Source: Alphaproteobacteria bacterium
GTDB taxonomy: Bacteria; Pseudomonadota; Alphaproteobacteria; TMED109
Assembly: GCA_022825235.1 (NCBI GenBank)
Contig: JAJDYI010000007.1
Span: 62,001 to 126,000, forward strand
Direction of reading: 5' to 3'
DNA length: 64,000 nt
The stretch's first letter is position 1. Each line of letters starts with the position of its first letter. The translations under genes were made by a program, and so were the position numbers. Below are positions 1 through 64,000 of the stretch, one piece after another. The notes under the pieces were generated by a model that was given only the letters and a program-made list of their open reading frames with translations, was not told the DNA's origin and made no database searches.

Positions 1-1
1 C

Positions 2-178
2 TTGCTACAGGACGGCGGAAACCCGCCCGACTTCCCCAGTCAGCATTTGGCGTGCCGCCTGACGCGGTGGCCAGTTCGTCTGACGAAATGCATGATGAAG
101 CACGGCGCAGGACACTGCGTGGCTGAACAGGTCCGGGTGCAACGCCAGCCCGGTCCACGGTTTGGAGTGCTGTCTTGA
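2..178 (+). CDS. possible 3' end of an unidentified gene (partial)
   Basis: One plus-strand frame is open from the left edge to a TGA at 176-178 and has mostly G or C in the third codon position, as expected of a real gene in this genome. The roughly 58 visible residues are rich in Arg, His and Cys, and I do not recognise them. Its stop would overlap the TTG start proposed for the channel gene. The competing reading is non-coding leader; the sequence to the left is needed to decide. Confidence 0.25.
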   Translation: MLQDGGNPPDFPSQHLACRLTRWPVRLTKCMMKHGAGHCVAEQVRVQRQPGPRFGVLS

Positions 179-1104
179 AATTCCAAAACTTAACGGGTGT
201 GTCGCACTTGCTGCGACGCCGTGAGCATGCTGATGCGGTCGTTCCTCCACGCCCCCACGACAGCGCGGGAACGGAAACTGGCCGAGGGAGCCCAGCTGCT
301 GGAATACGTGACAGGATTCGTCGGCTGGTCGATGCACCCGCGTTTCACGCGACGACAATGACTGTCATCGTGCTCAATGCAATTGCGCTTGGACTCGAGA
401 CAGCTCCGACGGTGACCGCTGCAATCGGCCCCCAACTGCACGTCTTCGATCAGATCGTGATCACGCTCTTTTGCGTCGAGATCGGGCTTCGAATCATCGC
501 AAGAGGATTCCGGTTCTTTCGCGATCCGTGGGGGCTATTCGACTTCGCCGTCGTTGCGATCACCCTGGCTCCTGCCAGTGACTCGCTATTGATTCTCCGT
601 GCTTTACGCGTGCTGCGTGTGCTGCGCGTGGTGTCGGCGATTCCCCGGCTGCGCCGGGTGGTGGGGGCGTTACTGCACGCGGTCCCCGGAGTCGCCGCAA
701 TTGCGGTGCTGCTGTTGCTCATCTTCTATGTCTACGCCGTGATTACGACCAATTTGTTCGGCGTGGCTTACCCGGACTGGTTCGGAACCATCGGTGAATC
801 AATGTTTTCCCTGTTCCAGATCATGACGCTCGAAAGCTGGTCCATGGGTATCGTCCGTCCCATTCTTCAGCAGTTTCCGTGGGCATGGACCGTCTTCGTG
901 TCCTTTATCATCGTTTCCAGCTTTACCGTGCTCAATCTCTTCATTGCGATTGTGATCGATTCGATGCAAACGATTCACTCGAGCGAACAGGATGCTTCCG
1001 CATCCAAATCGGCTGGGAATCCGGCAGATTCCGAACCGGTACTCGAGGAGCTCAGGGCATTGCGCAGGGAATTTGCCGAATTTCGTGCACGGCACCCTGG
1101 CTAG
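175..1104 (+). CDS. voltage-gated cation (sodium) channel, BacNav/NaChBac type
   Basis: A single-domain six-helix voltage-gated channel that would assemble as a homotetramer in the inner membrane. The Arg-rich voltage sensor S4 lies at about residues 141-165, with a regular LRALRVLRVLR pattern. The pore loop carries TLESWSM (residues 218-224), nearly the NaChBac filter TLESWAS, which points to sodium selectivity. S6 follows at about 238-262. A short charged tail ending in ELRALRREFAEFRA could be the C-terminal coiled coil usual in this family. Length (309 aa) is a little above the family norm because of an N-terminal extension of about 45 residues. The start is TTG, chosen because GGAG sits 8 nt upstream; GTG at 199 is the alternative. 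The family is known from many marine and alkaliphilic bacteria; a role in motility or pH and sodium homeostasis is inference. Confidence 0.88.
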   Translation: MKFQNLTGVSHLLRRREHADAVVPPRPHDSAGTETGRGSPAAGIRDRIRRLVDAPAFHATTMTVIVLNAIALGLETAPTVTAAIGPQLHVFDQIVITLFCVEIGLRIIARGFRFFRDPWGLFDFAVVAITLAPASDSLLILRALRVLRVLRVVSAIPRLRRVVGALLHAVPGVAAIAVLLLLIFYVYAVITTNLFGVAYPDWFGTIGESMFSLFQIMTLESWSMGIVRPILQQFPWAWTVFVSFIIVSSFTVLNLFIAIVIDSMQTIHSSEQDASASKSAGNPADSEPVLEELRALRREFAEFRARHPG

Positions 1105-1183
1105 CAACCATGCCTGGGGCAGGATGAGGGAGCTGGCTGGCGGCGTTGCCGGTTCGAACTTCCGTCATGGTTCGCAATCTGGC

Positions 1184-1309
1184 CTACAAACGTACGTGCG
1201 TACCAACCCGCGCGTCCTGACCGTAGCAGTCTGCCCAGCCGGGCAGTGTGATCGCAGTGAGGACGGCAATGCCGCCCATCGCCAGTAACGCTGCCAGAAA
1301 TGCCTTCAT
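1184..1309 (-). CDS. 41-residue single-span membrane or secreted small protein
   Basis: A short minus-strand gene starts at an ATG whose complement lies at 1307-1309, preceded by a good AGGAGA ribosome-binding site 7 nt away. The product has an N-terminal hydrophobic stretch (MKAFLAALLAMGGIAVLTAI) followed by a short tail ending in DARVGTHVRL. That resembles the small signal-anchor proteins of about 40-60 residues with an SxRV-like tail that are common and uncharacterised in Alphaproteobacteria. It is encoded antisense in the gap between the channel and the DUF6494 gene. No function can be assigned. The hydrophobic segment plus the strong ribosome-binding site are the reasons to call it real. 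Confidence 0.5.
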   Translation of the reverse strand: MKAFLAALLAMGGIAVLTAITLPGWADCYGQDARVGTHVRL

Positions 1310-1400
1310 GGTTGTTCTCCTGCCGAACATGGCCATACGAACTAAATGTATCTTGCACGGGTAGGGCGGATTCCGCCACCGTCGCCTAAGGAGATCGTCG

Positions 1401-1604
1401 ATGGACGAAGAGATCCTCAACCGCAGCCTCCGCCGATTCCTGAAAACGTTGGGTGTCAACGCACAGCGTGAAATCGAGACAGCCGTGCGTTCGGCTTTGG
1501 CCGACAAGAGGCTGCCAGACAAGCCGCTGCAGGCGACGGCCGAGATCCATATCCCGGAGATTGATTTTCATTTCAAACTCGACGCCGTCATTCAATCCTC
1601 CTAA
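1401..1604 (+). CDS. DUF6494 family protein
   Basis: A 67-residue protein with the DUF6494 layout: an N-terminal helix beginning MDEEILNRSLRRFLKTLGV, then a QREIE..VR segment, then a beta-rich C-terminal half (ATAEIHIPEIDFHFKLDAVI). The start is secured by AAGGAG about 8 nt before the ATG. It lies 5 nt before fdhD and is probably cotranscribed with it and mobA. The family has no established function. The neighbourhood ties it here to formate dehydrogenase maturation, which is a guess from context only. Confidence 0.75.
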   Translation: MDEEILNRSLRRFLKTLGVNAQREIETAVRSALADKRLPDKPLQATAEIHIPEIDFHFKLDAVIQSS

Positions 1605-1609
1605 GTCAC

Positions 1610-2536
1610 ATGAATGAGCGGAGCGCAGCGGCCGGTTTGCCGGACAGTGGCGACGAAATCTCGTCGGGAGAGTTTCTGATCGCACCCAGTCCCGACGATC
1701 CGGATCTCACCCGCCGGGTATCGGGAATTGACCATGAAGGCCGGAGGAGAACTGCCTACGTCGTCGCAGAGCGACCGTTGACGATCTTCCTGAACGATCA
1801 GGAAATCGTGACGGCTATGACCGTGGGTGATCATCCGAAGCTGCTGGCGGTGGGCTACCTCGTCAACCAGGCCATGCTTCAGCGTGACGATACGCTGAGC
1901 GGGGTGGAGTACGACGAAGAGAGCGAAGTTGTGGTGGTAAGAACGGAGCGTGCTACTGACTACGAAGAAACGATGCGCCATCGTATTCGTACTTCCGGAT
2001 GTGCAGTGGGCACAGTCTTCGGTCAGGTGATGGAAAGTTTCGAGGACGTCATGCTGGACCCGGATGTTCGGATCCGGACGTCTACCCTCTATACCCTCAG
2101 CCGCAAGATCACCCTGCAGCCCTCGCTCTATCTCAAGTCCGGCGCGATCCACGGATGCGCCCTTTGCGAGGGGGAACGGGTACTCCTGTACGTCGAAGAC
2201 GTCGGCCGGCACAACGCGGCGGACAAGATTGCCGGCTGGCTATGGCTCAATCGTGTCGACGCGTCACGAATGCTTCTCTATACCACCGGCCGCCTGACCA
2301 GCGAGATGGTGATCAAGACGGTGCAAATGAACATCCCGGCCCTGGTATCGAGGTCGGGATTTACTGCGCAGGGCGTGGAACTCGCGGAGCAAGCCAACTT
2401 GACGTTGGTCGGGCGGGTACGCGGCCGGCGATTCCTGGCACTTGCGGGAACGCAGCGCCTGATCCTGGATGTCGATCCGTCGGAGGTTCCAGACGATCCG
2501 CCAGCCAGCATTCGAAAGGGCGCGGCACCTCAATAA
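1610..2536 (+). CDS. fdhD: formate dehydrogenase accessory sulfurtransferase FdhD
   Basis: FdhD transfers sulfur from the cysteine desulfurase IscS to the bis-MGD cofactor so that formate dehydrogenases become active; it acts in the cytoplasm. Recognisable segments are the SGCAVGTVFG loop at about 129-138, the VEDVGRHNAADKIAGW block at about 195-210, and TTGRLTSEMVIKT with IPALVSRSGFT further on. The sulfur-carrying loop has a single Cys (C131, CAVG) in place of the CxxC loop of E. coli FdhD, and there is a second CxxC (C183, C186, in GCALCEGER) just before the DVGRHNA block. Its TAA stop overlaps the mobA ATG by one base (TAATG), so the pair is probably translationally coupled. No formate dehydrogenase subunit is present in this window. 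Confidence 0.93.
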   Translation: MNERSAAAGLPDSGDEISSGEFLIAPSPDDPDLTRRVSGIDHEGRRRTAYVVAERPLTIFLNDQEIVTAMTVGDHPKLLAVGYLVNQAMLQRDDTLSGVEYDEESEVVVVRTERATDYEETMRHRIRTSGCAVGTVFGQVMESFEDVMLDPDVRIRTSTLYTLSRKITLQPSLYLKSGAIHGCALCEGERVLLYVEDVGRHNAADKIAGWLWLNRVDASRMLLYTTGRLTSEMVIKTVQMNIPALVSRSGFTAQGVELAEQANLTLVGRVRGRRFLALAGTQRLILDVDPSEVPDDPPASIRKGAAPQ

Positions 2537-3171
2537 TGTCGGGCAGGATCCGGGTCGGCGCGTTGCTCGCCGGCGGTCGGGGGACGCGCCTGCGACGGGG
2601 CGACAAGGGGCTGGTCGAAGTTGCCGGGCGTCCCATGATTGCGCACGTCCATTGTCGCCTGGCACCTCAGGCCGATCGCATCGTGATCAATGCCAACGGC
2701 GACCATGTGCGATTTCGGTTCCTCGGCGCGCCGGTCATTCCCGACAGCTTTGTGGATACCGGAGGCGCAGGTCCGCTAGCCGGCATTCATGCGGTGCTCA
2801 CGTGGGCAAGACACGAAGCCGGCCCATCCGCATTGGTCGTAACGGTTCCGGTCGACTCGCCGTTCCTGCCGATGAATCTCGTTTCCAGGCTCGAGGAGTC
2901 ACGCCAGCGAACGGAAGCGGACATCTCGGTGGCAAGTTCCGGTGGACGCCGACATCCGGTCGTGGCGTGCTGGCCCGTCACGCTTCTTGCCGAACTCCGG
3001 GAAGCTTTGAATGACGGTGTCCGCAAGATCGACGCCTTCACCTCCGCGTACCGCGTATCCGCCGTCGAGTGGCAGGTAGGCTCTGTCGATCCGTTCTTTA
3101 ATGTCAACACCGAAGAAGATCTCTCTCGGGCGGACGGTCTCGCGGCCGATCCGCTGCTTCAACTGGACTGA
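2536..3171 (+). CDS. mobA: molybdenum cofactor guanylyltransferase MobA
   Basis: MobA adds GMP to Mo-molybdopterin to make the MGD and bis-MGD cofactor used by formate dehydrogenase and other oxidoreductases. The N-terminal nucleotidyltransferase signature is LLAGGRGTRLRRGDKGLVEV at residues 9-28, followed by GGAGPLAGIHAVL and VPVDSPFLP, which carries the metal-binding Asp. The C-terminus has the FFNVNTEEDL segment typical of MobA. At 211 residues it has normal family length. The ATG is chosen because it overlaps the fdhD stop as TAATG and removes an unsupported upstream extension. Together with fdhD it forms a compact formate dehydrogenase cofactor cassette. Confidence 0.92.
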   Translation: MSGRIRVGALLAGGRGTRLRRGDKGLVEVAGRPMIAHVHCRLAPQADRIVINANGDHVRFRFLGAPVIPDSFVDTGGAGPLAGIHAVLTWARHEAGPSALVVTVPVDSPFLPMNLVSRLEESRQRTEADISVASSGGRRHPVVACWPVTLLAELREALNDGVRKIDAFTSAYRVSAVEWQVGSVDPFFNVNTEEDLSRADGLAADPLLQLD

Positions 3172-3543
3172 AAGCCGACCAAGCGCAGCCCTGCCGCTTT
3201 CCGGGATCTTCGCTGCTTCCGCGGGCGGGCCTGCTGCGCGTGAGTTCCCGACACCGGCCGATCCGACGTGCTGTGGAGTTGCCGACAACCCTGCGTCACA
3301 AGGCCTGCACTCCGGGAATGTCGTGGCAACGGGGGCAGGGGACGATATCCCGCCCGGCCTGCATGAGGCATTGACTCAGAGCCAGACGGAGGCCATCGGA
3401 ACGTCCCCCAGCTGACCGCCATTGGCTCGGTCGACCGCCGCGCGCGGAGTCCCCTGCCTGCATCGTCAGTTCGTCGGTGAAACCGAGTTCTCCACCTATA
3501 CTGCCGGCCATTCCACTGTCGATGGCTCCGGGGGGACGCGCAC
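3172..3543. other. intergenic region, no convincing gene
   Basis: These 372 bases separate mobA from the aminotransferase. No open frame with a credible start, ribosome-binding site and recognisable product was found. A minus-strand frame contains a CPRCH heme-like motif near 3315-3330, but the reading frame closes about seven residues later and nothing around it looks like a cytochrome. The promoter of the aminotransferase-uvrB unit presumably lies in its right half; I could not pick out clear -35/-10 boxes. Confidence 0.4.
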
Positions 3544-4740
3544 GTGTCGAATCTCGCACTTGTGGAGGGAATGAACCGGCTCGGGACCGAGAGCGCGTTT
3601 GTTGTGCTTGCTCGTGCAGCCGAGCTCGAGCGTCACGGCCATGACGTGATCAACCTGGGCATTGGGCAGCCCGATTTCCGCACTCCCGGCCACATCGTCG
3701 AGGCTGCTGTGAAAGCCTTGCGAGATGGCCACCACGGCTACACGCCTGCCAACGGGATTCTCCCGCTCCGGGAGGCAGTTGCCGCTGATATCTCTGCACG
3801 TCGCGGTGTAGAGGTGAACCCCGACCATGTGGTGGTGGTTCCGGGCGGCAAGGTCACCATGTGGCACGCAATTCTCATGTTTGGCGCACCCGGGCACGAA
3901 ATCATGTACCCCAATCCGGGGTTTCCCATTTACGAATCGGCAATTCGATTTACCGGCGCCACACCCGTACCGATTGCGCTTGCCGAGACAGACGGATTCG
4001 CATTCGATCCCGACGATGTGCTTGCCCGGGTGACGGAAAAGACGCGTTTGATCATCGTCAACAGTCCGGCAAACCCCACTGGAGGTGTGATTCCTCTTTC
4101 GGTGCTGGACCGGCTCGCAGAGGGCCTTGCCGATTTTCCACAAGTGGCCATTCTGTCGGACGAGATCTATTCGAGAATCGTGTACGCAGGGTCTGAATTC
4201 GGGTCGATGCTGCGTTACTCGCATCTGCGTGACCGTCTCATCATGCTGGACGGATGGTCCAAGACCTATGCCATGACAGGTTGGCGGATCGGTTACGCAG
4301 TCTGGCCGGAATCGCTTGTCGAGCACGCGGCGCGGCTGAACATCAACTCGATCAGCTGTACGAATGCCGCGACCCAGCACGCGGCCGTTGCTGCGCTCAA
4401 GGGGCCCCAGGACGACGTCGAAACGATGGTCAGAGCGTTCGCAGAGCGTCGGGAAGCGCTGATTGAGGAAATTGCCACGCTGCCGGGCTTCCGGATGATC
4501 CGCCCGGAAGGTGCCTTCTACGCGATGCCCAACATCGAAGGTACCGGCATCCCGGCCCTGGAACTGCAGGATCGCCTGCTCGAGGAACTGCACATCGCAA
4601 CCGTTGCGGGCACGAGCTTCGGGGCCTTAGGCGAGGGTTATATCCGCCTGAGCTATGCGGCGGGTATCGATGAGATCCGCACGGCAATGGGACGGATACG
4701 CGATTTGGCCAAAGCCGAGGGTTGGGGCTCGCATTCGTGA
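3544..4740 (+). CDS. pyridoxal-phosphate class I/II aminotransferase (aspartate aminotransferase-like)
   Basis: A 398-residue fold-type I aminotransferase. Visible signatures are [11 protein letters not shown] (N-terminal arm), [16 protein letters not shown], the NSPANPTGG loop (substrate-carboxylate and PLP contacts), [10 protein letters not shown] with the PLP-binding Asp and Tyr, and the Schiff-base Lys in [13 protein letters not shown]. The C-terminal Arg in EGYIRLSYA binds the substrate alpha-carboxylate. Substrate cannot be fixed from sequence; the closest general type is the aspartate/aromatic transaminase-like group. The start is GTG, since the next in-frame candidates would remove the N-terminal arm. 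The stop overlaps the probable uvrB start as GTGA, so the two are transcribed together. Confidence 0.88.
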
Positions 4741-6848
4741 ACCAGGTAGTCGACCTGATGCCAGAGCACGTCGCGAAGATCATTAACGAGTTCAAGCTGG
4801 TAGCAGAAGTCGACCCGGCAGGAGATCAGCCGAAGGCAATTGACGAACTTGTCGATGGGCTGGAACAGGGTCAACGTGAACAGGTACTCCTGGGAGTCAC
4901 CGGTTCTGGCAAGACATTCACGATGGCGCACGTGATTCAGCGCCTGCAGCGCACATCGTTGATCCTTGCCCACAACAAGACTCTCGCGGCGCAACTCTAC
5001 GGCGAGATGAAATCGTTGTTTCCGAAGAATGCTGTCGAGTACTTCGTCTCCTATTACGACTACTACCAGCCTGAAGCCTACGTTCCCCGAACCGACACCT
5101 ACATCGAGAAGGACGCCTCGATAAACGAGCACATCGATCGCATGCGCCACGCGGCAACCCGTGCCCTGTTTGAGCAAAGCCACGTGATCATCGTGGCCAG
5201 CGTCTCCTGCATCTACGGAATCGGGCCGCTCGAAACCTATACCCGAATGATCATCGAACTAAAGATGGGCGGCAGAATCGAAAGGAACACGCTCCTCTCT
5301 CGCCTCGTCGAACTGCACTATCGTCGGAACGACATGAACCTGGTCCGTGGGACCTTCCGGGCCCGGGGAGACACCGTCGAGGTCTTTCCGGCCCATCTCG
5401 AGGATCGCGCGTGGCGGATTGATCTCTTTGGCGACACGGTGGACCGTCTTGCTGAGTTCGACCCGCTGACTGGTGAGCGCACCGGCACGATGGAGGAAGT
5501 CCGGATCTACGCGAATAGCCATTACGTCACGCCAAAACCCACCTTGAATCAGGCTATTGAGCGGATTCGCGTCGAACTCGCCGAGCGACTCGGTGAACTC
5601 GAGGCATCGGGAAAATTGCTGGAACGTCAGCGTCTCGAAGAACGGACAAATTTCGATCTGGAAATGATGAGCGCGACGGGAAGTTGTGCGGGTATCGAGA
5701 ATTACTCCCGGTATCTCACCGGGCGCCAGCCGGGAGAACCGCCTCCCACGCTGTTTGAGTACTTGCCGCAGAACTCACTCTTGTTTGTCGACGAGAGTCA
5801 CGTCACGGTCCCGCAGGTGCGGGGGATGTTTCGGGGGGATTTCAACCGCAAGACGACACTCGCCCAGCACGGATTTCGACTCCCTTCGTGCGTCGACAAC
5901 CGACCCCTGAAGTTTGAGGAATGGGACGCCATGCGACCTGCCACGGTACTGGTATCGGCGACACCCGGTCCGTGGGAGCTCGAGCACACGGGTGGTAAGG
6001 CAGTCGAACAAGTCATCCGGCCAACAGGCCTGGTGGATCCTGAATGCGAAGTTCGACCCGCAGGCAACCAGGTGGATGACCTGTTGGGAGAAGCGCGGGC
6101 TGTGGCCGAAGGAGGCGGCAGAGTGCTCGTGACGACCCTGACGAAACGGATGGCCGAAAATCTGACCGAGTACCTCGAGGAATCAGGGCTACGTGTTCGT
6201 TACCTGCACTCCGATGTCGACACTCTGGAACGAATTGAGATCATCCGTGACCTACGGCGCGGAGTTTTCGACATTCTGGTGGGCATCAACCTCCTGCGGG
6301 AAGGCCTGGACATTCCCGAATGCGCGTTGGTCGCCATTCTGGATGCGGACAAGGAGGGATTTCTCCGCTCTCGCACGTCGCTCATTCAGACGATTGGCCG
6401 GGCGGCACGGAACGTTGATGGACGCGTCATCCTGTACGCCGACCAAGAGACCGAATCGCTTAGGGGCGCCCTGGAGGAAACCCGTCGGCGCCGGGATCTC
6501 CAGATGAAGTGGAATCACACGCATGGAATTCAGGCCGAATCAGTGCGCAAAGCGATCGCCGACGTACTAGGGAGCATCCATGAACAGGATCACGTGACGG
6601 TTGAGATTGATCCCGAGATTCCGCATCGTATCGGACATAATCGGGAAGCCTACGAAGCTGAGCTGGAGGAGCGCATGCACCGCCATGCCGCTGCACTTGA
6701 ATTCGAGGAGGCTGCGCAGGTGCGGGACGAATTGAAGGCGCTCCGCGATAACGATCTCGGCATCCCTTCGAGAGCGGGGCCGAAATCGCCGCCGCGGCGG
6801 CGGCGAACCGTGAGGAATTCGGGCCGCACCCGTTCAAGGCATCGCTGA
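4737..6848 (+). CDS. uvrB: excinuclease ABC subunit UvrB
   Basis: UvrB is the damage-verification helicase of nucleotide excision repair; it loads with UvrA and recruits UvrC for incision. All landmarks are present: GDQPKAI, Walker A GVTGSGKT, the damage-probing beta-hairpin region [23 protein letters not shown] (motif II), [13 protein letters not shown] and QTIGRAARN (motif VI). The UVR domain near the C-terminus ([18 protein letters not shown]) contacts UvrC. GTG at 4737 gives a 4-nt GTGA overlap with the aminotransferase; ATG at 4758 is an equally sensible start seven codons later. The tail after the UVR motif is a basic extension of about 30 residues rich in Arg and Pro. uvrC lies 1.5 kb downstream; uvrA is not in the window. 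Confidence 0.97.
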
Positions 6849-6849
6849 G

Positions 6850-7623
6850 GTGGGGGACAACTCAAGAAAAGGCACGGCGCTTGTCACCGGGGGAGCCCGC
6901 CGCATCGGGGCCGCCCTCGTGAGGTCGCTTGCCGGCCTGGGGCATCCCGTCGCCGTACATTACAAGCAGTCCAGGGAAGCGGCCTCGAAACTCGCGAATG
7001 GAATCGAGGCCGCTGGGGGAACGGCTCGAACGTTCGCGGCGGATCTGCGATCGGAAGACGCTGCCCGGCACCTGTTGCGGGCAGTAACAGAACAGCTCGG
7101 CCCCTGTACGATCCTGGTCAATAACGCTTCGCATTTTGCGCACGATACGCTGCGTACTGGAACACGGGCGTCCTGGGACGACCACCTTGAACTGAACCTT
7201 CGGGCTCCGCTGGTGCTTAGTCGCACCTTCGCCGAGCTGCTTCCCGCATCGATGCCGGGTTTGATCGTAAATCTGCTTGACCCCAGGGTTTGGACCGTGA
7301 CTCCGCACTATCTGTCGTACAGCGTCAGTCGGGCAGGATTGTGGGCTGCCACCCGCATTCTCGCGTTGGAGCTGGCCCCGCAGATCCGGGTCAACGCGAT
7401 TGGTCCCGGACCAACGCTGTCCAGCCAGTCCGAGGGAGAGGCCGGTTTCCGTGCCACGCGGGGTCGCCTTCCGTTGTCACCTGGTCCTTCTCCTGACGAC
7501 ATCTCTGAGGCGCTCGTCTATTTGGTGCATGCCAAGTCGGTCACGGGGCAGATGATCGCGCCTGACGGTGGTCAGCACCTTGGCTGGCTTCACCCCGCTC
7601 CGAACGAACCGGTTCGTGGTTGA
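6850..7623 (+). CDS. short-chain dehydrogenase/reductase beside folB
   Basis: A 257-residue SDR with the NADP-binding TGGARRIGAALVRSL glycine motif at the N-terminus and VNNAS in beta-4. The position directly before folB suggests a pteridine reductase or dihydromonapterin reductase (FolM-like) role in the folate/pterin pathway; this is inference from neighbours and the TGGARRIG motif. The catalytic YxxxK reads YSVSR (codons tac agc gtc agt cgg), so the usual active-site Lys is Arg. The surrounding block LWAATRILALELAPQIRVNAIGPG is otherwise typical. The start is GTG directly after the uvrB stop. The end overlaps folB. Confidence 0.82.
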   Translation: MGDNSRKGTALVTGGARRIGAALVRSLAGLGHPVAVHYKQSREAASKLANGIEAAGGTARTFAADLRSEDAARHLLRAVTEQLGPCTILVNNASHFAHDTLRTGTRASWDDHLELNLRAPLVLSRTFAELLPASMPGLIVNLLDPRVWTVTPHYLSYSVSRAGLWAATRILALELAPQIRVNAIGPGPTLSSQSEGEAGFRATRGRLPLSPGPSPDDISEALVYLVHAKSVTGQMIAPDGGQHLGWLHPAPNEPVRG

Positions 7624-7969
7624 ATCTCGCACGCTCCTCGTCAAGGGCCTTGAACTGGAGTGCCTCATTGGCGTCCATCAACACGAGCGCAGCAGTGTGC
7701 AGCGCGTCCTCGTCGACGTCGAACTGGAGGTGAAACCGATTCGGCACGGAGATGATCTCAATTGTGTCGTCAGCTACGAAGATGTAGTAGCTGTCGTTCG
7801 TCGGCTGGCTGACGGCGGCCACATTCAGCTGGTGGAAACCTTGGCTGAACGTGTGGCCGCCTGTTGTTTGAAGTTCGACGGCGCGGTCAGGGTTAGCGTC
7901 ACGATCCTCAAGCCTGACGTCCTCCCCGGCGCGGCAGCCTTGGGAGTACGGGTGCAGCAAACTCTCTGA
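7616..7969 (+). CDS. folB: dihydroneopterin aldolase FolB
   Basis: FolB cleaves dihydroneopterin to 6-hydroxymethyl-dihydropterin and glycolaldehyde in folate biosynthesis. The protein shows the family pattern LLVKGLELECLIGVHQHER near the N-terminus, a central VSYEDV segment, and HIQLVETLAERVAACCL, which includes the conserved active-site Glu region, then VSVTILKP at the C-terminus. About 117 residues is normal. I chose GTG at 7616, which overlaps the SDR stop by 8 nt and starts about seven residues before the first strand; GTG at 7568 would add 16 residues and overlap 56 nt. Neither has a strong ribosome-binding site. Confidence 0.88.
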   Translation: MVESRTLLVKGLELECLIGVHQHERSSVQRVLVDVELEVKPIRHGDDLNCVVSYEDVVAVVRRLADGGHIQLVETLAERVAACCLKFDGAVRVSVTILKPDVLPGAAALGVRVQQTL

Positions 7970-8021
7970 GTACCTGTCAATTCAGGGCTGTATCTGCTAC
8001 CAACCTGTAGTTGCAGGCGTT

Positions 8022-8240
8022 TTATTCACAAGAAGCGTGTGCGGCGACAAGAGCACTGACCGGAGGCCAGCCACGAAGGGGACATCTGCCGCTCCTCGGC
8101 CGGTGATAACGTAAGAGACGCAAATTCAACAGGTTAATATCCTGCACTGAAAACTGGCACTGGCGCTTTCCAATCTGTTTCCCCATTAGACACAAGAAAT
8201 TGAGCGGACCACGGCAATGTTTTCCACAGTGTTTTCCACA
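8022..8240. promoter_or_regulatory. three DnaA-box-like sites in the folB-uvrC gap
   Basis: The gap between folB and uvrC (7970-8307) contains TTATTCACA at 8022-8030 and two tandem TTTTCCACA copies at 8220-8228 and 8232-8240, the pair spaced 12 bp start to start. All three match the relaxed DnaA consensus TTWTNCACA on the plus strand. The gap is richer in A and T than the flanking genes and includes a ttaatat stretch around 8130. Two readings fit: DnaA-linked control of the uvrC promoter, or part of a replication origin or DnaA-titration site. Chance occurrence of three such sites in about 220 bp is possible but not likely. Confidence 0.45.
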
Positions 8241-8307
8241 ATTGCGACTGAAATGGGGCTTTGAGCCTTGCGGTTGAATGCGCACCTTAAGAAGGCCAAA
8301 GTCAGGC

Positions 8308-10233
8308 ATGGAACGCCGAACGAAAGCCCCCTCCAAATCTCCCGACGCGTCCGGTTGCTCGGCCGCCACATCAGGTCGAACCGATCAAAGCGACCTGGAA
8401 ATCGGAGCGGACGTCGTGCGGGACGCTGCCCGCTCACTTCCCGCCCGACCCGGCGTCTATCAGATGGAAACCGCAAAAAGGGAAGTGCTCTACGTGGGAA
8501 AGGCGCGGGTACTTCGAAACCGGGTCGCCTCGTACGCCGCTGTCCAACGCCTTCCGATCCGCCTTCGGCGGATGATCGCCCAAGTACGGCATGTCGAGTT
8601 TACGGTCACCGAACATGAAGCCGAGGCGCTGCTATTGGAAGCCAATCGGATCAAGAAACTTCGGCCTCGATACAACATTCTTTTGCGGGACGACAAGTCC
8701 TATCCCTACATCCGCCTCCGCACCGACCACGCGTGGCCACAGCTCCTTAAGCATCGAGGACGCAAGCAGCGAGACGGACACTATTTCGGACCCTTTGCTT
8801 CGGTTCGAGCCGTGAATGTGACCTTGAACGCCCTTCAGCGCGCGTTCCCGCTGCGTACCTGCTCCGATCGGGAATTTGAGCTTCGCGACCGACCATGCCT
8901 CCAGTATCAGATCCGCCGCTGTTCGGCGCCCTGTGTCGGGAAGGTCAACGATTCCGAGTACACCGGATTCGTTGAGCAGGCGCGGCGTTTTCTGGACGGT
9001 GGAGGAAGGGAAGTCCAGGCAGTACTTCGCTCAGCCATGGATCGCGCCAGCGAGGATCTCGAATTCGAGCGCGCGGCGGTGCTACGCGATCGAATTCAGG
9101 CGTTGAATGCGATTCAGACCGCGCGCGGTGGCGACCTGCAGCACGTGGGTGACGCAGACGTTTTCGCCGTCGCTGAACAGGGTGGCCAGATTGCGGTTCA
9201 GGTCTTCTTCTTCCGTGGCGGAAGCAATTTCGGCAACCGCACGCACTTCCCGATGCACGGCAAGGACGTACCGCCAGCCACAGTGCTCGGTGCGTTCATT
9301 TCACAGTTTTACGATACGCAGGCCCCGCCGCCGTCGTTGCTGCTGAACGAGCGGGTTCCCGACATGGCGCTGCTGGCCGAAGCGCTCTCCATAAAGGTTG
9401 GCCGGCGTGTAGCGATCCTTATTCCCCAGCGCGGGGAAAAACGACAGGCGGTGCGTGCCGGAGAGGACAACGCAAAGGCGGCATTGGCTCGCCGAATTTC
9501 TGAGCGCGCGAATCAGCTGGAAATGCTCGATGGTTTGGCGAAAGTCTTCGGACTCACGCAGGCGCCGCGGCGAATCGAAATCTATGACAACAGTCACCTG
9601 CAGGGGACTCTTCCGGTCGGGGCGCTCGTTGTCGCCGGGCCGGATGGCTTCATGAAGTCGTCGTATCGTCGGTTCAATGTCCGAACCGCAAATCCGGGCG
9701 ATGACTATGCGATGATGCGGGAAGTGCTGACAAGGCGCTTCAAGAGACTTCAGCGCGAGGATCCAGACCGAAGCAAAGGCCACTGGCCCGATCTCCTATT
9801 GATCGATGGCGGGGCAGGGCACCGCGGAACCGCGCTCGCCACGCTGGAGGAACTCGGTATTCTGGGGCCTGCGGTCGTCGGCGTCGCCAAGGGAGCTGAC
9901 CGGAACGCTGGCAGGGAACTCTTTCATGCCGGTTTCGATCGTCCTGTTTCCCTGACTGTTGACGATCCCGTCTTGTATTTCCTCCAGCGGCTACGGGACG
10001 AAGCGCATCGGTTTGCAATTGAAGGGCATCGGGCCCGCCGGCTTCGCACCGGCATTCAATCGGAGCTCGATCAATTGCCGGGTATCGGACCTCGTCGCAA
10101 ACGGGCACTCATCCTGCATTTCGGGTCGCTTCAGGCGATTCGAGATGCGACCTTCTCGGAGCTGCTGCAGGTTGACGGGATCAGTGCCGCGGTGGCCCGC
10201 ACGCTGCACAATCATTTCTCCAGTGATGCCTGA
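8308..10233 (+). CDS. uvrC: excinuclease ABC subunit UvrC
   Basis: UvrC makes the 3' and 5' incisions around lesions marked by UvrB. The N-terminal GIY-YIG-type nuclease begins at PGVYQM and continues through VLYVGKARVLRNRVASY. The Cys-containing block CLQYQIRRCSAPCVG follows, then a UVR motif (SEDLEFERAAVLRDRIQAL) that pairs with UvrB. The RNase H-like C-terminal nuclease shows EIYDNSHLQG and LLIDGGAGH with its catalytic Asp residues. Two helix-hairpin-helix repeats (LPGIGPRRKRALILHFGS and LLQVDGISAAVARTLHNHF) end the protein. I chose ATG at 8308 because ATG at 8278 adds only an unlike basic stretch. The stop overlaps the pgsA start by 8 nt. Confidence 0.96.
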   Translation: MERRTKAPSKSPDASGCSAATSGRTDQSDLEIGADVVRDAARSLPARPGVYQMETAKREVLYVGKARVLRNRVASYAAVQRLPIRLRRMIAQVRHVEFTVTEHEAEALLLEANRIKKLRPRYNILLRDDKSYPYIRLRTDHAWPQLLKHRGRKQRDGHYFGPFASVRAVNVTLNALQRAFPLRTCSDREFELRDRPCLQYQIRRCSAPCVGKVNDSEYTGFVEQARRFLDGGGREVQAVLRSAMDRASEDLEFERAAVLRDRIQALNAIQTARGGDLQHVGDADVFAVAEQGGQIAVQVFFFRGGSNFGNRTHFPMHGKDVPPATVLGAFISQFYDTQAPPPSLLLNERVPDMALLAEALSIKVGRRVAILIPQRGEKRQAVRAGEDNAKAALARRISERANQLEMLDGLAKVFGLTQAPRRIEIYDNSHLQGTLPVGALVVAGPDGFMKSSYRRFNVRTANPGDDYAMMREVLTRRFKRLQREDPDRSKGHWPDLLLIDGGAGHRGTALATLEELGILGPAVVGVAKGADRNAGRELFHAGFDRPVSLTVDDPVLYFLQRLRDEAHRFAIEGHRARRLRTGIQSELDQLPGIGPRRKRALILHFGSLQAIRDATFSELLQVDGISAAVARTLHNHFSSDA

Positions 10234-10789
10234 ATCCAACAGATTCAATCCGGCCTTGTTCGTGACTTGCGGACGGATTGCGCTGGTGGTCCCGTTTGTG
10301 GCCTGCTTCTACCTGCCCGACTCATGGCGCATCTGGGGAGCCGGCAGTTTGTTCGTCGCGGCAGGCCTCAGCGATGCCCTCGATGGCTGGCTGGCCCGTC
10401 GGTTGAATATCGTGACCGAACTCGGAAGCATCCTTGACCCGGTCGCAGACAAGGTGATGCATGCGGCGGCACTGATCATGCTGACTGCTGACGGACGGGT
10501 TCCGGCAGTGGCCGCGGTGATCTTGCTCGTCCGTGATTTCCTCGTAGGTGGTTTGCGGCAAACGGAGCAGGGGAGAGGGGCCCTTGCGGTCTCTGCCGTC
10601 GCCAAGGCCAAGACTGCGCTGCAATTCCTGGCCTTGAGCGTACTTTTGTTTGCCCCAGGTGTACCCGGGACGGAATGGCCGGTCGCGGTGGGGTTGACCC
10701 TTCTGTGGGTCAGCGTCACGCTCAGTCTTTGGAGCGGTAGTCTCTACACCCTGCGAGCGGTTGCCGCGCTGACGTCGAAGCAGGACTAG
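10226..10789 (+). CDS. pgsA: CDP-diacylglycerol--glycerol-3-phosphate 3-phosphatidyltransferase
   Basis: An integral inner-membrane enzyme that makes phosphatidylglycerol phosphate, the committed step to phosphatidylglycerol and cardiolipin. The CDP-alcohol phosphotransferase signature D-x2-D-G-x2-A-R-x8-G-x3-D-x3-D is complete in SDALDGWLARRLNI through ELGSILDPVADK (residues about 48-76). Several hydrophobic spans flank it. At 187 residues it has normal length. The ATG at 10226 overlaps the uvrC stop. The order uvrC-pgsA followed closely by moaD-moaE is a common alphaproteobacterial arrangement; here a pirin gene is inserted between. Confidence 0.93.
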   Translation: MPESNRFNPALFVTCGRIALVVPFVACFYLPDSWRIWGAGSLFVAAGLSDALDGWLARRLNIVTELGSILDPVADKVMHAAALIMLTADGRVPAVAAVILLVRDFLVGGLRQTEQGRGALAVSAVAKAKTALQFLALSVLLFAPGVPGTEWPVAVGLTLLWVSVTLSLWSGSLYTLRAVAALTSKQD

Positions 10790-10948
10790 GTCCCGTTGCG
10801 TCACCGTCACCGCACCGCTGGCGACCCCGCTGTCCTTCCGCAGAATGCCCCGGATTTGGCCGGATGGGTTTCCTGAATCTGGGCAGGGCACAGGACGAAT
10901 ACGATCCCTAGCAGCGACGGTGTCAAGCCTTTCATTTGATGAGGAACC

Positions 10949-11821
10949 ATGTTTGAAGCTCCCAAGACCAACTACCGGGTACCACGTACCGTTTCTTCCG
11001 GCCAGGACGAAACCGAAGGTGACGGGGTTCAGGTTCGACGCCTGATCGGTGTTCCGGCGCTCGACATGGTCGATCCTTTCCTGCTGCTTGATGTGTTTTC
11101 CGTGACCGGCAACCAAGACCGACAAACCGGCTTCCCGTCCCATCCACATCGTGGGTTTGAAACCGCGACGTATCTCCTCGCTGGCCAGGTCCGCCACGAA
11201 GACAGCGCAGGGCACTCAGGCCTGCTGAAGGCTGGGGGAGTGCAATGGATGACCGCGGGACGGGGAATCGTGCACTCGGAAATGCCCGAAGATTCCAACG
11301 GCCCGGTGGCAGGATTTCAGCTTTGGGTCAATCTGCCGAAGTCACACAAGATGACTCACGCCAGCTATCAGGAGTTCGATGCAAACGAAATCCCGCTGGA
11401 ACGAAGGGGCGCTCAAGTGACTGTGAAGGTAATTGCCGGCACAACCGGGCGCGGTACGACCGGCCCCGTGCGGCAGCCACTGACCGAACCGAGGTATTTC
11501 GACTTTCAGCTCGGAGCCGGAGCCGCCGTGGTTGAGCCGATACCGGACCATCACAATGCGTTCATCTACATGATTGATGGAGCGATCGAATTTCCTGGCG
11601 ACGACCTCAGCATCCACCCACTCGCAAAAGAAACGGTCGCAGTGCTCTCGAACGGGACGGAATTGCGCGTTTCTGCAGGAACGGACGGAGCGCGTTTCCT
11701 CCTCGTTTCCGGCCGGCCGCTTCGTGAAGCGGTTGCACGTAGCGGAGGGTTTGTTATGAACACGCTGACGGAAGTCCAAGCTGCGCAGGAAGACTTCCGC
11801 CTCGGTCGACTTACAGGCTAG
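10949..11821 (+). CDS. pirin family protein
   Basis: A bicupin of 290 residues. The N-terminal cupin has the metal-binding cluster in HPHRGFETATYLL and the later MTAGRGIVHSEMP, giving the His3-Glu iron site of pirins. The C-terminal cupin block includes DHHNAFIYMIDG and a SGRPLREAVARSGGFVMNT ending typical of the YhhW/pirin group. Some members are quercetinases and others redox-sensing regulators; the sequence does not tell which. It has its own short upstream gap (10790-10948) and is 10 nt ahead of moaD, so it may share a transcript with the molybdopterin synthase genes. Confidence 0.88.
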   Translation: MFEAPKTNYRVPRTVSSGQDETEGDGVQVRRLIGVPALDMVDPFLLLDVFSVTGNQDRQTGFPSHPHRGFETATYLLAGQVRHEDSAGHSGLLKAGGVQWMTAGRGIVHSEMPEDSNGPVAGFQLWVNLPKSHKMTHASYQEFDANEIPLERRGAQVTVKVIAGTTGRGTTGPVRQPLTEPRYFDFQLGAGAAVVEPIPDHHNAFIYMIDGAIEFPGDDLSIHPLAKETVAVLSNGTELRVSAGTDGARFLLVSGRPLREAVARSGGFVMNTLTEVQAAQEDFRLGRLTG

Positions 11822-11831
11822 AGCACGTCCG

Positions 11832-12083
11832 GTGGAAGTACTCTATTTCGCGTGGGTGCGGGACCGCGTCGGTACGGCGCGCGAACAAATCGATCTGCCC
11901 GACTCGGTGAGCACCGTCGGCGAACTTGCGCATTGGCTTGCCTCACGGAGCAGCGGACACGCTGCAGCGTTCCGTAATTGCGAACTCCTTCGGGCAGCGG
12001 TGAATCAAGAGCACGTCCCGTTCGGACATCCGGTAGCGGCTGGCGACGAGGTGGCCTTTTTCCCCCCTATGACCGGAGGCTGA
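11832..12083 (+). CDS. moaD: molybdopterin synthase sulfur-carrier subunit MoaD
   Basis: A ubiquitin-like protein of 83 residues ending in the diagnostic Gly-Gly tail (FFPPMTGG), which is adenylated by MoeB and thiocarboxylated to deliver sulfur to molybdopterin. The N-terminus (VEVLYFAWVRDRVGTAREQIDLP) and GDEVAFFPPMTGG are typical. The start is GTG. It is followed by moaE after 4 nt, so the two synthase subunits are made together. Confidence 0.92.
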   Translation: MEVLYFAWVRDRVGTAREQIDLPDSVSTVGELAHWLASRSSGHAAAFRNCELLRAAVNQEHVPFGHPVAAGDEVAFFPPMTGG

Positions 12084-12087
12084 GCTT

Positions 12088-12552
12088 GTGATTCGGGTGC
12101 AAGGCGTTGACTTTGAACCAGGTGCCGAGATCGACAAGCTCTTGCACGGGCGCACTGCCGTTGGTGGGGTGGCAAGCTTTATCGGAGTAGTCCGGGAGGA
12201 CCCTCGCGGGCCAGCGCTTCGGGCGATGACCCTTGAGCACTATCCGGGGATGACCGAGCGCATGCTGGCTGCGATCGAGCAGGAAGCAAATCGGCGATGG
12301 AACCTCTCCGCGAGCCTCATCATCCATCGTTACGGGCGCATGGTTCCGGGAGACCGCATTGTCCTGGTGGTAACGGCCGCTCCTCACCGCCAAGCGGCGC
12401 TCGAAAGCTGTCAGTTCCTTATCGACTGGTTGAAGACCAAAGCCCCGTTCTGGAAGTGCGAAGAGACCGAAGAAGGGGAGCAATGGGTCGAGGCTCAAGT
12501 ACGTGATGATGTCGCAGCGGCGAAATGGCAAACCGAGCCCGCTGCGAACTGA
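12088..12552 (+). CDS. moaE: molybdopterin synthase catalytic subunit MoaE
   Basis: The catalytic subunit that converts cyclic pyranopterin monophosphate to molybdopterin using MoaD thiocarboxylate. The family blocks are AVGGVASFIGVVRED, MTLEHYPGMTE, IHRYGRMVPGDRIVLV and the KTKAPFWKCEE active-site region with its conserved Lys residues. Length 154 aa is normal. GTG start. Together with mobA, fdhD and the tungstate-type transporter in this window it points to active molybdo- or tungsto-enzymes. Confidence 0.93.
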   Translation: MIRVQGVDFEPGAEIDKLLHGRTAVGGVASFIGVVREDPRGPALRAMTLEHYPGMTERMLAAIEQEANRRWNLSASLIIHRYGRMVPGDRIVLVVTAAPHRQAALESCQFLIDWLKTKAPFWKCEETEEGEQWVEAQVRDDVAAAKWQTEPAAN

Positions 12553-12628
12553 CCCCTTCCTGCCGCCATTGAGAACCGGTCACCAAGGGGCAGATGGATC
12601 GCTCAGCTAGGAATGTGCATGAGGCATG

Positions 12629-12698
12629 CGGGCGTTCGCCCGTGTGCTCCGCAAGATCGAAGCAAACAGCAGATCAGGTCGTCTCTGACTCGGGTCAG
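12629..12698. terminator. possible bidirectional terminator hairpins between moaE and ilvE
   Basis: Two small perfect inverted repeats lie in the gap between the convergent moaE and ilvE genes: CGGGC-GTTC-GCCCG at 12629-12642 and CTGAC-TCGG-GTCAG at 12685-12698, the second overlapping the ilvE stop. Neither is followed by a T run on either strand, so rho-independent termination is only a weak call. Confidence 0.25.
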
Positions 12699-13564
12699 CT
12701 GCAGGTCAGCTTGGCATATTCCTCGATCATGAGGCGGCAGACCTTGCCGGGCGTAAAGGCATGTTGGCCGATAACCGACACCGGTGTGACTTCTGCTGCC
12801 GTACCCGTCACGAAGACCTCCTCAGCGAGACCGATGTCTTCCGGCATGATCACTTCCTCGACCACTTCGATTCCTTTTGCTTTGGCGATGCCGATGGCCG
12901 TACGCCGGGTAATACCGTCCAAAAAGCAGTCCGGTATGGGCGTGTGAATGACACCGTCCCGCACGAAGAAGATGTTGGCACCCGTGGTTTCCGCCACCCG
13001 TCCGCGGTGATCGAGCATGAGTGCGTCGTCGTAGCCTTTGCCTTCGGCGGCGTGCTTGGCAAGCGTGCATGTCATGTAGAGGCCGGCAGCCTTCGTGTTG
13101 ACCGGTGCGGTTTCGGGCGACGGGCGCCGCCAGTCGGCAAGTGCCAGCCTGATCCCCTTCAGTCGGGCCTCTGGCGAAAAATAGGAGGGCCACTCCCAAG
13201 CCGCGACCGCGATATGAATGGTGTTCCGCTGGGCAGAAATGCCCATCATTTCGCTGCCGCGCCAGACTACCGGTCGGACGTAGCCATCCACGATCCCATT
13301 GGCTTCGAGCACGGCACGGCGAGCCTTGCTGAGTTCCTCTCCGGAACAGGGGAACTCCATTCCCAGCGTGGTGGCTGAATGAATCAAGCGGTCCGTATGC
13401 TCTTGTTCCTTGAAGATCTTTCCACCGTACGCCCGCTCGCCCTCGAATACAGAGCTGGCGTAATGCAGTGCATGACTCAGTACGTGTAGCTGCGCCTCCT
13501 GCCAAGGCAGTAGTTCGCCGTCAAGCCAGAGCTGCCCCGGCAGTCGGCCGTAATCTTCAATCAT
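12695..13564 (-). CDS. ilvE: branched-chain amino acid aminotransferase
   Basis: A fold-type IV PLP aminotransferase that interconverts Leu, Ile and Val with their 2-oxo acids. Features are the LSHALHYASSVFEGERAY segment near the N-terminus, the Schiff-base Lys in PVNTKAAGLYM, and the cofactor-binding block GRVAETTGANIFFV followed by LDGITRRTAIGIAK. The length with this start is 289 residues; the ATG matches the usual MxEDYGRLPGxLWLDGELLPW type of beginning. An upstream in-frame extension exists but runs through the divergent promoter region and is not supported. It is divergent from the MarR-type gene with 78 nt between them. Confidence 0.93.
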   Translation of the reverse strand: MIEDYGRLPGQLWLDGELLPWQEAQLHVLSHALHYASSVFEGERAYGGKIFKEQEHTDRLIHSATTLGMEFPCSGEELSKARRAVLEANGIVDGYVRPVVWRGSEMMGISAQRNTIHIAVAAWEWPSYFSPEARLKGIRLALADWRRPSPETAPVNTKAAGLYMTCTLAKHAAEGKGYDDALMLDHRGRVAETTGANIFFVRDGVIHTPIPDCFLDGITRRTAIGIAKAKGIEVVEEVIMPEDIGLAEEVFVTGTAAEVTPVSVIGQHAFTPGKVCRLMIEEYAKLTCS

Positions 13565-13642
13565 GGGAGGTGTCCCACAGGAATCACTGGTAGCGTTCCG
13601 GAAAGGAGCGCATCGTAGTACCTTACCTCTAGAAACGTCAAC
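13565..13642. promoter_or_regulatory. divergent promoter region between ilvE and the MarR gene
   Basis: This 78-nt gap must hold promoters for both directions. It contains the short palindrome TTCCGGAA near 13596, inside a partly symmetric segment, and an A/T-rich stretch near 13615-13635. A MarR protein often binds such a shared gap to control itself and its divergent neighbour, but no clear MarR-type inverted repeat stands out. Confidence 0.35.
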
Positions 13643-14107
13643 ATGGCTGACGCATTTATGTCGGATTTTGCAGCACGTGCTATAGCGGAACGTCTTTTCT
13701 TCGGTTATCGCGCTTTTACGGGCGACGCCGACCGTGTCTTGGCGAGTCGCGGACTCGGCCGCGCGCATCACAGGGCGCTGTATTTCATCGAACGGGCCGG
13801 GAGCATTCCCGTGCACGAACTGCTGGCCACGCTGGGCATTACGAAGCAGGCCTTGACCCGCGTGCTTCGCGAATTGATGGACGCGCAACTGGTCGAACGC
13901 CGGCAGGACCCGACGGACGGACGTCGCGGTATTCTGACCCTGACCGAAACAGGCCGGGCGCTCGAACTATCCTTGCTTCACGCCCAGCGGGCTCGGATTG
14001 AGTTTGCCCTCGCCCAGGCTGGACCGAACGGTCGGGAGTCCATTCACACTTTTCTCGAAGCCCTGATGGAACCGGATGACCGCGCCCGTATTGGACTCGC
14101 GCTGTGA
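13643..14107 (+). CDS. MarR family transcriptional regulator
   Basis: A 154-residue winged-helix regulator. Segments LGRAHHRALYFIERAGSIPVHELLATLGITKQALTRVLRELM (helix-turn-helix) and VERRQDPTDGRRGILTLTETGRALE (wing with the DxRxx motif) are typical of MarR proteins. The terminal helices would form the dimer interface. The stop overlaps the GTG start of the response regulator (GTGA), so a MarR repressor, response regulator and histidine kinase are translated as one unit. The ligand is unknown. Confidence 0.88.
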   Translation: MADAFMSDFAARAIAERLFFGYRAFTGDADRVLASRGLGRAHHRALYFIERAGSIPVHELLATLGITKQALTRVLRELMDAQLVERRQDPTDGRRGILTLTETGRALELSLLHAQRARIEFALAQAGPNGRESIHTFLEALMEPDDRARIGLAL

Positions 14108-14805
14108 AAGGAGCGCTGGGTGCAACGCCGCAACCGCTTGAATCCAGGCTGCTCGTCGTTGACGACGATGCGCGGCTGAGGAATCTCCTGCAACGATATC
14201 TGTCCGGGCAGGGGTACCTCGTGGATGTCGCTCAGGACGCAAGCGCGGCAAGAGAACGCCTAGCAGGAATTGCTTATGACCTGATCGTGCTCGATGTCAG
14301 CATGCCGGGAGAAGACGGTCTGGCGCTCGCACGCTCGTTGCGGACATTGGGCAACGTGCCGATCCTTTTCTTGACCGCGCGGAAGGAGACACGGCATCGC
14401 ATCGAAGGATTGGAAGCAGGGGCAGACGACTACATGGGGAAGCCATTCGATCCGCATGAACTCTCGTTGCGAGTGGCGGGTCTGCTGCGTCGCGTGAGCC
14501 CGCTTCCACCTCCTGGCTGGGTGCATTTCGGTGAGTATCGTTTTGATCTTGAGCGACGTCGCCTCTGGAATCGCTCGGGGTCGGTCCAGCTCACCGCCCG
14601 CGAAGGCGAGGTGCTGGTTCGATTGGCCAGGGCGGCCGGTAAGCCAGTGGCACGCGACGTGCTGGGGCGGGGGAGTTCGCTCGGAGAGCGGAGCGTCGAC
14701 GTCTGTATCAATCGACTTCGACGGAAGCTCGGTGAAAGCGCCCGTTCCGCCCGGCACATCGTCTCGATTCGCGGTACGGGATACGCGCTTCGCGCGAGCC
14801 CTTGA
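14104..14805 (+). CDS. OmpR/PhoB-type response regulator
   Basis: A receiver domain (about residues 14-128) followed by a winged-helix DNA-binding domain (about 140-230). The phospho-acceptor is Asp64 in LIVLDVSMPGEDG, the acidic pocket is VVDDDAR at 18-24, and the switch Lys is in MGKPFDPHEL. The C-terminal block RSVDVCINRLRRKLGE and IVSIRGTGYAL is the OmpR recognition helix and wing. It resembles the OmpR group paired with EnvZ-like kinases. Start GTG and stop ATGA overlap both neighbours, so it is coupled with the kinase gene. Confidence 0.93.
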   Translation: MKGALGATPQPLESRLLVVDDDARLRNLLQRYLSGQGYLVDVAQDASAARERLAGIAYDLIVLDVSMPGEDGLALARSLRTLGNVPILFLTARKETRHRIEGLEAGADDYMGKPFDPHELSLRVAGLLRRVSPLPPPGWVHFGEYRFDLERRRLWNRSGSVQLTAREGEVLVRLARAAGKPVARDVLGRGSSLGERSVDVCINRLRRKLGESARSARHIVSIRGTGYALRASP

Positions 14806-16133
14806 TGAAACTCTTTCCCTTTGAACGTTCCAGTTTAGAAGTCCGGCGAGTCCTGCCTCGAGGGTTTTTCGGCCGAGCCCTCGTTATCGTCGCCGTACCC
14901 CTCGTTCTCCTGCAATTGATTCTTGCCGCGATCTTCTACGAAGAGCACTGGGAGGAAGTCGGGCGCCAGCTTGCATTCCAGTTCGCCAACCAGATCAGCT
15001 CGATTGGCAAACAAATCATTGTCGCCCCTCAAGAGGCTGACGCGATCATCAGTCAAAGTGAGGCCGCATTCAACGTGCAATTGCGCTACGAGCCCGGAGC
15101 AGCTCTGGATGGGGCGTTTGCGCACCCTGCGAGCAGTTATCTGGACTATGCCCTGGAACGCATGCTCGGTCGACGGTTGGACTATCCGTACCGGTACGAC
15201 ACCCGTTCACGTGACGAAGCGGTGGAAGTGCAGGTAGGGCTGCCTACCGGCGTCCTGTACGTCATTGCGCCGATTGAACACGTATCGAGTTCCACAACCA
15301 ACATCTTCATTTCTTTGATGATCATGAGTTCGGTTCTTGCGTTCGTCCTGGCCGTGTACTTCCTGCGACAGCAGGTTCTTCCGCTTCGCGCCGTCGCCAG
15401 GGCAGCCGAACGCTTCGGTCGCGGTGACACTCACGCTCCGCTCGTCGTCCGAGGTGCTACGGAAGTCCGGAGGGTAGCGCAGGAATTCCTGACGATGCGA
15501 GACCGGATTCGGGGGCAAATCGAGCAGCGGACCGAGTTTCTGGCCGGGGTGAGCCACGACTTGCGCACTCTTGTAACTCGTCTTCGCCTGCAGCTTGAAT
15601 TGCTCGGGGACAATGAAGATCGGAACAGCATGAAGGCCGATCTTGATGAAATGGAACACATGATCGAGTCGTACCTCGCATTCGCACAGGGAGAAGGGGA
15701 GGAAGCCCCCGACAATGTCGATTTGGCCGAGCTCCTCGGCGACCTGGTTGAGCGGTTTGACGACGGTTCTGGCCGGATCGACTTCAGATCAAGCGAGCCC
15801 GTGCATGCCCGTGTGCGCGCGGGGGCCGTACGACGTGCCGTCTCGAATCTCCTCGAGAATTCACTACGGCAAGGGCATCAACTGGAAGTCAGCCTGACGC
15901 AAGACAAGGATGGGGCCCACATCGTGATCGATGATGATGGTCCTGGCATTCTCCCAGAACGACGCGAGGAAGCGTTCAAGCCGTTCCGGCAACTCGGCGA
16001 TGGCACGAGGTCGGGAGGAACCGGACTCGGACTGACCATTGCACGCGATATTGCTCGCAGCCACGGCGGTGAGATCGAGTTAGGGGATTCGCCCGCAGGC
16101 GGCCTGCGAGCTCTGTTCCGCATTCCGCTGTGA
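14802..16133 (+). CDS. EnvZ-like sensor histidine kinase
   Basis: A 443-residue inner-membrane kinase that would phosphorylate the upstream response regulator. Two spans (about 24-46 and 166-188) enclose a periplasmic domain of about 120 residues. A HAMP linker follows (about 190-242). The dimerisation/phosphoacceptor helix contains His252 in VSHDLRTLVTRLRLQLEL; the usual Pro of the RTPLTR motif is absent (RTLVTR). The ATPase domain shows the N box NLLENS, G1 DDDGPGI and G2 GGTGLGLTI. The signal may be osmotic or envelope stress by analogy to EnvZ, but the periplasmic domain is not recognisable. Confidence 0.92.
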   Translation: MMKLFPFERSSLEVRRVLPRGFFGRALVIVAVPLVLLQLILAAIFYEEHWEEVGRQLAFQFANQISSIGKQIIVAPQEADAIISQSEAAFNVQLRYEPGAALDGAFAHPASSYLDYALERMLGRRLDYPYRYDTRSRDEAVEVQVGLPTGVLYVIAPIEHVSSSTTNIFISLMIMSSVLAFVLAVYFLRQQVLPLRAVARAAERFGRGDTHAPLVVRGATEVRRVAQEFLTMRDRIRGQIEQRTEFLAGVSHDLRTLVTRLRLQLELLGDNEDRNSMKADLDEMEHMIESYLAFAQGEGEEAPDNVDLAELLGDLVERFDDGSGRIDFRSSEPVHARVRAGAVRRAVSNLLENSLRQGHQLEVSLTQDKDGAHIVIDDDGPGILPERREEAFKPFRQLGDGTRSGGTGLGLTIARDIARSHGGEIELGDSPAGGLRALFRIPL

Positions 16134-16167
16134 GCTTCGCAGCGCTGGTGACTTCGGTCATGAAGCG

Positions 16168-16743
16168 ATGAATACGCCGGCGCATCTGCTCATGGGAGTT
16201 GCCGCCTGCGGGCTACCTGGCGGAAAGGCAAGGAATGCCGCGGCACTTGCTGGAGCCCTGATACCCGATGCCACGATCATCGCGATGGTGGCCTGGCAGG
16301 GGTGGGTTGTCGGGCGAACCGGGGGACAAATCTTTGGTATCGACTATTTCACGGCGTTTTGGCAGGAGATTTTTGCGGTCTCGAACTCGGTCCCCCTGTT
16401 TTTGGCATGTACGGCCCTAGGCCTCTTCACACGCCCTCGCTGGGCCGTCGCCTTTGGCATTGCCGCCATTCTCCATGTCGTCACGGATATCCCGCTGCAC
16501 GCAGGGGATGGACATCCGCCATTTTGGCCGTTCTCCGACTGGATCTACGTGAGTTCGTTTTCGTATTGGGACGTGCGACACGGGGCCCACATCCTGGCGC
16601 CGGCAGAATTCATACTATGCCTGGTACTTGCGGCCTGGCTCTGGGTGAAGTTCCGGGGCCTCCTGGCTCGATCAGCTATAGCGCTTGGTCTCCTCGTCGA
16701 AGCAGCATGCGTTTTCGGAGGGGAGATCATCTACGGCGTCTAG
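16168..16743 (+). CDS. integral membrane protein of the DUF457/YdjM-like metal-dependent hydrolase type
   Basis: About 191 residues with four to five membrane spans. The start MNTPAHLLMGVA and the internal HVVTDIPLHAGDGHPPFWP with SYWDVRHGAHI carry conserved His and Asp residues on the membrane face, as in the YdjM/DUF457 group of membrane-bound metal-dependent hydrolases (related proteins are often misnamed CobQ). It follows the histidine kinase by 34 nt and may be in the same transcript. Substrate unknown. Confidence 0.72.
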   Translation: MNTPAHLLMGVAACGLPGGKARNAAALAGALIPDATIIAMVAWQGWVVGRTGGQIFGIDYFTAFWQEIFAVSNSVPLFLACTALGLFTRPRWAVAFGIAAILHVVTDIPLHAGDGHPPFWPFSDWIYVSSFSYWDVRHGAHILAPAEFILCLVLAAWLWVKFRGLLARSAIALGLLVEAACVFGGEIIYGV

Positions 16744-17148
16744 TTCCGAAGGCCAGCCCGTACACAGCACGTCGCTCTGAGATGAAGGGCGAAGCGACCG
16801 CGGGGCACGGGAGGACCGCCTGGCAGGGCCGTAATATGCGCATAATGATGATTATGGAAATTAAGAGATACTCTCAAGATATACTCCTATCCATTTGTAT
16901 CAATGTCTCTCTTGGAACTCATGTGACCGAACAAACGGCTGCCGTGGATTGACCACCACGCTGGACAGGCGAGCTGGGAGATCAATCTGCCTTGCGGATC
17001 TGATATTGATGTGATATCGGTGGATGCGTCAATGACTTGCGGAGTACCAACTGTTACTACGTTTTCGTTCCCTCATAGCGTATCTCTTGCACGACCGCAA
17101 TGAGGCCTAATCGGCATAAACCCTGATTCCCATAAGGCGGAACAAACC
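16744..17148 (+). promoter_or_regulatory. A/T-rich leader of the porin gene with several palindromes
   Basis: A gene-free stretch of 405 nt. It contains overlapping palindromes at 16835-16844 (TATGCGCATA) and 16841-16856 (CATAAT-GATG-ATTATG), the latter reminiscent of Fur-like boxes, and a third inverted repeat GATAT-N7-ATATC at 17002-17018. The base composition is clearly lower in G+C than the genes around it. A TTGCAC at 17087-17092 could be a -35 element, but no well-spaced -10 was found. The arrangement suggests a regulated outer-membrane protein promoter; iron or another metal is one guess. Confidence 0.45.
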
Positions 17149-18402
17149 ATGTCAGAAGCACAGTCAGGCAATTCACTGAACATTGGAATCACCGCCCTGT
17201 GCCTTGTTCTCGCCGTAGTATTGGCTGGGAAAGCAACGGCCGAAGACAGCCCGGTCAACGTCGGCGGCGCCCTAGGCCTGAACTGGGTATATGGCGACTA
17301 CTCTGATGACCGCGGTGAAAACCTCGGAGCCATGCGTCTAGAAATATTCCGCCTCAACGCCGACCTCAAATACGACAACGTTACTGGCCGGGTCGAGTAC
17401 CGGTATTACAATGAACCAAGCTACGACTACAGCATGATGCACACTGCTTGGCTTGGTTACAGTACTGACAGATTAGGTACCGTGCGGGCTGGAATTGTCC
17501 GCGCCCCATTTGGCCCCGGAAACTACGGTATATCGTCAAGTTGGTTCTTTGATCAGCACTACTACGTCGGCCTCATTGACGACATGGACCTCGGAGTCAG
17601 ATGGACAAAGTCCATTGGCGACCTCACGATTGATATCGCCTATTTTCTCGAGGACGAAGGGCACTGGGACGGGTCCAGCGTAGATAGTGCCCGATACAGC
17701 TACGATCCCGTGCTATGGACCGAGAGCGTGACCTCAGACGGCACGATCGGCTGGGGGGAAGCCCCTGAACACGGTTTCACTGAGGACGGCCAGATCAATG
17801 TGCGCGCCGAATATGCGATCGATGGCTTCGGGGACATCGGGGCCTCCGTTCAGTACGGGAGGTTGAAGGGACAAAACGTTGGTAGTAGCAGTGCTGACCA
17901 TTTCGCCGCTTCCGTCCACGGAGCTACCACATTCGGCAATATCAAGGTGGCCTCTCAACTGTCGTATTACGAGTACGACATAGCCAACACTCCCCCATGG
18001 GGAACGGTCGACCTCATCCCCATGGGCGCATTCAACTTTGCCTGGCCTGTCGCAACCGAGGCATGGATCCCATCCATATCTCTCCAGTACCAGGGGATAG
18101 ATACGTCCGGCTTCGAGGAGCTTCACAGCGTGACGCCATATCTGGAATGGAGTTCGATCGTGAAGCAACAGGACGATTTCAACGATAGCTCCTTGGTGAC
18201 CTTGGGAGCCGTCTGGAGTTGGGCTGGTTGGTACATCTACACCGATCTTGCATTCTCCAACGGCAACTTTTTCGTCGGGAACGAAGGCGATGCCTACGGA
18301 AACGTGTTCAATGGCGTCGGCGACTTCGGCGCCAACGGTAATGACAGGTGGAATACCAGGTTCAATGTGAACATTCGCCATTACTTCAATTTGTATAAGT
18401 GA
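17149..18402 (+). CDS. outer-membrane porin (beta-barrel)
   Basis: A 417-residue exported protein: a short N-terminal region, a hydrophobic signal segment (IGITALCLVLAVVLAGKATA) with a cleavage site near AxA, then alternating beta-strand sequence rich in Tyr, Trp, Gly and Asp. Examples are RVEYRYYNEPSYDY, GAVWSWAGWYIYTDL and a terminal strand RFNVNIRHYFNLYK. The last residue is Lys, not the usual terminal Phe; the aromatic pattern places Phe and Tyr just before it. The substrate is unknown. The gene has its own long leader and a lower G+C content than its neighbours, so independent regulation or acquisition is plausible. Confidence 0.8.
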   Translation: MSEAQSGNSLNIGITALCLVLAVVLAGKATAEDSPVNVGGALGLNWVYGDYSDDRGENLGAMRLEIFRLNADLKYDNVTGRVEYRYYNEPSYDYSMMHTAWLGYSTDRLGTVRAGIVRAPFGPGNYGISSSWFFDQHYYVGLIDDMDLGVRWTKSIGDLTIDIAYFLEDEGHWDGSSVDSARYSYDPVLWTESVTSDGTIGWGEAPEHGFTEDGQINVRAEYAIDGFGDIGASVQYGRLKGQNVGSSSADHFAASVHGATTFGNIKVASQLSYYEYDIANTPPWGTVDLIPMGAFNFAWPVATEAWIPSISLQYQGIDTSGFEELHSVTPYLEWSSIVKQQDDFNDSSLVTLGAVWSWAGWYIYTDLAFSNGNFFVGNEGDAYGNVFNGVGDFGANGNDRWNTRFNVNIRHYFNLYK

Positions 18403-18450
18403 TTGGTATCTGGAGCTGTCAACTCGACCCGGCACCTAGCGGCAATTTCG

Positions 18451-18519
18451 CACTCTCTCTTCGCTTCCTCGCCTGTGAGGGTGCTGTAGAGCGCGACCGA
18501 GCAGGTATTTGAGAGAGTG
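18451..18519. terminator. long inverted repeat between convergent porin and rlpA
   Basis: CACTCTCTC at 18451-18459 and GAGAGAGTG at 18511-18519 are perfect 9-bp arms around 51 nt that themselves contain a small CCTC/GAGG hairpin. It sits between the ends of the plus-strand porin and the minus-strand rlpA, so a shared transcription-ending or 3'-stabilising structure is likely. There is no T run. Confidence 0.35.
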
Positions 18520-18573
18520 TTCATGGCCCCGGTCACAGGCCAGCCGGGCTATCGAAAATACGGTTGGAAACCG

Positions 18574-19359
18574 TTAGCGGATCTGAACCACGACATTCGG
18601 AAGGTACCCTGCCCGCTCCAATCTCTGGACGAACGTGTCCGCTTCCAGGGCAGACGCGAATGGTCCGAAGCGCACCCGATGCCACCGGTGATTCCTGCTC
18701 ACTTGGATGCTTGGATCACCAAACCTCGATAATTTCCAGGCAAGCCGCTGGGCATTGTCGGGGAGTCGGAAGGCACCGACCTGGACATAGACGTTCCCTC
18801 CCCTCACCGGCGTCACTGGCTCCTGCGCTACTTGCTCCTGCTGCAGCGGCTCGGTCAGGAGATGTGGGCCACTATCCAACAGTTCGAGGCGTACCGGTGC
18901 GACCCCCACTTTTTCAACGCCGAGCAACTGGGCTGACCGGCGCGAAAGATCGATGATGCGATCTCCAACGAACGGCCCTCGGTCGTTCACCCTAACCACG
19001 AGCTGGCGACCGTTGTCAAGGTTGGTGACCCGCACCTTGCTGGGCAACGGCAGCGTCTTGTGTGCGGCGGTCAACGCGTACTGATCAAAAATCTCGCCGT
19101 TGGCCGTCGGTTTCCCGTGAAATTTCGGTCCGTACCACGAGGCAAGCCCCTCTGCCCGGTAGTTCGGCTGGACCTTCGGCGTGTACCTGCGGCCTGCAAC
19201 GGTGTAGGGCGCCCCGACCTTGTAGATTCCGTCGCTGCTGGAGCTTGGCGGCGCGCTCTGCGGCACCTCCAGCGGTGCCACTACCGGCGCAGGTTTGCCG
19301 CATGCAGACATCAACAGCATCGCGCACGCAAACATCGTGAAAACCGCCGCAAGATGCAT
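18574..19359 (-). CDS. rlpA: septal ring lytic transglycosylase/lipoprotein RlpA with SPOR domain
   Basis: A 261-residue lipoprotein. The N-terminus has a signal peptide ending in a lipobox-like LMSAC. The double-psi beta-barrel RlpA domain spans EGLASWYGPKFHGKPTANGE through VVRVNDRGPFVGDRIIDLS, with the catalytic Asp in NDRGPF. A SPOR domain for denuded peptidoglycan at septa follows (NVYVQVGAF to NVVVQI). The ATG at 19359 is chosen because it gives the lipobox signal peptide and follows the mltB stop by one base (TGACATG). It probably helps daughter-cell separation together with the adjacent transglycosylase. Confidence 0.92.
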   Translation of the reverse strand: MHLAAVFTMFACAMLLMSACGKPAPVVAPLEVPQSAPPSSSSDGIYKVGAPYTVAGRRYTPKVQPNYRAEGLASWYGPKFHGKPTANGEIFDQYALTAAHKTLPLPSKVRVTNLDNGRQLVVRVNDRGPFVGDRIIDLSRRSAQLLGVEKVGVAPVRLELLDSGPHLLTEPLQQEQVAQEPVTPVRGGNVYVQVGAFRLPDNAQRLAWKLSRFGDPSIQVSRNHRWHRVRFGPFASALEADTFVQRLERAGYLPNVVVQIR

Positions 19360-19360
19360 G

Positions 19361-20326
19361 TCAAAGCCCCCGTGCAATTCGGTCCGAGAGAATTCCCACG
19401 GCGGTCGCATAGAAGCTCGACCGGTTGTACGTCAGCGTAACCCGGAAGTTCTCGTATACGAGGAAGGCGTCCCCGTCCGGGTAATCCGGGGCCACCACCG
19501 ACGCGACCAGGGCACGTGCAGGAAGGTCGGTTCCATCGATTCGCCGAACCCCCAGCGCTTGCCACTCGGGTATCGTGCGCGTGACGTCGAGGCCAATCAG
19601 ATCCGGGTCAAAGTCTGAAGGAAGCTTGACCCCCCTGCCCCAGGTGATGTCGTCCCGCCAGCCATGACGCTTGAGGTAATGCGCAATGGAGGCGAAGACA
19701 TCAGCTTCGGTGGTCCAGATGTCCCGACGCCCGTCGCCGTCGTAGTCCTGCGCAAAGTTGCTGAAGCTCGTCGGCATGAATTGACTTTGCCCCATGGCGC
19801 CGGCCCATGAACCAAGCATGGAAGCAGGTTCAATGCGCTCGCGTTCCATGATTCTTAGTGCCTCCAGGAGCTCTCCCCGAAAGAAATCCTGCCGTCGGCC
19901 ATCGAAGGCAAGAGTTGCCAGAGCGCCCAGTACCGGGAACCCGCCGGTAATTTTCCCGTAATGGGTCTCGATGCCCCAGATTGCCAAAATGAAACGCGGC
20001 TGCACCCCGTACTTCTCGCCGACTTGTGTCAGGAGGCTTCGGTAGCGCCGGCCCATTTCGCGCCCTCTATCGACACGCTCGTCACTGATCACCCGATTGA
20101 GATACCAATCAAGGGTCACGTCCCTTTTCCATTGCTTGCGGTCGAGCTCGAGCACACGTGGCAGCGGGCCCTCCAGATCTTGGAGGGCAGCGTCCAACGC
20201 CGACCGCCCTACCCCGTTGGCCAGGGCTTCGGCGCGCACGCCGTCGAGCCAGTCCGCAAAGGGCTCCGCAGCGACGGGGACGGTCAACAAGAGTGCCGCA
20301 GCGGCGGCGGATAGCGCCAACTTCAT
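19361..20326 (-). CDS. lytic murein transglycosylase (MltB/SLT_2 type)
   Basis: A 321-residue periplasmic enzyme that cleaves the MurNAc-GlcNAc bond with formation of 1,6-anhydromuramic acid. It has a cleavable signal peptide (ALLLTVPVAA then EP). The catalytic Glu120 lies in ILAIWGIETHYGKITG, and GAMGQSQFMPTSF with YDGDGRRDIW are the MltB-group signatures. A C-terminal part resembling a peptidoglycan-binding tail is absent, as in many MltB homologues. It overlaps the upstream flavoprotein gene by 4 nt and is coupled to rlpA. Confidence 0.92.
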   Translation of the reverse strand: MKLALSAAAAALLLTVPVAAEPFADWLDGVRAEALANGVGRSALDAALQDLEGPLPRVLELDRKQWKRDVTLDWYLNRVISDERVDRGREMGRRYRSLLTQVGEKYGVQPRFILAIWGIETHYGKITGGFPVLGALATLAFDGRRQDFFRGELLEALRIMERERIEPASMLGSWAGAMGQSQFMPTSFSNFAQDYDGDGRRDIWTTEADVFASIAHYLKRHGWRDDITWGRGVKLPSDFDPDLIGLDVTRTIPEWQALGVRRIDGTDLPARALVASVVAPDYPDGDAFLVYENFRVTLTYNRSSFYATAVGILSDRIARGL

Positions 20327-21924
20327 GAGCCGTTCCCGATCAACACACCGGGATTAAGAATTCCCGCCGGGTCCAGTTCCTTCTTCGCTGCCGCGAGTGC
20401 ATATCCGAAGAGTGCCGGACGCTGTTTCGTGTACCACGGCATGTGGTCACGCCCAACCGCATGATGATGCGTGATCGTCCCACCGGCAGCGAGCAATGCC
20501 TCGCTGGCCGCTGCCTTGATTGCTCGCCAAGCCTGGATTGCGCCGCCCTTCGGCGCTTTCGCATGGAACGTGAAGTACGGTGCGGGACCGTCGGCGTAGA
20601 CATGCGTAAATCGGCACGTGACATGTCCCGGCACACCGGTTACCCGAAGAATCGCCTCTCCAATGCTGTCTCTGACCGCGCGGTGGAATTCTGGAAACCG
20701 GTCCCACGTAATCGCCGTTTCGACCGCATCCACGATAAGACCGTGAGCAATCAACGTCTCTCGAACGTAGGGTGCGCCCATGAAGGCATCTCGCCAGCTA
20801 CCTGTCGCACCACTTCGGTTAGGGGCGTCCCCGCTGCTCTCGTCGGAGATTCCACTGAAGTCGGCGGTGCACTGGAGTGCCTCTTCCATCCATGAATCAA
20901 CCCGATGGTTCGCGTTCTCAAAACCCAGAACCAGCAGATGACGGCTGCCATCACCGACACCTGTCAGCCGGGCTTCTTCCGCGTCGATCACGCGGCAATT
21001 CGCCGGCCACAAACCAGCCTGAACCACTCCCCGCGCGGCGTTTGCCGCATCCAGGAACTGCTTGAACCACACCGCGGCGCTTCGTCGATGGACCGGCCGG
21101 GGCACCACGCGCATCCACGCAGACGTAATGATGCCAAGCGCCCCCTCCGATCCGGCGAAGAGACGATCAGGGCTGGGCCCTGCTCCCGACCCTGGCAGGC
21201 GACGAGTTTCCAACGTTCCCCGTGGGGACACGACCCGAAGTGATTCAATGGAATCCTCGATATGGGTCTGCAGTGTCGCGAAATGGCCACCGGACCTGGT
21301 CGCGATCCATCCTCCCAGAGTCGAGAATTCGAACGATTGCGGAAAATGCCGAAGGGTCAGGCCATGTGGCTTGAGCTGTCGCTCCAGCACGGGTCCGAGA
21401 GCACCTGCTTCGATATGGGCAGCACGGTCCGCCACATTCACGTCGGTCACGCGGTTGAGCTTCCGCAAATCCATACTGACTGCGCCGGCAAAGCCTTCGC
21501 CCACGCTAGGCTCCACGCCTCCCACCACACTTGAACCTCCACCAAAGGGAATGACTGCCACATTGACATCGGAGGCCCAGTCCAGGACCGCAACCACATC
21601 GCGCTCGTGTCTCGGCCACATGACAAGATCCGGGGCACATTCGAAATCGTGGTCAAACGCCCGGACATAGTCCGGGAACGACTTGCCGTACGTGTGCGCA
21701 GCCCGGTCATGCGCGTCTGTGGACGCGATGCCGGCAAGAACAGAAGGCGGTTGAACTCGCGGGTCAGGTAGCGTTACGCGATCAATCGCGGGCCACCTCA
21801 TCTCTGCCCGGGGCCTGACTCCGGTGATCTCGGACACCCTTGCAACCGTGGCTTCGGCTTCTCCGGACTCTGGAATTTGATCCTCGTACCCCCAGCCCCA
21901 GAATTTGTAGCGGCGCTCAGACAT
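20323..21924 (-). CDS. FAD-binding oxidase of the alkylglycerone-phosphate synthase (AGPS) family
   Basis: A 533-residue vanillyl-alcohol-oxidase-type flavoprotein. The N-terminus KFWGWGYEDQ matches the WGWG-type start of alkyldihydroxyacetone-phosphate synthases. The FAD domain has VIPFGGGSSVVGGVEP, and SFEFSTLGGWIATRSGGHF is the distinctive AGPS block. The C-terminus has ITHHHAVGRDHMPW and ELDPAGILNPGVLIG. Eukaryotic AGPS makes the ether bond of ether lipids. Bacterial homologues are poorly characterised and some may be 2-hydroxyacid dehydrogenases, so the reaction is uncertain. It overlaps mltB by 4 nt (ATGA), an unexpected pairing with a murein enzyme. Confidence 0.8.
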   Translation of the reverse strand: MSERRYKFWGWGYEDQIPESGEAEATVARVSEITGVRPRAEMRWPAIDRVTLPDPRVQPPSVLAGIASTDAHDRAAHTYGKSFPDYVRAFDHDFECAPDLVMWPRHERDVVAVLDWASDVNVAVIPFGGGSSVVGGVEPSVGEGFAGAVSMDLRKLNRVTDVNVADRAAHIEAGALGPVLERQLKPHGLTLRHFPQSFEFSTLGGWIATRSGGHFATLQTHIEDSIESLRVVSPRGTLETRRLPGSGAGPSPDRLFAGSEGALGIITSAWMRVVPRPVHRRSAAVWFKQFLDAANAARGVVQAGLWPANCRVIDAEEARLTGVGDGSRHLLVLGFENANHRVDSWMEEALQCTADFSGISDESSGDAPNRSGATGSWRDAFMGAPYVRETLIAHGLIVDAVETAITWDRFPEFHRAVRDSIGEAILRVTGVPGHVTCRFTHVYADGPAPYFTFHAKAPKGGAIQAWRAIKAAASEALLAAGGTITHHHAVGRDHMPWYTKQRPALFGYALAAAKKELDPAGILNPGVLIGNGS

Positions 21925-22115
21925 CCCGTTGCTCCCAAACTCCGAAGCGGACCGGACACGCCCGAGAAACGCGTTCTCTCAACATCTTCGCGCAGCGCAA
22001 GTCCCCTCTAGTATGGAAATCGCCGTCGGCAAGTGAAGAAACGCAGCTGGGTGTCCCGTCCAGCGCCGCGGCCCGCAAGACTGCTGGCCAACGAACGATA
22101 GCGGAGAGACTCGCG

Positions 22116-22985
22116 ATGAAAACCACTTGGCATACCTTGACGCTGAAGGAGCGTGAAGCTCACTTTAGTCCTCGTGTTGCGGTTCCGTCTGCAGACACCT
22201 ACCTCGAAAATGCGGCAAAGGCCGCAGCGGCGGCCCGTGAGCAGCTTGCCGGCGCTTCACACTTCAACGTGCGATACGGCTCCGGGGCAAAGCAGACTAT
22301 TGACGTCCTCAAGGGCCCGTCCAATGGCCAGGCCGCCCCAGTGGTGCTGTTTATTCACGGAGGCTATTGGCGCGCCCTCGACAAGGACGACCACACGCAT
22401 CTAGCGCTGCCCTTCGTCGATGCCGGTGCGGTGTTTCTCAACATCAATTACGACCTTTGCCCGGATGTCACAGTGAGCACGATTGTGAATGAAATACGTG
22501 CAGGCCTGATCTGGGCGGCCCAGCATTCCGAGGGCTATGGCGGTAACCCTGACCGCATCTTCCTGTACGGCCATTCGGCAGGCGCCCACCTCGCCGGCAT
22601 GATGATGACGGAAACATTTTCACCGGACGCACTGCGCCCAGAACAGGTCCGGGGCGTGTTCGCGATTTCCGGGATTTACGAACCCGAAATTGCGCGCACG
22701 CTAGCGGTCAACGAAGAAATCAGCCTTGATGCTGACGAAGCCGCTCGGAACGACGTGCTGCAGCGCACTCCCTGTCAAGCCTGGCCCACGCTGGTTGCGG
22801 CCGGCGGGGCCGAACCCTCCGGCTGGGTGGAACAATCACGCGCTTTCGAGGCGCTTCTCCGTGATCACGATATCCCTGTCGAATTCGTCACCGCAGAGAA
22901 CTGCAACCATTTCAGCTTTCTTGAAATTCTCTCCGATTCAAACCATCCCCTGGTTACCAAAATGCTGGAAAGACTCGATGCCTAG
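22116..22985 (+). CDS. alpha/beta hydrolase, kynurenine-formamidase-like esterase
   Basis: A 289-residue serine hydrolase. It has the oxyanion-hole motif HGGYW in VVLFIHGGYWRALDK, the nucleophile elbow GHSAG (LYGHSAGAHLAGMMM), and a C-terminal His in NCNHFSFLE. The HGGYW plus GHSAG pattern and length match arylformamidases (KynB-like) and related carboxylesterases. The start is ATG at 22116 with GGAGAG about 9 nt upstream; longer frames run through the divergent promoter region. It is divergent from the AGPS-like gene. No other kynurenine gene is nearby, so the substrate is open. Confidence 0.82.
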   Translation: MKTTWHTLTLKEREAHFSPRVAVPSADTYLENAAKAAAAAREQLAGASHFNVRYGSGAKQTIDVLKGPSNGQAAPVVLFIHGGYWRALDKDDHTHLALPFVDAGAVFLNINYDLCPDVTVSTIVNEIRAGLIWAAQHSEGYGGNPDRIFLYGHSAGAHLAGMMMTETFSPDALRPEQVRGVFAISGIYEPEIARTLAVNEEISLDADEAARNDVLQRTPCQAWPTLVAAGGAEPSGWVEQSRAFEALLRDHDIPVEFVTAENCNHFSFLEILSDSNHPLVTKMLERLDA

Positions 22986-23394
22986 CGGCAAACGTCTCGA
23001 CCCGAGCACGTGATCAGAGTTCATGCGTGACCAAAACCAAAGTACTCATTGCTCAACCCCACCCTTCCTCGTCCGGCGAAGAGAACGAACCACTGGCTGT
23101 CGGAATCGGTTGTCAAGCAACCCCGTCAGGCAGGTTTGGTGCGTGCCTTGTAGCTGGAGGCACTGAACAGCAACGCCGCGCAGGACGCCCGGGCTTTCGA
23201 GAAGCCCCGCGCCAGCACCTGCGGGATGTATTGGAACGGGACTTGCCGCCGGGTCCTGCGGTCGCGCCTTCGGGCAGGCCGGGACTCACAAGAAAGTGAA
23301 CTTTTTGCACCCTAGATTCTAAAGTTAGCCATAATGGGACGTACGCCAATTGGCTTGCGGATAGTCCCGCGCACTACTGCAAGGAATTCCTACC
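22986..23394 (+). promoter_or_regulatory. intergenic region with candidate promoter for the lipoprotein gene
   Basis: A gap of 409 nt. A plus-strand frame of 90 codons (23027-23299) lacks a ribosome-binding site and recognisable content and is rejected. Near the right end, TTGCAC at 23305-23310 and CATAAT at 23330-23335 could be -35 and -10 boxes, though the 19-nt spacer is long. They would place transcription start about 50 nt before the lipoprotein ATG. Confidence 0.35.
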
Positions 23395-23877
23395 ATGAAT
23401 ACCAAGCTTTTCTCATGTAGCTCCCTTTTGCTGCTGGCATTCGCAGTCGGCTTGACGGGTTGCCAATCGGGTGGTCCGAAGCAGCAATTCGGAACGCTGG
23501 CTGGCGCCATCGCCGGTGGAGTGGCAGGGTCACAGTTTGGCAAGGGCGACGGAAAGCTGGTCGCCGTAGGAGTCGGCACGCTTATCGGTGCCGCCCTGGG
23601 CAATGAAATCGGTGCCAGCCTTGACAAGGCTGACCAACTCTACGCCGCGCAAGCGGCCCAGAGCGCGCTCGAGAACACCCCGAGCGGAACGGCTGTGGCC
23701 TGGTCCAACCCCGATTCCGGAAATTCCGGCACGGTTGTCCCGAAGCCGGCAGTGCTGGTCGGTGACACCTACTGCCGTGAATTCGTCCAGGAAATCATCA
23801 TCGGCGGTGAGATGCACACTGGGGTCGGCCGAGCCTGCCGCAACCCTGACGGTACTTGGCGAATTCAGCCGATGTAG
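23395..23877 (+). CDS. glycine-zipper outer-membrane lipoprotein (17 kDa surface antigen/RT0821 type)
   Basis: A 160-residue lipoprotein. The signal peptide ends in the lipobox LTGC (acylated Cys23). A glycine-zipper hairpin follows: GTLAGAIAGGVAGSQFG and GVGTLIGAALGNEIGASLD. The C-terminal domain CREFVQEIIIGGEMHTGVGRACRNPDGTWRI is the conserved part of the RT0821/Lpp0805 surface protein family, with paired Cys residues. These proteins sit in the outer membrane and probably support envelope integrity. It appears to be a single-gene unit with its own promoter. Confidence 0.88.
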   Translation: MNTKLFSCSSLLLLAFAVGLTGCQSGGPKQQFGTLAGAIAGGVAGSQFGKGDGKLVAVGVGTLIGAALGNEIGASLDKADQLYAAQAAQSALENTPSGTAVAWSNPDSGNSGTVVPKPAVLVGDTYCREFVQEIIIGGEMHTGVGRACRNPDGTWRIQPM

Positions 23878-23890
23878 TCACAGGTGCGCG

Positions 23891-23912
23891 TGTCGGGACC
23901 CGTGTTCCGACA
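23891..23912 (+). terminator. hairpin after the lipoprotein gene
   Basis: TGTCGGGA at 23891-23898 pairs with TTCCGACA at 23905-23912 (8 bp including one G-T pair) around a 6-nt loop, 13 nt after the lipoprotein stop. There is no following T run, so it is either a weak terminator or an mRNA-stabilising hairpin. Confidence 0.4.
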
Positions 23913-24239
23913 CACGTGCAAGAGCGCTACCGATTGAATGCCGTTCGTCGAACGCGCAATCCCTAGGCTTGGGGTCGGGAATGGATTCTGGGCTCCAGCG
24001 TCTCTGGGCGGAGAGCCGTAGCAGAGCCGCTGCTTTGCGGACAGTCTTCGGCTTCCCTCCCTATGGCCGCGATTTGCTCGCCCCTGTGCGGCAACGTCCC
24101 GAGCGGCCACATCCTCACAAAAAGCCAATAAACATCGTGTAATGCACGCTAATATCGTTTGATATTTGTAGAATCATTTTGCTGCTGCCGACTTCAGGGC
24201 AGTTGACCGTAACCGACGTGTAACCCCGCGTTCTTCCAG
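23913..24239. other. intergenic region with an A/T-rich palindrome
   Basis: This gap between the convergent lipoprotein and alpha/beta hydrolase genes has no gene I can support. An A/T-rich patch at about 24120-24180 contains AATATC-GTTT-GATATT (24151-24166), a perfect 6-bp inverted repeat. It lies downstream of both flanking genes, so a 3' structure is more likely than an operator. Confidence 0.35.
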
Positions 24240-25127
24240 TCACTCTTTTGGACTCCTGGTTGTCGTGGCCGTATCGGCCGCCGCCGCATGCGCATCCGTT
24301 GCTCCGTGCCACGCGGACGCCCCTGAGGCCAGCGACAGAGCCAGATATCGTCTGATGAAATCCGCCGCTCGTTCCAGCACGATCTCCGGCTGGTCGCGGT
24401 GCGGGGAATGGCGGCAGTTCGGAAGCATGAGGGTCTTGACGGGTCCTGAGCAACGTTCCGCGATACTGTCGACCTGCAGCAAGGTGCCGTACTCGTCATC
24501 CTCTCCCTGGATGACCAGTACCGGACATGTAATTGCCGGCAGGCATTCCTCGATATTCCAGCTCCGAAAGGCCGGGTCCAGCCAGATGCGGTTCCAGCCC
24601 AGGAACGTCTTGGCGCCGTCAAGATGATGCCTAGCGATCCGCGCCGCCAGCGTCGAGTTCACGTACGCCTTCGCCGCCTTTTCGATGCTGGCGACCGTGA
24701 GGTTTTCCACAAAGACATGCGGGGCCTCGAGGATGAGGGAGCGCACCGGCCAGCGTCCCGCGGCAGCGTGGATGAGCGCGATTGACGCTCCATCGCTGTG
24801 TCCCACCAGGATCACGTCATCGAGACCCAACTTCTCCCGCAATTCGGGCAGACTGTCGAGCGCTTCCTCATGCATGTAGGTGACGGCGCGTTCGCCCGCT
24901 AGGACATCGGAGCCGCCGTAGCCGTAACGCGAATAGACCAGCCCCGGAAGCCTGCTTGCTCTGCTCAATTGCGCGGGGAAGTTCCGCCAGAGCCCGGCAG
25001 AACCAAGACCTTCATGTAGAAAGATCAGGACCGGCTCCCGATCGCTCCGCTCGCGTGTCCAGAAGTACTCGAGACGATGTCTGGCCGCTACGACACGCTG
25101 CAAACCCTGATGAAATTGCCCGGACAC
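24240..25127 (-). CDS. alpha/beta hydrolase associated with the box pathway
   Basis: A 295-residue alpha/beta hydrolase. FLHEGLGSAGLW is the oxyanion-hole region, GHSDG (LVGHSDGASIAL) the nucleophile elbow, GEDDEYG the probable acid region, and CRHSPHRDQP the catalytic His. Hydrolases of this type are often found with benzoyl-CoA oxidation (box) genes and may hydrolyse an acyl-CoA or lactone side product. It is divergent from boxC with about 100 nt between them. The last 30 residues are Ala-rich and not conserved in appearance. Confidence 0.8.
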   Translation of the reverse strand: MSGQFHQGLQRVVAARHRLEYFWTRERSDREPVLIFLHEGLGSAGLWRNFPAQLSRASRLPGLVYSRYGYGGSDVLAGERAVTYMHEEALDSLPELREKLGLDDVILVGHSDGASIALIHAAAGRWPVRSLILEAPHVFVENLTVASIEKAAKAYVNSTLAARIARHHLDGAKTFLGWNRIWLDPAFRSWNIEECLPAITCPVLVIQGEDDEYGTLLQVDSIAERCSGPVKTLMLPNCRHSPHRDQPEIVLERAADFIRRYLALSLASGASAWHGATDAHAAAADTATTTRSPKE

Positions 25128-25229
25128 GATGCAAGTGGCCCCAGAAACGTGCTATCTGACATCGCATGAGCATACTGCGACCCGGCCAATGACACCGAAC
25201 CAGATCCGTGAGCTGGAGATGACGTATCG
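25128..25229. promoter_or_regulatory. divergent promoter region for the box genes
   Basis: The 102-nt gap between the hydrolase (minus) and boxC (plus) must carry both promoters. The ribosome-binding site for boxC is GGAG about 8 nt before the ATG. No clear operator is visible, and no BoxR-like regulator gene is found in the window. Confidence 0.4.
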
Positions 25230-26915
25230 ATGAACTCGCAGTCCCCGACGGCGCCCTCTGACCCGATCATCACGTTTGATACCCACCCGGACCGCTACAG
25301 ACATTGGCGGCTAACGGTTGAGGATCGTATTGCCACGCTGAGCCTTGATGTCGACGAGAACGGAGGCATTCGGCCCGGGTACGATCTGAAACTCAATTCG
25401 TACGATCTCGGGGTCGACATCGAACTCTACGATGCCGTGCAGAGGCTTCGATTCGAGTATCCGGCAGTCGGAGCTGTCGTGATCACGTCCGCGAAGGAGC
25501 GAGTGTTTTCCGCGGGAGCGAATATCCCGATGCTGGCGAGTGCCACCCATGCCGACAAAGTGAACTTTTGCAAGTTCACCAACGAGACCAGAAACGCGAT
25601 CGAGGAAGCAACATCGGAATCGGGCCAGACGTACCTGTGCATGATCAACGGCACTGCTGCTGGTGGTGGTTACGAGCTGGCATTGGCGTGCGAGGAAATC
25701 GTGCTCGTCGATGACGGCTCGACTGCGGTATCCCTGCCCGAAGTCCCCCTGCTCGCCGTCCTGCCGGGTACCGGCGGACTGACCCGCGTGGTCGACAAGA
25801 GACGCGTCCGGCGCGACCGCGCGGATTTCTTCTGCACCACCGGTGAAGGCGTACGGGGGCAACGCGCGCTCAATTGGAAGCTCGTGGATACCCTGGCGCC
25901 TCGCTCGCGACTCGCTGAGACCGTTGCGAAGCGGGCAGCGGCGCTGGCCGCTGCGTCCGACCGCCCCAGTGGCGAAACAGGCATGCGATTGGCCCCCCTC
26001 GCCCGAGCGATCTCGCCTGAGGGACTCAGGTATCCCAATCTCACGGTCGCCATCGAACGAGAGGCGCGGACCGCCACGTTCGTGCTCCAGGGGCCCGACG
26101 ATGCGCCGCCCGACGATCCTTCCGGGATCCTGGCGCGCGGCGACCGCTTCTGGCTCCTGGCAATCGCTCGCGAACTCGATGACGCGGCGCTTCATCTGCG
26201 GTTCAATGAACCGCAAATCGGAACCTGGATCTTCCGAAGCCTGGGTGACGTCGCCCGCGTCGCCGCCTACGACCACTTCTTGCTCAAGCATGTGAATCAT
26301 TGGCTTGCACGCGAAATTTCACTCTATCTGCGAAGGACGCTCAAGCGCATCGACGTGTCCTCACGGTCTCTGATCGCGCTGATCGAGCCAGGTTCCTGTT
26401 TCGCCGGGACGTTTCTTGAAGTGGCGCTCGCAGCTGATCGCTCCTTCATGCTGGAAGGGAATTTTGACCGCTCCAATCTGCCACCTGCCATGATCCGCCC
26501 GACCGCCATGAATTTCGGGCCACTCCCGATGTGCAACGGCCTGACGCGGCTTGAGACGCGCTTCCTTGGTGATGCTGCCGCGATGGATGCCATTCAGGCG
26601 CGGACCGGCCAGGATCTCGGGGCAGCCGACGCGGAGGCACTGGGCCTGGTGACGTTCGCCCCAGATGATATCGATTGGGAGGATGAGGTCCGGCTTGCCA
26701 TCGAGGAGCGGGCTGCGTTCTCCCCCGACGCGCTGACCGGCATGGAGGCCAGCCTGCGGTTTCCGGGCCCAGAGACCATCGAGAGCAAGATCTTTGCGCG
26801 TTTAAGCGCCTGGCAGAACTGGATCTTTCAACGTCCCAATGCCGTGGGCAGCGGCGGGGCCCTGGAACTGTACGGATCGGGCAGACAGCCCGAGTTCGAT
26901 CGTCGGCGGGTGTAG
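25230..26915 (+). CDS. boxC: 2,3-epoxybenzoyl-CoA dihydrolase BoxC
   Basis: BoxC opens 2,3-epoxybenzoyl-CoA hydrolytically, giving 3,4-dehydroadipyl-CoA semialdehyde and formate in aerobic benzoate degradation. The protein is 561 residues, the size of BoxC and about twice a normal crotonase. The N-terminal half shows crotonase features (ERVFSAGANIPML and MINGTAAGGGYELALACEEIVLVDD with the CoA-binding and oxyanion Gly residues). The second half (EPGSCFAGTFLEVALAADRSFML) is a second crotonase-like region. The formate released links it to the formate theme of the window (fhs, fdhD). It starts a three-gene operon with boxB 4 nt downstream. Confidence 0.93.
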   Translation: MNSQSPTAPSDPIITFDTHPDRYRHWRLTVEDRIATLSLDVDENGGIRPGYDLKLNSYDLGVDIELYDAVQRLRFEYPAVGAVVITSAKERVFSAGANIPMLASATHADKVNFCKFTNETRNAIEEATSESGQTYLCMINGTAAGGGYELALACEEIVLVDDGSTAVSLPEVPLLAVLPGTGGLTRVVDKRRVRRDRADFFCTTGEGVRGQRALNWKLVDTLAPRSRLAETVAKRAAALAAASDRPSGETGMRLAPLARAISPEGLRYPNLTVAIEREARTATFVLQGPDDAPPDDPSGILARGDRFWLLAIARELDDAALHLRFNEPQIGTWIFRSLGDVARVAAYDHFLLKHVNHWLAREISLYLRRTLKRIDVSSRSLIALIEPGSCFAGTFLEVALAADRSFMLEGNFDRSNLPPAMIRPTAMNFGPLPMCNGLTRLETRFLGDAAAMDAIQARTGQDLGAADAEALGLVTFAPDDIDWEDEVRLAIEERAAFSPDALTGMEASLRFPGPETIESKIFARLSAWQNWIFQRPNAVGSGGALELYGSGRQPEFDRRRV

Positions 26916-26919
26916 GAAC

Positions 26920-28335
26920 ATGCAAGCGAACTACAACGAGATCATTCCGAACAACGTCGACCTAGGCGACGACCGTCGGCTGCTGCGCGCGCTTGAACGA
27001 TGGCAGCCCGCCTATCTCCGCTGGTGGCATGAAATGGGGCCGGCCGAATCAAACGACTTTCAGGTGTACTTGCGGACCGCAATCAGTGTCGATTCGGACG
27101 GCTGGGCTCATTTCGGCCATGTCCGCATGCCGGACTACCGCTGGGGCATCTTCCTGGCGCGGCCCGAAGCGGACCGGACGATCGGGTTCGGGGATCACCG
27201 CGGAGCGCCGGTCTGGACCGAGATTCCGGGCGAGTACCGTGGGGAACTGCGTCGCCTGATCGTGACGCAGGGCGATACTGAGCCGGCCTCCGTCGAACAA
27301 CAGCGAAGACTCGGTGCCACACCCCCCTCGCTCTACGACCTCCGGAACCTCTACCAGGTCAACGTCGAGGAAGGCCGGCATCTCTGGGCGATGGTGTATC
27401 TGCTCCACGCCCATTTCGGCCGTGATGGGCGAGAAGAGGCCGAAGCGCTCCTGGAGCGCCATGCCGGGGACCCGGACCGGCCCCGCATCCTGCAGGCGTT
27501 CAATGAACGGACAGATGACTGGCTCTCCTTCTTCATGTTCACGTACTTTCAGGATCGGGATGGCAAGTTCCAGCTGGCCGCGCTGTCGGAGTCAGGCTTC
27601 GACCCGCTCTCACGAACCTGCCGTTTCATGCTGACCGAAGAGGCGCATCACATGTTCGTCGGTGAAACCGGCCTCATGCGGATCGTACAGCGGACCTGCG
27701 AGCTCGTACGCGAACACGACACACTGGATGTGCGTGCGGCCGGTGGTGTGCCCCTGCCGATGATTCAGAAATGGATCAACTTCCACTACTCGATATGCCT
27801 GGACCTGTTCGGCTCCGAACGGTCGACCAACGCGGCCAACTACTTCGCGATGGGCCTGAAGGGCCGCTATCAAGAGAGCAAGCGAGACGACGACCACACG
27901 CTCGCCGATGAGCAGATTGAGATCCCGAAGGTCACGGCAGACGGGATCGACACCCAGGTGATCGCAGCTCGGGCCGGCATGAACCTGCTGCTCCGGCGGG
28001 ACTTCACCCTCGACAGTCAGCGCGGGCTTGATCGCTTCAACAAAATCATCAAAGCGCATGACATCGATTTCGAGCTCACGTTGCCGGATGAGAAATTCAA
28101 CCGCGCGATTGGCATCTTCGCGGCTATCCACGCCTCACCCGCCGGCGCGCTGGTGGACAGCGAGCGTTGGGAACGGGAGAAGGATGCATGGCTGCCGACG
28201 GCCGACGACCGCGCGTTCGTGCGCTCGCTGATGATCCCGGTCACGGATCCGGGCAAGGTGGCAGGATGGATCGCGCCACCCAAACGCGGAATCCACGGCA
28301 AGCCCTTCGATTACGACTACGTCCGCTTTCACTGA
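26920..28335 (+). CDS. boxB: benzoyl-CoA 2,3-epoxidase oxygenase subunit BoxB
   Basis: BoxB is the diiron oxygenase that epoxidises benzoyl-CoA with O2. At 471 residues it has the family length. Diiron-ligand motifs are NVEEGRHLWAM (Glu150/151 to His154) and MLTEEAHHMFVGE (Glu240/241 to His243/244). The ATG at 26920 follows the boxC stop and gives the usual MxxNYxxxIPNNVxL type of start; a longer frame overlapping boxC is not used. Its electron donor BoxA is not encoded in this window. Confidence 0.95.
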   Translation: MQANYNEIIPNNVDLGDDRRLLRALERWQPAYLRWWHEMGPAESNDFQVYLRTAISVDSDGWAHFGHVRMPDYRWGIFLARPEADRTIGFGDHRGAPVWTEIPGEYRGELRRLIVTQGDTEPASVEQQRRLGATPPSLYDLRNLYQVNVEEGRHLWAMVYLLHAHFGRDGREEAEALLERHAGDPDRPRILQAFNERTDDWLSFFMFTYFQDRDGKFQLAALSESGFDPLSRTCRFMLTEEAHHMFVGETGLMRIVQRTCELVREHDTLDVRAAGGVPLPMIQKWINFHYSICLDLFGSERSTNAANYFAMGLKGRYQESKRDDDHTLADEQIEIPKVTADGIDTQVIAARAGMNLLLRRDFTLDSQRGLDRFNKIIKAHDIDFELTLPDEKFNRAIGIFAAIHASPAGALVDSERWEREKDAWLPTADDRAFVRSLMIPVTDPGKVAGWIAPPKRGIHGKPFDYDYVRFH

Positions 28336-28338
28336 ACC

Positions 28339-29912
28339 ATGGAACACAACACTGTCCGCGTTGACACTTCGACGCGACCGGCAACCTTGACGTTCGCGGA
28401 CTCCTTCAATGCGGCCGTGGCGTTCATCGACCGGCACCTGGTGGAAGGCCGCGGTGCACGCGTCGCGATCCGCAGTGATGAGGGCGATACCACGTACGCG
28501 GAACTGGCTGAACAGGTAAACCGCGCCGGCAACACGCTGACAGGCCTCGGGCTCGGACGCGGCGACCGGGTCATCATGGCGATCAAAGACTGCCCTGCGT
28601 TCTTCTTCGTCTTCTGGGGCGCCATCAAGGCCGGTTTGGTCCCGGTTCCGGTCAACACGCTGCTGCGGGCACATGACTTCCGGCACATGATCGAGGATTC
28701 AGGGGCAGGGTGCGTGGTCTGGTCTCCCGAGTTCGCGGCCGAAATGGGGGTCGCACTGGCCGATGCCGTGCCGGCACCCGCGCACCAGCTCCCCGTGGAC
28801 GGAGCGGAGAGAACGCTCTCCGCACTCATGGCCGAAGCGAGCCCCGACCTGCGCGCCGCGACCGCGACCGCGGATTCGGACTGCTTCTGGCTGTACACGT
28901 CCGGCTCGACCGGCCTCCCGAAGGGCGTCGTTCACGCCCACCGGGACATGGTGGTCACCAGCCAGTACTACGGCGTCGGGGTGCTCGGCATCACTGCCGC
29001 CGACATACATTTTTCTGCCGCGAAGCTCTTCTTTGCGTACGGCCTCGGGAATGGTATGACCTTCCCGCTGTGGACCGGGGGGCAATCGGTACTGTTCGCC
29101 GGCCGTCCCACGCCGATGGACATGTTCGAACACATCGAGCGGTTCCAGCCCACCCTGTACTACGCGGTTCCAACCCTGTTCGCCGCACAACTCAGTGCAC
29201 TGGAGGGAGTATCTCCGGACCTTTCCAGCCTGCGGGCGTGCGTCTCTGCCGGGGAGCCGCTCCCGGCCAGGATCTTTGAACGGTGGCGGGAGCAAACCGG
29301 GCTCACGATCCTGGACGGCATTGGGACGACTGAGATCCTTCATATCTTCATTGCGAACCGGACCATGGATGCCAGGGCCGGTGTCAGTGGCAAGCTGGTT
29401 CCCGGCTACGAAGCGCGCATCCTCGACGATCAGGACGTCGAGATCGGCGAGGGGGAGGTCGGCCACCTCTGGGTCCGCGGCGCCTCGGTGATGTCCCGGT
29501 ACTGGAATCAGCCCGAGCGCACGGCAGCTGCCTTGTCCGATGGCTGGATTCGTACCGGGGACTCCTACAGCCGGGATGCCGCCGGGTACTTCACCTGCCA
29601 CGGCCGGAGCGACGACATGCTCAAGGTCGGCGGAATCTGGGTATCGCCCGTGGAAATCGAGGGCCGCCTGATCGCTCACCCCGCCGTGCTCGAGGCCGCA
29701 GTCGTGGGCCGATCCGATGACGACGGGCTCACGAAACCCGAGGCCTACGTGGTGCTCAAGGACCGGGAGGGCTCACGAGATCAGCTGGCCGACGAACTCC
29801 GCGCCTTCTGCCAGGAGGGACTCGCTCGGTACAAGTACCCGCGCTGGGTGCAATTCGTGGACGACCTGCCCAAGACCGCAACCGGAAAGATCCAGCGCTT
29901 CAAGCTGCGGGC

Positions 29913-29916
<4 letters not shown>
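28339..29916 (+). CDS. benzoate--CoA ligase family protein
   Basis: An acyl-AMP-forming CoA ligase of 525 residues that would activate benzoate or a substituted benzoate to enter the box pathway. Adenylation signatures are YTSGSTGLPKG, YGLGNGMTFPL, GIGTTEILHIF and TGDSYSRDAAGYF. The hinge region has GRSDDMLKVGGIWVSPVEIE, and the C-terminal catalytic Lys is in TATGKIQRF. It follows boxB after 3 nt. The exact aryl substrate cannot be read from sequence; benzoate is the best guess from the two partner genes. Its end overlaps the convergent livF by 4 nt. Confidence 0.9.
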
Positions 29917-30613
<697 letters not shown>

Positions 30614-30614
<1 letters not shown>

Positions 30615-31378
30615 CAGACGAGCGCCTCGCCGAGATACGCTGTGCGCACCTGGCTGTTCTGGCGGATCTCGTCCGGCCGACCCGACGCAATTGCTCGTCC
30701 GTAGACGAGCACGGTGATGCGATCCGCCAGGGCAAACACGGCATCCAGATCGTGCTCGATCAGCAGCATGCCGTGCGTCTCCTTCAGACCGCCCAGAAAA
30801 TCGATCAGGGCACGGTTTTCCTCGGGTCCCATGCCCGCCATGGGCTCATCGAGAAGGAGGAAGGAAGGGTTCGTGGCCAGGGCGACTGCGATCTCCAGCT
30901 GGCGCTGCTCACCGTGCGCGAGATGTCCAGCCAGGGTCGCGGCGCGGTCACCTAGTCCGACCTCTTCGAGCAAAACGCGGGCAGGTCCCGTCAGGGACGG
31001 ATCGCGCATGGCCGACCGCCAGAACCTGAAGCTGTGACCCTGGCGGGCCTGTACCGGCAGGACCACGTTTTCCAGTACGGTGAAGTCACGAAACACACTG
31101 GTGATCTGGAACGACCGCGCCAGCCCTCGCTGCACCCGGCCGGGCGCCGGCAGCGAGGTAATGTCGTCGCCGCCGAACACGATCGATCCGCTGTCGGGCC
31201 GCAGGAAGCCGGACAGCATGTGTACCAGTGTCGTCTTGCCCGCACCGTTGGGTCCGATCACGGCATGGACCTCGCCATGCCGAGCACGCATCGAGAGATC
31301 GGCTGCCGCCTGGAGGCCGCCGAAGCGCTTGTTGAGCCCCCGCGCTTCGAGATGCAACTCCCGCGGACGTTCAGTCAC
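30614..31378 (-). CDS. livG: branched-chain-type ABC transporter ATP-binding protein LivG
   Basis: The second ATPase, 254 residues. Motifs are GPNGAGKTTL (Walker A), LAHGEQRQLEIAVALA (signature, with a His in place of the usual Ser) and FLLLDEPMAGMG (Walker B). LARSFQITSVF is typical of LivG. Its start overlaps livM by 8 nt. It works with LivF on the cytoplasmic face of the LivHM permease. Confidence 0.92.
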
Positions 31379-32324
31379 GGGTAGTTCTCGATCCCAAGAG
31401 GCCCATCACCCCGCCGCGGGCAAACAGCACCACCAGGATGAGGAACGGGCCGAATAGCAGGTGCCAGTGAATCGTGATGGTTGAGAGCATCTCGGACAGC
31501 AGGAGGAAGACGACCGCACCGACCAGAGGACCGAAAAGGGTTGCGGTACCGCCCAGGACGGTCATGAGGATCAACTCTCCCGACCGATGCCAGTTCATCA
31601 TGTCCGGCGATACGAAACGCTCAAGGTTTGCCTGCAGAAATCCCGCCAGTCCGCACATCACGCCAGCGATGACAAACGCCGCAAGCCGGTAGCGGTACGT
31701 GGGAATCCCAACGGCCTGAACGCGCGTCTCATTGGATTGCGATGCCCGCAGCACCATGCCGAACCGCGAGACGACCATGCGCCACTGGAGGAACAGGCAG
31801 CCCATGAGCACGGCGAAGATCGTGTAGTACATGACCGCACCGTCTTCCAGATCGACGATTCCGGATCCGAAATCGCTCCGCCAGAGGATGTTCAGCCCGT
31901 CGTCACTGCCATAGCGCTCGGCACTCACGCTCAAAAAGAACACCATTTGCGCAAGCGCCAGGGTGATCATGATGAAGTAGATGCCCCGGGTGCGGAGGCA
32001 GATGACTCCGAATACGAGTGCTACCAGGGCGCACAGTCCGATCGCTGCCGGCAACTGTATCCACGCGCTGGTGATGTCATGGAACGCCAGGATTCCCACG
32101 GCATAGCCGCCGATGCCCAAGTACACCGCATGGCCAAAGCTGATCATGCCGCCAAATCCCATGATCAGATTCAAGCTAATGGCGGCAATCGCCCAGATCA
32201 TGATTCGGGCAAACACGATGACGTAGAAGGGCTCGTCCAACGCGGAAGCCAGATACGGAACCGCCGCACAAAGTGCGATCAGCAACGCGGAAACCGCGTG
32301 CGCCGGGGTCAGTTGAGACTTCAC
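31371..32324 (-). CDS. livM: branched-chain-type ABC transporter permease LivM
   Basis: An inner-membrane permease of 317 residues with eight or more hydrophobic spans. The LivM blocks SLNLIMGFGGMISFGHAVYLGIGGYA and VLGGTATLFGPLVGA are clear; the first is the usual conserved loop. The start overlaps the livH stop by 4 nt (ATGA), so they are translated together. Confidence 0.92.
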   Translation of the reverse strand: MKSQLTPAHAVSALLIALCAAVPYLASALDEPFYVIVFARIMIWAIAAISLNLIMGFGGMISFGHAVYLGIGGYAVGILAFHDITSAWIQLPAAIGLCALVALVFGVICLRTRGIYFIMITLALAQMVFFLSVSAERYGSDDGLNILWRSDFGSGIVDLEDGAVMYYTIFAVLMGCLFLQWRMVVSRFGMVLRASQSNETRVQAVGIPTYRYRLAAFVIAGVMCGLAGFLQANLERFVSPDMMNWHRSGELILMTVLGGTATLFGPLVGAVVFLLLSEMLSTITIHWHLLFGPFLILVVLFARGGVMGLLGSRTTRD

Positions 32325-33256
32325 GGGGCCGCCGTCGCGCCCCGCGGGGGAAACAGGCCCTGAGGTCGAAAAAACAGAATTCCTGCCATCAGGATGTAGA
32401 TCAGCATCGACGACAGGGCGGGGCCCGCCGACTCGGCAGCATTGGGCGGCAGGAACAGCAGCAGGACCACGTCGAGAAAGGACCGCCCCATCGTGTCGAT
32501 GATGCCCGTGAGGAGGGCGGCGACGAAGGCGCCGCGCACTGATCCAATGCCCCCAATCACGATGACGACGAAGGCAAGAATCAGCACGTCCTCCCCCATT
32601 CCGATCGCAGCTTGTGTAATCGGCGTGATGATCAGGCCGGCCAGGCCTGCAAGGACTGCACCGATCCCAAACACGAGCGAGAACAGGACGGGGATGTTGA
32701 CCCCAAGGGCCCCCGCCATCTCCCGGTTGGACGCGCCGGCTCGGACCAGCATCCCGAAGCGGGTCCGCGCGACCAGCAGGTACAGGCCAAGCGCCACCAG
32801 AAGCCCGATCACGATGATGACGACGCGATAGAGCGGATAGGTGATGCCGGCCCCGAGCGCCACGGTCCCTTCCAGAAAATCCGGGAGCGGGACCGCGAGG
32901 CCTTCCGGTCCCCAGATCAATCGGGTTGCCTCGTTGAAGAACAGGATGAGCCCGAAAGTCGCCAGAACCTGGTCGAGATGGCTTCGGCGATACAGGGTCC
33001 GCAGTGCGATGGTTTCCACCAGCACGCCGATGGCAAACATCGCCGGCACCATGAGCACGGCACCCAACACCAGCGAATCGGTTACCAGCGTCAACGTGCC
33101 GCCAACGAATGCGCCGATCATGAACAAGGAACCGTGCGCGAGGTTCACCAGGTCCATGATCCCGAACACGAGGGTGAGCCCCGCGGCCATGAGGAACAGA
33201 ATGATTCCGAGCTGAAACCCGTTCAGCAGCTGCTCAATCAGCAGGACGTAGTCCAT
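32321..33256 (-). CDS. livH: branched-chain-type ABC transporter permease LivH
   Basis: The partner permease, 311 residues. Typical segments are QLLNGFQLGIILFLMAAGLTLVFGIMDLVNLAHGSL at the N-terminus and FVVIVIGGIGSVRGAFVAALLTG, the EAA-like coupling loop. It lies 90 nt downstream of the substrate-binding protein gene in the same direction. Confidence 0.92.
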   Translation of the reverse strand: MDYVLLIEQLLNGFQLGIILFLMAAGLTLVFGIMDLVNLAHGSLFMIGAFVGGTLTLVTDSLVLGAVLMVPAMFAIGVLVETIALRTLYRRSHLDQVLATFGLILFFNEATRLIWGPEGLAVPLPDFLEGTVALGAGITYPLYRVVIIVIGLLVALGLYLLVARTRFGMLVRAGASNREMAGALGVNIPVLFSLVFGIGAVLAGLAGLIITPITQAAIGMGEDVLILAFVVIVIGGIGSVRGAFVAALLTGIIDTMGRSFLDVVLLLFLPPNAAESAGPALSSMLIYILMAGILFFRPQGLFPPRGATAAP

Positions 33257-33346
33257 AAACCATCCTGCTCCCGCTACGGGCGAAGATTCGCCCGGCCCGC
33301 GATGTCCCGAGACGCCACAAGGCGCCGGGAGGGTTGGCGATGAGGC

Positions 33347-34525
33347 CTAGCCGCCCATCTCACACTGGCCGGCGTACGGGTCCTGGTGGTCCTCCAGCAC
33401 CACGGGGCCCGCGGACGTGGTCCAATTGCCGTCGGCGTCGACCACCACCGTGCGTTCATAGAAGTTCTGGACCGGAAAGTGGTTGGATCCCATCCGAAAC
33501 TTGCCCCGCACCGAAGGAAACTCGGCCTTCCTGAGGGCGGCTCGCATCCCATCAACATCCTGGACGTTGCCGCCGACCGCCTCGACGGCGGACTTGATGA
33601 AGAACATGGAATCATAGCTCTGGGCCGCGTAGAACGAGGGGTAACGGCCATACTTGGTCTGGAATGCGGTCACGAACTTCCGGTTCTGTTCGTTTTGCAT
33701 GTCCGGCGCCCAGAACTGGGTCATCTTGCCACCGAGCACTGCCTCAATCCCGGCCTCCTGGAACAGCGGCAAGCTGATGGAATCAAACGTGTATACGGAG
33801 AACAGGGGAATGGTTTCGATCAAGCCCGCCTGCTGGTACTGCTTGACGAATGCCGGACCCGCCGGGCCGGGGTAGAACATGAAGACCCCCTCAGGGCCGG
33901 CAGCCTTGATCTTCGATAGTTCTGCCGACCAGTCCCGCTGCGAAGGCCACACGGTCATGTCTTTCCCGACGACCTCGCCGGTAAACACGCGCTCGACACC
34001 CGCCACCATGTTCTGGCCAGCCACATAGTTGGGGGCCACGATGTAGAGCGACCTGATCCCTTCCTGATTCAGCAATTCACCCAGCGCCATCGGCGTCTGA
34101 TCGTTCTGCCACGAGATATTGAAGAAGTTCTCGTGACACCGGCGACCCGCCAGCGGCGCCGGGCCGGCGTTCGCGCTGATGAGGATCTTGCCGGCACTCA
34201 GCACGACGGGGGCCGATGCGAGCAGAACGTTGGACCAGATGTAACCGGCGACCAGATCAACGTCGTCCCGCAAGATGAGCCGCTCGGTGGCCTGTTTTCC
34301 CTTTTGTGCGTTGAACTCATCGTCGCCGTAGATGACCTCGACCGTCTCCGGGCCCATGCGCCCGCCGATGTGCTCAAGTGCGAGCTCCACCGCATCGCGC
34401 ATGTCGCGTCCGATGACTGCCGCGGGCGTCGTGAGGGTCGTGACGAAGCCGATCTTGATGTCGGCTGCCGCCGGAGACGACGCAATCGCTGCGAGCGCTG
34501 CTGCTACCACGAGTCTATTGAGCAT
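33347..34525 (-). CDS. Liv-type ABC transporter substrate-binding protein
   Basis: A 392-residue periplasmic type I binding protein. The signal peptide (MLNRLVVAAALAAIASSPAAA) is followed by DIKIGFVTTLT, the usual start of the mature protein. Internal landmarks are YGDDEFNAQKGKQATERLI and FYAAQSYDSMFFIKSAVEAVGG. ATG at 34525 is preferred over a TTG two codons upstream because GGGAG lies 7 nt before it. It is the first gene of the importer unit. Binding proteins of this family next to aryl-CoA genes commonly bind aromatic acids; benzoate is an inference. Confidence 0.92.
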   Translation of the reverse strand: MLNRLVVAAALAAIASSPAAADIKIGFVTTLTTPAAVIGRDMRDAVELALEHIGGRMGPETVEVIYGDDEFNAQKGKQATERLILRDDVDLVAGYIWSNVLLASAPVVLSAGKILISANAGPAPLAGRRCHENFFNISWQNDQTPMALGELLNQEGIRSLYIVAPNYVAGQNMVAGVERVFTGEVVGKDMTVWPSQRDWSAELSKIKAAGPEGVFMFYPGPAGPAFVKQYQQAGLIETIPLFSVYTFDSISLPLFQEAGIEAVLGGKMTQFWAPDMQNEQNRKFVTAFQTKYGRYPSFYAAQSYDSMFFIKSAVEAVGGNVQDVDGMRAALRKAEFPSVRGKFRMGSNHFPVQNFYERTVVVDADGNWTTSAGPVVLEDHQDPYAGQCEMGG

Positions 34526-34648
34526 GTTCAACTCCCAGTGACGGGCACGAAGAGGGCCCGGACCCGGCCTGCCTCGCCGGCCGCGGCAGCGTCGGCTCCC
34601 GGCACGGCCAATTCAAGCGGGAACGCAAGCCGGTCGATCCCCCTCCGT

Positions 34649-35641
34649 TCACGCCGCCGACGCCAGAAACGGCTCGCTCTGAACCCGCAGGCCATCCTTG
34701 GCCGCTTCATACTCGGCGCGAAGCCGTCCCACGATCTCTGCAGTCGAGGGCACGTCCCCGATCATTCCCGAGCTCTGCCCGGCGCTCCAGATGTCCCGCC
34801 AGGTGCGCCGATCAACGCTGCCGCCGGATCGGAAGTCCATTTTCGACTTGTCGGCTTCCGGTAAATTCGCCGGGTCCAGACCGGCTTCCGCGATACTGGC
34901 TGACAGATAGTTCCCTTTCACCCCGGAAAACAGGCTGGTGTAAACGATGTCCGAGGCGCGGCTTTCCACCACCATCTGCTTGTAACGTTCCGGCGCATTC
35001 GCCTCCTTGGATGCGATGAAGCGCGTCCCGAAGTATGCGAGGTCCGCCCCCATCGCCTGAGCCGCCAGGATCTGGCCGCCGGTAGCCATGGCTCCGGACA
35101 GAATGACGGGGCCATCGAAGAACTGGCGAACTTCGGCGACCAGGGCAAACGGACTCAGGGTCCCTGCATGACCGCCCGCTCCGGCGCACACCAGGATCAA
35201 ACCGTCTGCCCCTTCGTCCAGAGCCTTCTTGGCATGCCGGATGTTGGTCACATCGTGAAAAATCCGCCCGCCGTACGAATGGATCTGTTCTTCGATTGCG
35301 GTTGGCGCCTGCAGACTGCTGATAATGAATGGCACCTCGTGCTTGACGCAGACGTCGACATCGTGTTCCAGCCGCTCATTCGAACGGTGCACGATCTGGT
35401 TGACCGCGAACGGCGCGACGGGTGCGCCGGGATGGGCCTTGGCCCAAGCCTCAAGCTCCGACTTGATGCGCCCGATCCACTGATCCAGCATCTCCGGAGG
35501 CCTTGCATTGAGCGCCGGGAAGGCACCCATGACACCTGCCTTGCACTGCTCGATGACGAGGTCGGGGTTCGACACGATAAACAGAGGCGCTCCAATGAGC
35601 GGAAGTGAAAGACGTCTCTCCAAGTACGTTGGAAGCGGCAT
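34649..35641 (-). CDS. nitronate monooxygenase family flavoprotein (FabK/2-nitropropane dioxygenase-like)
   Basis: A 330-residue FMN enzyme with a TIM-barrel fold. Landmarks are LSLPLIGAPLFIVSNPDLVIEQCKAGVMGAFPAL at the N-terminus, the LVCAGAGGHAG phosphate-binding block, ILSGAMATGGQILAAQAMGADLAYFGTRFIAS and the later SGMIGDVPS. The family includes nitronate monooxygenases and enoyl-ACP reductase FabK. The start is ATG with AAAGGA 6 nt upstream. It is divergent from the acyl-CoA carboxylase, and a perfect palindrome lies between them, so the two may be co-regulated. Confidence 0.85.
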   Translation of the reverse strand: MPLPTYLERRLSLPLIGAPLFIVSNPDLVIEQCKAGVMGAFPALNARPPEMLDQWIGRIKSELEAWAKAHPGAPVAPFAVNQIVHRSNERLEHDVDVCVKHEVPFIISSLQAPTAIEEQIHSYGGRIFHDVTNIRHAKKALDEGADGLILVCAGAGGHAGTLSPFALVAEVRQFFDGPVILSGAMATGGQILAAQAMGADLAYFGTRFIASKEANAPERYKQMVVESRASDIVYTSLFSGVKGNYLSASIAEAGLDPANLPEADKSKMDFRSGGSVDRRTWRDIWSAGQSSGMIGDVPSTAEIVGRLRAEYEAAKDGLRVQSEPFLASAA

Positions 35642-35824
35642 GACGATCCTTTCGGCAGGGCAGGCTAGCGAAATCGGGTGAGAGCCGGGCAATCAGCTGG
35701 AGGTCCCGCCAAGGTGCCGTTGTAGCGACCCGGAGTCGTCAGCGTAAGGGCCCGGGATTGCAGGAAGTATCCACGGTCACAATTGAAGGAGCGGTAGAGT
35801 ACTGTAGCGGCTTGCCCCTCAAAG

Positions 35825-35846
35825 ATGGTACAGCCAACTGTACCAT
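35825..35846. promoter_or_regulatory. perfect 22-bp palindromic operator upstream of the acyl-CoA carboxylase
   Basis: ATGGTACAG at 35825-35833 and CTGTACCAT at 35838-35846 form perfect 9-bp arms around CCAA. It is the strongest inverted repeat I found in the window, 69 nt before the carboxylase start and about 180 nt from the divergent flavoprotein start. Size and symmetry fit a TetR- or GntR-type dimeric repressor. A TetR-like gene (42008-42643) lies 6 kb away and is one candidate. The rest of the 35642-35915 gap holds no gene I can support. Confidence 0.7.
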
Positions 35847-35915
35847 TGCCTGCCCGGATATCCCGCCGGGCTCCGGTCAACCCCGACAACTTGCGATCGT
35901 ATTCGGGAGTTAGGT

Positions 35916-38900
35916 TTGAAGCGCGTACTCATTGCCAACCGTGGCGAGATCGCCTTGCGCATTGCGCGGACGGCCTGCGAAAAGGGCCTGGTACCCGTCC
36001 TGGTTCATCCAGAGGACGACCCGCCCTTCCATGCTGCTGCCGGCGCATGGCTTCGGCAGTCGATCCCGGGTCGGGGCGTCGCCGCATATCTCGACCACGA
36101 GCAGGTGCTGCAGGCGGCAGACGCCGCTGACTGCGACGCCATTCATCCGGGTTACGGCTTCCTGAGCGAGAATGCCGGTTTTGCGCGCGCGGCCATCGAG
36201 TCGGGCTGCACCTTTGTCGGCCCTGCCCCGGAGACGCTCGAACTCTTCGGCGACAAGATACGTGCGCGCGAATTTGCCCACCGGTGCGGGACTCCCGTGT
36301 TGCCCGGGACGGCCGGTGACAGCGGCATTGAAGCGGCACGCGAGTTCTTCCGCACGCTCGCGGTTGGCGAAGCGGCGATGATCAAGGCGGCGGGCGGAGG
36401 CGGCGGACGCGGAATGCGGGCGGTGCGCAGCCTGGAAGAGCTCGAACGCGAATGGTCGCGATGTGAAGACGAAGCGGAGCGGGCATTCGGAAACAAGGCC
36501 CTGTACGCGGAGAAGCTGGTGCAACGGCCGCGCCACCTCGAAGTCCAGATCGCCGGCGACGGCACCGGCACCGTCACCGCGTTCGGGGAGCGTGAATGCA
36601 GTCTGCAGCGCAGCCGACAGAAACTGCTGGAAATTGCACCGGCCCCCAATCTGTCCCCGGACACACGCGAGCAGATCATCGAATGTGCCGTGTCCATGGC
36701 ACGAGCGGCAGAGTTCGCAAACCTCGGTACTTTCGAGTTTCTGCTAGAGGAATCCGGAGCCTTTCACTTCATCGAAACGAATCCGAGACTTCAGGTTGAA
36801 CATACGGTCACAGAAGAGGTTTTCGGTATCGATCTTGTCGGATTGCAGTTTGACCTGGCGGCCGGAGCACCTCTGTCGAATGTCGCCAACGGGAATGGTC
36901 CGCAGGGGTGCGCCATCCAGGCCCGGATCAACGCGGAGATCCTGAGGCCGGACGGCCAGGTGCGCCCCGCTGCCGGGACCGCCGAGCTATTCCAGCCGCC
37001 CACGGGGCCGGGAATTCGCGTCGATACGCATGGAGGCGCTGGTTTCGCTCCCCATCCGAGCTTCGATTCCCTTCTGGCCAAAGTCATCGTCCGGGGAGAT
37101 TCGTTCCCTACTGCCGCCGGCAAGCTCACCCGGGCGCTGGACGAGTTCCGCATCTCCGGCATTGCCACCAATCTCGGCTTCATGCGCCGGCTGCTGGAGC
37201 GCGAAGAGGTCAAGGCGGGACTCCTCCATACGGAGCTGGTCGAGACACTTCTCGACGAACTGGTGATCGCATCGGACAGTTCCACGCACGAAACCCCAGG
37301 GGGCGGCCCAGTCATCGTGGGTGCGCAGGTTGACTCCAGCGACCCCCTTGCGGTCCTGGTGCACGGGAAAGGCGAGGATCAGGCCGACGCCACCTCCCAA
37401 GAGCCAGGCCCGCTTGAGGCGGGCGCTGTCAAGGCGCCGCTCCAGGGCACCGTGGTCGAAATCCTGGTGTCCGAGGGGGATCCCGTGCGTGCCGGCGGCG
37501 ACTTGCTGGTCATGGAAGCGATGAAGATGCAGCACGTGATCATCGCCGATCACGCCGGCTATGTGTCCCGAATTCCGGTGGCCCTGGGTGATACCGTTGC
37601 CGAGGGAAGCCCCGTGGCGGTCATCAATGCGGCCAGCCTGGAGGCCTCTGAAGCAGACGATTCGGCCTCCATTGACCTCGCGTATATTCGGCCCGATCTC
37701 GCGGAAGTACTTGACCGACAAGCCCGAACGCAGGACGAGCGCCGCCCGAAGGCGGTGGCGCGCCGCCGCCGCACCGGTCAGCGTACCGCGCGCGAGAACG
37801 TCTACGACCTGGTCGACCCGGGATCGTTCACCGAATACGGATCTCTCGTCATCGCGGCACGGCGCCAGCGATACCCCATGGAAGAACTGATCGATCGCAC
37901 GCCGGCAGACGGGCTGATTGCGGGGATGGGCCGCGTCAACGGCGATGTATTCGATGACGAGCGCGCCCGGTGCATGATCATGGCCTACGACTACACGGTA
38001 TTGGCGGGCACGCAGGGCAAGTTCAATCATCACAAGAAGGACAGGATGTTCGCTCTCGCCGAGAACTGGCGCCTGCCCATGGTGTTCTTTACGGAAGGCG
38101 GCGGCGGGCGTCCGGGTGACACGGATATCGTGTTTGCCGCCGATCTGCATATTCCTGCCTTTCACCTCTTTGGCCGGCTTAGCGGGCTCGTCCCCATGAT
38201 CGGAATCGCTTCGGGACGCTGTTTCGCCGGGAATGCCGTGATCCTGGGCTGCAGCGATGTCGTGATCGCAACCCGCAATACGAACATCGGCATGGGCGGA
38301 CCGGCCATGATCGAGGGCGGCGGCCTGGGGATCTTCAAACCGGAGGAAGTCGGGCCGCTCGACGTGCAGGTGCCGAACGGAGTGGTCGACATCCAGGTGG
38401 AGGACGAGGCGGAAGCCGTGCAGGTTGCGAAGCAGTACCTGTCCTATTTCCAGGGACCGGTTGCGGGCTGGTCCGCCGCAGACCAGCGGAAGCTTCGCCA
38501 CGTCGTTCCCGAGAACCGGCTCCGGACCTACGACGTTCGAAGGGTGATCGAACTTCTAGCCGACGATGGCTCCGTGCTGGAGCTGCGGAAGGGCTTTGCT
38601 GCCGGCATGGTGACGGCACTCGTGCGCATCGAAGGTCGGCCAATCGGACTGGTTGCCAACAATCCCCTCCATCTGGCGGGCGCTGTCGACAGTGATGGCG
38701 CCGACAAGGCGGCGCGTTTCATGCAACTGTGCGACGCCTTCGACATCCCCATCCTCTGCCTTTGCGACACGCCGGGCAACATGGTCGGACCGGAAGCGGA
38801 AAAGACCGCGCTGGTACGTCATTGCTGCCGCTTGTACGTCATCGGTTCCAGCGTCACCGTGCCGATGTTCACGATCGTTTTGCGGAAGTCCTACGGACTC

Positions 38901-39242
38901 GGGGCGCAGGCCATGGCAGCCGGCAGCTTCCATGCACCATTCTTCGCGATTTCGTGGCCCACCGGGGAATTCGGCGGCATGGGCCTCGAAGGCGCCGTCA
39001 AGCTGGGCTATCGCGACGAACTGGCCGCAATCAAGGACCCGGAAGAGCGAAAGGCCCGTTACGAAGAACGGGTTGCCGGAATGTATGAGCAGGGCAAGGC
39101 GATCAACACGGCTTCGCTGTTCGAGATCGACGACGTCATCGACCCGGCCGACACCCGGCGCTGGATTGTCGAGGGTCTCCGGGCCTGTCCGCCACCGCCA
39201 CCCCGGACCGGCAAGAAACGCCCTTGCGTGGATACCTGGTGA
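35916..39242 (+). CDS. single-chain acyl-CoA carboxylase (biotin carboxylase + BCCP + carboxyltransferase)
   Basis: An 1108-residue protein joining all three parts of a biotin-dependent carboxylase. Biotin carboxylase spans about 1-450: MKRVLIANRGEIALRIART start, ATP-grasp loop AAGGGGGRGMR, HLEVQIAGDGTG and FIETNPRLQVEHTVTE. The biotin-carrier domain is about 475-545, with the biotinylated Lys537 in VMEAMKMQH. The carboxyltransferase spans about 570-1100, with FFTEGGGGRPGD, GMGGPAMIEGGG and FAISWPTGEFGGMG. Most acyl-CoA carboxylases are split into two subunits; this layout resembles the single-chain long-chain acyl-CoA carboxylases reported from a few actinobacteria and alphaproteobacteria. 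TTG start, chosen for GGGAG 6 nt upstream. The acyl substrate is unknown. Confidence 0.9.
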   Translation: MKRVLIANRGEIALRIARTACEKGLVPVLVHPEDDPPFHAAAGAWLRQSIPGRGVAAYLDHEQVLQAADAADCDAIHPGYGFLSENAGFARAAIESGCTFVGPAPETLELFGDKIRAREFAHRCGTPVLPGTAGDSGIEAAREFFRTLAVGEAAMIKAAGGGGGRGMRAVRSLEELEREWSRCEDEAERAFGNKALYAEKLVQRPRHLEVQIAGDGTGTVTAFGERECSLQRSRQKLLEIAPAPNLSPDTREQIIECAVSMARAAEFANLGTFEFLLEESGAFHFIETNPRLQVEHTVTEEVFGIDLVGLQFDLAAGAPLSNVANGNGPQGCAIQARINAEILRPDGQVRPAAGTAELFQPPTGPGIRVDTHGGAGFAPHPSFDSLLAKVIVRGDSFPTAAGKLTRALDEFRISGIATNLGFMRRLLEREEVKAGLLHTELVETLLDELVIASDSSTHETPGGGPVIVGAQVDSSDPLAVLVHGKGEDQADATSQEPGPLEAGAVKAPLQGTVVEILVSEGDPVRAGGDLLVMEAMKMQHVIIADHAGYVSRIPVALGDTVAEGSPVAVINAASLEASEADDSASIDLAYIRPDLAEVLDRQARTQDERRPKAVARRRRTGQRTARENVYDLVDPGSFTEYGSLVIAARRQRYPMEELIDRTPADGLIAGMGRVNGDVFDDERARCMIMAYDYTVLAGTQGKFNHHKKDRMFALAENWRLPMVFFTEGGGGRPGDTDIVFAADLHIPAFHLFGRLSGLVPMIGIASGRCFAGNAVILGCSDVVIATRNTNIGMGGPAMIEGGGLGIFKPEEVGPLDVQVPNGVVDIQVEDEAEAVQVAKQYLSYFQGPVAGWSAADQRKLRHVVPENRLRTYDVRRVIELLADDGSVLELRKGFAAGMVTALVRIEGRPIGLVANNPLHLAGAVDSDGADKAARFMQLCDAFDIPILCLCDTPGNMVGPEAEKTALVRHCCRLYVIGSSVTVPMFTIVLRKSYGLGAQAMAAGSFHAPFFAISWPTGEFGGMGLEGAVKLGYRDELAAIKDPEERKARYEERVAGMYEQGKAINTASLFEIDDVIDPADTRRWIVEGLRACPPPPPRTGKKRPCVDTW

Positions 39243-39517
39243 TCGTGCGAAAAACGACGCCCCACTGTGCAGTTACGCAGCTGCCTTCCGTCGGTTCTCC
39301 GCCCCGATAGAAGGGCAAGCCCGATCGCCCAGCCCTTCCGAGGACGCTGCTGCCCCATTGCCGCCACCGAGTCCATCGCGGCCCTCTTCCCCGACTTCCC
39401 AACCACCTCCCGTTCCCGCGGCGCCGCCCCAGCCGGATCGAAGCTGCGCCAACTTCTCCGCACTGGCCTATGCTCTGCGGCGAGCAGTTTCGGCCTTTTC
39501 TTCGCTAGGGGCACTCA

Positions 39518-40600
39518 ATGCCAAACCCTCCGCTCGACCGACGGTCGTTTCTCGCTGGCGGCGCGACAGCTGCCGCGACCACCATCGCCGCACCCGCCTA
39601 CGCACGTAATGAACGCCGGTGGAAGATGGTCACGTGCTGGCAAAAGAACTTCCCGGGTATCGGTACCGGCGCCCAGCGCATTGTCGACCGGATCAACGAG
39701 CTTTCGGACGGCGAGCTGACGATCAAGCTGTTCGCCGCGGGGGAATTCGTTCCTGCGTTCGAAGTGTTTGACGCTGTGCGCGAAGGAAAGGCTGAAATGG
39801 GGCATGATTCGCCCTACTACTGGATTTCCAAGAACCGCAGCATTGCATTCTTCGGCTCGGTCCCGGGTGGCCTGGCACCGATCGAACAGATTGCCTGGAT
39901 CCGCTACGGCGGCGGGCAGGAACTCTGGGATGAGCTGTACGCCAAGTATGGCCTGAAGAGTTTCATTGCGGGCAACGCGGGCATGCAGATGATCGGCTGG
40001 TTTCGCAGGCGCCTCGAGAGCCTTGCAGACCTGCAGGGCCTTCGTGTGCGGATGGCGGGCCTGCAATCGGAGGTGCTGGCGCGACTTGGAGCAACCACGA
40101 TCAATCTTCCGGGCGGTGAGGTCATGCCCTCCCTGCAATCGGGAGTAATTGACGCCGCGGAATGGGGCGGACCGTGGATGGATCTCGCCCACGGGTTCTA
40201 CAAGGTCGCCCCGTACTGCTACGGGCCAGGTGTCCACGAGCCCGGCACGACACTTTCGCTCATGGTGAACCAGGAAGCGTTCGACGACCTTCCCAAACGC
40301 CTGCAACGGCTCATCCAGGTGGCTGCGGAAGCAGAAACCACGCAGATGTTGGCGGAGTTCACTTCCAACAATGCCCTCGCACTCGAGCGTCTCGTGCAGG
40401 AGTACGGCGCCAAGATCGAGCAGTTGCCCGCTGACATCCTGAAGCGATGGTTCGAGGTGAGCGACGAAGTCGTGGCCGAAACAGCCGAAGACGGAGAGAT
40501 CAATCAGCGTATCTACGACAACTGGATGGATTTCCGGCGGCGCTCGATCGGGATTGCCGGACTGGCCGAACTCGGCTTCATGAACTGGAGGGCCAGCTAG
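39518..40600 (+). CDS. TRAP transporter substrate-binding protein, Tat-exported
   Basis: A 360-residue DctP-family periplasmic binding protein. The N-terminus carries a twin-Arg motif (DRRSFLAGG) and an Ala-rich signal ending AxA (APAYARNERR). The body shows WKMVTCWQKNFPGIGTGAQRIVDRINELS, the DLQGLRVRMAG hinge with the conserved substrate-carboxylate Arg, and ALQSGVIDAAEW-like LQSGVIDAAEWGGPWMD, a pattern close to the alpha-keto-acid binding TakP group. No DctQ or DctM membrane subunit is present, so it is an orphan in this window. It is 24 nt ahead of glutamate dehydrogenase. The 275-nt gap before it (39243-39517) is pyrimidine-rich and shows no gene. Confidence 0.88.
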   Translation: MPNPPLDRRSFLAGGATAAATTIAAPAYARNERRWKMVTCWQKNFPGIGTGAQRIVDRINELSDGELTIKLFAAGEFVPAFEVFDAVREGKAEMGHDSPYYWISKNRSIAFFGSVPGGLAPIEQIAWIRYGGGQELWDELYAKYGLKSFIAGNAGMQMIGWFRRRLESLADLQGLRVRMAGLQSEVLARLGATTINLPGGEVMPSLQSGVIDAAEWGGPWMDLAHGFYKVAPYCYGPGVHEPGTTLSLMVNQEAFDDLPKRLQRLIQVAAEAETTQMLAEFTSNNALALERLVQEYGAKIEQLPADILKRWFEVSDEVVAETAEDGEINQRIYDNWMDFRRRSIGIAGLAELGFMNWRAS

Positions 40601-40624
40601 AGAGAAACGTCACCGGATCAAGCG

Positions 40625-41983
40625 ATGCCCGATGCAGGCGAGCCGGCCCCGCTGCAACAGTTCATGGATGGCCTCATCGTCCGGAACCCCGGCGAGAGCG
40701 AATTCCATCAGGCGGTGTACGAAGTCGCGAGGACCCTGCTCCCGTACATCGATCGGAATCCGGTCTACCGCGAGCTCCGAATCCTGGAGCGCATGACCGA
40801 ACCCGACCGCATGGTGTCGTTCCGCGTGTCCTGGCAGAGCGATGCTGGCGAGATTGTCGTCAATCGCGGTTTTCGGGTGCAGATGAACAATGCCATCGGC
40901 CCCTACAAGGGGGGCCTCCGCTTCAGTCACACGGTCACGCCGAGCATTCTCAAGTTCCTAGCCTTTGAGCAGACGTTCAAGAACAGTCTCACCGGGCTTC
41001 CGATGGGTGCCGGCAAGGGTGGCGCCAATTTCAGTCCGAAAGGCAAGTCATCGGCAGAAGTCATGCGATTCTGCCAGTCCTTCATCAATGAGCTATATCG
41101 GCACATTGGCCCGAACGTTGATGTGCCCGCCGGCGATATGGGAGTCGGCGCTCGTGAAATCGGGTACATGTTCGGGCAGTACAAACGGATTACAGGATCG
41201 TTCGAGGGAGTCCTGACCGGCAAGGGACTGGAGTTCGGCGGCAGCCTGATCCGGACCGAGGCAACAGGGTACGGGGTGATCCTGTTTCTCGCCCACATGC
41301 TGAAGGAGTCAGGGCGCGACCTGACCGGCCTCCGCGTCAGCATTTCGGGCTCCGGCAACGTGTCACTGCACGCCGCCGAGAAAGCGCTCCAGTTGGGCGC
41401 GACAGTTCAAACCCTTTCGGATTCCAGTGGTTTCATTCACGATCCGGACGGAATCGACGCTGAGAAGTTGCACTGGGTGCGGGACCTGAAGGAAGTGCGC
41501 CGCGCCCGCATCTCCGAATATACGGAGCAGTTTCCGACGGTCGCCTTCCATCCCGGCGGGCGGCCATGGCACGTCCCCTGCGACGTTGCGCTTCCTTGCG
41601 CCACCCAGAACGAACTGGGCCTTGACGATGCCCGTTGCCTGATCAATGGGGGAACAATAGTTGTCTGCGAGGGCGCCAACATGCCGACCGAGCTCAATGC
41701 CATCGAATTGCTCACCGAGGCCGGGGTGCTCTTCGGTCCTGCCAAGGCCGCCAATGCAGGGGGAGTAGCGGTTTCCGGGCTGGAGATGAGCCAGAATTCT
41801 GCTCGCCTATCATGGACCCTCGCAGACATGGAGGACCAGCTCGAGCAGATCATGACCGATATCCATCATCGGTGCGTCGAGTACGGACGCGAGGACAGCG
41901 ACCGGATCGACTACGTTGCCGGTGCGAACATCGCCGGTTTCCGCAAGGTGGCGGAAGCGATGCTCGCCTTCGGGGTCGTATAG
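40625..41983 (+). CDS. gdhA: NADP-type glutamate dehydrogenase
   Basis: A 452-residue hexameric-type enzyme that aminates 2-oxoglutarate to glutamate. Family signatures are GFRVQMNNAIGPYKGGLRF, LPMGAGKGGANFSPKGKS with the catalytic Lys, DVPAGDMGVGAREIGYM with the catalytic Asp, and GSGNVSLHAAEKA for the dinucleotide fold. Length matches the NADP-dependent bacterial class. Placement directly after a keto-acid-type TRAP binding protein suggests a link between keto-acid supply and nitrogen assimilation; this is inference. Confidence 0.93.
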   Translation: MPDAGEPAPLQQFMDGLIVRNPGESEFHQAVYEVARTLLPYIDRNPVYRELRILERMTEPDRMVSFRVSWQSDAGEIVVNRGFRVQMNNAIGPYKGGLRFSHTVTPSILKFLAFEQTFKNSLTGLPMGAGKGGANFSPKGKSSAEVMRFCQSFINELYRHIGPNVDVPAGDMGVGAREIGYMFGQYKRITGSFEGVLTGKGLEFGGSLIRTEATGYGVILFLAHMLKESGRDLTGLRVSISGSGNVSLHAAEKALQLGATVQTLSDSSGFIHDPDGIDAEKLHWVRDLKEVRRARISEYTEQFPTVAFHPGGRPWHVPCDVALPCATQNELGLDDARCLINGGTIVVCEGANMPTELNAIELLTEAGVLFGPAKAANAGGVAVSGLEMSQNSARLSWTLADMEDQLEQIMTDIHHRCVEYGREDSDRIDYVAGANIAGFRKVAEAMLAFGVV

Positions 41984-42007
41984 AGGCGTCCGGTCCCCGG
42001 GACTGCC

Positions 42008-42643
42008 ATGCCTGCTGCCGATTCCCTCACCGAACTGCTTGTCGAAGCTGCGCTCAGCGCCGCCGAGGAAAGCGAGTGGCGCGGGCTGACTGTCGCCCAA
42101 TTGGCAGAGAGGACGAACGTTGATCCGGATGCCGCCCAAGCGCTGTTCAGCAGTGCGGACGACGTCCTCGACGCCTTTGCCCGACAGACGGACGAGCGCG
42201 TTGTCAGTACATTGGATGAAGAGGACTTCGCCGAAGCCAGCCCCAAGGAACGGCTGCTGGAGGTACTGATGTGCCGCCTCGATGTCCTGGCGCCACGCCG
42301 TGCCGCGATCCGCGCATTCGGTTCGGAAGCGCAACGCTGCCCCAGCGCCGGCGTCCGGATGTTCCGACGGATACACACGTCGATGGGAAATGTGCTGGAC
42401 GCGGCTGATCTTGCAGGCAGCGAGTTCGAACGCACCCTTCGCGCCACCGCCCTCACCTATGTCTGGCTTCGGACGTGCCGCCGATGGCTCCTCGAAGAGG
42501 AGGACCGCGGTCTGGATGCGATCTTCGCGATGCTTGATCAAGAACTGGGCCGGCTCGAGACACTGGCCCGCTGCATGCAGGGATTCGCGCCCCGGAGCCC
42601 TGGCTCCACCCCATCCGCTGATCAAGCCGGCGCGCAAGTCTGA
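42008..42643 (+). CDS. TetR/COQ9-like regulator
   Basis: A 211-residue helical protein. The N-terminus (LTELLVEAALSAAEESEWRGLTVAQLAERTNV) has TetR helix-turn-helix spacing, and the middle (SPKERLLEVLMCRLDVLAPRRAAIRAF) resembles the TetR-like/COQ9 group of Alphaproteobacteria. It lies 24 nt after gdhA. It may regulate the local genes, including the palindrome before the carboxylase, but this is a guess. The alternative is a COQ9-like lipid-binding protein without DNA binding. Confidence 0.7.
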   Translation: MPAADSLTELLVEAALSAAEESEWRGLTVAQLAERTNVDPDAAQALFSSADDVLDAFARQTDERVVSTLDEEDFAEASPKERLLEVLMCRLDVLAPRRAAIRAFGSEAQRCPSAGVRMFRRIHTSMGNVLDAADLAGSEFERTLRATALTYVWLRTCRRWLLEEEDRGLDAIFAMLDQELGRLETLARCMQGFAPRSPGSTPSADQAGAQV

Positions 42644-42683
42644 AACGGCATCGGTCGATTTCCCGGCCCCACCCAGACGGAAA

Positions 42684-43148
42684 CTATCGGCCCAGGTCTT
42701 CCGAAACCGCAATGGGCTTTGCGTACAGGCGTTTCGCTCTTTGTTCGAACTCGTGCACCATGCGCTGGACAGCAAGGCCGAACAGCGGCGTCATGGCCCT
42801 CGAAAACGTCGAGGAGCGGAATTCGAAGTCGACCTCGAAAGCAATCTCGGTCTGCGCGTGGCCCACCTTCCGGAACAGCCACTGGTTGGTGAGGTACCGG
42901 AACGGCCCGTGCACGAGCGTCACGTCGACGCTCGAAGGCCGCTGGCACGTGATCCTGCTGCGGTAACTCGCTCGCAACAGGCGAAATCCGATGGCGAGGT
43001 CAGCGTCGAAGCCGTCCTCGTGACGTGCCGTGATTGCTGCGCCTCTGCACCAGGGGAGAAACTCCGGGTACCGTTCCACGTCGACCACGAGATCGAACAA
43101 CTGCTCAGCCGTATACGCGGAAACCCGGCGCTCGGCGTGCCGCGGCAT
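42684..43148 (-). CDS. RatA/COQ10 family START-domain protein
   Basis: A 154-residue START/polyketide-cyclase protein. Typical segments are YTAEQLFDLVVDVERYPEFLPWCRGAAI at the N-terminus, LVHGPFRYLTNQWLFR, and a C-terminal helix TPLFGLAVQRMVHEFEQRA. The group covers COQ10-like ubiquinone-binding proteins and RatA, described in E. coli as a translation-affecting toxin. In Alphaproteobacteria it very often follows lipA, as here (15 nt gap). A ubiquinone-handling role is more likely than a toxin role. Confidence 0.87.
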   Translation of the reverse strand: MPRHAERRVSAYTAEQLFDLVVDVERYPEFLPWCRGAAITARHEDGFDADLAIGFRLLRASYRSRITCQRPSSVDVTLVHGPFRYLTNQWLFRKVGHAQTEIAFEVDFEFRSSTFSRAMTPLFGLAVQRMVHEFEQRAKRLYAKPIAVSEDLGR

Positions 43149-43163
43149 CGTGTGCAGCCCGGC

Positions 43164-44162
43164 TCACACGCTGGCGCGGGAAGGTTGCCCGTGAGATCGA
43201 TCGACCTCGTCGCACTGCCCCGGTGCGTGCGCCCTGGCACGGCCGGCCACCTGCAGTCTGCGAAAGTCCTGGTCGGCATGATAGGAGGATCGAGTCAGCG
43301 GCGATGCCGAAACCAGCAGGAAGCCCCGATCCCGCGCTGCCATTTCCAGTTCGGCAAACTCGTCAGGCGATACGAAGCGCTCGACCGGATGGTGTCCGAG
43401 TGTCGGTTGCAGGTACTGCCCGATCGTCAGGAAATCGATGTCATGCGCCCGCATGTCGTCCATGACGGCGAAGACCTCCCGGTTGCTCTCGCCCAACCCG
43501 ACCATCAGCCCGGACTTGGTGAAGATGCGGGGATTCAGGGCGCGTATCCGCGGAAAAAGGCTCAGGCTGTGGGCATAGTCGGCCGCGCGCCTGACCGTCC
43601 GGTACAAGCGGGGAACCGTTTCAAGATTGTGGTTGAACACGTCCGGCGCCGCTTCGGCGATCATCTCCACCGCCCCGGCTTTCCGCTGGAAATCAGGGGT
43701 TAGCACCTCCACGGTTACGCCCGGACAGGTCGCGCGCAGAGCCCTGATGCAAGCCGCGAAGTGACGGGCACCCCCGTCCGCCAGGTCATCCCGGTCCACC
43801 GAGGTGATGACCACGTGCGTAAGCCCCAGCGCCGCGACCGCGTCGGCAAGGCGCTGGGGCTCACCGGGATCGATGGCCTGTGGCCGTCCTGTGGCGACGT
43901 TGCAGAACGCGCACTTCCGCGTGCAGATGTCCCCGAGCACCATCATCGTCGCATGGCCCTGACTCCAGCATTCGCCGATGTTTGGGCAGGCGGCCTCTTC
44001 GCACACTGTCCGGAGATCCAGCGCCTGAACCAGATCCTTCGTCCTTCGATAGCCTTCCGAAGTTGGCGCCTTCACGCGTATCCAGGGCGGCTTGCGCAAT
44101 CGCACGGCATCCGGGTCTGGTACCAGATGCGCCGTGCTGATGTATTCCGAGCGTGGGTGCAT
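43164..44162 (-). CDS. lipA: lipoyl synthase LipA
   Basis: A radical-SAM enzyme inserting two sulfurs into protein-bound octanoyl groups of E2 and GcvH. The auxiliary cluster motif [12 protein letters not shown] and the radical-SAM motif [10 protein letters not shown] are both complete. [15 protein letters not shown] and [13 protein letters not shown] follow, and SSYHADQDF near the C-terminus includes the conserved RSSY motif that binds the auxiliary cluster. At 332 residues it has normal length; the last about 15 residues are a variable tail. It is placed at the end of the pyruvate dehydrogenase block whose E2 it modifies. Confidence 0.96.
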
Positions 44163-44247
44163 GCCTAACCCTAGCGATCTAGTGCGTTTCGCAAGCGGCG
44201 TCCGTCAGCGGTCAGGCCTGTCGCCGGACACACTGCACTTGCAGCTC

Positions 44248-44270
44248 CGTGTACACGACACATCCGTGTC
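44248..44270. promoter_or_regulatory. inverted repeats between lpdA and lipA
   Basis: The 144-nt gap between lpdA and lipA holds the perfect palindrome CGTGTACACG (44248-44257) directly joined to GACAC-ATCC-GTGTC (44257-44270). Either could be a terminator or attenuator after lpdA or an operator for lipA. There is no T run. Confidence 0.35.
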
Positions 44271-44306
44271 CGTCCGCATGCCATGCCGCCGGCAAACGGA
44301 CTGTCC

Positions 44307-45707
44307 CTAGATGTGAATGGCACGGCCGAACGCCTGCAGGGTCGATTCATGCATCATTTCTGACAAGGTCGGATGCGGAAATACCGTATGCATCAGGTCG
44401 AGTTCGGTGGCCTCCATCGTCCGGGCGATCGCAAATCCCTGAATAAGTTCCGTCACTTCTGCGCCGATCATGTGAGCTCCGAGAAGTTCGCCGGTTCCCG
44501 CATCGAAGACGGTCTTCACGAGCCCTTCAGGCTCCCCGAGGGCGATGGCCTTGCCGTTGCCCAGAAACGGGAATCTGCCGACCTTCACCTCGTGTCCTGC
44601 CGCAACCGCCGCAGCCTCCGTCAATCCGATGCTCGCGACCTGCGGGCGGCAATAGGTGCACGCCGGGATGCGGGATGTATCGGGTGCGTGGGGCTCCATG
44701 CCGGCAATGCCCTCTACGCACGCGATCCCTTCATGACTCGCCTTGTGCGCAAGCCAAGGGGGCCCGGTGACATCGCCAATCGCATGGATTCCCGGAATGC
44801 CCGTCGCGCCTATCGGATCCGTCGAGATGTGTCCGTGCTCGACTTTCACCCCCGCCTCTTCCAGACCAATGCCTTCCACGTTGCCGGTAATGCCTACCGC
44901 CAGGATCACCTTGCTCACCGAGAGCGTGTCGGTGGTCTGGTCCGGGAGTTCCACCGTTACCGCCAGCGCCCGCCCTCTGGCACCGACCGACTGGACCGTC
45001 GAATTCGTGAGCAACCGCATTCCCTGCGCAGTGAATGTCTTCTCGGCGAACGCCGAGATCTCGGCATCCTCGTTGGGAAGGATCCTGTCCTGGACTTCCA
45101 CGACGGTAACTTCGGACCCCAAGTCATGGAAAAAACTTGCGAACTCCATGCCGATCGCACCGGACCCGATGACCAAGAGACGTTTGGGAAGCGTGTCGGG
45201 CAGCAGGGCCTCGCGGTAGGTCCAGATCCCCTTGCCGTCCGGCTCGATACCTGGCAGGGCCCGGGCCCGCGCACCGGTCGCCACGATGGTGTGCGCTGCT
45301 GACAGCAGTATCTCGTCTTTGTCGTCGCGCATCACCCGGATGCGTCCATCGCCGGCGAGCGATCCGGTCCCCTCGATCACGTCGACCTTGTGCTTTTTCA
45401 GCAGATGAGCGACGCCGCGCGTCAATTGCGAAGCGACGCCCCGGCTTCGGGCGACGAGCCTTTCGACGTCGACGCTCACACGGCCGACCGTGAGGCCGTG
45501 CACGTCCACTTCCGCCAAGAGATGGCGAAGCTCGGAACTTCGCAGCAGTGCCTTGGTCGGAATGCAGCCCCAGTTGAGGCAGATGCCCCCCAGGTGCTCG
45601 CGCTCCACCACCGCGGTCCGCATGCCCAGCTGGGCGGCACGGATAGCAGCCACATACCCGCCCGGCCCCCCGCCGATCACGGCGAGATCGTACTCGGTTC
45701 GTGCCAC
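44307..45707 (-). CDS. lpdA: dihydrolipoamide dehydrogenase (E3)
   Basis: A 466-residue FAD disulfide oxidoreductase that reoxidises the lipoyl arm of E2. The N-terminal FAD motif is DLAVIGGGPGGYVAAIRAAQLG, and the redox disulfide is in GGICLNWGCIPTKALL. The NAD-binding motif is LLVIGSGAIGMEFASFF. The C-terminal catalytic dyad region is AHMIGAEVTELIQGFA with HTVFPHPTLSEMMHE. It sits 4 nt after pdhC in the same direction, so it is the E3 of this pyruvate dehydrogenase complex. Confidence 0.96.
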   Translation of the reverse strand: MARTEYDLAVIGGGPGGYVAAIRAAQLGMRTAVVEREHLGGICLNWGCIPTKALLRSSELRHLLAEVDVHGLTVGRVSVDVERLVARSRGVASQLTRGVAHLLKKHKVDVIEGTGSLAGDGRIRVMRDDKDEILLSAAHTIVATGARARALPGIEPDGKGIWTYREALLPDTLPKRLLVIGSGAIGMEFASFFHDLGSEVTVVEVQDRILPNEDAEISAFAEKTFTAQGMRLLTNSTVQSVGARGRALAVTVELPDQTTDTLSVSKVILAVGITGNVEGIGLEEAGVKVEHGHISTDPIGATGIPGIHAIGDVTGPPWLAHKASHEGIACVEGIAGMEPHAPDTSRIPACTYCRPQVASIGLTEAAAVAAGHEVKVGRFPFLGNGKAIALGEPEGLVKTVFDAGTGELLGAHMIGAEVTELIQGFAIARTMEATELDLMHTVFPHPTLSEMMHESTLQAFGRAIHI

Positions 45708-45711
45708 GGCC

Positions 45712-47004
45712 TTACGCCAGCATCAATGCGGGATGTTCAATCAGTTTGCGCAGCTCAGCCAGCCAGCGCGCGCCGACCGCTCCATCGATCACCCGGTGGT
45801 CGCCCGACAGTGTCAAGGTCATCACGGGTGCCGCCGTAACCACCCCGTCACGCACGACCGGCCGCTCCGCCGCCGCGCCCACGGCCAGAATCCCGCCCTG
45901 GGGCGGATTGATGACGGCTGCGAAGGCGCCAATGCCGTACATCCCCAGATTCGAGACACTGAACGTTCCGCCCTGATATTCCTCGGGCATCAGCTTCCCC
46001 GCTCGGGTCTTCTGCACCAGCGACCGGATCTCGCGGGCGATTTCGCGGATTCCCTTGCGATCGGTATTCCTGACGACCGGCGTAAAGAGCCCGTCGTCGA
46101 CGGCCACCGCCACGGCGACGTGCACGGCGCGGTGGCGGACGATGTGGTCGCCGCCCCACGCGGAGTTCACCTCGGGCACCCGGCGGAGCGCCATCGCCGT
46201 GGCCTTGACGACCAGGTCATTCACGGTGACCCGCTGCTCCCGCTCCAGATCCGCATTGATGCGCCGACGCAGGTCGAGCAGCGCACCGGCCTCGGCATCC
46301 GTCTCCAAATAGAAGTGCGGAATTGTCTGCTTGGCTTCCAGCAGGCGGGTCGCAATGACCTTTCGTACGTTGGTGAGCTCAATCCTTTCGGGCGCAGCTT
46401 CCGCCTCATCCGTCGTCGGCGCGCCACCCATCTGGAGAGCGCGGTCGATGTCCGCCTTGACGATGCGCCCGTGCGGCCCCGATCCGCGGATCGACGCGAG
46501 CTCAAGCCCGGCCTGCGCCGCCATCCGGCGGGCGAGCGGGCTGGCGGACACCCGGCTGCCGGGCGGTGACGGTTGCGCAGGAGCAGCCGGCTCAGAAACC
46601 GCAGCCGGCGGCGGAGCCGGCGCCTGGGCAGGGGCTTCCGCGGGCGGCTCATCCTCAGGCGGTGCGGGCTTCGCAGCGCTCGGCTGAGGAACGGAGCGCG
46701 GCTCGGGCACTGCCGTGTCGCCAAGTTCCGCCGTTGCCGCCTCCACGGACTGGGGATCTTCCCCTTCCCCGACCAAAACGGCGATGACAGAGTTGACGGC
46801 AACGCCTTCCGTGCCGTCCGCAACCAGAATCTTGCCCAAGGTTCCCTCGTCGACCGCCTCGACCTCCATGGTGGCCTTGTCGGTTTCGATTTCGGCGATC
46901 ACATCCCCGGGCTCAACCCCGTCTCCCTCATTCTTCAGCCACCGCGCGAGCGTCCCCTCCGTCATGGTCGGCGACAGCGCCGGCATCCGGATCAGTGTCG
47001 GCAT
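45712..47004 (-). CDS. pdhC: pyruvate dehydrogenase complex E2, dihydrolipoyl acetyltransferase
   Basis: A 430-residue E2 with one lipoyl domain (1-80, lipoylated Lys in IETDKATMEVEAV). It is followed by a long Pro/Ala-rich flexible linker (about 90-150), the peripheral-subunit-binding domain (ASPLARRMAAQAGLELASIRG to GRIVKADID, about 155-190), and the acetyltransferase core ending with the catalytic DHRVIDGAVGARWL. A single lipoyl domain is normal for alphaproteobacteria. It is 24 nt downstream of pdhB. Confidence 0.95.
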   Translation of the reverse strand: MPTLIRMPALSPTMTEGTLARWLKNEGDGVEPGDVIAEIETDKATMEVEAVDEGTLGKILVADGTEGVAVNSVIAVLVGEGEDPQSVEAATAELGDTAVPEPRSVPQPSAAKPAPPEDEPPAEAPAQAPAPPPAAVSEPAAPAQPSPPGSRVSASPLARRMAAQAGLELASIRGSGPHGRIVKADIDRALQMGGAPTTDEAEAAPERIELTNVRKVIATRLLEAKQTIPHFYLETDAEAGALLDLRRRINADLEREQRVTVNDLVVKATAMALRRVPEVNSAWGGDHIVRHRAVHVAVAVAVDDGLFTPVVRNTDRKGIREIAREIRSLVQKTRAGKLMPEEYQGGTFSVSNLGMYGIGAFAAVINPPQGGILAVGAAAERPVVRDGVVTAAPVMTLTLSGDHRVIDGAVGARWLAELRKLIEHPALMLA

Positions 47005-47028
47005 GATTCGTGATCTCCCCGGCCATGT

Positions 47029-48012
47029 TCAACCATCCGTGTAACAGACCTCGTGCGCCACACGTACCACAGTCTCGGACAGCGGAAGCGCAAGCGCTTC
47101 AAGATGCGCTGCGTACGGCATGGGCACATCCGCCCCACTGACCCGCTGCGGCGGCGCATCCAGCGCGTCAAACGCCTCGGCGACGACGGTTGCCACGATC
47201 TCCGCCCCGACTCCGCAGCTTGGCCATCCCTCCTCCACGCTTACGATCCTGTGGGTTCGTTGAACCGAGCCCAGCAAGGTCGCCCGGTCCAGCGGCCGCA
47301 GCGAACGAAGATCGATCACCTCGGCGTCGATGCCCTGTTCCGCCAGTTCGGCAGCTGCATCAAGGACCAGTGACACGCCGCGGGACCAACTGACCAGGGT
47401 GACGTCCCGTCCCGGTCGCACAACCCTCGCCCGGCCCAGTTCCGCCACGTGCTCTCCGTCGGGCACCTGGCCGCTCTCCCCGTAGAGAAGCTCGTGCTCC
47501 AGAAACACGACGGGGTCCGGATCCCGGATGGCAGCCGTCAGCAAGCCCTTCGCGTCAGCCGCATCAAACGGCGCCACCACCTTGAGCCCCGGTACGTGCG
47601 CATACCAGGCTCCGTAATCCTGGCTGTGCTGGGCGGCAACCTGGGAAGCGACACCGTTTGGCCCGCGAAAAACGATAGGGAGACCCAGGAGCCCTCCTGA
47701 CATGTAGCGGGTCTTTGCCGCCGAATTCACGATCTGGTCGATCGCCTGCATGGCAAAGTTCCAGGTCATGAACTCCACGATCGGCCGTAGGCCCATCATG
47801 GCGGCACCGACGCCGACACCGGCAAAACCGGCTTCCGTGATCGGAGTATCCACCACCCGTTCCGGCCCGAACTCCTTGAGCAGTCCCTGGCTGACCTTGT
47901 ACGCACCCTCGTACTCAGCCACCTCCTCACCCATAAGGAACACCGATTCGTCGCGGCGCATCTCCTCGGCCATTGCATCCCGGATGGCCTCGCGGACGGA
48001 TATCTCGCGCAT
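47029..48012 (-). CDS. pdhB: pyruvate dehydrogenase E1 beta subunit
   Basis: A 327-residue transketolase-like subunit. Typical segments are [67 protein letters not shown], and the [18 protein letters not shown]-type end (here [15 protein letters not shown]). It lacks the N-terminal lipoyl domain found on PdhB of some alphaproteobacteria such as Sinorhizobium, so the complex depends on the E2 lipoyl domain alone. It follows pdhA by 6 nt. Confidence 0.95.
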
Positions 48013-48018
48013 CGGGAG

Positions 48019-49107
48019 TCAGCTACCGGCAGCGTAGATGTCGCTCAGCAGTTCCGCCGGGTTCGCATCCGGCATCGCCTGGGCCGCGGTCACGGCCTCC
48101 ATCACCTGAGCCCGGATTTCCCGATCAACCACCTTCAGTCGATCCGCGTCGACCACTCCAGATTGCACGAGAACGTCAGCCACGCGCGCAATCGGATCCC
48201 GCTCCTCGCGAACCTTCTGCACTTCCTCGCGAGACCGGTAGAGCGCTGGGTCTGACATCGAATGCCCGCGGTACCGGTAGGTCTTCATCTCCAGCAGCAT
48301 CGGTCCCTGCCCGCCCCGGGCATGCTCCAGCGCGGCCTGTCCCGCCTGCTCGACGGCCACGGGGTCCATTCCGTCCACTTCGCGCCCGGGAATCCCGAAC
48401 GACTCGCCCCGTCTGTGCAGCTCGGAGATGGCGCTTGCCCGATCAACGGCGGTGCCCATCCCGTACTGGTTGTTCTCGACCACGTACACGATCGGCAGGT
48501 TCCAGAGCGCCGCCATGTTGAATGCCTCCGCGACCTGTCCCTGACTGATCGCCCCGTCTCCGAAGTAGGTTACGCAGACACGATCGGTTTTCCGGTACTT
48601 GAGCGCGAAAGCGATCCCCGTACCGAGTGGAACCTGAGCCCCGACGATGCCGTGCCCGCCGTAGAAATTCCGGGCGGGATCGAACATGTGCATGGAGCCG
48701 CCCTTTCCCTGCGAGACGCCCCGGGCCTTCCCCAGAAGCTCGCCGATGACCTGCTCCGGCGCAGCCCCGCGAACGACCATGTGCGCATGACACCGGTATG
48801 CGGTAATGACAGGGTCGTCAGGGCGGGTTGCGCGCTCCATCCCCACTGCCACGGCCTCCTGGCCGATGTAGAGATGGCAAAACCCGCCGATCTCCCCCAT
48901 GGCGTAGAGCTGCCCGATCCGCTCTTCCATGCGTCGCAGCAACAACATGCGACGATGGATGTCGAGAAGCACCTCCGGCGGCTGGCCCAGTGCCGTCCGT
49001 TCGCGTCCGTTGGGCTTTGGCTCGCGCGATGCCGCCGATCGAACCTCGAGATTGGGCAGTGCTGGAAGGTCTTCCGTACCTCTCTCCATCGGCTTCGAAA
49101 CGGCCAT
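48019..49107 (-). CDS. pdhA: pyruvate dehydrogenase E1 alpha subunit
   Basis: A 362-residue thiamine-diphosphate subunit. Signatures are MLLLRRMEERIGQLYAMGEIGGFCHLYIGQEAVAVG, YRCHAHMVVRG, GKGGSMHMFDP, and the TPP/Mg motif GDGAISQGQ with VENNQYGMGTA. The phospho-loop YRYRGHSMSDP is intact. The N-terminal 40 residues are a variable extension. It begins the PDH unit (E1a-E1b-E2-E3-lipA), 28 nt after the ftsB-like gene. Confidence 0.95.
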   Translation of the reverse strand: MAVSKPMERGTEDLPALPNLEVRSAASREPKPNGRERTALGQPPEVLLDIHRRMLLLRRMEERIGQLYAMGEIGGFCHLYIGQEAVAVGMERATRPDDPVITAYRCHAHMVVRGAAPEQVIGELLGKARGVSQGKGGSMHMFDPARNFYGGHGIVGAQVPLGTGIAFALKYRKTDRVCVTYFGDGAISQGQVAEAFNMAALWNLPIVYVVENNQYGMGTAVDRASAISELHRRGESFGIPGREVDGMDPVAVEQAGQAALEHARGGQGPMLLEMKTYRYRGHSMSDPALYRSREEVQKVREERDPIARVADVLVQSGVVDADRLKVVDREIRAQVMEAVTAAQAMPDANPAELLSDIYAAGS

Positions 49108-49135
49108 CAGGAACTATCCCGCGGGCCGAAGCAGC

Positions 49136-49549
49136 TCACTGCCCGGCTTTGTCTGGGTTAACAACAAACACGTACTCGCCGGGCCTGGCCCAGCCCAGCA
49201 TCACGCGAACCCTCTCCTCCAGGAGATCCAGATCCAGCGAGTCGCGCGACAGCCTCGACACCCGGTCCTGCAGCCGGTCGTAGCGCGTCTGCAGCTCCGC
49301 CACCGTGCGCTCAGCCTCCTGCAACTCGCGTTTCTGCTCAAGCAGCGCATTGGGGGCAAAGTCACCCCGCAGCACGTGAAACGCGACATAACCGATCAAG
49401 GCCACCAACGCCGCCCGGCGAATGAAACTGACTAGCCGGTTGCGGCGACCGAGACGGTGGCTCGACCACGCAGTCCGCGACTGCACTCGCGGGTACTGAT
49501 CCGTCCGAAGCTGAGGTGCCACCAAACCTTCCGGCGTTTGCTTCCGCAT
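49136..49549 (-). CDS. FtsB/DivIC family septum-formation protein
   Basis: A 137-residue bitopic protein: about 40 basic cytoplasmic residues, one span (FIRRAALVALIGYVAFHVL), then a coiled coil (LLEQKRELQEAERTVAELQTRYDRLQDRVSRL) and a short periplasmic end. This is the FtsB/DivIC layout of the divisome FtsQLB complex. ftsB directly before pdhA is a conserved alphaproteobacterial arrangement. The enolase gene that often precedes it is replaced here by the D-aminoacylase-like gene. The 40-residue basic tail could mean the true start lies further in. Confidence 0.85.
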   Translation of the reverse strand: MRKQTPEGLVAPQLRTDQYPRVQSRTAWSSHRLGRRNRLVSFIRRAALVALIGYVAFHVLRGDFAPNALLEQKRELQEAERTVAELQTRYDRLQDRVSRLSRDSLDLDLLEERVRVMLGWARPGEYVFVVNPDKAGQ

Positions 49550-49554
49550 GACCT

Positions 49555-51279
49555 TCAGGCTGCCGTCCGGGTGGTCCCGGGCAGTGCTGTCGCGCCCCGT
49601 AGGAGGCGACCGGGTCGTGTACCCGTGAACTCGCCCATGGACCGTACCTCCACGCCGGAAACGAACGTGTGCAGGTACCCCTCCGCGCCTTGCACGAGGC
49701 GCTTCCCGCCCGCAGGAAGATCATAAACGATTTCGGGTCGGGTCACCTGCAGGGCGTCGAAATCGACGACGTTGATATCGGCCCGAAACCCGGGCTCAAG
49801 CTGCCCCCGATCGTGCAATCCGTAGGATTGCGCCGTCACTGCCGTCTGCTTGCGTACCAAATGCTCCAGCGGAAGTCCCGGGCCTTTGACCCGGTCGCGG
49901 GCCCAGTACGAGAGCAGGAAGGTCGGGTAGCCTGCATCGCAGAGGGTCGCCACGTGGGCCCCGCCATCACCCAGGCCGCACACGGTATGGGGGGACAGCA
50001 ACAACTCGCGAATGACCTCCAGATTTCCGTCCGAATAATTTTCAAATGGAAAAAATAACAGCCCGTTGCCATCGTGTTCTAGCATGGCTTCGAGTGCCAG
50101 ATCCCACGGTGACCGGTCCGCTGCACCTGCCCGCGCCTCGATAGTTTCGGCCGGAACCGGTTCGTAATCAAAGCCCAGCGTGAACTCGGACGCCCGGGTC
50201 AGTCCGTAGGCCATGAACTTGGTGTACGAATCCGTCGGGCGTTCTTCGACCAGCCGACGCCGCAGATCCGAATCTCCAAGTGCGGCGACACGTGCAGTCG
50301 GAGCGAGTCCGGCGATCGATTTCCAGGCCGGGTGGGTCGCGAACGGATTCATGCTGGTATCGAGGCCCATCATCACCCCGATGGGCCGGCAACCGACCTG
50401 TCCCCTGACCTCCATGCCCGCTCGATTGGACTGTTCAATGGAAGCCAGTGTTTCGCGCCACCGCCGCGGCTCGCGATCGATCTGTAGCAGGAGGACCGAC
50501 AGGGGGCGCCTGGAATGCCGGGCGACGTCTTCGAGGATGCCGTATTCCCCCGGGCCGAAATCAGTATTGCACTGAAAAACCCCCGCATCCGCTCGTCGCA
50601 TGGCTTCAGCCAGTCCCAAGAGTTCGGCCTGATCAGCTGACAGGCCAGGCGTCATCCGTCCATCCGCCGCCTTGTGCTTGGTCGTGCGCGAAGTAGAGAT
50701 CCCAAGAGCTCCGGCCCGCAGCGCGGCCTCCGCCAGGTCCCGCATCTCGGCGATCTCGTCTTCGGTCGGCGCCGCCTCATGATCAGCGCCGCGGTCTCCC
50801 ATCACGTAGAACCGGAGTACCCCGTGTGGTACCTGGGTGCCCACATCCATCGTCCGCGGCATTTCCGCCACAACGTCCATGTATTCGGGGAAGGACTCCC
50901 ACCGAAAATCGACGCCCTCCGCCAGGACCGTGCCCGGGATGTCCTCCACGCCTTCCATCAGATTGATGAGATAGGGCTCGCTGCCCGGCCGAACCGGCGC
51001 AAACCCCACGCCACAATTGCCGAAAACGGTGGTGGTGACGCCGTGGAGCGACGAAGGGGCGAGCTCTGGGTCCCAGGTTGCCTGCCCATCGTAGTGCGTG
51101 TGGATGTCGACCCAGCCCGGCAGCACCAGCGCACCCTCGGCGTTGATGATCCGTCTGGCGGATCCCCCCACCTTCCCCACCGCAGCGACGATTCCTCCCT
51201 CCACCGCGACATCGGCAGTTCGGGCCGCCGCACCGGTGCCGTCGACAACGGTGCCGCCCTTGATCAGGAGATCGTACAT
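49555..51279 (-). CDS. N-acyl-D-amino-acid deacylase family amidohydrolase
   Basis: A 574-residue metal-dependent amidohydrolase. The N-terminal beta-sandwich (MYDLLIKGGTVVDGTGA) leads to LPGWVDIHTHYDGQATWDPEL with the metal His pair. TTTVFGNCGVGFAPVRPG follows, including the Cys residue used as a metal ligand in D-aminoacylases. The C-terminal part has GLGDGGAHVATLCDAGYPTF with the catalytic Asp region, then GLHDRGQLEPGFRADINVVD. ATG at 51279 removes an unsupported upstream extension. Substrates of the family are N-acyl-D-amino acids; related members act on dihydropyrimidine-like amides. It is next to ftsB by 5 nt, with no obvious functional link. Confidence 0.87.
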   Translation of the reverse strand: MYDLLIKGGTVVDGTGAAARTADVAVEGGIVAAVGKVGGSARRIINAEGALVLPGWVDIHTHYDGQATWDPELAPSSLHGVTTTVFGNCGVGFAPVRPGSEPYLINLMEGVEDIPGTVLAEGVDFRWESFPEYMDVVAEMPRTMDVGTQVPHGVLRFYVMGDRGADHEAAPTEDEIAEMRDLAEAALRAGALGISTSRTTKHKAADGRMTPGLSADQAELLGLAEAMRRADAGVFQCNTDFGPGEYGILEDVARHSRRPLSVLLLQIDREPRRWRETLASIEQSNRAGMEVRGQVGCRPIGVMMGLDTSMNPFATHPAWKSIAGLAPTARVAALGDSDLRRRLVEERPTDSYTKFMAYGLTRASEFTLGFDYEPVPAETIEARAGAADRSPWDLALEAMLEHDGNGLLFFPFENYSDGNLEVIRELLLSPHTVCGLGDGGAHVATLCDAGYPTFLLSYWARDRVKGPGLPLEHLVRKQTAVTAQSYGLHDRGQLEPGFRADINVVDFDALQVTRPEIVYDLPAGGKRLVQGAEGYLHTFVSGVEVRSMGEFTGTRPGRLLRGATALPGTTRTAA

Positions 51280-51539
51280 GGAAGTTTCTGACCAGCTGCA
51301 GCTTTGCTCATAGTAACCCGAGCCAATGACTCTGCACAATCACGCAGATACGCGAACATCCGCCGCACGGACCCGGCGCAAGGCAAGAGGTAGACCCGGT
51401 GAGGCCGCATCCTCGACGGCCATGCCAATGTCCGGCAAGCGCGTGGTGGGGTCCCCGACGGCGTTTCCCCTATGCTCCGCGCTCTGTCCGTGACACCCAG
51501 CCACCCTCCGGCCTCAATTTGAACGACGGGAGCACCACC

Positions 51540-51932
51540 ATGTCTGAGGAACGCTACCAGCAGGGGCTTGCCGTGCGGCGCAAGGTTCTTGGCGATCAGT
51601 ATGTCGACCGCGCCACCGGGCACAGCGATCCGTTGACCGACGATTTTCAGAACCTGCTGACCGAGTACTGCTGGGGGGCCGTCTGGGGTCGCGACGGGCT
51701 GAGCATGGCGCGCCGCAGCCTCAACAACCTATGCATTCTCGCGACCCTGGGCCGGGACGAAGAACTGGAACTGCACATCCGCGGGGCCCGCCGCAACGGA
51801 TGCAGCTGGGACGAGATCCGTGAGACCCTCATCCAGGTGGCCGTCTACAGCGGCATGCCGGCCGGAGTCGCGGCATTTCGCATCGCGCGACGAGTTCGCG
51901 ATGAGGAAACCGCCGACGAGACGCCGGCGTGA
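51540..51932 (+). CDS. carboxymuconolactone decarboxylase (PcaC-like) family protein
   Basis: A 130-residue all-helical CMD protein. The block ERYQQGLAVRRKVLGDQYVDRA at the start, FQNLLTEYCWGAVWGRDGLSMARRSLNNL, and HIRGARRNGCSWDEIRETLIQVAVYSG match 4-carboxymuconolactone decarboxylase PcaC. The reaction belongs to the protocatechuate branch of the beta-ketoadipate pathway. No other pca gene is in the window, so a different role is possible. The ATG has GGGAG 7 nt upstream. The stop overlaps the tusA-like start as GTGA. The 260 nt before it show no gene. Confidence 0.88.
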   Translation: MSEERYQQGLAVRRKVLGDQYVDRATGHSDPLTDDFQNLLTEYCWGAVWGRDGLSMARRSLNNLCILATLGRDEELELHIRGARRNGCSWDEIRETLIQVAVYSGMPAGVAAFRIARRVRDEETADETPA

Positions 51933-52174
51933 CCGACGAGCCGGCAATCGTGCTGGACTACCGCGGACTTCGCTGCCCGCTACCCGTGATTCGTGCCCGG
52001 AAGGCCCTGCGTCGCGTGCCGGCCGGGCGCGAAGCGCTGGTCACTGCCGACGACGCGTCTGCACCGGCCGACTTCTCGGCCTTCTGCGACATCGCGGGGC
52101 ACGAACTCCTCGGCATCGAGGAGCACGACGGCCTGTTTGAAATCCGGCTGCGCACGGGACGGAAAGGCCGCTAA
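51929..52174 (+). CDS. TusA/SirA-like sulfur-carrier protein
   Basis: An 81-residue TusA-fold protein. The conserved N-terminal CPxP motif is in LDYRGLRCPLPVIRARKAL, with the persulfide Cys at about residue 16. The C-terminal strands GHELLGIEEHDGLFEIRL complete the small alpha/beta sandwich. TusA proteins relay sulfur to tRNA thiolation, to molybdenum cofactor and to FdhD-type targets. A link with fdhD, moaD or the CMD gene is possible but not shown. It starts with GTG overlapping the CMD stop by 4 nt. Confidence 0.87.
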   Translation: MTDEPAIVLDYRGLRCPLPVIRARKALRRVPAGREALVTADDASAPADFSAFCDIAGHELLGIEEHDGLFEIRLRTGRKGR

Positions 52175-52397
52175 CCGGTAATCAGAACGTGCATACCGCT
52201 CCTTCCGTAACCTCTCGCGGATACAACACCTTGCTGACTGGCAGCGTCAGACCTTCGGGTTAGACTAACGCCCAACTCCCTACCTCGACCGTTCAAGCAG
52301 TGAACCAGACCTTCGCTCAACGCCTCGCCGTCGCCGGGCAACCCGTTCCTCAGCGCACCTCAGTCGAGAGTTCGGTGCACCACCACAGGTCCGGACC

Positions 52398-53138
52398 TTG
52401 AGCGCGGCCGGCGTCCTAGGCGCCGCATTGGGCCGCTTTGCCGGTGCGGTGCGGGATCTCGCCCCCATCATCGCTGTGATCGTCTTCTTCCAGGTCGTCG
52501 TGCTGCAGCAGCCCTTCCCGGAATTGGGCCGGGTGCTGGTGGGGCTGGCCTGCGTACTAGCTGGGCTTGCGATGTTCATCCAAGGCCTGGAAATGGGTCT
52601 TTTCCCTTTGGGGGAGGCCATGGCGGGCGCCTTTGCCCGCAAGGGCAGCCTGACCGCGCTGTTCGCCTTTGCATTTGGCTTGGGCTTTGGCACCACCGTG
52701 GCCGAACCCGCCCTGATCGCCATCGCCGACGAAGCCGCCGGTGTGGCGGCGGAGGCCGGGGCCATCGCCGCCAGCGAAGCCGCCAAGAAGGCCTACGCCT
52801 TCAACCTGCGCATGGTGGTAGCGGTGGCGGTGGGCGCGGCGATCGTGCTTGGGGTGCTGCGCATCATCAAGGGCTGGCCCATCCACGTCTTCATCATCGG
52901 CGGCTACATCCTGGTCACGATCATGACCGCCTTTGCGCCAGTGGAGATCATCGGCGTCGCCTATGACTCGGGCGGGGTCACCACCAGCACCATCACCGTT
53001 CCCCTGGTCACCGCCCTTGGCGTCGGGCTGGCGCAGTCCATCCGCGGCCGCAATCCCATGGTGGACGGCTTCGGCCTGATTGCCTTCGCCAGCCTCACGC
53101 CGATCATCTTCGTGCTCGTTTACGGAATGCTCGCGTGA
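52398..53138 (+). CDS. DUF1538 family membrane protein, first subunit
   Basis: A 246-residue protein with about six hydrophobic spans. Family motifs are [16 protein letters not shown] at about 92-107 and [25 protein letters not shown], with ASLTPIIFV near the end. DUF1538 proteins usually occur as two tandem genes. I recall a two-component DUF1538 pair (UmpAB) reported from Halomonas as a sodium/proton-type antiporter, which I have not checked. The start is TTG (no closer alternative; weak ribosome-binding site). The gene overlaps the next by 4 nt. The gap 52175-52397 before it has no gene I can support. Confidence 0.85.
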
Positions 53139-53938
53139 TGTGGGACTTCTTCGCGACTTTGCGGGATACGCTGTGGTCCACGCTCTTTGACGTCGCACCC
53201 ATACTGGCGATCCTCATCGTCTTCCAGACGGCGGTTCTGCGCCGCAAAGTGCCGGACCTACGCCGCATCGTGGCGGGGTTTGCGCTGGTTCTGGCTGGCC
53301 TAACGCTGTTTTTGATCGGGCTGCAGGAGGCGTTGTTCCCCATCGGCGAGACCATGGTGCGGCAACTCACCGCCCCGGAAATGATCGGCTTGGAACGCCT
53401 TGCGGACGGCGTGAACTGGACGGACTATCTTCTGGTGTACGCCTTTGCGGCCGCCATCGGCTTCTCCACCACGATCGCCGAGCCGTCTTTGATTGCCGTT
53501 GCGCTGAAGGCGGAAGCGGTTTCCGGCGGGGCGGTGCGCGCTTGGGGCTTACGCATTGCGGTGGCTTCGGGGGCCGCCGTGGGGGTCTCGCTCGGCTGCT
53601 TCCGGATCGTCACCGGCACGCCGCTGCCTTGGTACATCATTGCCGCCTATGCCGTGGTCATCATGCAGACCTTCGTGTCGAGCCGCTCCATCATCCCCTT
53701 GGCCTATGACAGCGGCGGTGTCACCACCTCCACCGTCACGGTGCCGGTGGTCGCCGCGCTGGGGCTGGGACTGGCCGCGACGGTGCCGGGGCGCAGCCCC
53801 TTGATCGACGGATTTGGCTTGATTGCCTTCACCGCTGTCTTTCCGATCATGTCGGTACTGGGCTACGCTATGGCCACATCCCACATCAGTCGTCGGCGCA
53901 GGGGTTCCGCAGGAGCCGGCGGGAAGTCAAGATCATGA
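53135..53938 (+). CDS. DUF1538 family membrane protein, second subunit
   Basis: A 267-residue paralogue of the upstream gene with the same two motifs, [13 protein letters not shown] and [25 protein letters not shown], and then [18 protein letters not shown]. The two proteins probably form a heterodimeric membrane unit. It ends with a short basic tail ([14 protein letters not shown]), perhaps a site for a cytoplasmic partner. GTG at 53135 or ATG at 53138 are both possible starts; either overlaps the first subunit gene. The stop overlaps the PII-like ATG as ATGA. Confidence 0.85.
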
Positions 53939-54285
53939 AGCTGAAACTCGTTGCCGCCCTCGCGGGAGAGGACAAGACGGATGCGCTGGTCGCGGCGGCC
54001 CGGCAGGCCGGGGCCACCGGCGTCACCATCATAGGCAGCGGCCGCGGCGAGGGCCTTGAGCCGGCGAAGACCTTTTTGGGCTTGGACCTGAACTCGCGAT
54101 GCGATTTGATCCTGTTTCTGGTAGCGGAAACCCGGGCCCGGGAGATTCTGGAGCACCTCTGCCAGGCAGGTCGGTTTGACGAGGAGCCTGGGGCGGGGAT
54201 TGCCTTTCAACTGAATATTGAGGATGCGGTCGGCCTCGGCACACAGATGGATACCATTCTAGAGGAAGCTCAGGAGGCTCTATGA
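53935..54285 (+). CDS. PII-like signalling protein
   Basis: A 116-residue protein with the PII fold pattern: strand [11 protein letters not shown], helix KTDALVAAARQAGATGVTIIGSGRGEG, strand CDLILFLVAE, helix ARAREILEHLCQAG-like, then GAGIAFQLNIEDAVGLGTQ. The last part corresponds to the canonical G-D-G-K-I-F block but reads G-A-G-I-A-F, without the Lys that binds ATP phosphates in classical PII. No Tyr for uridylylation is evident in the T-loop region (about 38-55). It is therefore a PII-like protein likely binding another or a weaker ligand. Coupled by ATGA overlaps to both neighbours, it probably binds or gates the DUF1538 transporter. Confidence 0.78.
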   Translation: MKLKLVAALAGEDKTDALVAAARQAGATGVTIIGSGRGEGLEPAKTFLGLDLNSRCDLILFLVAETRAREILEHLCQAGRFDEEPGAGIAFQLNIEDAVGLGTQMDTILEEAQEAL

Positions 54286-54680
54286 GCGGCGACGAGCCAA
54301 TGCGGGTGGCGGATATCATGACAGTAGACGTGCACAGCGTGGATGGACTGGCCACCGTAGCCGAAGCCATGACGGTGATGCGCCGTCATAGCATCAGTTC
54401 GTTGGTGGTCAGCCGTCGCAACGCCGACGATGAATTCGGCCTGCTGGACGTCTCCGACATCGCCTCCCAGGTGGTGGCTGCCGGCCAAGCGCCGGAGCGC
54501 GTGCATGTCTACGAAATCATGGCCAAGCCGGTGCTCACCCTTCCGTCGGACATGCTGGCGCGCTACGCCACCCGGTTGCTGGTTCGCCTCGATCTGTCCC
54601 AGGCAGTGGTGGTGGATCATGATCGAAACTTGCTCGGCATGGCTACCCTGCGCGATCTGGTGCTGGCCGACGGGCGCTGA
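54282..54680 (+). CDS. CBS-domain pair protein
   Basis: A 132-residue protein consisting of two CBS motifs (a Bateman module): MRVADIMTVDVHSVDGLATVAEAMTVMRRHSISSLVVS and VHVYEIMAKPVLTLPSDMLARYATRLLVRLDLSQAVVVDHDRNLLGMATLRDLVLADG. Such modules bind adenosyl ligands such as AMP, ATP or SAM and often regulate transporters and enzymes. It is the last gene of the DUF1538-DUF1538-PII-CBS unit, overlapping the PII-like gene by 4 nt, and is probably the second sensor of this transporter. Confidence 0.87.
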   Translation: MSGDEPMRVADIMTVDVHSVDGLATVAEAMTVMRRHSISSLVVSRRNADDEFGLLDVSDIASQVVAAGQAPERVHVYEIMAKPVLTLPSDMLARYATRLLVRLDLSQAVVVDHDRNLLGMATLRDLVLADGR

Positions 54681-55153
54681 AGCGCAAAAGGGGCCCCGTT
54701 CGCCGGCGTACGCTTCGGAACAGAGCCGCGCAGCCCTTAAACGTTGAATGCTCGAGCCATCCTGACGAGCGCTTAGGGCTCCTCGGGCTCATGCGAAAAC
54801 TCGTTCCTGGAGTGCATTTGGCGGCTTGGGCCGACGGCCTTGGCGGCGCTGCCATCCGGATCGATGCCTAGGAGCATTATTATCCCACCAAAAGTCTTAT
54901 AATTTCAACTGGTTATGTGGGTGTACGGTGAGATCTTCTGTGCCGTCGTGCCAAGTAGAGGGGCATGTCCAGAGCGTTGACGTCATGCAGTTTGCCGTCG
55001 TCAGGCAGCCCGATGGGCGCAGGAGAGACGCCGCAACACGAGCGTGCAACTGCCTGTCACCGCGGCGCGATGCCGTTCCTGGCTCCCGCCGACCTGCTGC
55101 CGTTGGCCCGGCGCCGCATCCGCGCCGGTGGGACGCCGCCCGCCGGCAACTCC
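54681..55153. other. intergenic region, no firm gene
   Basis: This 473-nt gap lies between the CBS gene and the convergent fhs. A short A/T-rich patch at about 54875-54915 stands out. A plus-strand frame (54965-55183) has high GC3 only in its second half and overlaps the fhs end, with no ribosome-binding site or recognisable product. It might be an eroded gene end. Nothing else could be supported. Confidence 0.35.
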
Positions 55154-56830
55154 TCAGAAGAGGCCCTCGACTTGCCCCTCTGAGTCGAGGCGAATGCGGT
55201 TGGCGGCGGGAACCCGCGGGAGCCCGGGCATGGTCATCATGTTGCCGCAAATCGCCACCAGGAACTCAGCGCCGGCGGCGATCCGGACCTCGCGGACCGA
55301 CAGGGTGTGCCCGCTTGGCGCACCCTTGCGGGCAGGATCAGTGGAAAAACTGTACTGCGTCTTGGCCATGCACACCGGATAGTGCCCGCATCCTTCGGCC
55401 TCGAACCCGTCGATCTGCGTTCGAACGCTGGGCGAGGCAGTCACGGATGCAGCTCCGTAGATCTCCTGTGCGATCCGTTCGATCTTGCCCCACAGGTCCA
55501 GGTCATCGGGGTAGAGGGTCCGGAAGGACGCGGGAGTACTCTCGATCTGCTCCAGCACGCTGCGGGCGAGCGCTTCCGTGCCGGCGCTGCCGTCCGCCCA
55601 GTGCGTGCAGGGAACAACCGCCGTTCCGCGTGCCGAACAGTAGTCCTGGATCGCAGCGACTTCCGCTTCCGTATCGCTCGTGAAGCAGTTCACGGCGACC
55701 ACGGCCGGTACCCCAAACTTCTCGACGTTGTCCAGATGCCTGCCGAGGTTCTCTAGTCCTTTCTGGACGGCGTCCGCATCCTCCTTCGCCAAGTCCTTCA
55801 CGGCCACCCCGCCGTGCATCTTGAGCGCCCGCACGGTCGCTACCACGACGACGGCGGCGGGAGTCAGTCCGGCCTTCCGACACTTGATATCGAAGAACTT
55901 CTCCGCACCGAGATCAGCCCCGAACCCCGCCTCAGTCACCACGTAATCGGCGAGCTTCAGTGCTGCCCGGGTTGCCATGACCGAGTTGCAGCCATGCGCG
56001 ATGTTGGCGAACGGGCCCCCGTGCACGAAGGCGGGATTGTTTTCCAACGTCTGCACCAGGTTCGGCATCAGCGCGTTCTTGAGCAACACCGCCATCGCGC
56101 CGTCCGCCTCGAGATCTCTCGCCCGGCGGGCCTCCCGCGCTCGGGTCCGTCCGACAACGATGTTGCCCAGTCTTCGCTCGAGATCCGCCATGCCGTCGGC
56201 CAGGCAGAAGATGGCCATGACCTCCGATGCGACCGTGATGTCGAACCCGGACTGTCGGGGAAACCCGTTAGCGACGCCGCCCAGCGACAGCACGATCTCG
56301 CGCAGGGCCCGGTCGTTCATGTCAACGACCCGGCGCCAGCCCTCGCGGCGCACGTCGAGTTCCAGCGCATTCCCCCAATAGACGTGGTTATCCAGCAGCG
56401 CCGCCAGCAGGTTGTGGGCGGCACCAATGGCATGGAAGTCACCGGTGAAATGCAGGTTGATGTCCTCCATCGGGACCACCTGTGCATGACCTCCGCCCGC
56501 GGCGCCGCCCTTCATCCCGAAACAGGGGCCAAGGCTCGGTTCCCTGAGGCAGATCGCAGTGCGTTTCCCAACCCGGTTGAGCGCATCGCCGAGGCCGACC
56601 GTCGTGGTCGTCTTGCCCTCTCCGGCCGGGGTGGGAGTAATCGCCGTTACCAGAACGAGCTTCCCGTCGGGGCGCTCGGACAGCGAATCGATGAAATCCA
56701 GTTCGAGCTTGGCCACGTTTCGACCCCAGGGGGCAAGGTGCCTAGCCGGAATCTGGAGTTTCTCACCAACCTCCTGGATCGGACGAAGGTTTGCGGTACG
56801 GGCGATCTCGATATCGCTACTCTGGCGCAT
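55154..56830 (-). CDS. fhs: formate--tetrahydrofolate ligase
   Basis: A 558-residue homotetrameric enzyme that makes 10-formyl-THF from formate, ATP and THF. The Walker-type loop [15 protein letters not shown] is clear, followed by [33 protein letters not shown]. The C-terminus has [18 protein letters not shown] with [23 protein letters not shown] at 56830 is used because the longer frame runs 140 codons into unlike Arg-rich sequence; [18 protein letters not shown] matches the family start. Formate for this enzyme may come from BoxC. It appears to be a single-gene unit. Confidence 0.95.
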
Positions 56831-57114
56831 GCGCGGAACCCGGGATTCTCGACACTTGATGTCTCGCAACCGAAAGCGAGCATTCCTACCATGCCGACAT
56901 GGGGATGGGAATTCGATCCTCGCCGGTAGTTGGCCCGGCCCGCGCCAAGGTCCCTGCGTGATTCGGCGCGGGCGGCGTCTGGTCGTGCAAACCTCGTTGC
57001 CGGCCCTCCCCCAGCCTGAACGGGAGCGGTCCCTGCCCCTTCCCTCGACCCGAATCGCTGCACGCCGGCCACCCGGCCTTCCTGCCAGACCGTTCGGGGT
57101 CGGGAGGGCTGACG

Positions 57115-57951
57115 TTACCGGGGACGCCACCCCCTCGCTGCGAGAATGGCGGAGAACTCTTCCATGCGCACCGCGTCGCCGCGATCGATCCGGGCGATCC
57201 GGCGTTCGTCGGCAACATAGAAGTGCAGTTTGGAAAACATGCAGCCGGAAGGGCAATCGCCCCAGGCATCCCGGAACACCAGGAACCAGGCGCGCTCCGA
57301 GCGGAGTGCCTGGATCCCCGGACCTTCGCCAAGGCGAGCGTCCGGCATCGCCCCCACGACGCCCTCAAGGGTCGTGTATTGCGCAGCAATCCCCGGCACA
57401 TCCCGAGCGGGGTCGAACTGGATCCGATAGAGGTTCGGCAGATGCGAAAACAGGGTAACCGACCGTAGGCCAACGCTTTGGTTGAGGGCACCGAATTTCA
57501 CATGACCGGTACAAAACGGAGCCCGCACCCCCGGTCCTGCGAGGGCTCCCGCGGTTGCCCCGCCAAGCACCGGTCCCAGCTCCAAGATCAGGGTTCCGGG
57601 CTCCCAAAGCGGCTGCGCGGTGATCGCGGTCATGTCGGGCCACGCGGTCCTAATGCGATCCAGAACGCTACGCACCTCTTCGAATTGAACGCTTGCATCG
57701 GCCGGCCGGCCCGTGGTATCGCCTGCCCGGCTGGCACCGGCCCCGATCAGGGCGTGCTGCAGGAGTACCCCGCTCTCCGGCTCCGGTACCCGCTCCACCG
57801 GCCCATGCCGGACGAACGGTGCGCTCTCCGGACATCCTGCGGTTGCCTGAGCAACCGACGCGATGCCAGTGAGAAGCGTCGTCGACAGGACCGTCGCGAC
57901 CAGGGATTGCGCAAGAGTGCGCGCAGGCCTGCCCGCACAGGAGGATGCCAT
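57115..57951 (-). CDS. exported protein of unknown function
   Basis: About 278 residues. The N-terminus is a signal peptide ([25 protein letters not shown]), and the mature part starts near [11 protein letters not shown]. Five Cys residues are visible (in AGCPES, PFCTGH and DCPSGCMF), consistent with disulfides in the periplasm. The C-terminal half contains [39 protein letters not shown] and [28 protein letters not shown] do not recognise a family. ATG at 57951 is used; the longer frame starts with TTG 20 codons earlier. It is divergent from the HTH-PBP regulator. Confidence 0.75.
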
Positions 57952-58139
57952 GCGGATGATGGTATCGATCTTCCGGATCGCCCGGCGTTCGGCGGCAGCG
58001 CTCCAACCCAAGCGGACACCGGCGTGCGACGCTGTGCGTCATCTCGGAGGTGGGGCAATCACCCCCCTCCGCTGCAGAGCCACACCTCCCCACGTCACGT
58101 GTAGGCATTTCACCGCCGATGGTGTAGTTCGTAGAGCCC

Positions 58140-59033
58140 ATGGCCCAAGAAACGCACAAGGAAGCACAGAACGACCATCCGCCGTACCTCACGACGCGGG
58201 AGGTGGCGGATCTCCTGCGTGTGAAGGAGCGGAAGGTCTACGACCTGGCGGCGCAAGGCGCGATTCCACACCGGCGCGTCACGGGCAAGCTGCTCTTTCC
58301 CAGCGCTGAAATCCTGGCCTGGATCGAGGGCGCCGGCGACCCTGTACCACGCGAGCGGCCCTCCGTACTCACCGGTTCACACGACCCATTGCTCGATTGG
58401 GCGGTGCGCGAATCTGGTTCCGGTCTCGCCACACTCTTCAATGGAAGCGCCGACGGCCTCAAGCGTTTTGCCGAAGGACGCGCTGCCCTTGCCGGCGTCC
58501 ACATTCCGGAGCCGGGCGGCTGGAACGTCCGGACGGCCGAGGCGAACGGTCTGCGGGCCTGTGTACTCATCGCGTGGGCCATTCGGGCACGAGGCCTGAT
58601 CCTCTCCCATCAGGTGCATGGCGACGTACGGCAAGTGGCCGATCTGAAGGGCAAGCGTGTTGCCCTGCGCCAACCGGGAGCGGGTGGCGCTGCCATTTTC
58701 GATGACATGCTGGTGAACGCCGGGCTGACGGCGAAGGATCTGATTGCCGCCAAGGGACTCGCCAGGACGGAAAGCGATGCGGCGACGGCGGTCGCGGCTG
58801 GAGAAGCAGATGCCGCGATGGGAATCGAGGCGATGGCGCGCCAATTCCACCTGCCGTTTCTGCCGCTCGTTGAAGAGCGCTTTGATCTGTTGATCGATCG
58901 CCGGGCCTACTTTACGGAGCCCGTCCAGACACTGTTGGCGTTCGCGCGCGAAGACCCCCTGCAGCGCAAGGCCGCGTCGATGGGCGGCTACCGGCTCACG
59001 GAACTCGGAACTGTGCGTTGGCTCTCAGCGTAG
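58140..59033 (+). CDS. helix-turn-helix regulator with periplasmic-binding-like sensor domain (molybdate/tungstate type)
   Basis: A 297-residue two-domain protein. Residues about 12-66 are an excisionase/MerR-type helix-turn-helix (PPYLTTREVADLLRVKERKVYDLAAQGAIPHRRVTGKLLFP). Residues about 80-290 are a PBP-like domain (SGSGLATLFNGSADGLKRFAEGRAALAGVHIPEP and GLILSHQVHGDVRQVADLKGKRVALRQPGAGG). This architecture is the group of cytoplasmic sensors related to ModE-like and tungstate-responsive regulators. The oxyanion ligand is inferred from the tupBCA transporter 3 kb away. A start at 58140 ATG is used. It is a separate plus-strand gene. Confidence 0.82.
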   Translation: MAQETHKEAQNDHPPYLTTREVADLLRVKERKVYDLAAQGAIPHRRVTGKLLFPSAEILAWIEGAGDPVPRERPSVLTGSHDPLLDWAVRESGSGLATLFNGSADGLKRFAEGRAALAGVHIPEPGGWNVRTAEANGLRACVLIAWAIRARGLILSHQVHGDVRQVADLKGKRVALRQPGAGGAAIFDDMLVNAGLTAKDLIAAKGLARTESDAATAVAAGEADAAMGIEAMARQFHLPFLPLVEERFDLLIDRRAYFTEPVQTLLAFAREDPLQRKAASMGGYRLTELGTVRWLSA

Positions 59034-59144
59034 CAATCGAAACAGGCCAGGCGGACCACCCACAACGTTGCAAACCGGAAGCTTGTCGCAGGGCTTGAGG
59101 CCGCCATGCACCAGGCCTTGCGGCCGGACGGTGCCGCGGCTTCC

Positions 59145-59762
59145 CTAGCGCCCGCCGAAATGGCGTCGCCAGATCGGCCCCACGACCGGATGGCAGCGGA
59201 CCTCCTCCGCAATCCGGGCCACCCGAGGGGCCTCGACATCACCTGGCCACCAGGCCAGGAACATGGCGATATAGATGTCGGCGACCGTCATCTCTTCGCC
59301 GAGCAGAAACGTTCCCTCAACATTCGCATCGATAAGGGCTATCGCCTCGCACATGCGGCGGGACGCGGCGCTCCGCAGCGCGTCGTGCCCCGCTGGATCA
59401 TCGGTAAAGCGGAACGGATACGCCCGCCGCAATACCGCCTCGTAGAGATTGACATTCGCGAAGACGATCCAACGCAGGAATGCCCCATGCATTGGCGTTC
59501 CGGGGCGAGGTCCGAGAGGCTTGTCCGGAAAACAGAGCGCCAGATGGATCAGGATCGCGGACGTCTCCGTCATCGTCGATCCGTTCGGCAGGATCAACGT
59601 TGGCACCTGGCCCCAGGGATTGGTCGCGCGGAAGCTCTCGGGCAGCGGCGTACCTGCCCGCGATTCCAGTTCGGCCAGAGTGAACGGTGCGTCGGCCAGC
59701 GTCAGAGCCGCCTCTACGACGAGGCCGCCAGACCCCGGCCGATTATGGAGCGTGTAGCCCAT
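59145..59762 (-). CDS. glutathione S-transferase family protein
   Basis: A 205-residue GST. The thioredoxin-like N-terminal domain begins MGYTLHNRPGSGGLVVEAALTLADAPF and contains the cis-Pro block NPWGQVPTLILPNGSTMTETSAILIHLAL, with the glutathione-binding Glu-Ser pair replaced by Glu-Thr-Ser. The C-terminal helical domain includes LLGEEMTVADIYIAMFLAWWP with the N-cap Asp. ATG at 59762 gives the usual start; the longer frame is not used. It is 152 nt downstream of tupA in the same direction. Confidence 0.87.
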   Translation of the reverse strand: MGYTLHNRPGSGGLVVEAALTLADAPFTLAELESRAGTPLPESFRATNPWGQVPTLILPNGSTMTETSAILIHLALCFPDKPLGPRPGTPMHGAFLRWIVFANVNLYEAVLRRAYPFRFTDDPAGHDALRSAASRRMCEAIALIDANVEGTFLLGEEMTVADIYIAMFLAWWPGDVEAPRVARIAEEVRCHPVVGPIWRRHFGGR

Positions 59763-59914
59763 GTCTCCGCCTGCCGCACACGCGGGCGTCCGCCGCAACC
59801 TGATATTGATCTTAGCGCGGGCACCGGCCCTGCAGAGGCTCTCCGGGAAACGCCGCGCAGTGCTGCAGGACGATGATGGGTCCCGCGCCGCCAAGCAGCG
59901 GGCGTCCGCAGCGC

Positions 59915-60763
59915 CTACGGCTGCTTCATCGCGTTGGGGAAGAACACCTGCCGGCCGTCGACCCGGTAGGAAGCGATTGCCGCCTGGCCTTCCGTCGAAA
60001 GGACCCAGTTCACGAATGTCTCACCGAGGCGGGCCTTGACGTTCGGGTGCCGGTCCGCATTGACGAGGATGATGCCGTACTGGTTGAACAACCGCGGGTC
60101 CCCTTCGACCATGATCCGGTAGTCGCGCCTGTTGCCGAAGCTGACCCAAGTGGCGCGGTCAGCCATGACGTACGCACCGAGGCCGATCGCGGTGTTCAGC
60201 GTGGCGCCCATTCCGGCGCCGGTCTCCCGGTACCAGCCGCCAGACGCCGCCGCTGCATCGATTCCCGCTTCTCGCCAGAGTCGCAGTTCAGCCTTGTGCG
60301 TGCCGCTGTCGTCTCCGCGCGAGGCAAACGGCGCGCCGGAAGCAGCGATCTTCCGGAAGGCTGCCAAGACGTCCGCCATGGCGGCGACGCCAGCCGGGTC
60401 GCCCGGCGGCCCCACGACCACGAAATCGTTGTACATGACGTCTGCCCGACTCACGCCGTGGCCGTCCGCGACGAACTGTTCCTCGGCCTGTCGGTCGTGC
60501 ACCAGCAACACGTCACCGTCACCGTTCGCCGCGTTCTTGATCGCCTGGCCGGTGCCAACCGCGACAACGCGCACTTCGATACCTGTCTCTTCCCGAAATA
60601 CCGGCAGGATGCTGTCGAAGAGCCCGGAGTGCTCCGCCGACGTCGTTGACTGCACGACGATGTACTCGTCCGCGGCGACCGTCGGACCGCTCGGTCCGAA
60701 GACCGCCACAACCAGGACGGCAAGGCCTCGCACCGCCCCTCTCGTCCTGCGGGACGCTGTCAT
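59915..60763 (-). CDS. tupA: tungstate-type ABC transporter substrate-binding protein
   Basis: A 282-residue periplasmic binding protein. A signal peptide (GLAVLVVAVFGPSGPTVAAD) is followed by YIVVQSTTSAEHSGLFDSILPVF, matching the TTTS-x-SGL oxyanion-binding start of TupA. Later landmarks are GTGQAIKNAANGDGDVLLVHD, FASRGDDSGTHKAELRLW with oxyanion-binding Ser and Thr, and LFNQYGIILVNADRHPNVK. This points to tungstate rather than molybdate. ATG at 60763 gives the signal peptide. It overlaps nothing and lies 17 nt after the ATPase gene. Confidence 0.92.
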   Translation of the reverse strand: MTASRRTRGAVRGLAVLVVAVFGPSGPTVAADEYIVVQSTTSAEHSGLFDSILPVFREETGIEVRVVAVGTGQAIKNAANGDGDVLLVHDRQAEEQFVADGHGVSRADVMYNDFVVVGPPGDPAGVAAMADVLAAFRKIAASGAPFASRGDDSGTHKAELRLWREAGIDAAAASGGWYRETGAGMGATLNTAIGLGAYVMADRATWVSFGNRRDYRIMVEGDPRLFNQYGIILVNADRHPNVKARLGETFVNWVLSTEGQAAIASYRVDGRQVFFPNAMKQP

Positions 60764-60780
60764 TCCCCGGGCCCTTCGCG

Positions 60781-61566
60781 TTACGACGACGAATCCAGAT
60801 ACAGGCGGCCCTCCAGCCAGGCGCGGGCCGCCTCCGAGCGGGGCGTGTTCAACACGTGCGATGCGCAACCGGTCTCCACCACCCGACCGGCGTGCATGAA
60901 GATCAGGTCGTCACCGAGACGGCGTGCCTGACCTGCGTCATGGGTCGCGAGGACAATGGTGACCCCGTCGGCGTGCGCTTCACGGATCAACTGCTCAACC
61001 GCGTGGGTGGAAACCGGGTCCAGGCTCGCCGTCGGCTCGTCAAGAAACAGGGCCCGGGGCGCGCATGCAAGCGCGCGGGCTACCGCAAGCCGCTGCTGCT
61101 CTCCTGCGGACAGCACCCGCGCCGGACGGGTCGCGAGACCGTCGAGGCGTGCCCGCTCCATCGCCTTGGCTTCGCGCACCGAACGTTCGGAGCCCGTGAA
61201 GCCGCGCACCGCCAGCGCGAAACGGAGATTGGCAAGAACGGAGCGGCGCAGCATGACCGGGCGCTGAAACACCATCGCTTGGGCGTGCCGGCCCCGTCGG
61301 TCGAGCGGCCGTCCCCGCCAGAGCACCTCCCCCTTGGTGGGGCGGATGAGACCGTGCAGGAGGCGCAGCAGCAGGCTCTTGCCCGTCCCGTTGGCGCCCA
61401 TGACGATGGTCCGCCGGCCGGAGCGGATATCGATATCGATTCCGTCGATGAGGCGCTTCCCGCCCCCATCGAAGCAGAGGCCGCGGGCCTGCAGCAGCGC
61501 CTCGGGCGGGGCTGCTTCCCGCCACGCGGTTGCTGGTGCACCCACGTTGAATTCCGTCTCAAGCAT
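60781..61566 (-). CDS. tupC: tungstate-type ABC transporter ATP-binding protein
   Basis: A 261-residue ABC ATPase. Walker A is GANGTGKSLLLR, the signature is LSAGEQQRLAVARAL, Walker B is ALFLDEPTASLD, and the H-loop is LATHDAGQA. It overlaps the permease gene by 8 nt. The order permease-ATPase-binding protein matches tup operons. The regulator at 58140-59033 is the likely sensor for this operon. Confidence 0.9.
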   Translation of the reverse strand: MLETEFNVGAPATAWREAAPPEALLQARGLCFDGGGKRLIDGIDIDIRSGRRTIVMGANGTGKSLLLRLLHGLIRPTKGEVLWRGRPLDRRGRHAQAMVFQRPVMLRRSVLANLRFALAVRGFTGSERSVREAKAMERARLDGLATRPARVLSAGEQQRLAVARALACAPRALFLDEPTASLDPVSTHAVEQLIREAHADGVTIVLATHDAGQARRLGDDLIFMHAGRVVETGCASHVLNTPRSEAARAWLEGRLYLDSSS

Positions 61567-62266
61567 AGGTCATCCGTGCGGCCGAGGCCCTGAACGTCAT
61601 GACGGCACCGTTCACGACCAGCGCGATCACGAGCAGGACGACACCGAGCGCGAGCGCGAATTCCAGATTGCCCTTCGAAGTTTCCAGCGCAATGGTCGTA
61701 GTCATCACGCGGGTGACGTGGTTGATGTTGCCACCGACGATGATCACGGCACCCACCTCGGCAACCGCGCGTCCGAAGCCCGCGAGCGCCACCGTTAGCA
61801 GACTGAGCCGCGCATCCCACAAGAGCGCGACAACGCGATCAAACGGCCGGACCTCGAGCGACGCAAACTGCTCCGCATAGTCCGTGTGGAGGTCTTCAAC
61901 AACTTGCCGCGTCAATGCCGCGACGATGGGAGTGACCAGGATGGTCTGGGCAATGATCATGGCGGTGGGCGTGTAGAGCAGGCCGAGCGGCCCGAGCGGT
62001 CCCGTCGCGGACAGCATCATGTAGACCATCAGGCCCACGACCACCGGCGGCAGCCCCATCAGCGCGTTGAGCACGAGCCCCGCCAACGATCGCCCCGGGA
62101 ATCGGAGTGCGCCCACCACAGCGCCAAGCGGCAAACCGATCAAGCAAGCGGCCGCAACTGCAGTCAGCGTGACTCGGAGCGAGAGGCCAATGATCTCCAG
62201 GAGGTCGGCGTCCAAGGCCATGATCAGGCCCGCGGCTTCACCCAGGCTCCCCATAAAGCTACCCAT
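61559..62266 (-). CDS. tupB: tungstate-type ABC transporter permease
   Basis: A 235-residue permease with five to six spans. Landmarks are GLSLRVTLTAVAAACLIGLPLGAVVGA (first spans) and DFERVVALLWDARLSLLTVALAGFGRAVAEVGAVIIVGGN-like coupling region (here PFDRVVALLWDARLSL), including the EAA-type loop GRAVAEVGA. ATG at 62266 is chosen for GAGGG about 9 nt upstream; a longer frame includes a repeat-rich leader. The leader contains inverted repeats. Confidence 0.9.
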   Translation of the reverse strand: MGSFMGSLGEAAGLIMALDADLLEIIGLSLRVTLTAVAAACLIGLPLGAVVGALRFPGRSLAGLVLNALMGLPPVVVGLMVYMMLSATGPLGPLGLLYTPTAMIIAQTILVTPIVAALTRQVVEDLHTDYAEQFASLEVRPFDRVVALLWDARLSLLTVALAGFGRAVAEVGAVIIVGGNINHVTRVMTTTIALETSKGNLEFALALGVVLLVIALVVNGAVMTFRASAARMTYA

Positions 62267-62622
62267 CCCTGCATTCCCTCCTGCTTTACGGAAGAAATAC
62301 AGGAAAGCAGCGTCAAATCCACTGTAAGTGGAGGCGCTTCGGCCGGTTCGAAGGTGTGCACTGCTGGAGGCCGCGCCGCCGGCCACGCGTCCAGATCATG
62401 CGCGATGCGCGCGAGCCGAGCTCCGAGCAACCCGAAGCAGTGCGCGAAGGCCGCCGTCATGGCCGGCCCCCGGGCGGAAGCGCTGTCCAGCGTCCGCCCC
62501 CCAGCAGCCGGTGGTCACGCGCACCATGCCGAACGTAGCGCTGACCCGCTCCGGCCGGCGGGCTCGCCCGGGGGGCCAATGCGGGAAAGGCGTCTCGGCG
62601 GGGCCGGAAGCGCGCGGGACTG
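62267..62622. promoter_or_regulatory. leader of the tup operon with two inverted repeats
   Basis: This 356-nt gap lies between epoxide hydrolase and tupB. It holds TCCACT-GTA-AGTGGA (62318-62332) and CTGCTTT-N16-AAAGCAG (62281-62310), the second ending next to the tupB ribosome-binding site. The palindrome about 50-70 nt before tupB is a good operator candidate. The hairpin next to the ribosome-binding site could affect translation. No gene is seen in the rest of the gap. Confidence 0.5.
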
Positions 62623-63786
62623 TCAGTTGCTGCCGCGCAGGGGCCGCAGGAAACGCAGGACGTCGCCAGCAAGTGCCTCCGGTTGCTCCATGGCAGCGAA
62701 ATGACCGCCCTTTTCCATGACCGTCCACTGGCGGATGTCCGTGTAGGTCTCGGCGGCCAGTGACCGTGGTGGCCGAAGAATTTCCTTTGGGAACGCGGCG
62801 TACGCGGCGGGTACGTCAATCGTGCGGTCCCTTGGAATCGGCCACGGGCTGTGCCGGCGTGCGTAGTACGGCCAGAAAGAGGAGCCGATCGCGCCGGTAA
62901 ACCAGTACAGGCTGATATTCGCCAGCAGGTCGTCCCGCGCAATCACCGACAGCACGTCGCCGTCGGAATCGGTCCAGCGGTCAAATTTCTCGCCAATCCA
63001 CGCAGCGAGGCCGGCCGGTGAATCGGTAAGCCCATATGCCAGCGTCTGTGGACGAGTCCCCTGAATCCACTGGTAACCGGTCTCTTCCCTGAGAAACTCC
63101 TCCAGCTCCTCCCGCCACGCGCGCAGGTCAGGCGCCGCGGGATCCAACTGCAGGGGATCACGGCGGACCGGCATCATGTTGAGATGCAGCCCGACAACGC
63201 GCTGCGGCCATTCCAAGGCGATACGAGACGAGATGAATGCCCCCCAATCGCCCCCCTGCACGGCGTAACGTTCGTAGCCCAGAACCTCCGTCATCAGTGT
63301 GGAAAAGCAGTCGGCGATCTCCTCTGCGGAAAAACGCTTCTGGCCCGGCCTGAATGACAGGCCGTATCCAGGCAGAGAAGGGGCTACCACGGTCACCGCG
63401 TCTGCAGCGTCGCCGCCAAAACGGGCCGGGTCCGTGAGGCGTGGGATCAACTGCAGAAACTCGAACACCGATCCGGGCCAGCCGTGTGACAGCAGAAGGG
63501 GGAGCGGAGCGGGGCCTTGGCCCTGCACGTGCAGGAAATGCAGATCAATGCCCGATACCGGTACCTTGAATTGCGGGAACGCATTGAGGCGCGTTTCCGC
63601 AGCGCGCCAGTCGAACTCGTTTCGCCAATAGCGCACCAGATCTCTCAGCCAGTCGACGTCGGTTCCGTACGCCCAGGGGCTGCCCGGTGCCTGGTCGGGA
63701 AACCGCGTGCGCTCAAGCCGTGCGCGCAGATCCTCGATAGCCGCCTCGGGCACCGACAGCGTGAATGGTTCGGGATGGTCAGACAT
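62623..63786 (-). CDS. epoxide hydrolase (alpha/beta fold, EHN domain)
   Basis: A 387-residue microsomal-type epoxide hydrolase. The N-terminal EHN region spans MSDHPEPFTLSVPEAAIEDLRARLERTRFPDQ to LNAFPQFKVPVSG. The oxyanion-hole motif is LLSHGWPGSVFEFL, the nucleophile Asp is in VQGGDWGAFISSRIAL, and the catalytic His in EKGGHFAAMEQPEAL. It opens epoxides to vicinal diols in the cytoplasm; the substrate cannot be predicted. No obvious functional tie to its tup neighbours. Confidence 0.92.
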   Translation of the reverse strand: MSDHPEPFTLSVPEAAIEDLRARLERTRFPDQAPGSPWAYGTDVDWLRDLVRYWRNEFDWRAAETRLNAFPQFKVPVSGIDLHFLHVQGQGPAPLPLLLSHGWPGSVFEFLQLIPRLTDPARFGGDAADAVTVVAPSLPGYGLSFRPGQKRFSAEEIADCFSTLMTEVLGYERYAVQGGDWGAFISSRIALEWPQRVVGLHLNMMPVRRDPLQLDPAAPDLRAWREELEEFLREETGYQWIQGTRPQTLAYGLTDSPAGLAAWIGEKFDRWTDSDGDVLSVIARDDLLANISLYWFTGAIGSSFWPYYARRHSPWPIPRDRTIDVPAAYAAFPKEILRPPRSLAAETYTDIRQWTVMEKGGHFAAMEQPEALAGDVLRFLRPLRGSN

Positions 63787-63809
63787 GCATCGGTTCCCAA
63801 CATTCTCAA

Positions 63810-63836
63810 GAGCCGCTCACCCGAAGGCGGCGGCTC
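63810..63836 (-). terminator. hairpin between epoxide hydrolase and the right-edge gene
   Basis: GAGCCGC at 63810-63816 pairs with GCGGCTC at 63830-63836 around 13 nt. On the minus strand this could end transcription of the partial gene to the right before the epoxide hydrolase. There is no U run. Confidence 0.3.
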
Positions 63837-63905
63837 GATGGAGCGGATAGGTCATTGCCCAGCCAGGTGTCAAGGCTGGCAGCCGTACGAGCACGCCTCC
63901 CCGAC

Positions 63906-64000
63906 TTAGGCCGCCTTGCTGCCGGACGCCCTGGTCAAGGGCATCACGCGACGGCCCAAGCCCGTTTCGCTGCCGGGCAACGTGTCCTTCGCGTGCGGGC
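63906..64000 (-). CDS. possible C-terminal end of an unidentified gene (partial)
   Basis: A minus-strand frame is open from the right edge to a TAA at 63906-63908. It encodes about 31 residues ending GRRVMPLTRASGSKAA with coding-like third positions. Too little is present to identify it. It could also be chance. Confidence 0.3.
   Translation of the reverse strand, partial: PHAKDTLPGSETGLGRRVMPLTRASGSKAA

Follow-up and report, generated by a model that had tools for sequence, protein, structure and literature searches.

In the window, i.e. the whole 64-kb stretch of DNA analysed, a gene on the + strand (35916–39242) encodes a predicted single-chain biotin-dependent acyl-CoA carboxylase of 1108 amino acids. 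The Pfam domains for biotin carboxylase, biotin carrier and carboxyltransferase are all present, in this order, in one chain, and the segment MEAMKMQH contains the EAMKM biotin motif. Among solved structures, its closest relative is the long-chain acyl-CoA carboxylase PDB 4rcn (1045 bits, E = 0), which has the same domain order, as do 5fif and 5h80, two related entries of single-chain carboxylase domains. By its domains and structure match, the predicted protein has the features of a single-chain acyl-CoA carboxylase of the LCC type. The divergent gene on the – strand (34649–35641) encodes a nitronate monooxygenase/FabK-like flavoenzyme. Its ATG at 35641 is conserved in seven species of the genus, with an AAAGGA-like ribosome-binding site, and is probably the start codon, rather than the first in-frame TTG at 35692. 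With this likely start, the divergent gap measures 274 nt. Beyond the flavoenzyme gene lies an apparent ABC transporter operon of the branched-chain amino-acid type, in which the binding protein was named by a Pfam match and the permease and ATPase from sequence only.

The gap contains the 9-4-9 palindrome ATGGTACAG-CCAA-CTGTACCAT (35825–35846; not assigned to a strand), located 69 nt upstream of the TTG start of the carboxylase (35916). The perfect palindrome at these coordinates, its distance from the carboxylase start and its location in a divergent gap had all been described in the initial annotation, and our analysis reproduces them exactly. In the + strand RNA, the stem comprises 10 pairs if the G35824-U35847 wobble is counted. 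The palindrome had also been called the cleanest long inverted repeat of the window. It is indeed perfect but not the longest, as two perfect inverted repeats with 10-bp arms exist elsewhere in the window (6786–6806 and 30528–30554). The second of these, with a 7-nt loop, is situated within a LivF-like ATPase gene, and its pairing is lost in relatives.

The best-conserved block of the gap, exceeding the palindrome, is GTACTGTAGCGGCT (35799–35812, + strand). This block is invariant in the seven species, and in each of the seven genomes an exact match occurs only here. It includes a candidate –10 region (TACTGT, 35800–35805) and probably represents the core promoter. A GTACNG half-site is common to the block and the palindrome arm. 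TCACAAT (35777–35783, + strand), likewise invariant in seven species, is a candidate –35 region. TCACAA and TACTGT are 17 bp apart, and the carboxylase gene could have its promoter in TCACAA-N17-TACTGT. On the – strand, TTACGC-N17-TAMAAC (approximately 35721–35749) is a candidate promoter of the divergent gene, with boxes and spacing kept in seven species; perhaps it is a house promoter type of this genus. A scan with a strict sigma-70 consensus found no promoter. A possible sigma-54 site (TGGYRC-N5-TTGC), considered by eye, was dismissed, as it lacks the –12 GC.

Since the palindrome lies just downstream of the candidate carboxylase promoter, it would be transcribed. Fold prediction places a second hairpin, GCCCGG-N8-CCGGGC (35852–35871, + strand), in the putative leader; a different hairpin is predicted at this position in the four more distant species. 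No leader or riboswitch family was recovered in an Rfam scan, the sole match being at chance level (E = 5.5) and outside the leader. No intrinsic terminator was found at the palindrome, which is followed by TGCCTGCC and not by a U-run. A short ORF beginning within the palindrome (35825–36130) was discarded, its ATG not being conserved in sister species.

The carboxylase is present at 85–95% identity in six further species of the same genus. At that threshold it was absent from the 21 other family members searched, mostly small, less complete genomes. In all seven species the gap could be aligned and an inverted repeat was found at the same position. The three nearer species, including that of the window, carry ATGGTACAG-CCAA-CTGTACCAT, ATGGTATCG-CCAA-CTGTACCAT and TTGGTACCG-CAA-CAGTACCAT. 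The remaining four have variants of GGTACCG-GYGG-CGGTACC, one of them with three departures of the G-U type. Outside the genus, the upstream regions of ~75 more distant carboxylase genes contained no inverted repeat with this sequence.

One explanation for these observations is that a dimeric regulator, with its gene elsewhere in the genome, uses the palindrome as its operator, GGTAC-N8-GTACC being the kept core. Bound immediately downstream of the putative carboxylase promoter (at a site centred on ~+24 of the predicted start), the regulator would block the polymerase. Both the position and the symmetry fit a repressor site. Moreover, most of the seven species have exact GGTAC and GTACC half-sites around a changing spacer, and symmetric changes (A..T to C..G) are seen at inner bases. 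However, the sister species G005 and G006 each have one altered half-site, the spacer is shorter by one base in G003, and no regulator gene adjoins the palindrome, as had been noted from the outset. Nor did we detect a second regulatory site in the window species' own genome or in the sister genomes, and near matches were fewer than those of a control pattern. We regard the operator, and likewise its proposed mode of action, as possible but doubtful.

The initial annotation had suggested a scan for further copies, and had named the absence of other copies upstream of lipid or acyl-CoA genes as the first of two findings that would together refute its interpretation. This absence is what we observed at fewer than three mismatches. 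The full site is present as a single copy in the 3.85-Mb genome, with no matches at one or two mismatches; at up to three mismatches there were 12 matches in all, whereas the reversed control pattern gave 26. These counts give no support to a multi-gene regulon for acyl-CoA or lipid genes, although one with strongly degenerate sites would be compatible with them. Within the whole 64-kb window, no second copy was found at the same stringency. A half-site search in the seven genomes returned nothing above the control pattern except for codon-like matches. Exact occurrences of TGGTAC-N8-GTACC elsewhere in the own genome are few and plausibly represent codons (for WYEDPY, WYGCRY and WYFRVY). Sites with two mismatches in G001 and G005 (loci L099 and L101) were set aside as coding coincidence, as they are located at the start of an apparent FitA/VapB-type antitoxin ORF. 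At these loci (~1501–1520), in two sister species, the palindrome-like TCGTACGGTCAACTGTACCA overlaps the start codon of the apparent antitoxin gene. A literature search on the site or a matching regulator yielded nothing relevant.

The candidate regulator named in the initial annotation was the TetR-like protein encoded at 42008–42643 (+ strand). Structure prediction gives it a TetR-type helix pattern, the confidence being low to moderate (mean pLDDT 62.6; 72–90 in the helix-turn-helix, HTH), and among solved structures it matches 3ni7 best (E = 6e-10); a Pfam search with the protein reached no family. Residues 1–65 are net acidic, containing 4 Lys and Arg versus 14 Asp and Glu, and the recognition helix, VDPDAAQALFS, is devoid of Lys and Arg. 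The HTH (residues 26–50) is also less conserved than residues 66–190, with 48% versus 74% of positions invariant. The gene follows one for glutamate dehydrogenase at a distance of 25 nt, faces a COQ10-like gene and is 6 kb from the palindrome. In the two sister loci fully examined (L014 and L017) it is syntenic with the carboxylase gene, but the rest of the block is equally so. No copy of the palindrome precedes the protein's own operon in the window, allowing up to three mismatches. With its acidic, poorly conserved HTH, this protein looks unfit for DNA binding; it is unlikely to be the regulator of the palindrome. Note that it is weakly similar to BetI and to COQ9 (TIGR02396, E = 5e-4), and that a search of the genome revealed no true COQ9. 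Instead of being a regulator, the protein may bind lipids in the manner of COQ9.

A further explanation is neutral: an ancestral inverted repeat that arose by chance would have been partly retained by descent in close relatives, without function. The repeat frequency in the window is what this predicts. Counting arms of at least 9 bp and loops of 0–10 nt, the 64-kb window contains 4 perfect inverted repeats, while 20 shuffles that preserve dinucleotides averaged 4.15. Thus, window-wide the palindrome is at chance level. However, in the 274-nt gap alone a perfect arm of at least 9 bp was obtained in only 1.1% of shuffles (P ~0.01), which argues against a chance origin. The stem columns are invariant no more often than the rest of the gap (45% vs 41%), as expected for a neutral repeat. 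It is therefore the pairing, rather than the letters, that carries any signal.

Pairing was retained to a considerable extent. Among the stem cells of the six relatives that differ from the window species, 13 of 18 still form standard pairs in the + strand RNA (7 Watson-Crick and 6 G-U). For ten other perfect inverted repeats in the same aligned 14-kb block, only 28% were paired (9% Watson-Crick), and the kept pairing of the palindrome exceeded that of every other repeat in the block. When drift was simulated from the window species along the gap's own tree, the number of paired cells reached p = 0.007 with uniform rates and p = 0.016 and 0.035 with gamma rates. Two pairs have changed on both sides, with joint exchanges of A-T to G-C and of A-T to C-G; the loop changes as well. 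The drift simulation, the repeat comparison and the changes on both sides all speak against neutrality, but the first two fit an operator equally well as a hairpin. Moreover, these statistics are modest: the seven species fall mainly into two clades and thus provide few independent events. Shuffling letters within pairs reached the observed value in 62 of 500 trials (not significant), and the excess of G-U over A-C among + strand cells was likewise not significant (p ~0.25). Taken together, the comparison argues with moderate strength that the palindrome has been kept as an inverted repeat in the genus, and we consider neutral persistence rather unlikely, though far from negligible.

The palindrome is probably a genuine, genus-restricted and functional cis element of an ordinary kind. 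To this extent the initial interpretation holds, in that the region controlling the carboxylase gene probably includes a conserved palindromic cis element; its further parts, the regulon and the regulator, find no support.

As to the nature of this element, we lean, tentatively, towards a hairpin that acts in cis from the 5' leader of the carboxylase transcript, in preference to an operator or neutral persistence. Transcription would start near 35812 from the TCACAA-N17-TACTGT block, and about a dozen nucleotides into the RNA a stem of 9–10 bp with a four-base loop would fold. This hairpin would be followed by the second, G+C-rich hairpin, the ribosome-binding site GGGAG and the TTG start. The hairpin may then tune the level of carboxylase via mRNA half-life or ribosome access. 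The centroid fold contains the palindrome stem in all seven leaders. Compared to shuffled sequences, the leader is clearly more stable only in the window species (z = –3.39); the six other species gave z values of –1.87, –0.49, –0.19, –0.03, 0.45 and 0.56, so that excess stability is not a general property of the leader across species. The tolerance of G-U departures on the + strand, together with the lack of further copies in the genome and of an adjoining regulator gene, tentatively favours a hairpin. A spacer one base shorter in one species would also be accommodated more easily by an RNA than by a rigid dimer site. In a more elaborate version, the two tandem hairpins would form a genus-specific leader that sets the carboxylase level by sensing a metabolite or by binding a protein. 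This version is very improbable; if true, it would represent a new small regulatory RNA leader for this enzyme.

To our knowledge, the control of single-chain acyl-CoA carboxylases in bacteria is essentially unstudied. If real, the palindrome would provide the first handle on the control of such an enzyme in this genus of uncultured Alphaproteobacteria, and a pair of candidate promoters has been mapped along with it. In other respects it is an ordinary palindrome close to a promoter. Of more use is the negative result: there is little reason to regard the TetR-like protein as the regulator of the palindrome.

Operators of TetR-type dimeric repressors are near-perfect inverted repeats of ~20 bp at the promoter. 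The palindrome resembles them in being a near-perfect inverted repeat of about this length at a putative promoter in a divergent gap. Unlike these operators, it has no adjacent or autoregulated regulator and no second copy in the genome, and its spacer varies in length between species. Returning to the hairpin, protective stem-loops are found in the 5' leaders of the E. coli ompA and papA mRNAs, according to works cited in PMC3997798. The hairpin predicted here differs from the ompA and papA leaders in being conserved in one genus only and in its position, which would be ~12 nt away from the predicted 5' end and not directly at it. In its general design, however, it would be similar to them, as a short stem-loop that precedes the ribosome-binding site and is close to the 5' terminus of the mRNA.
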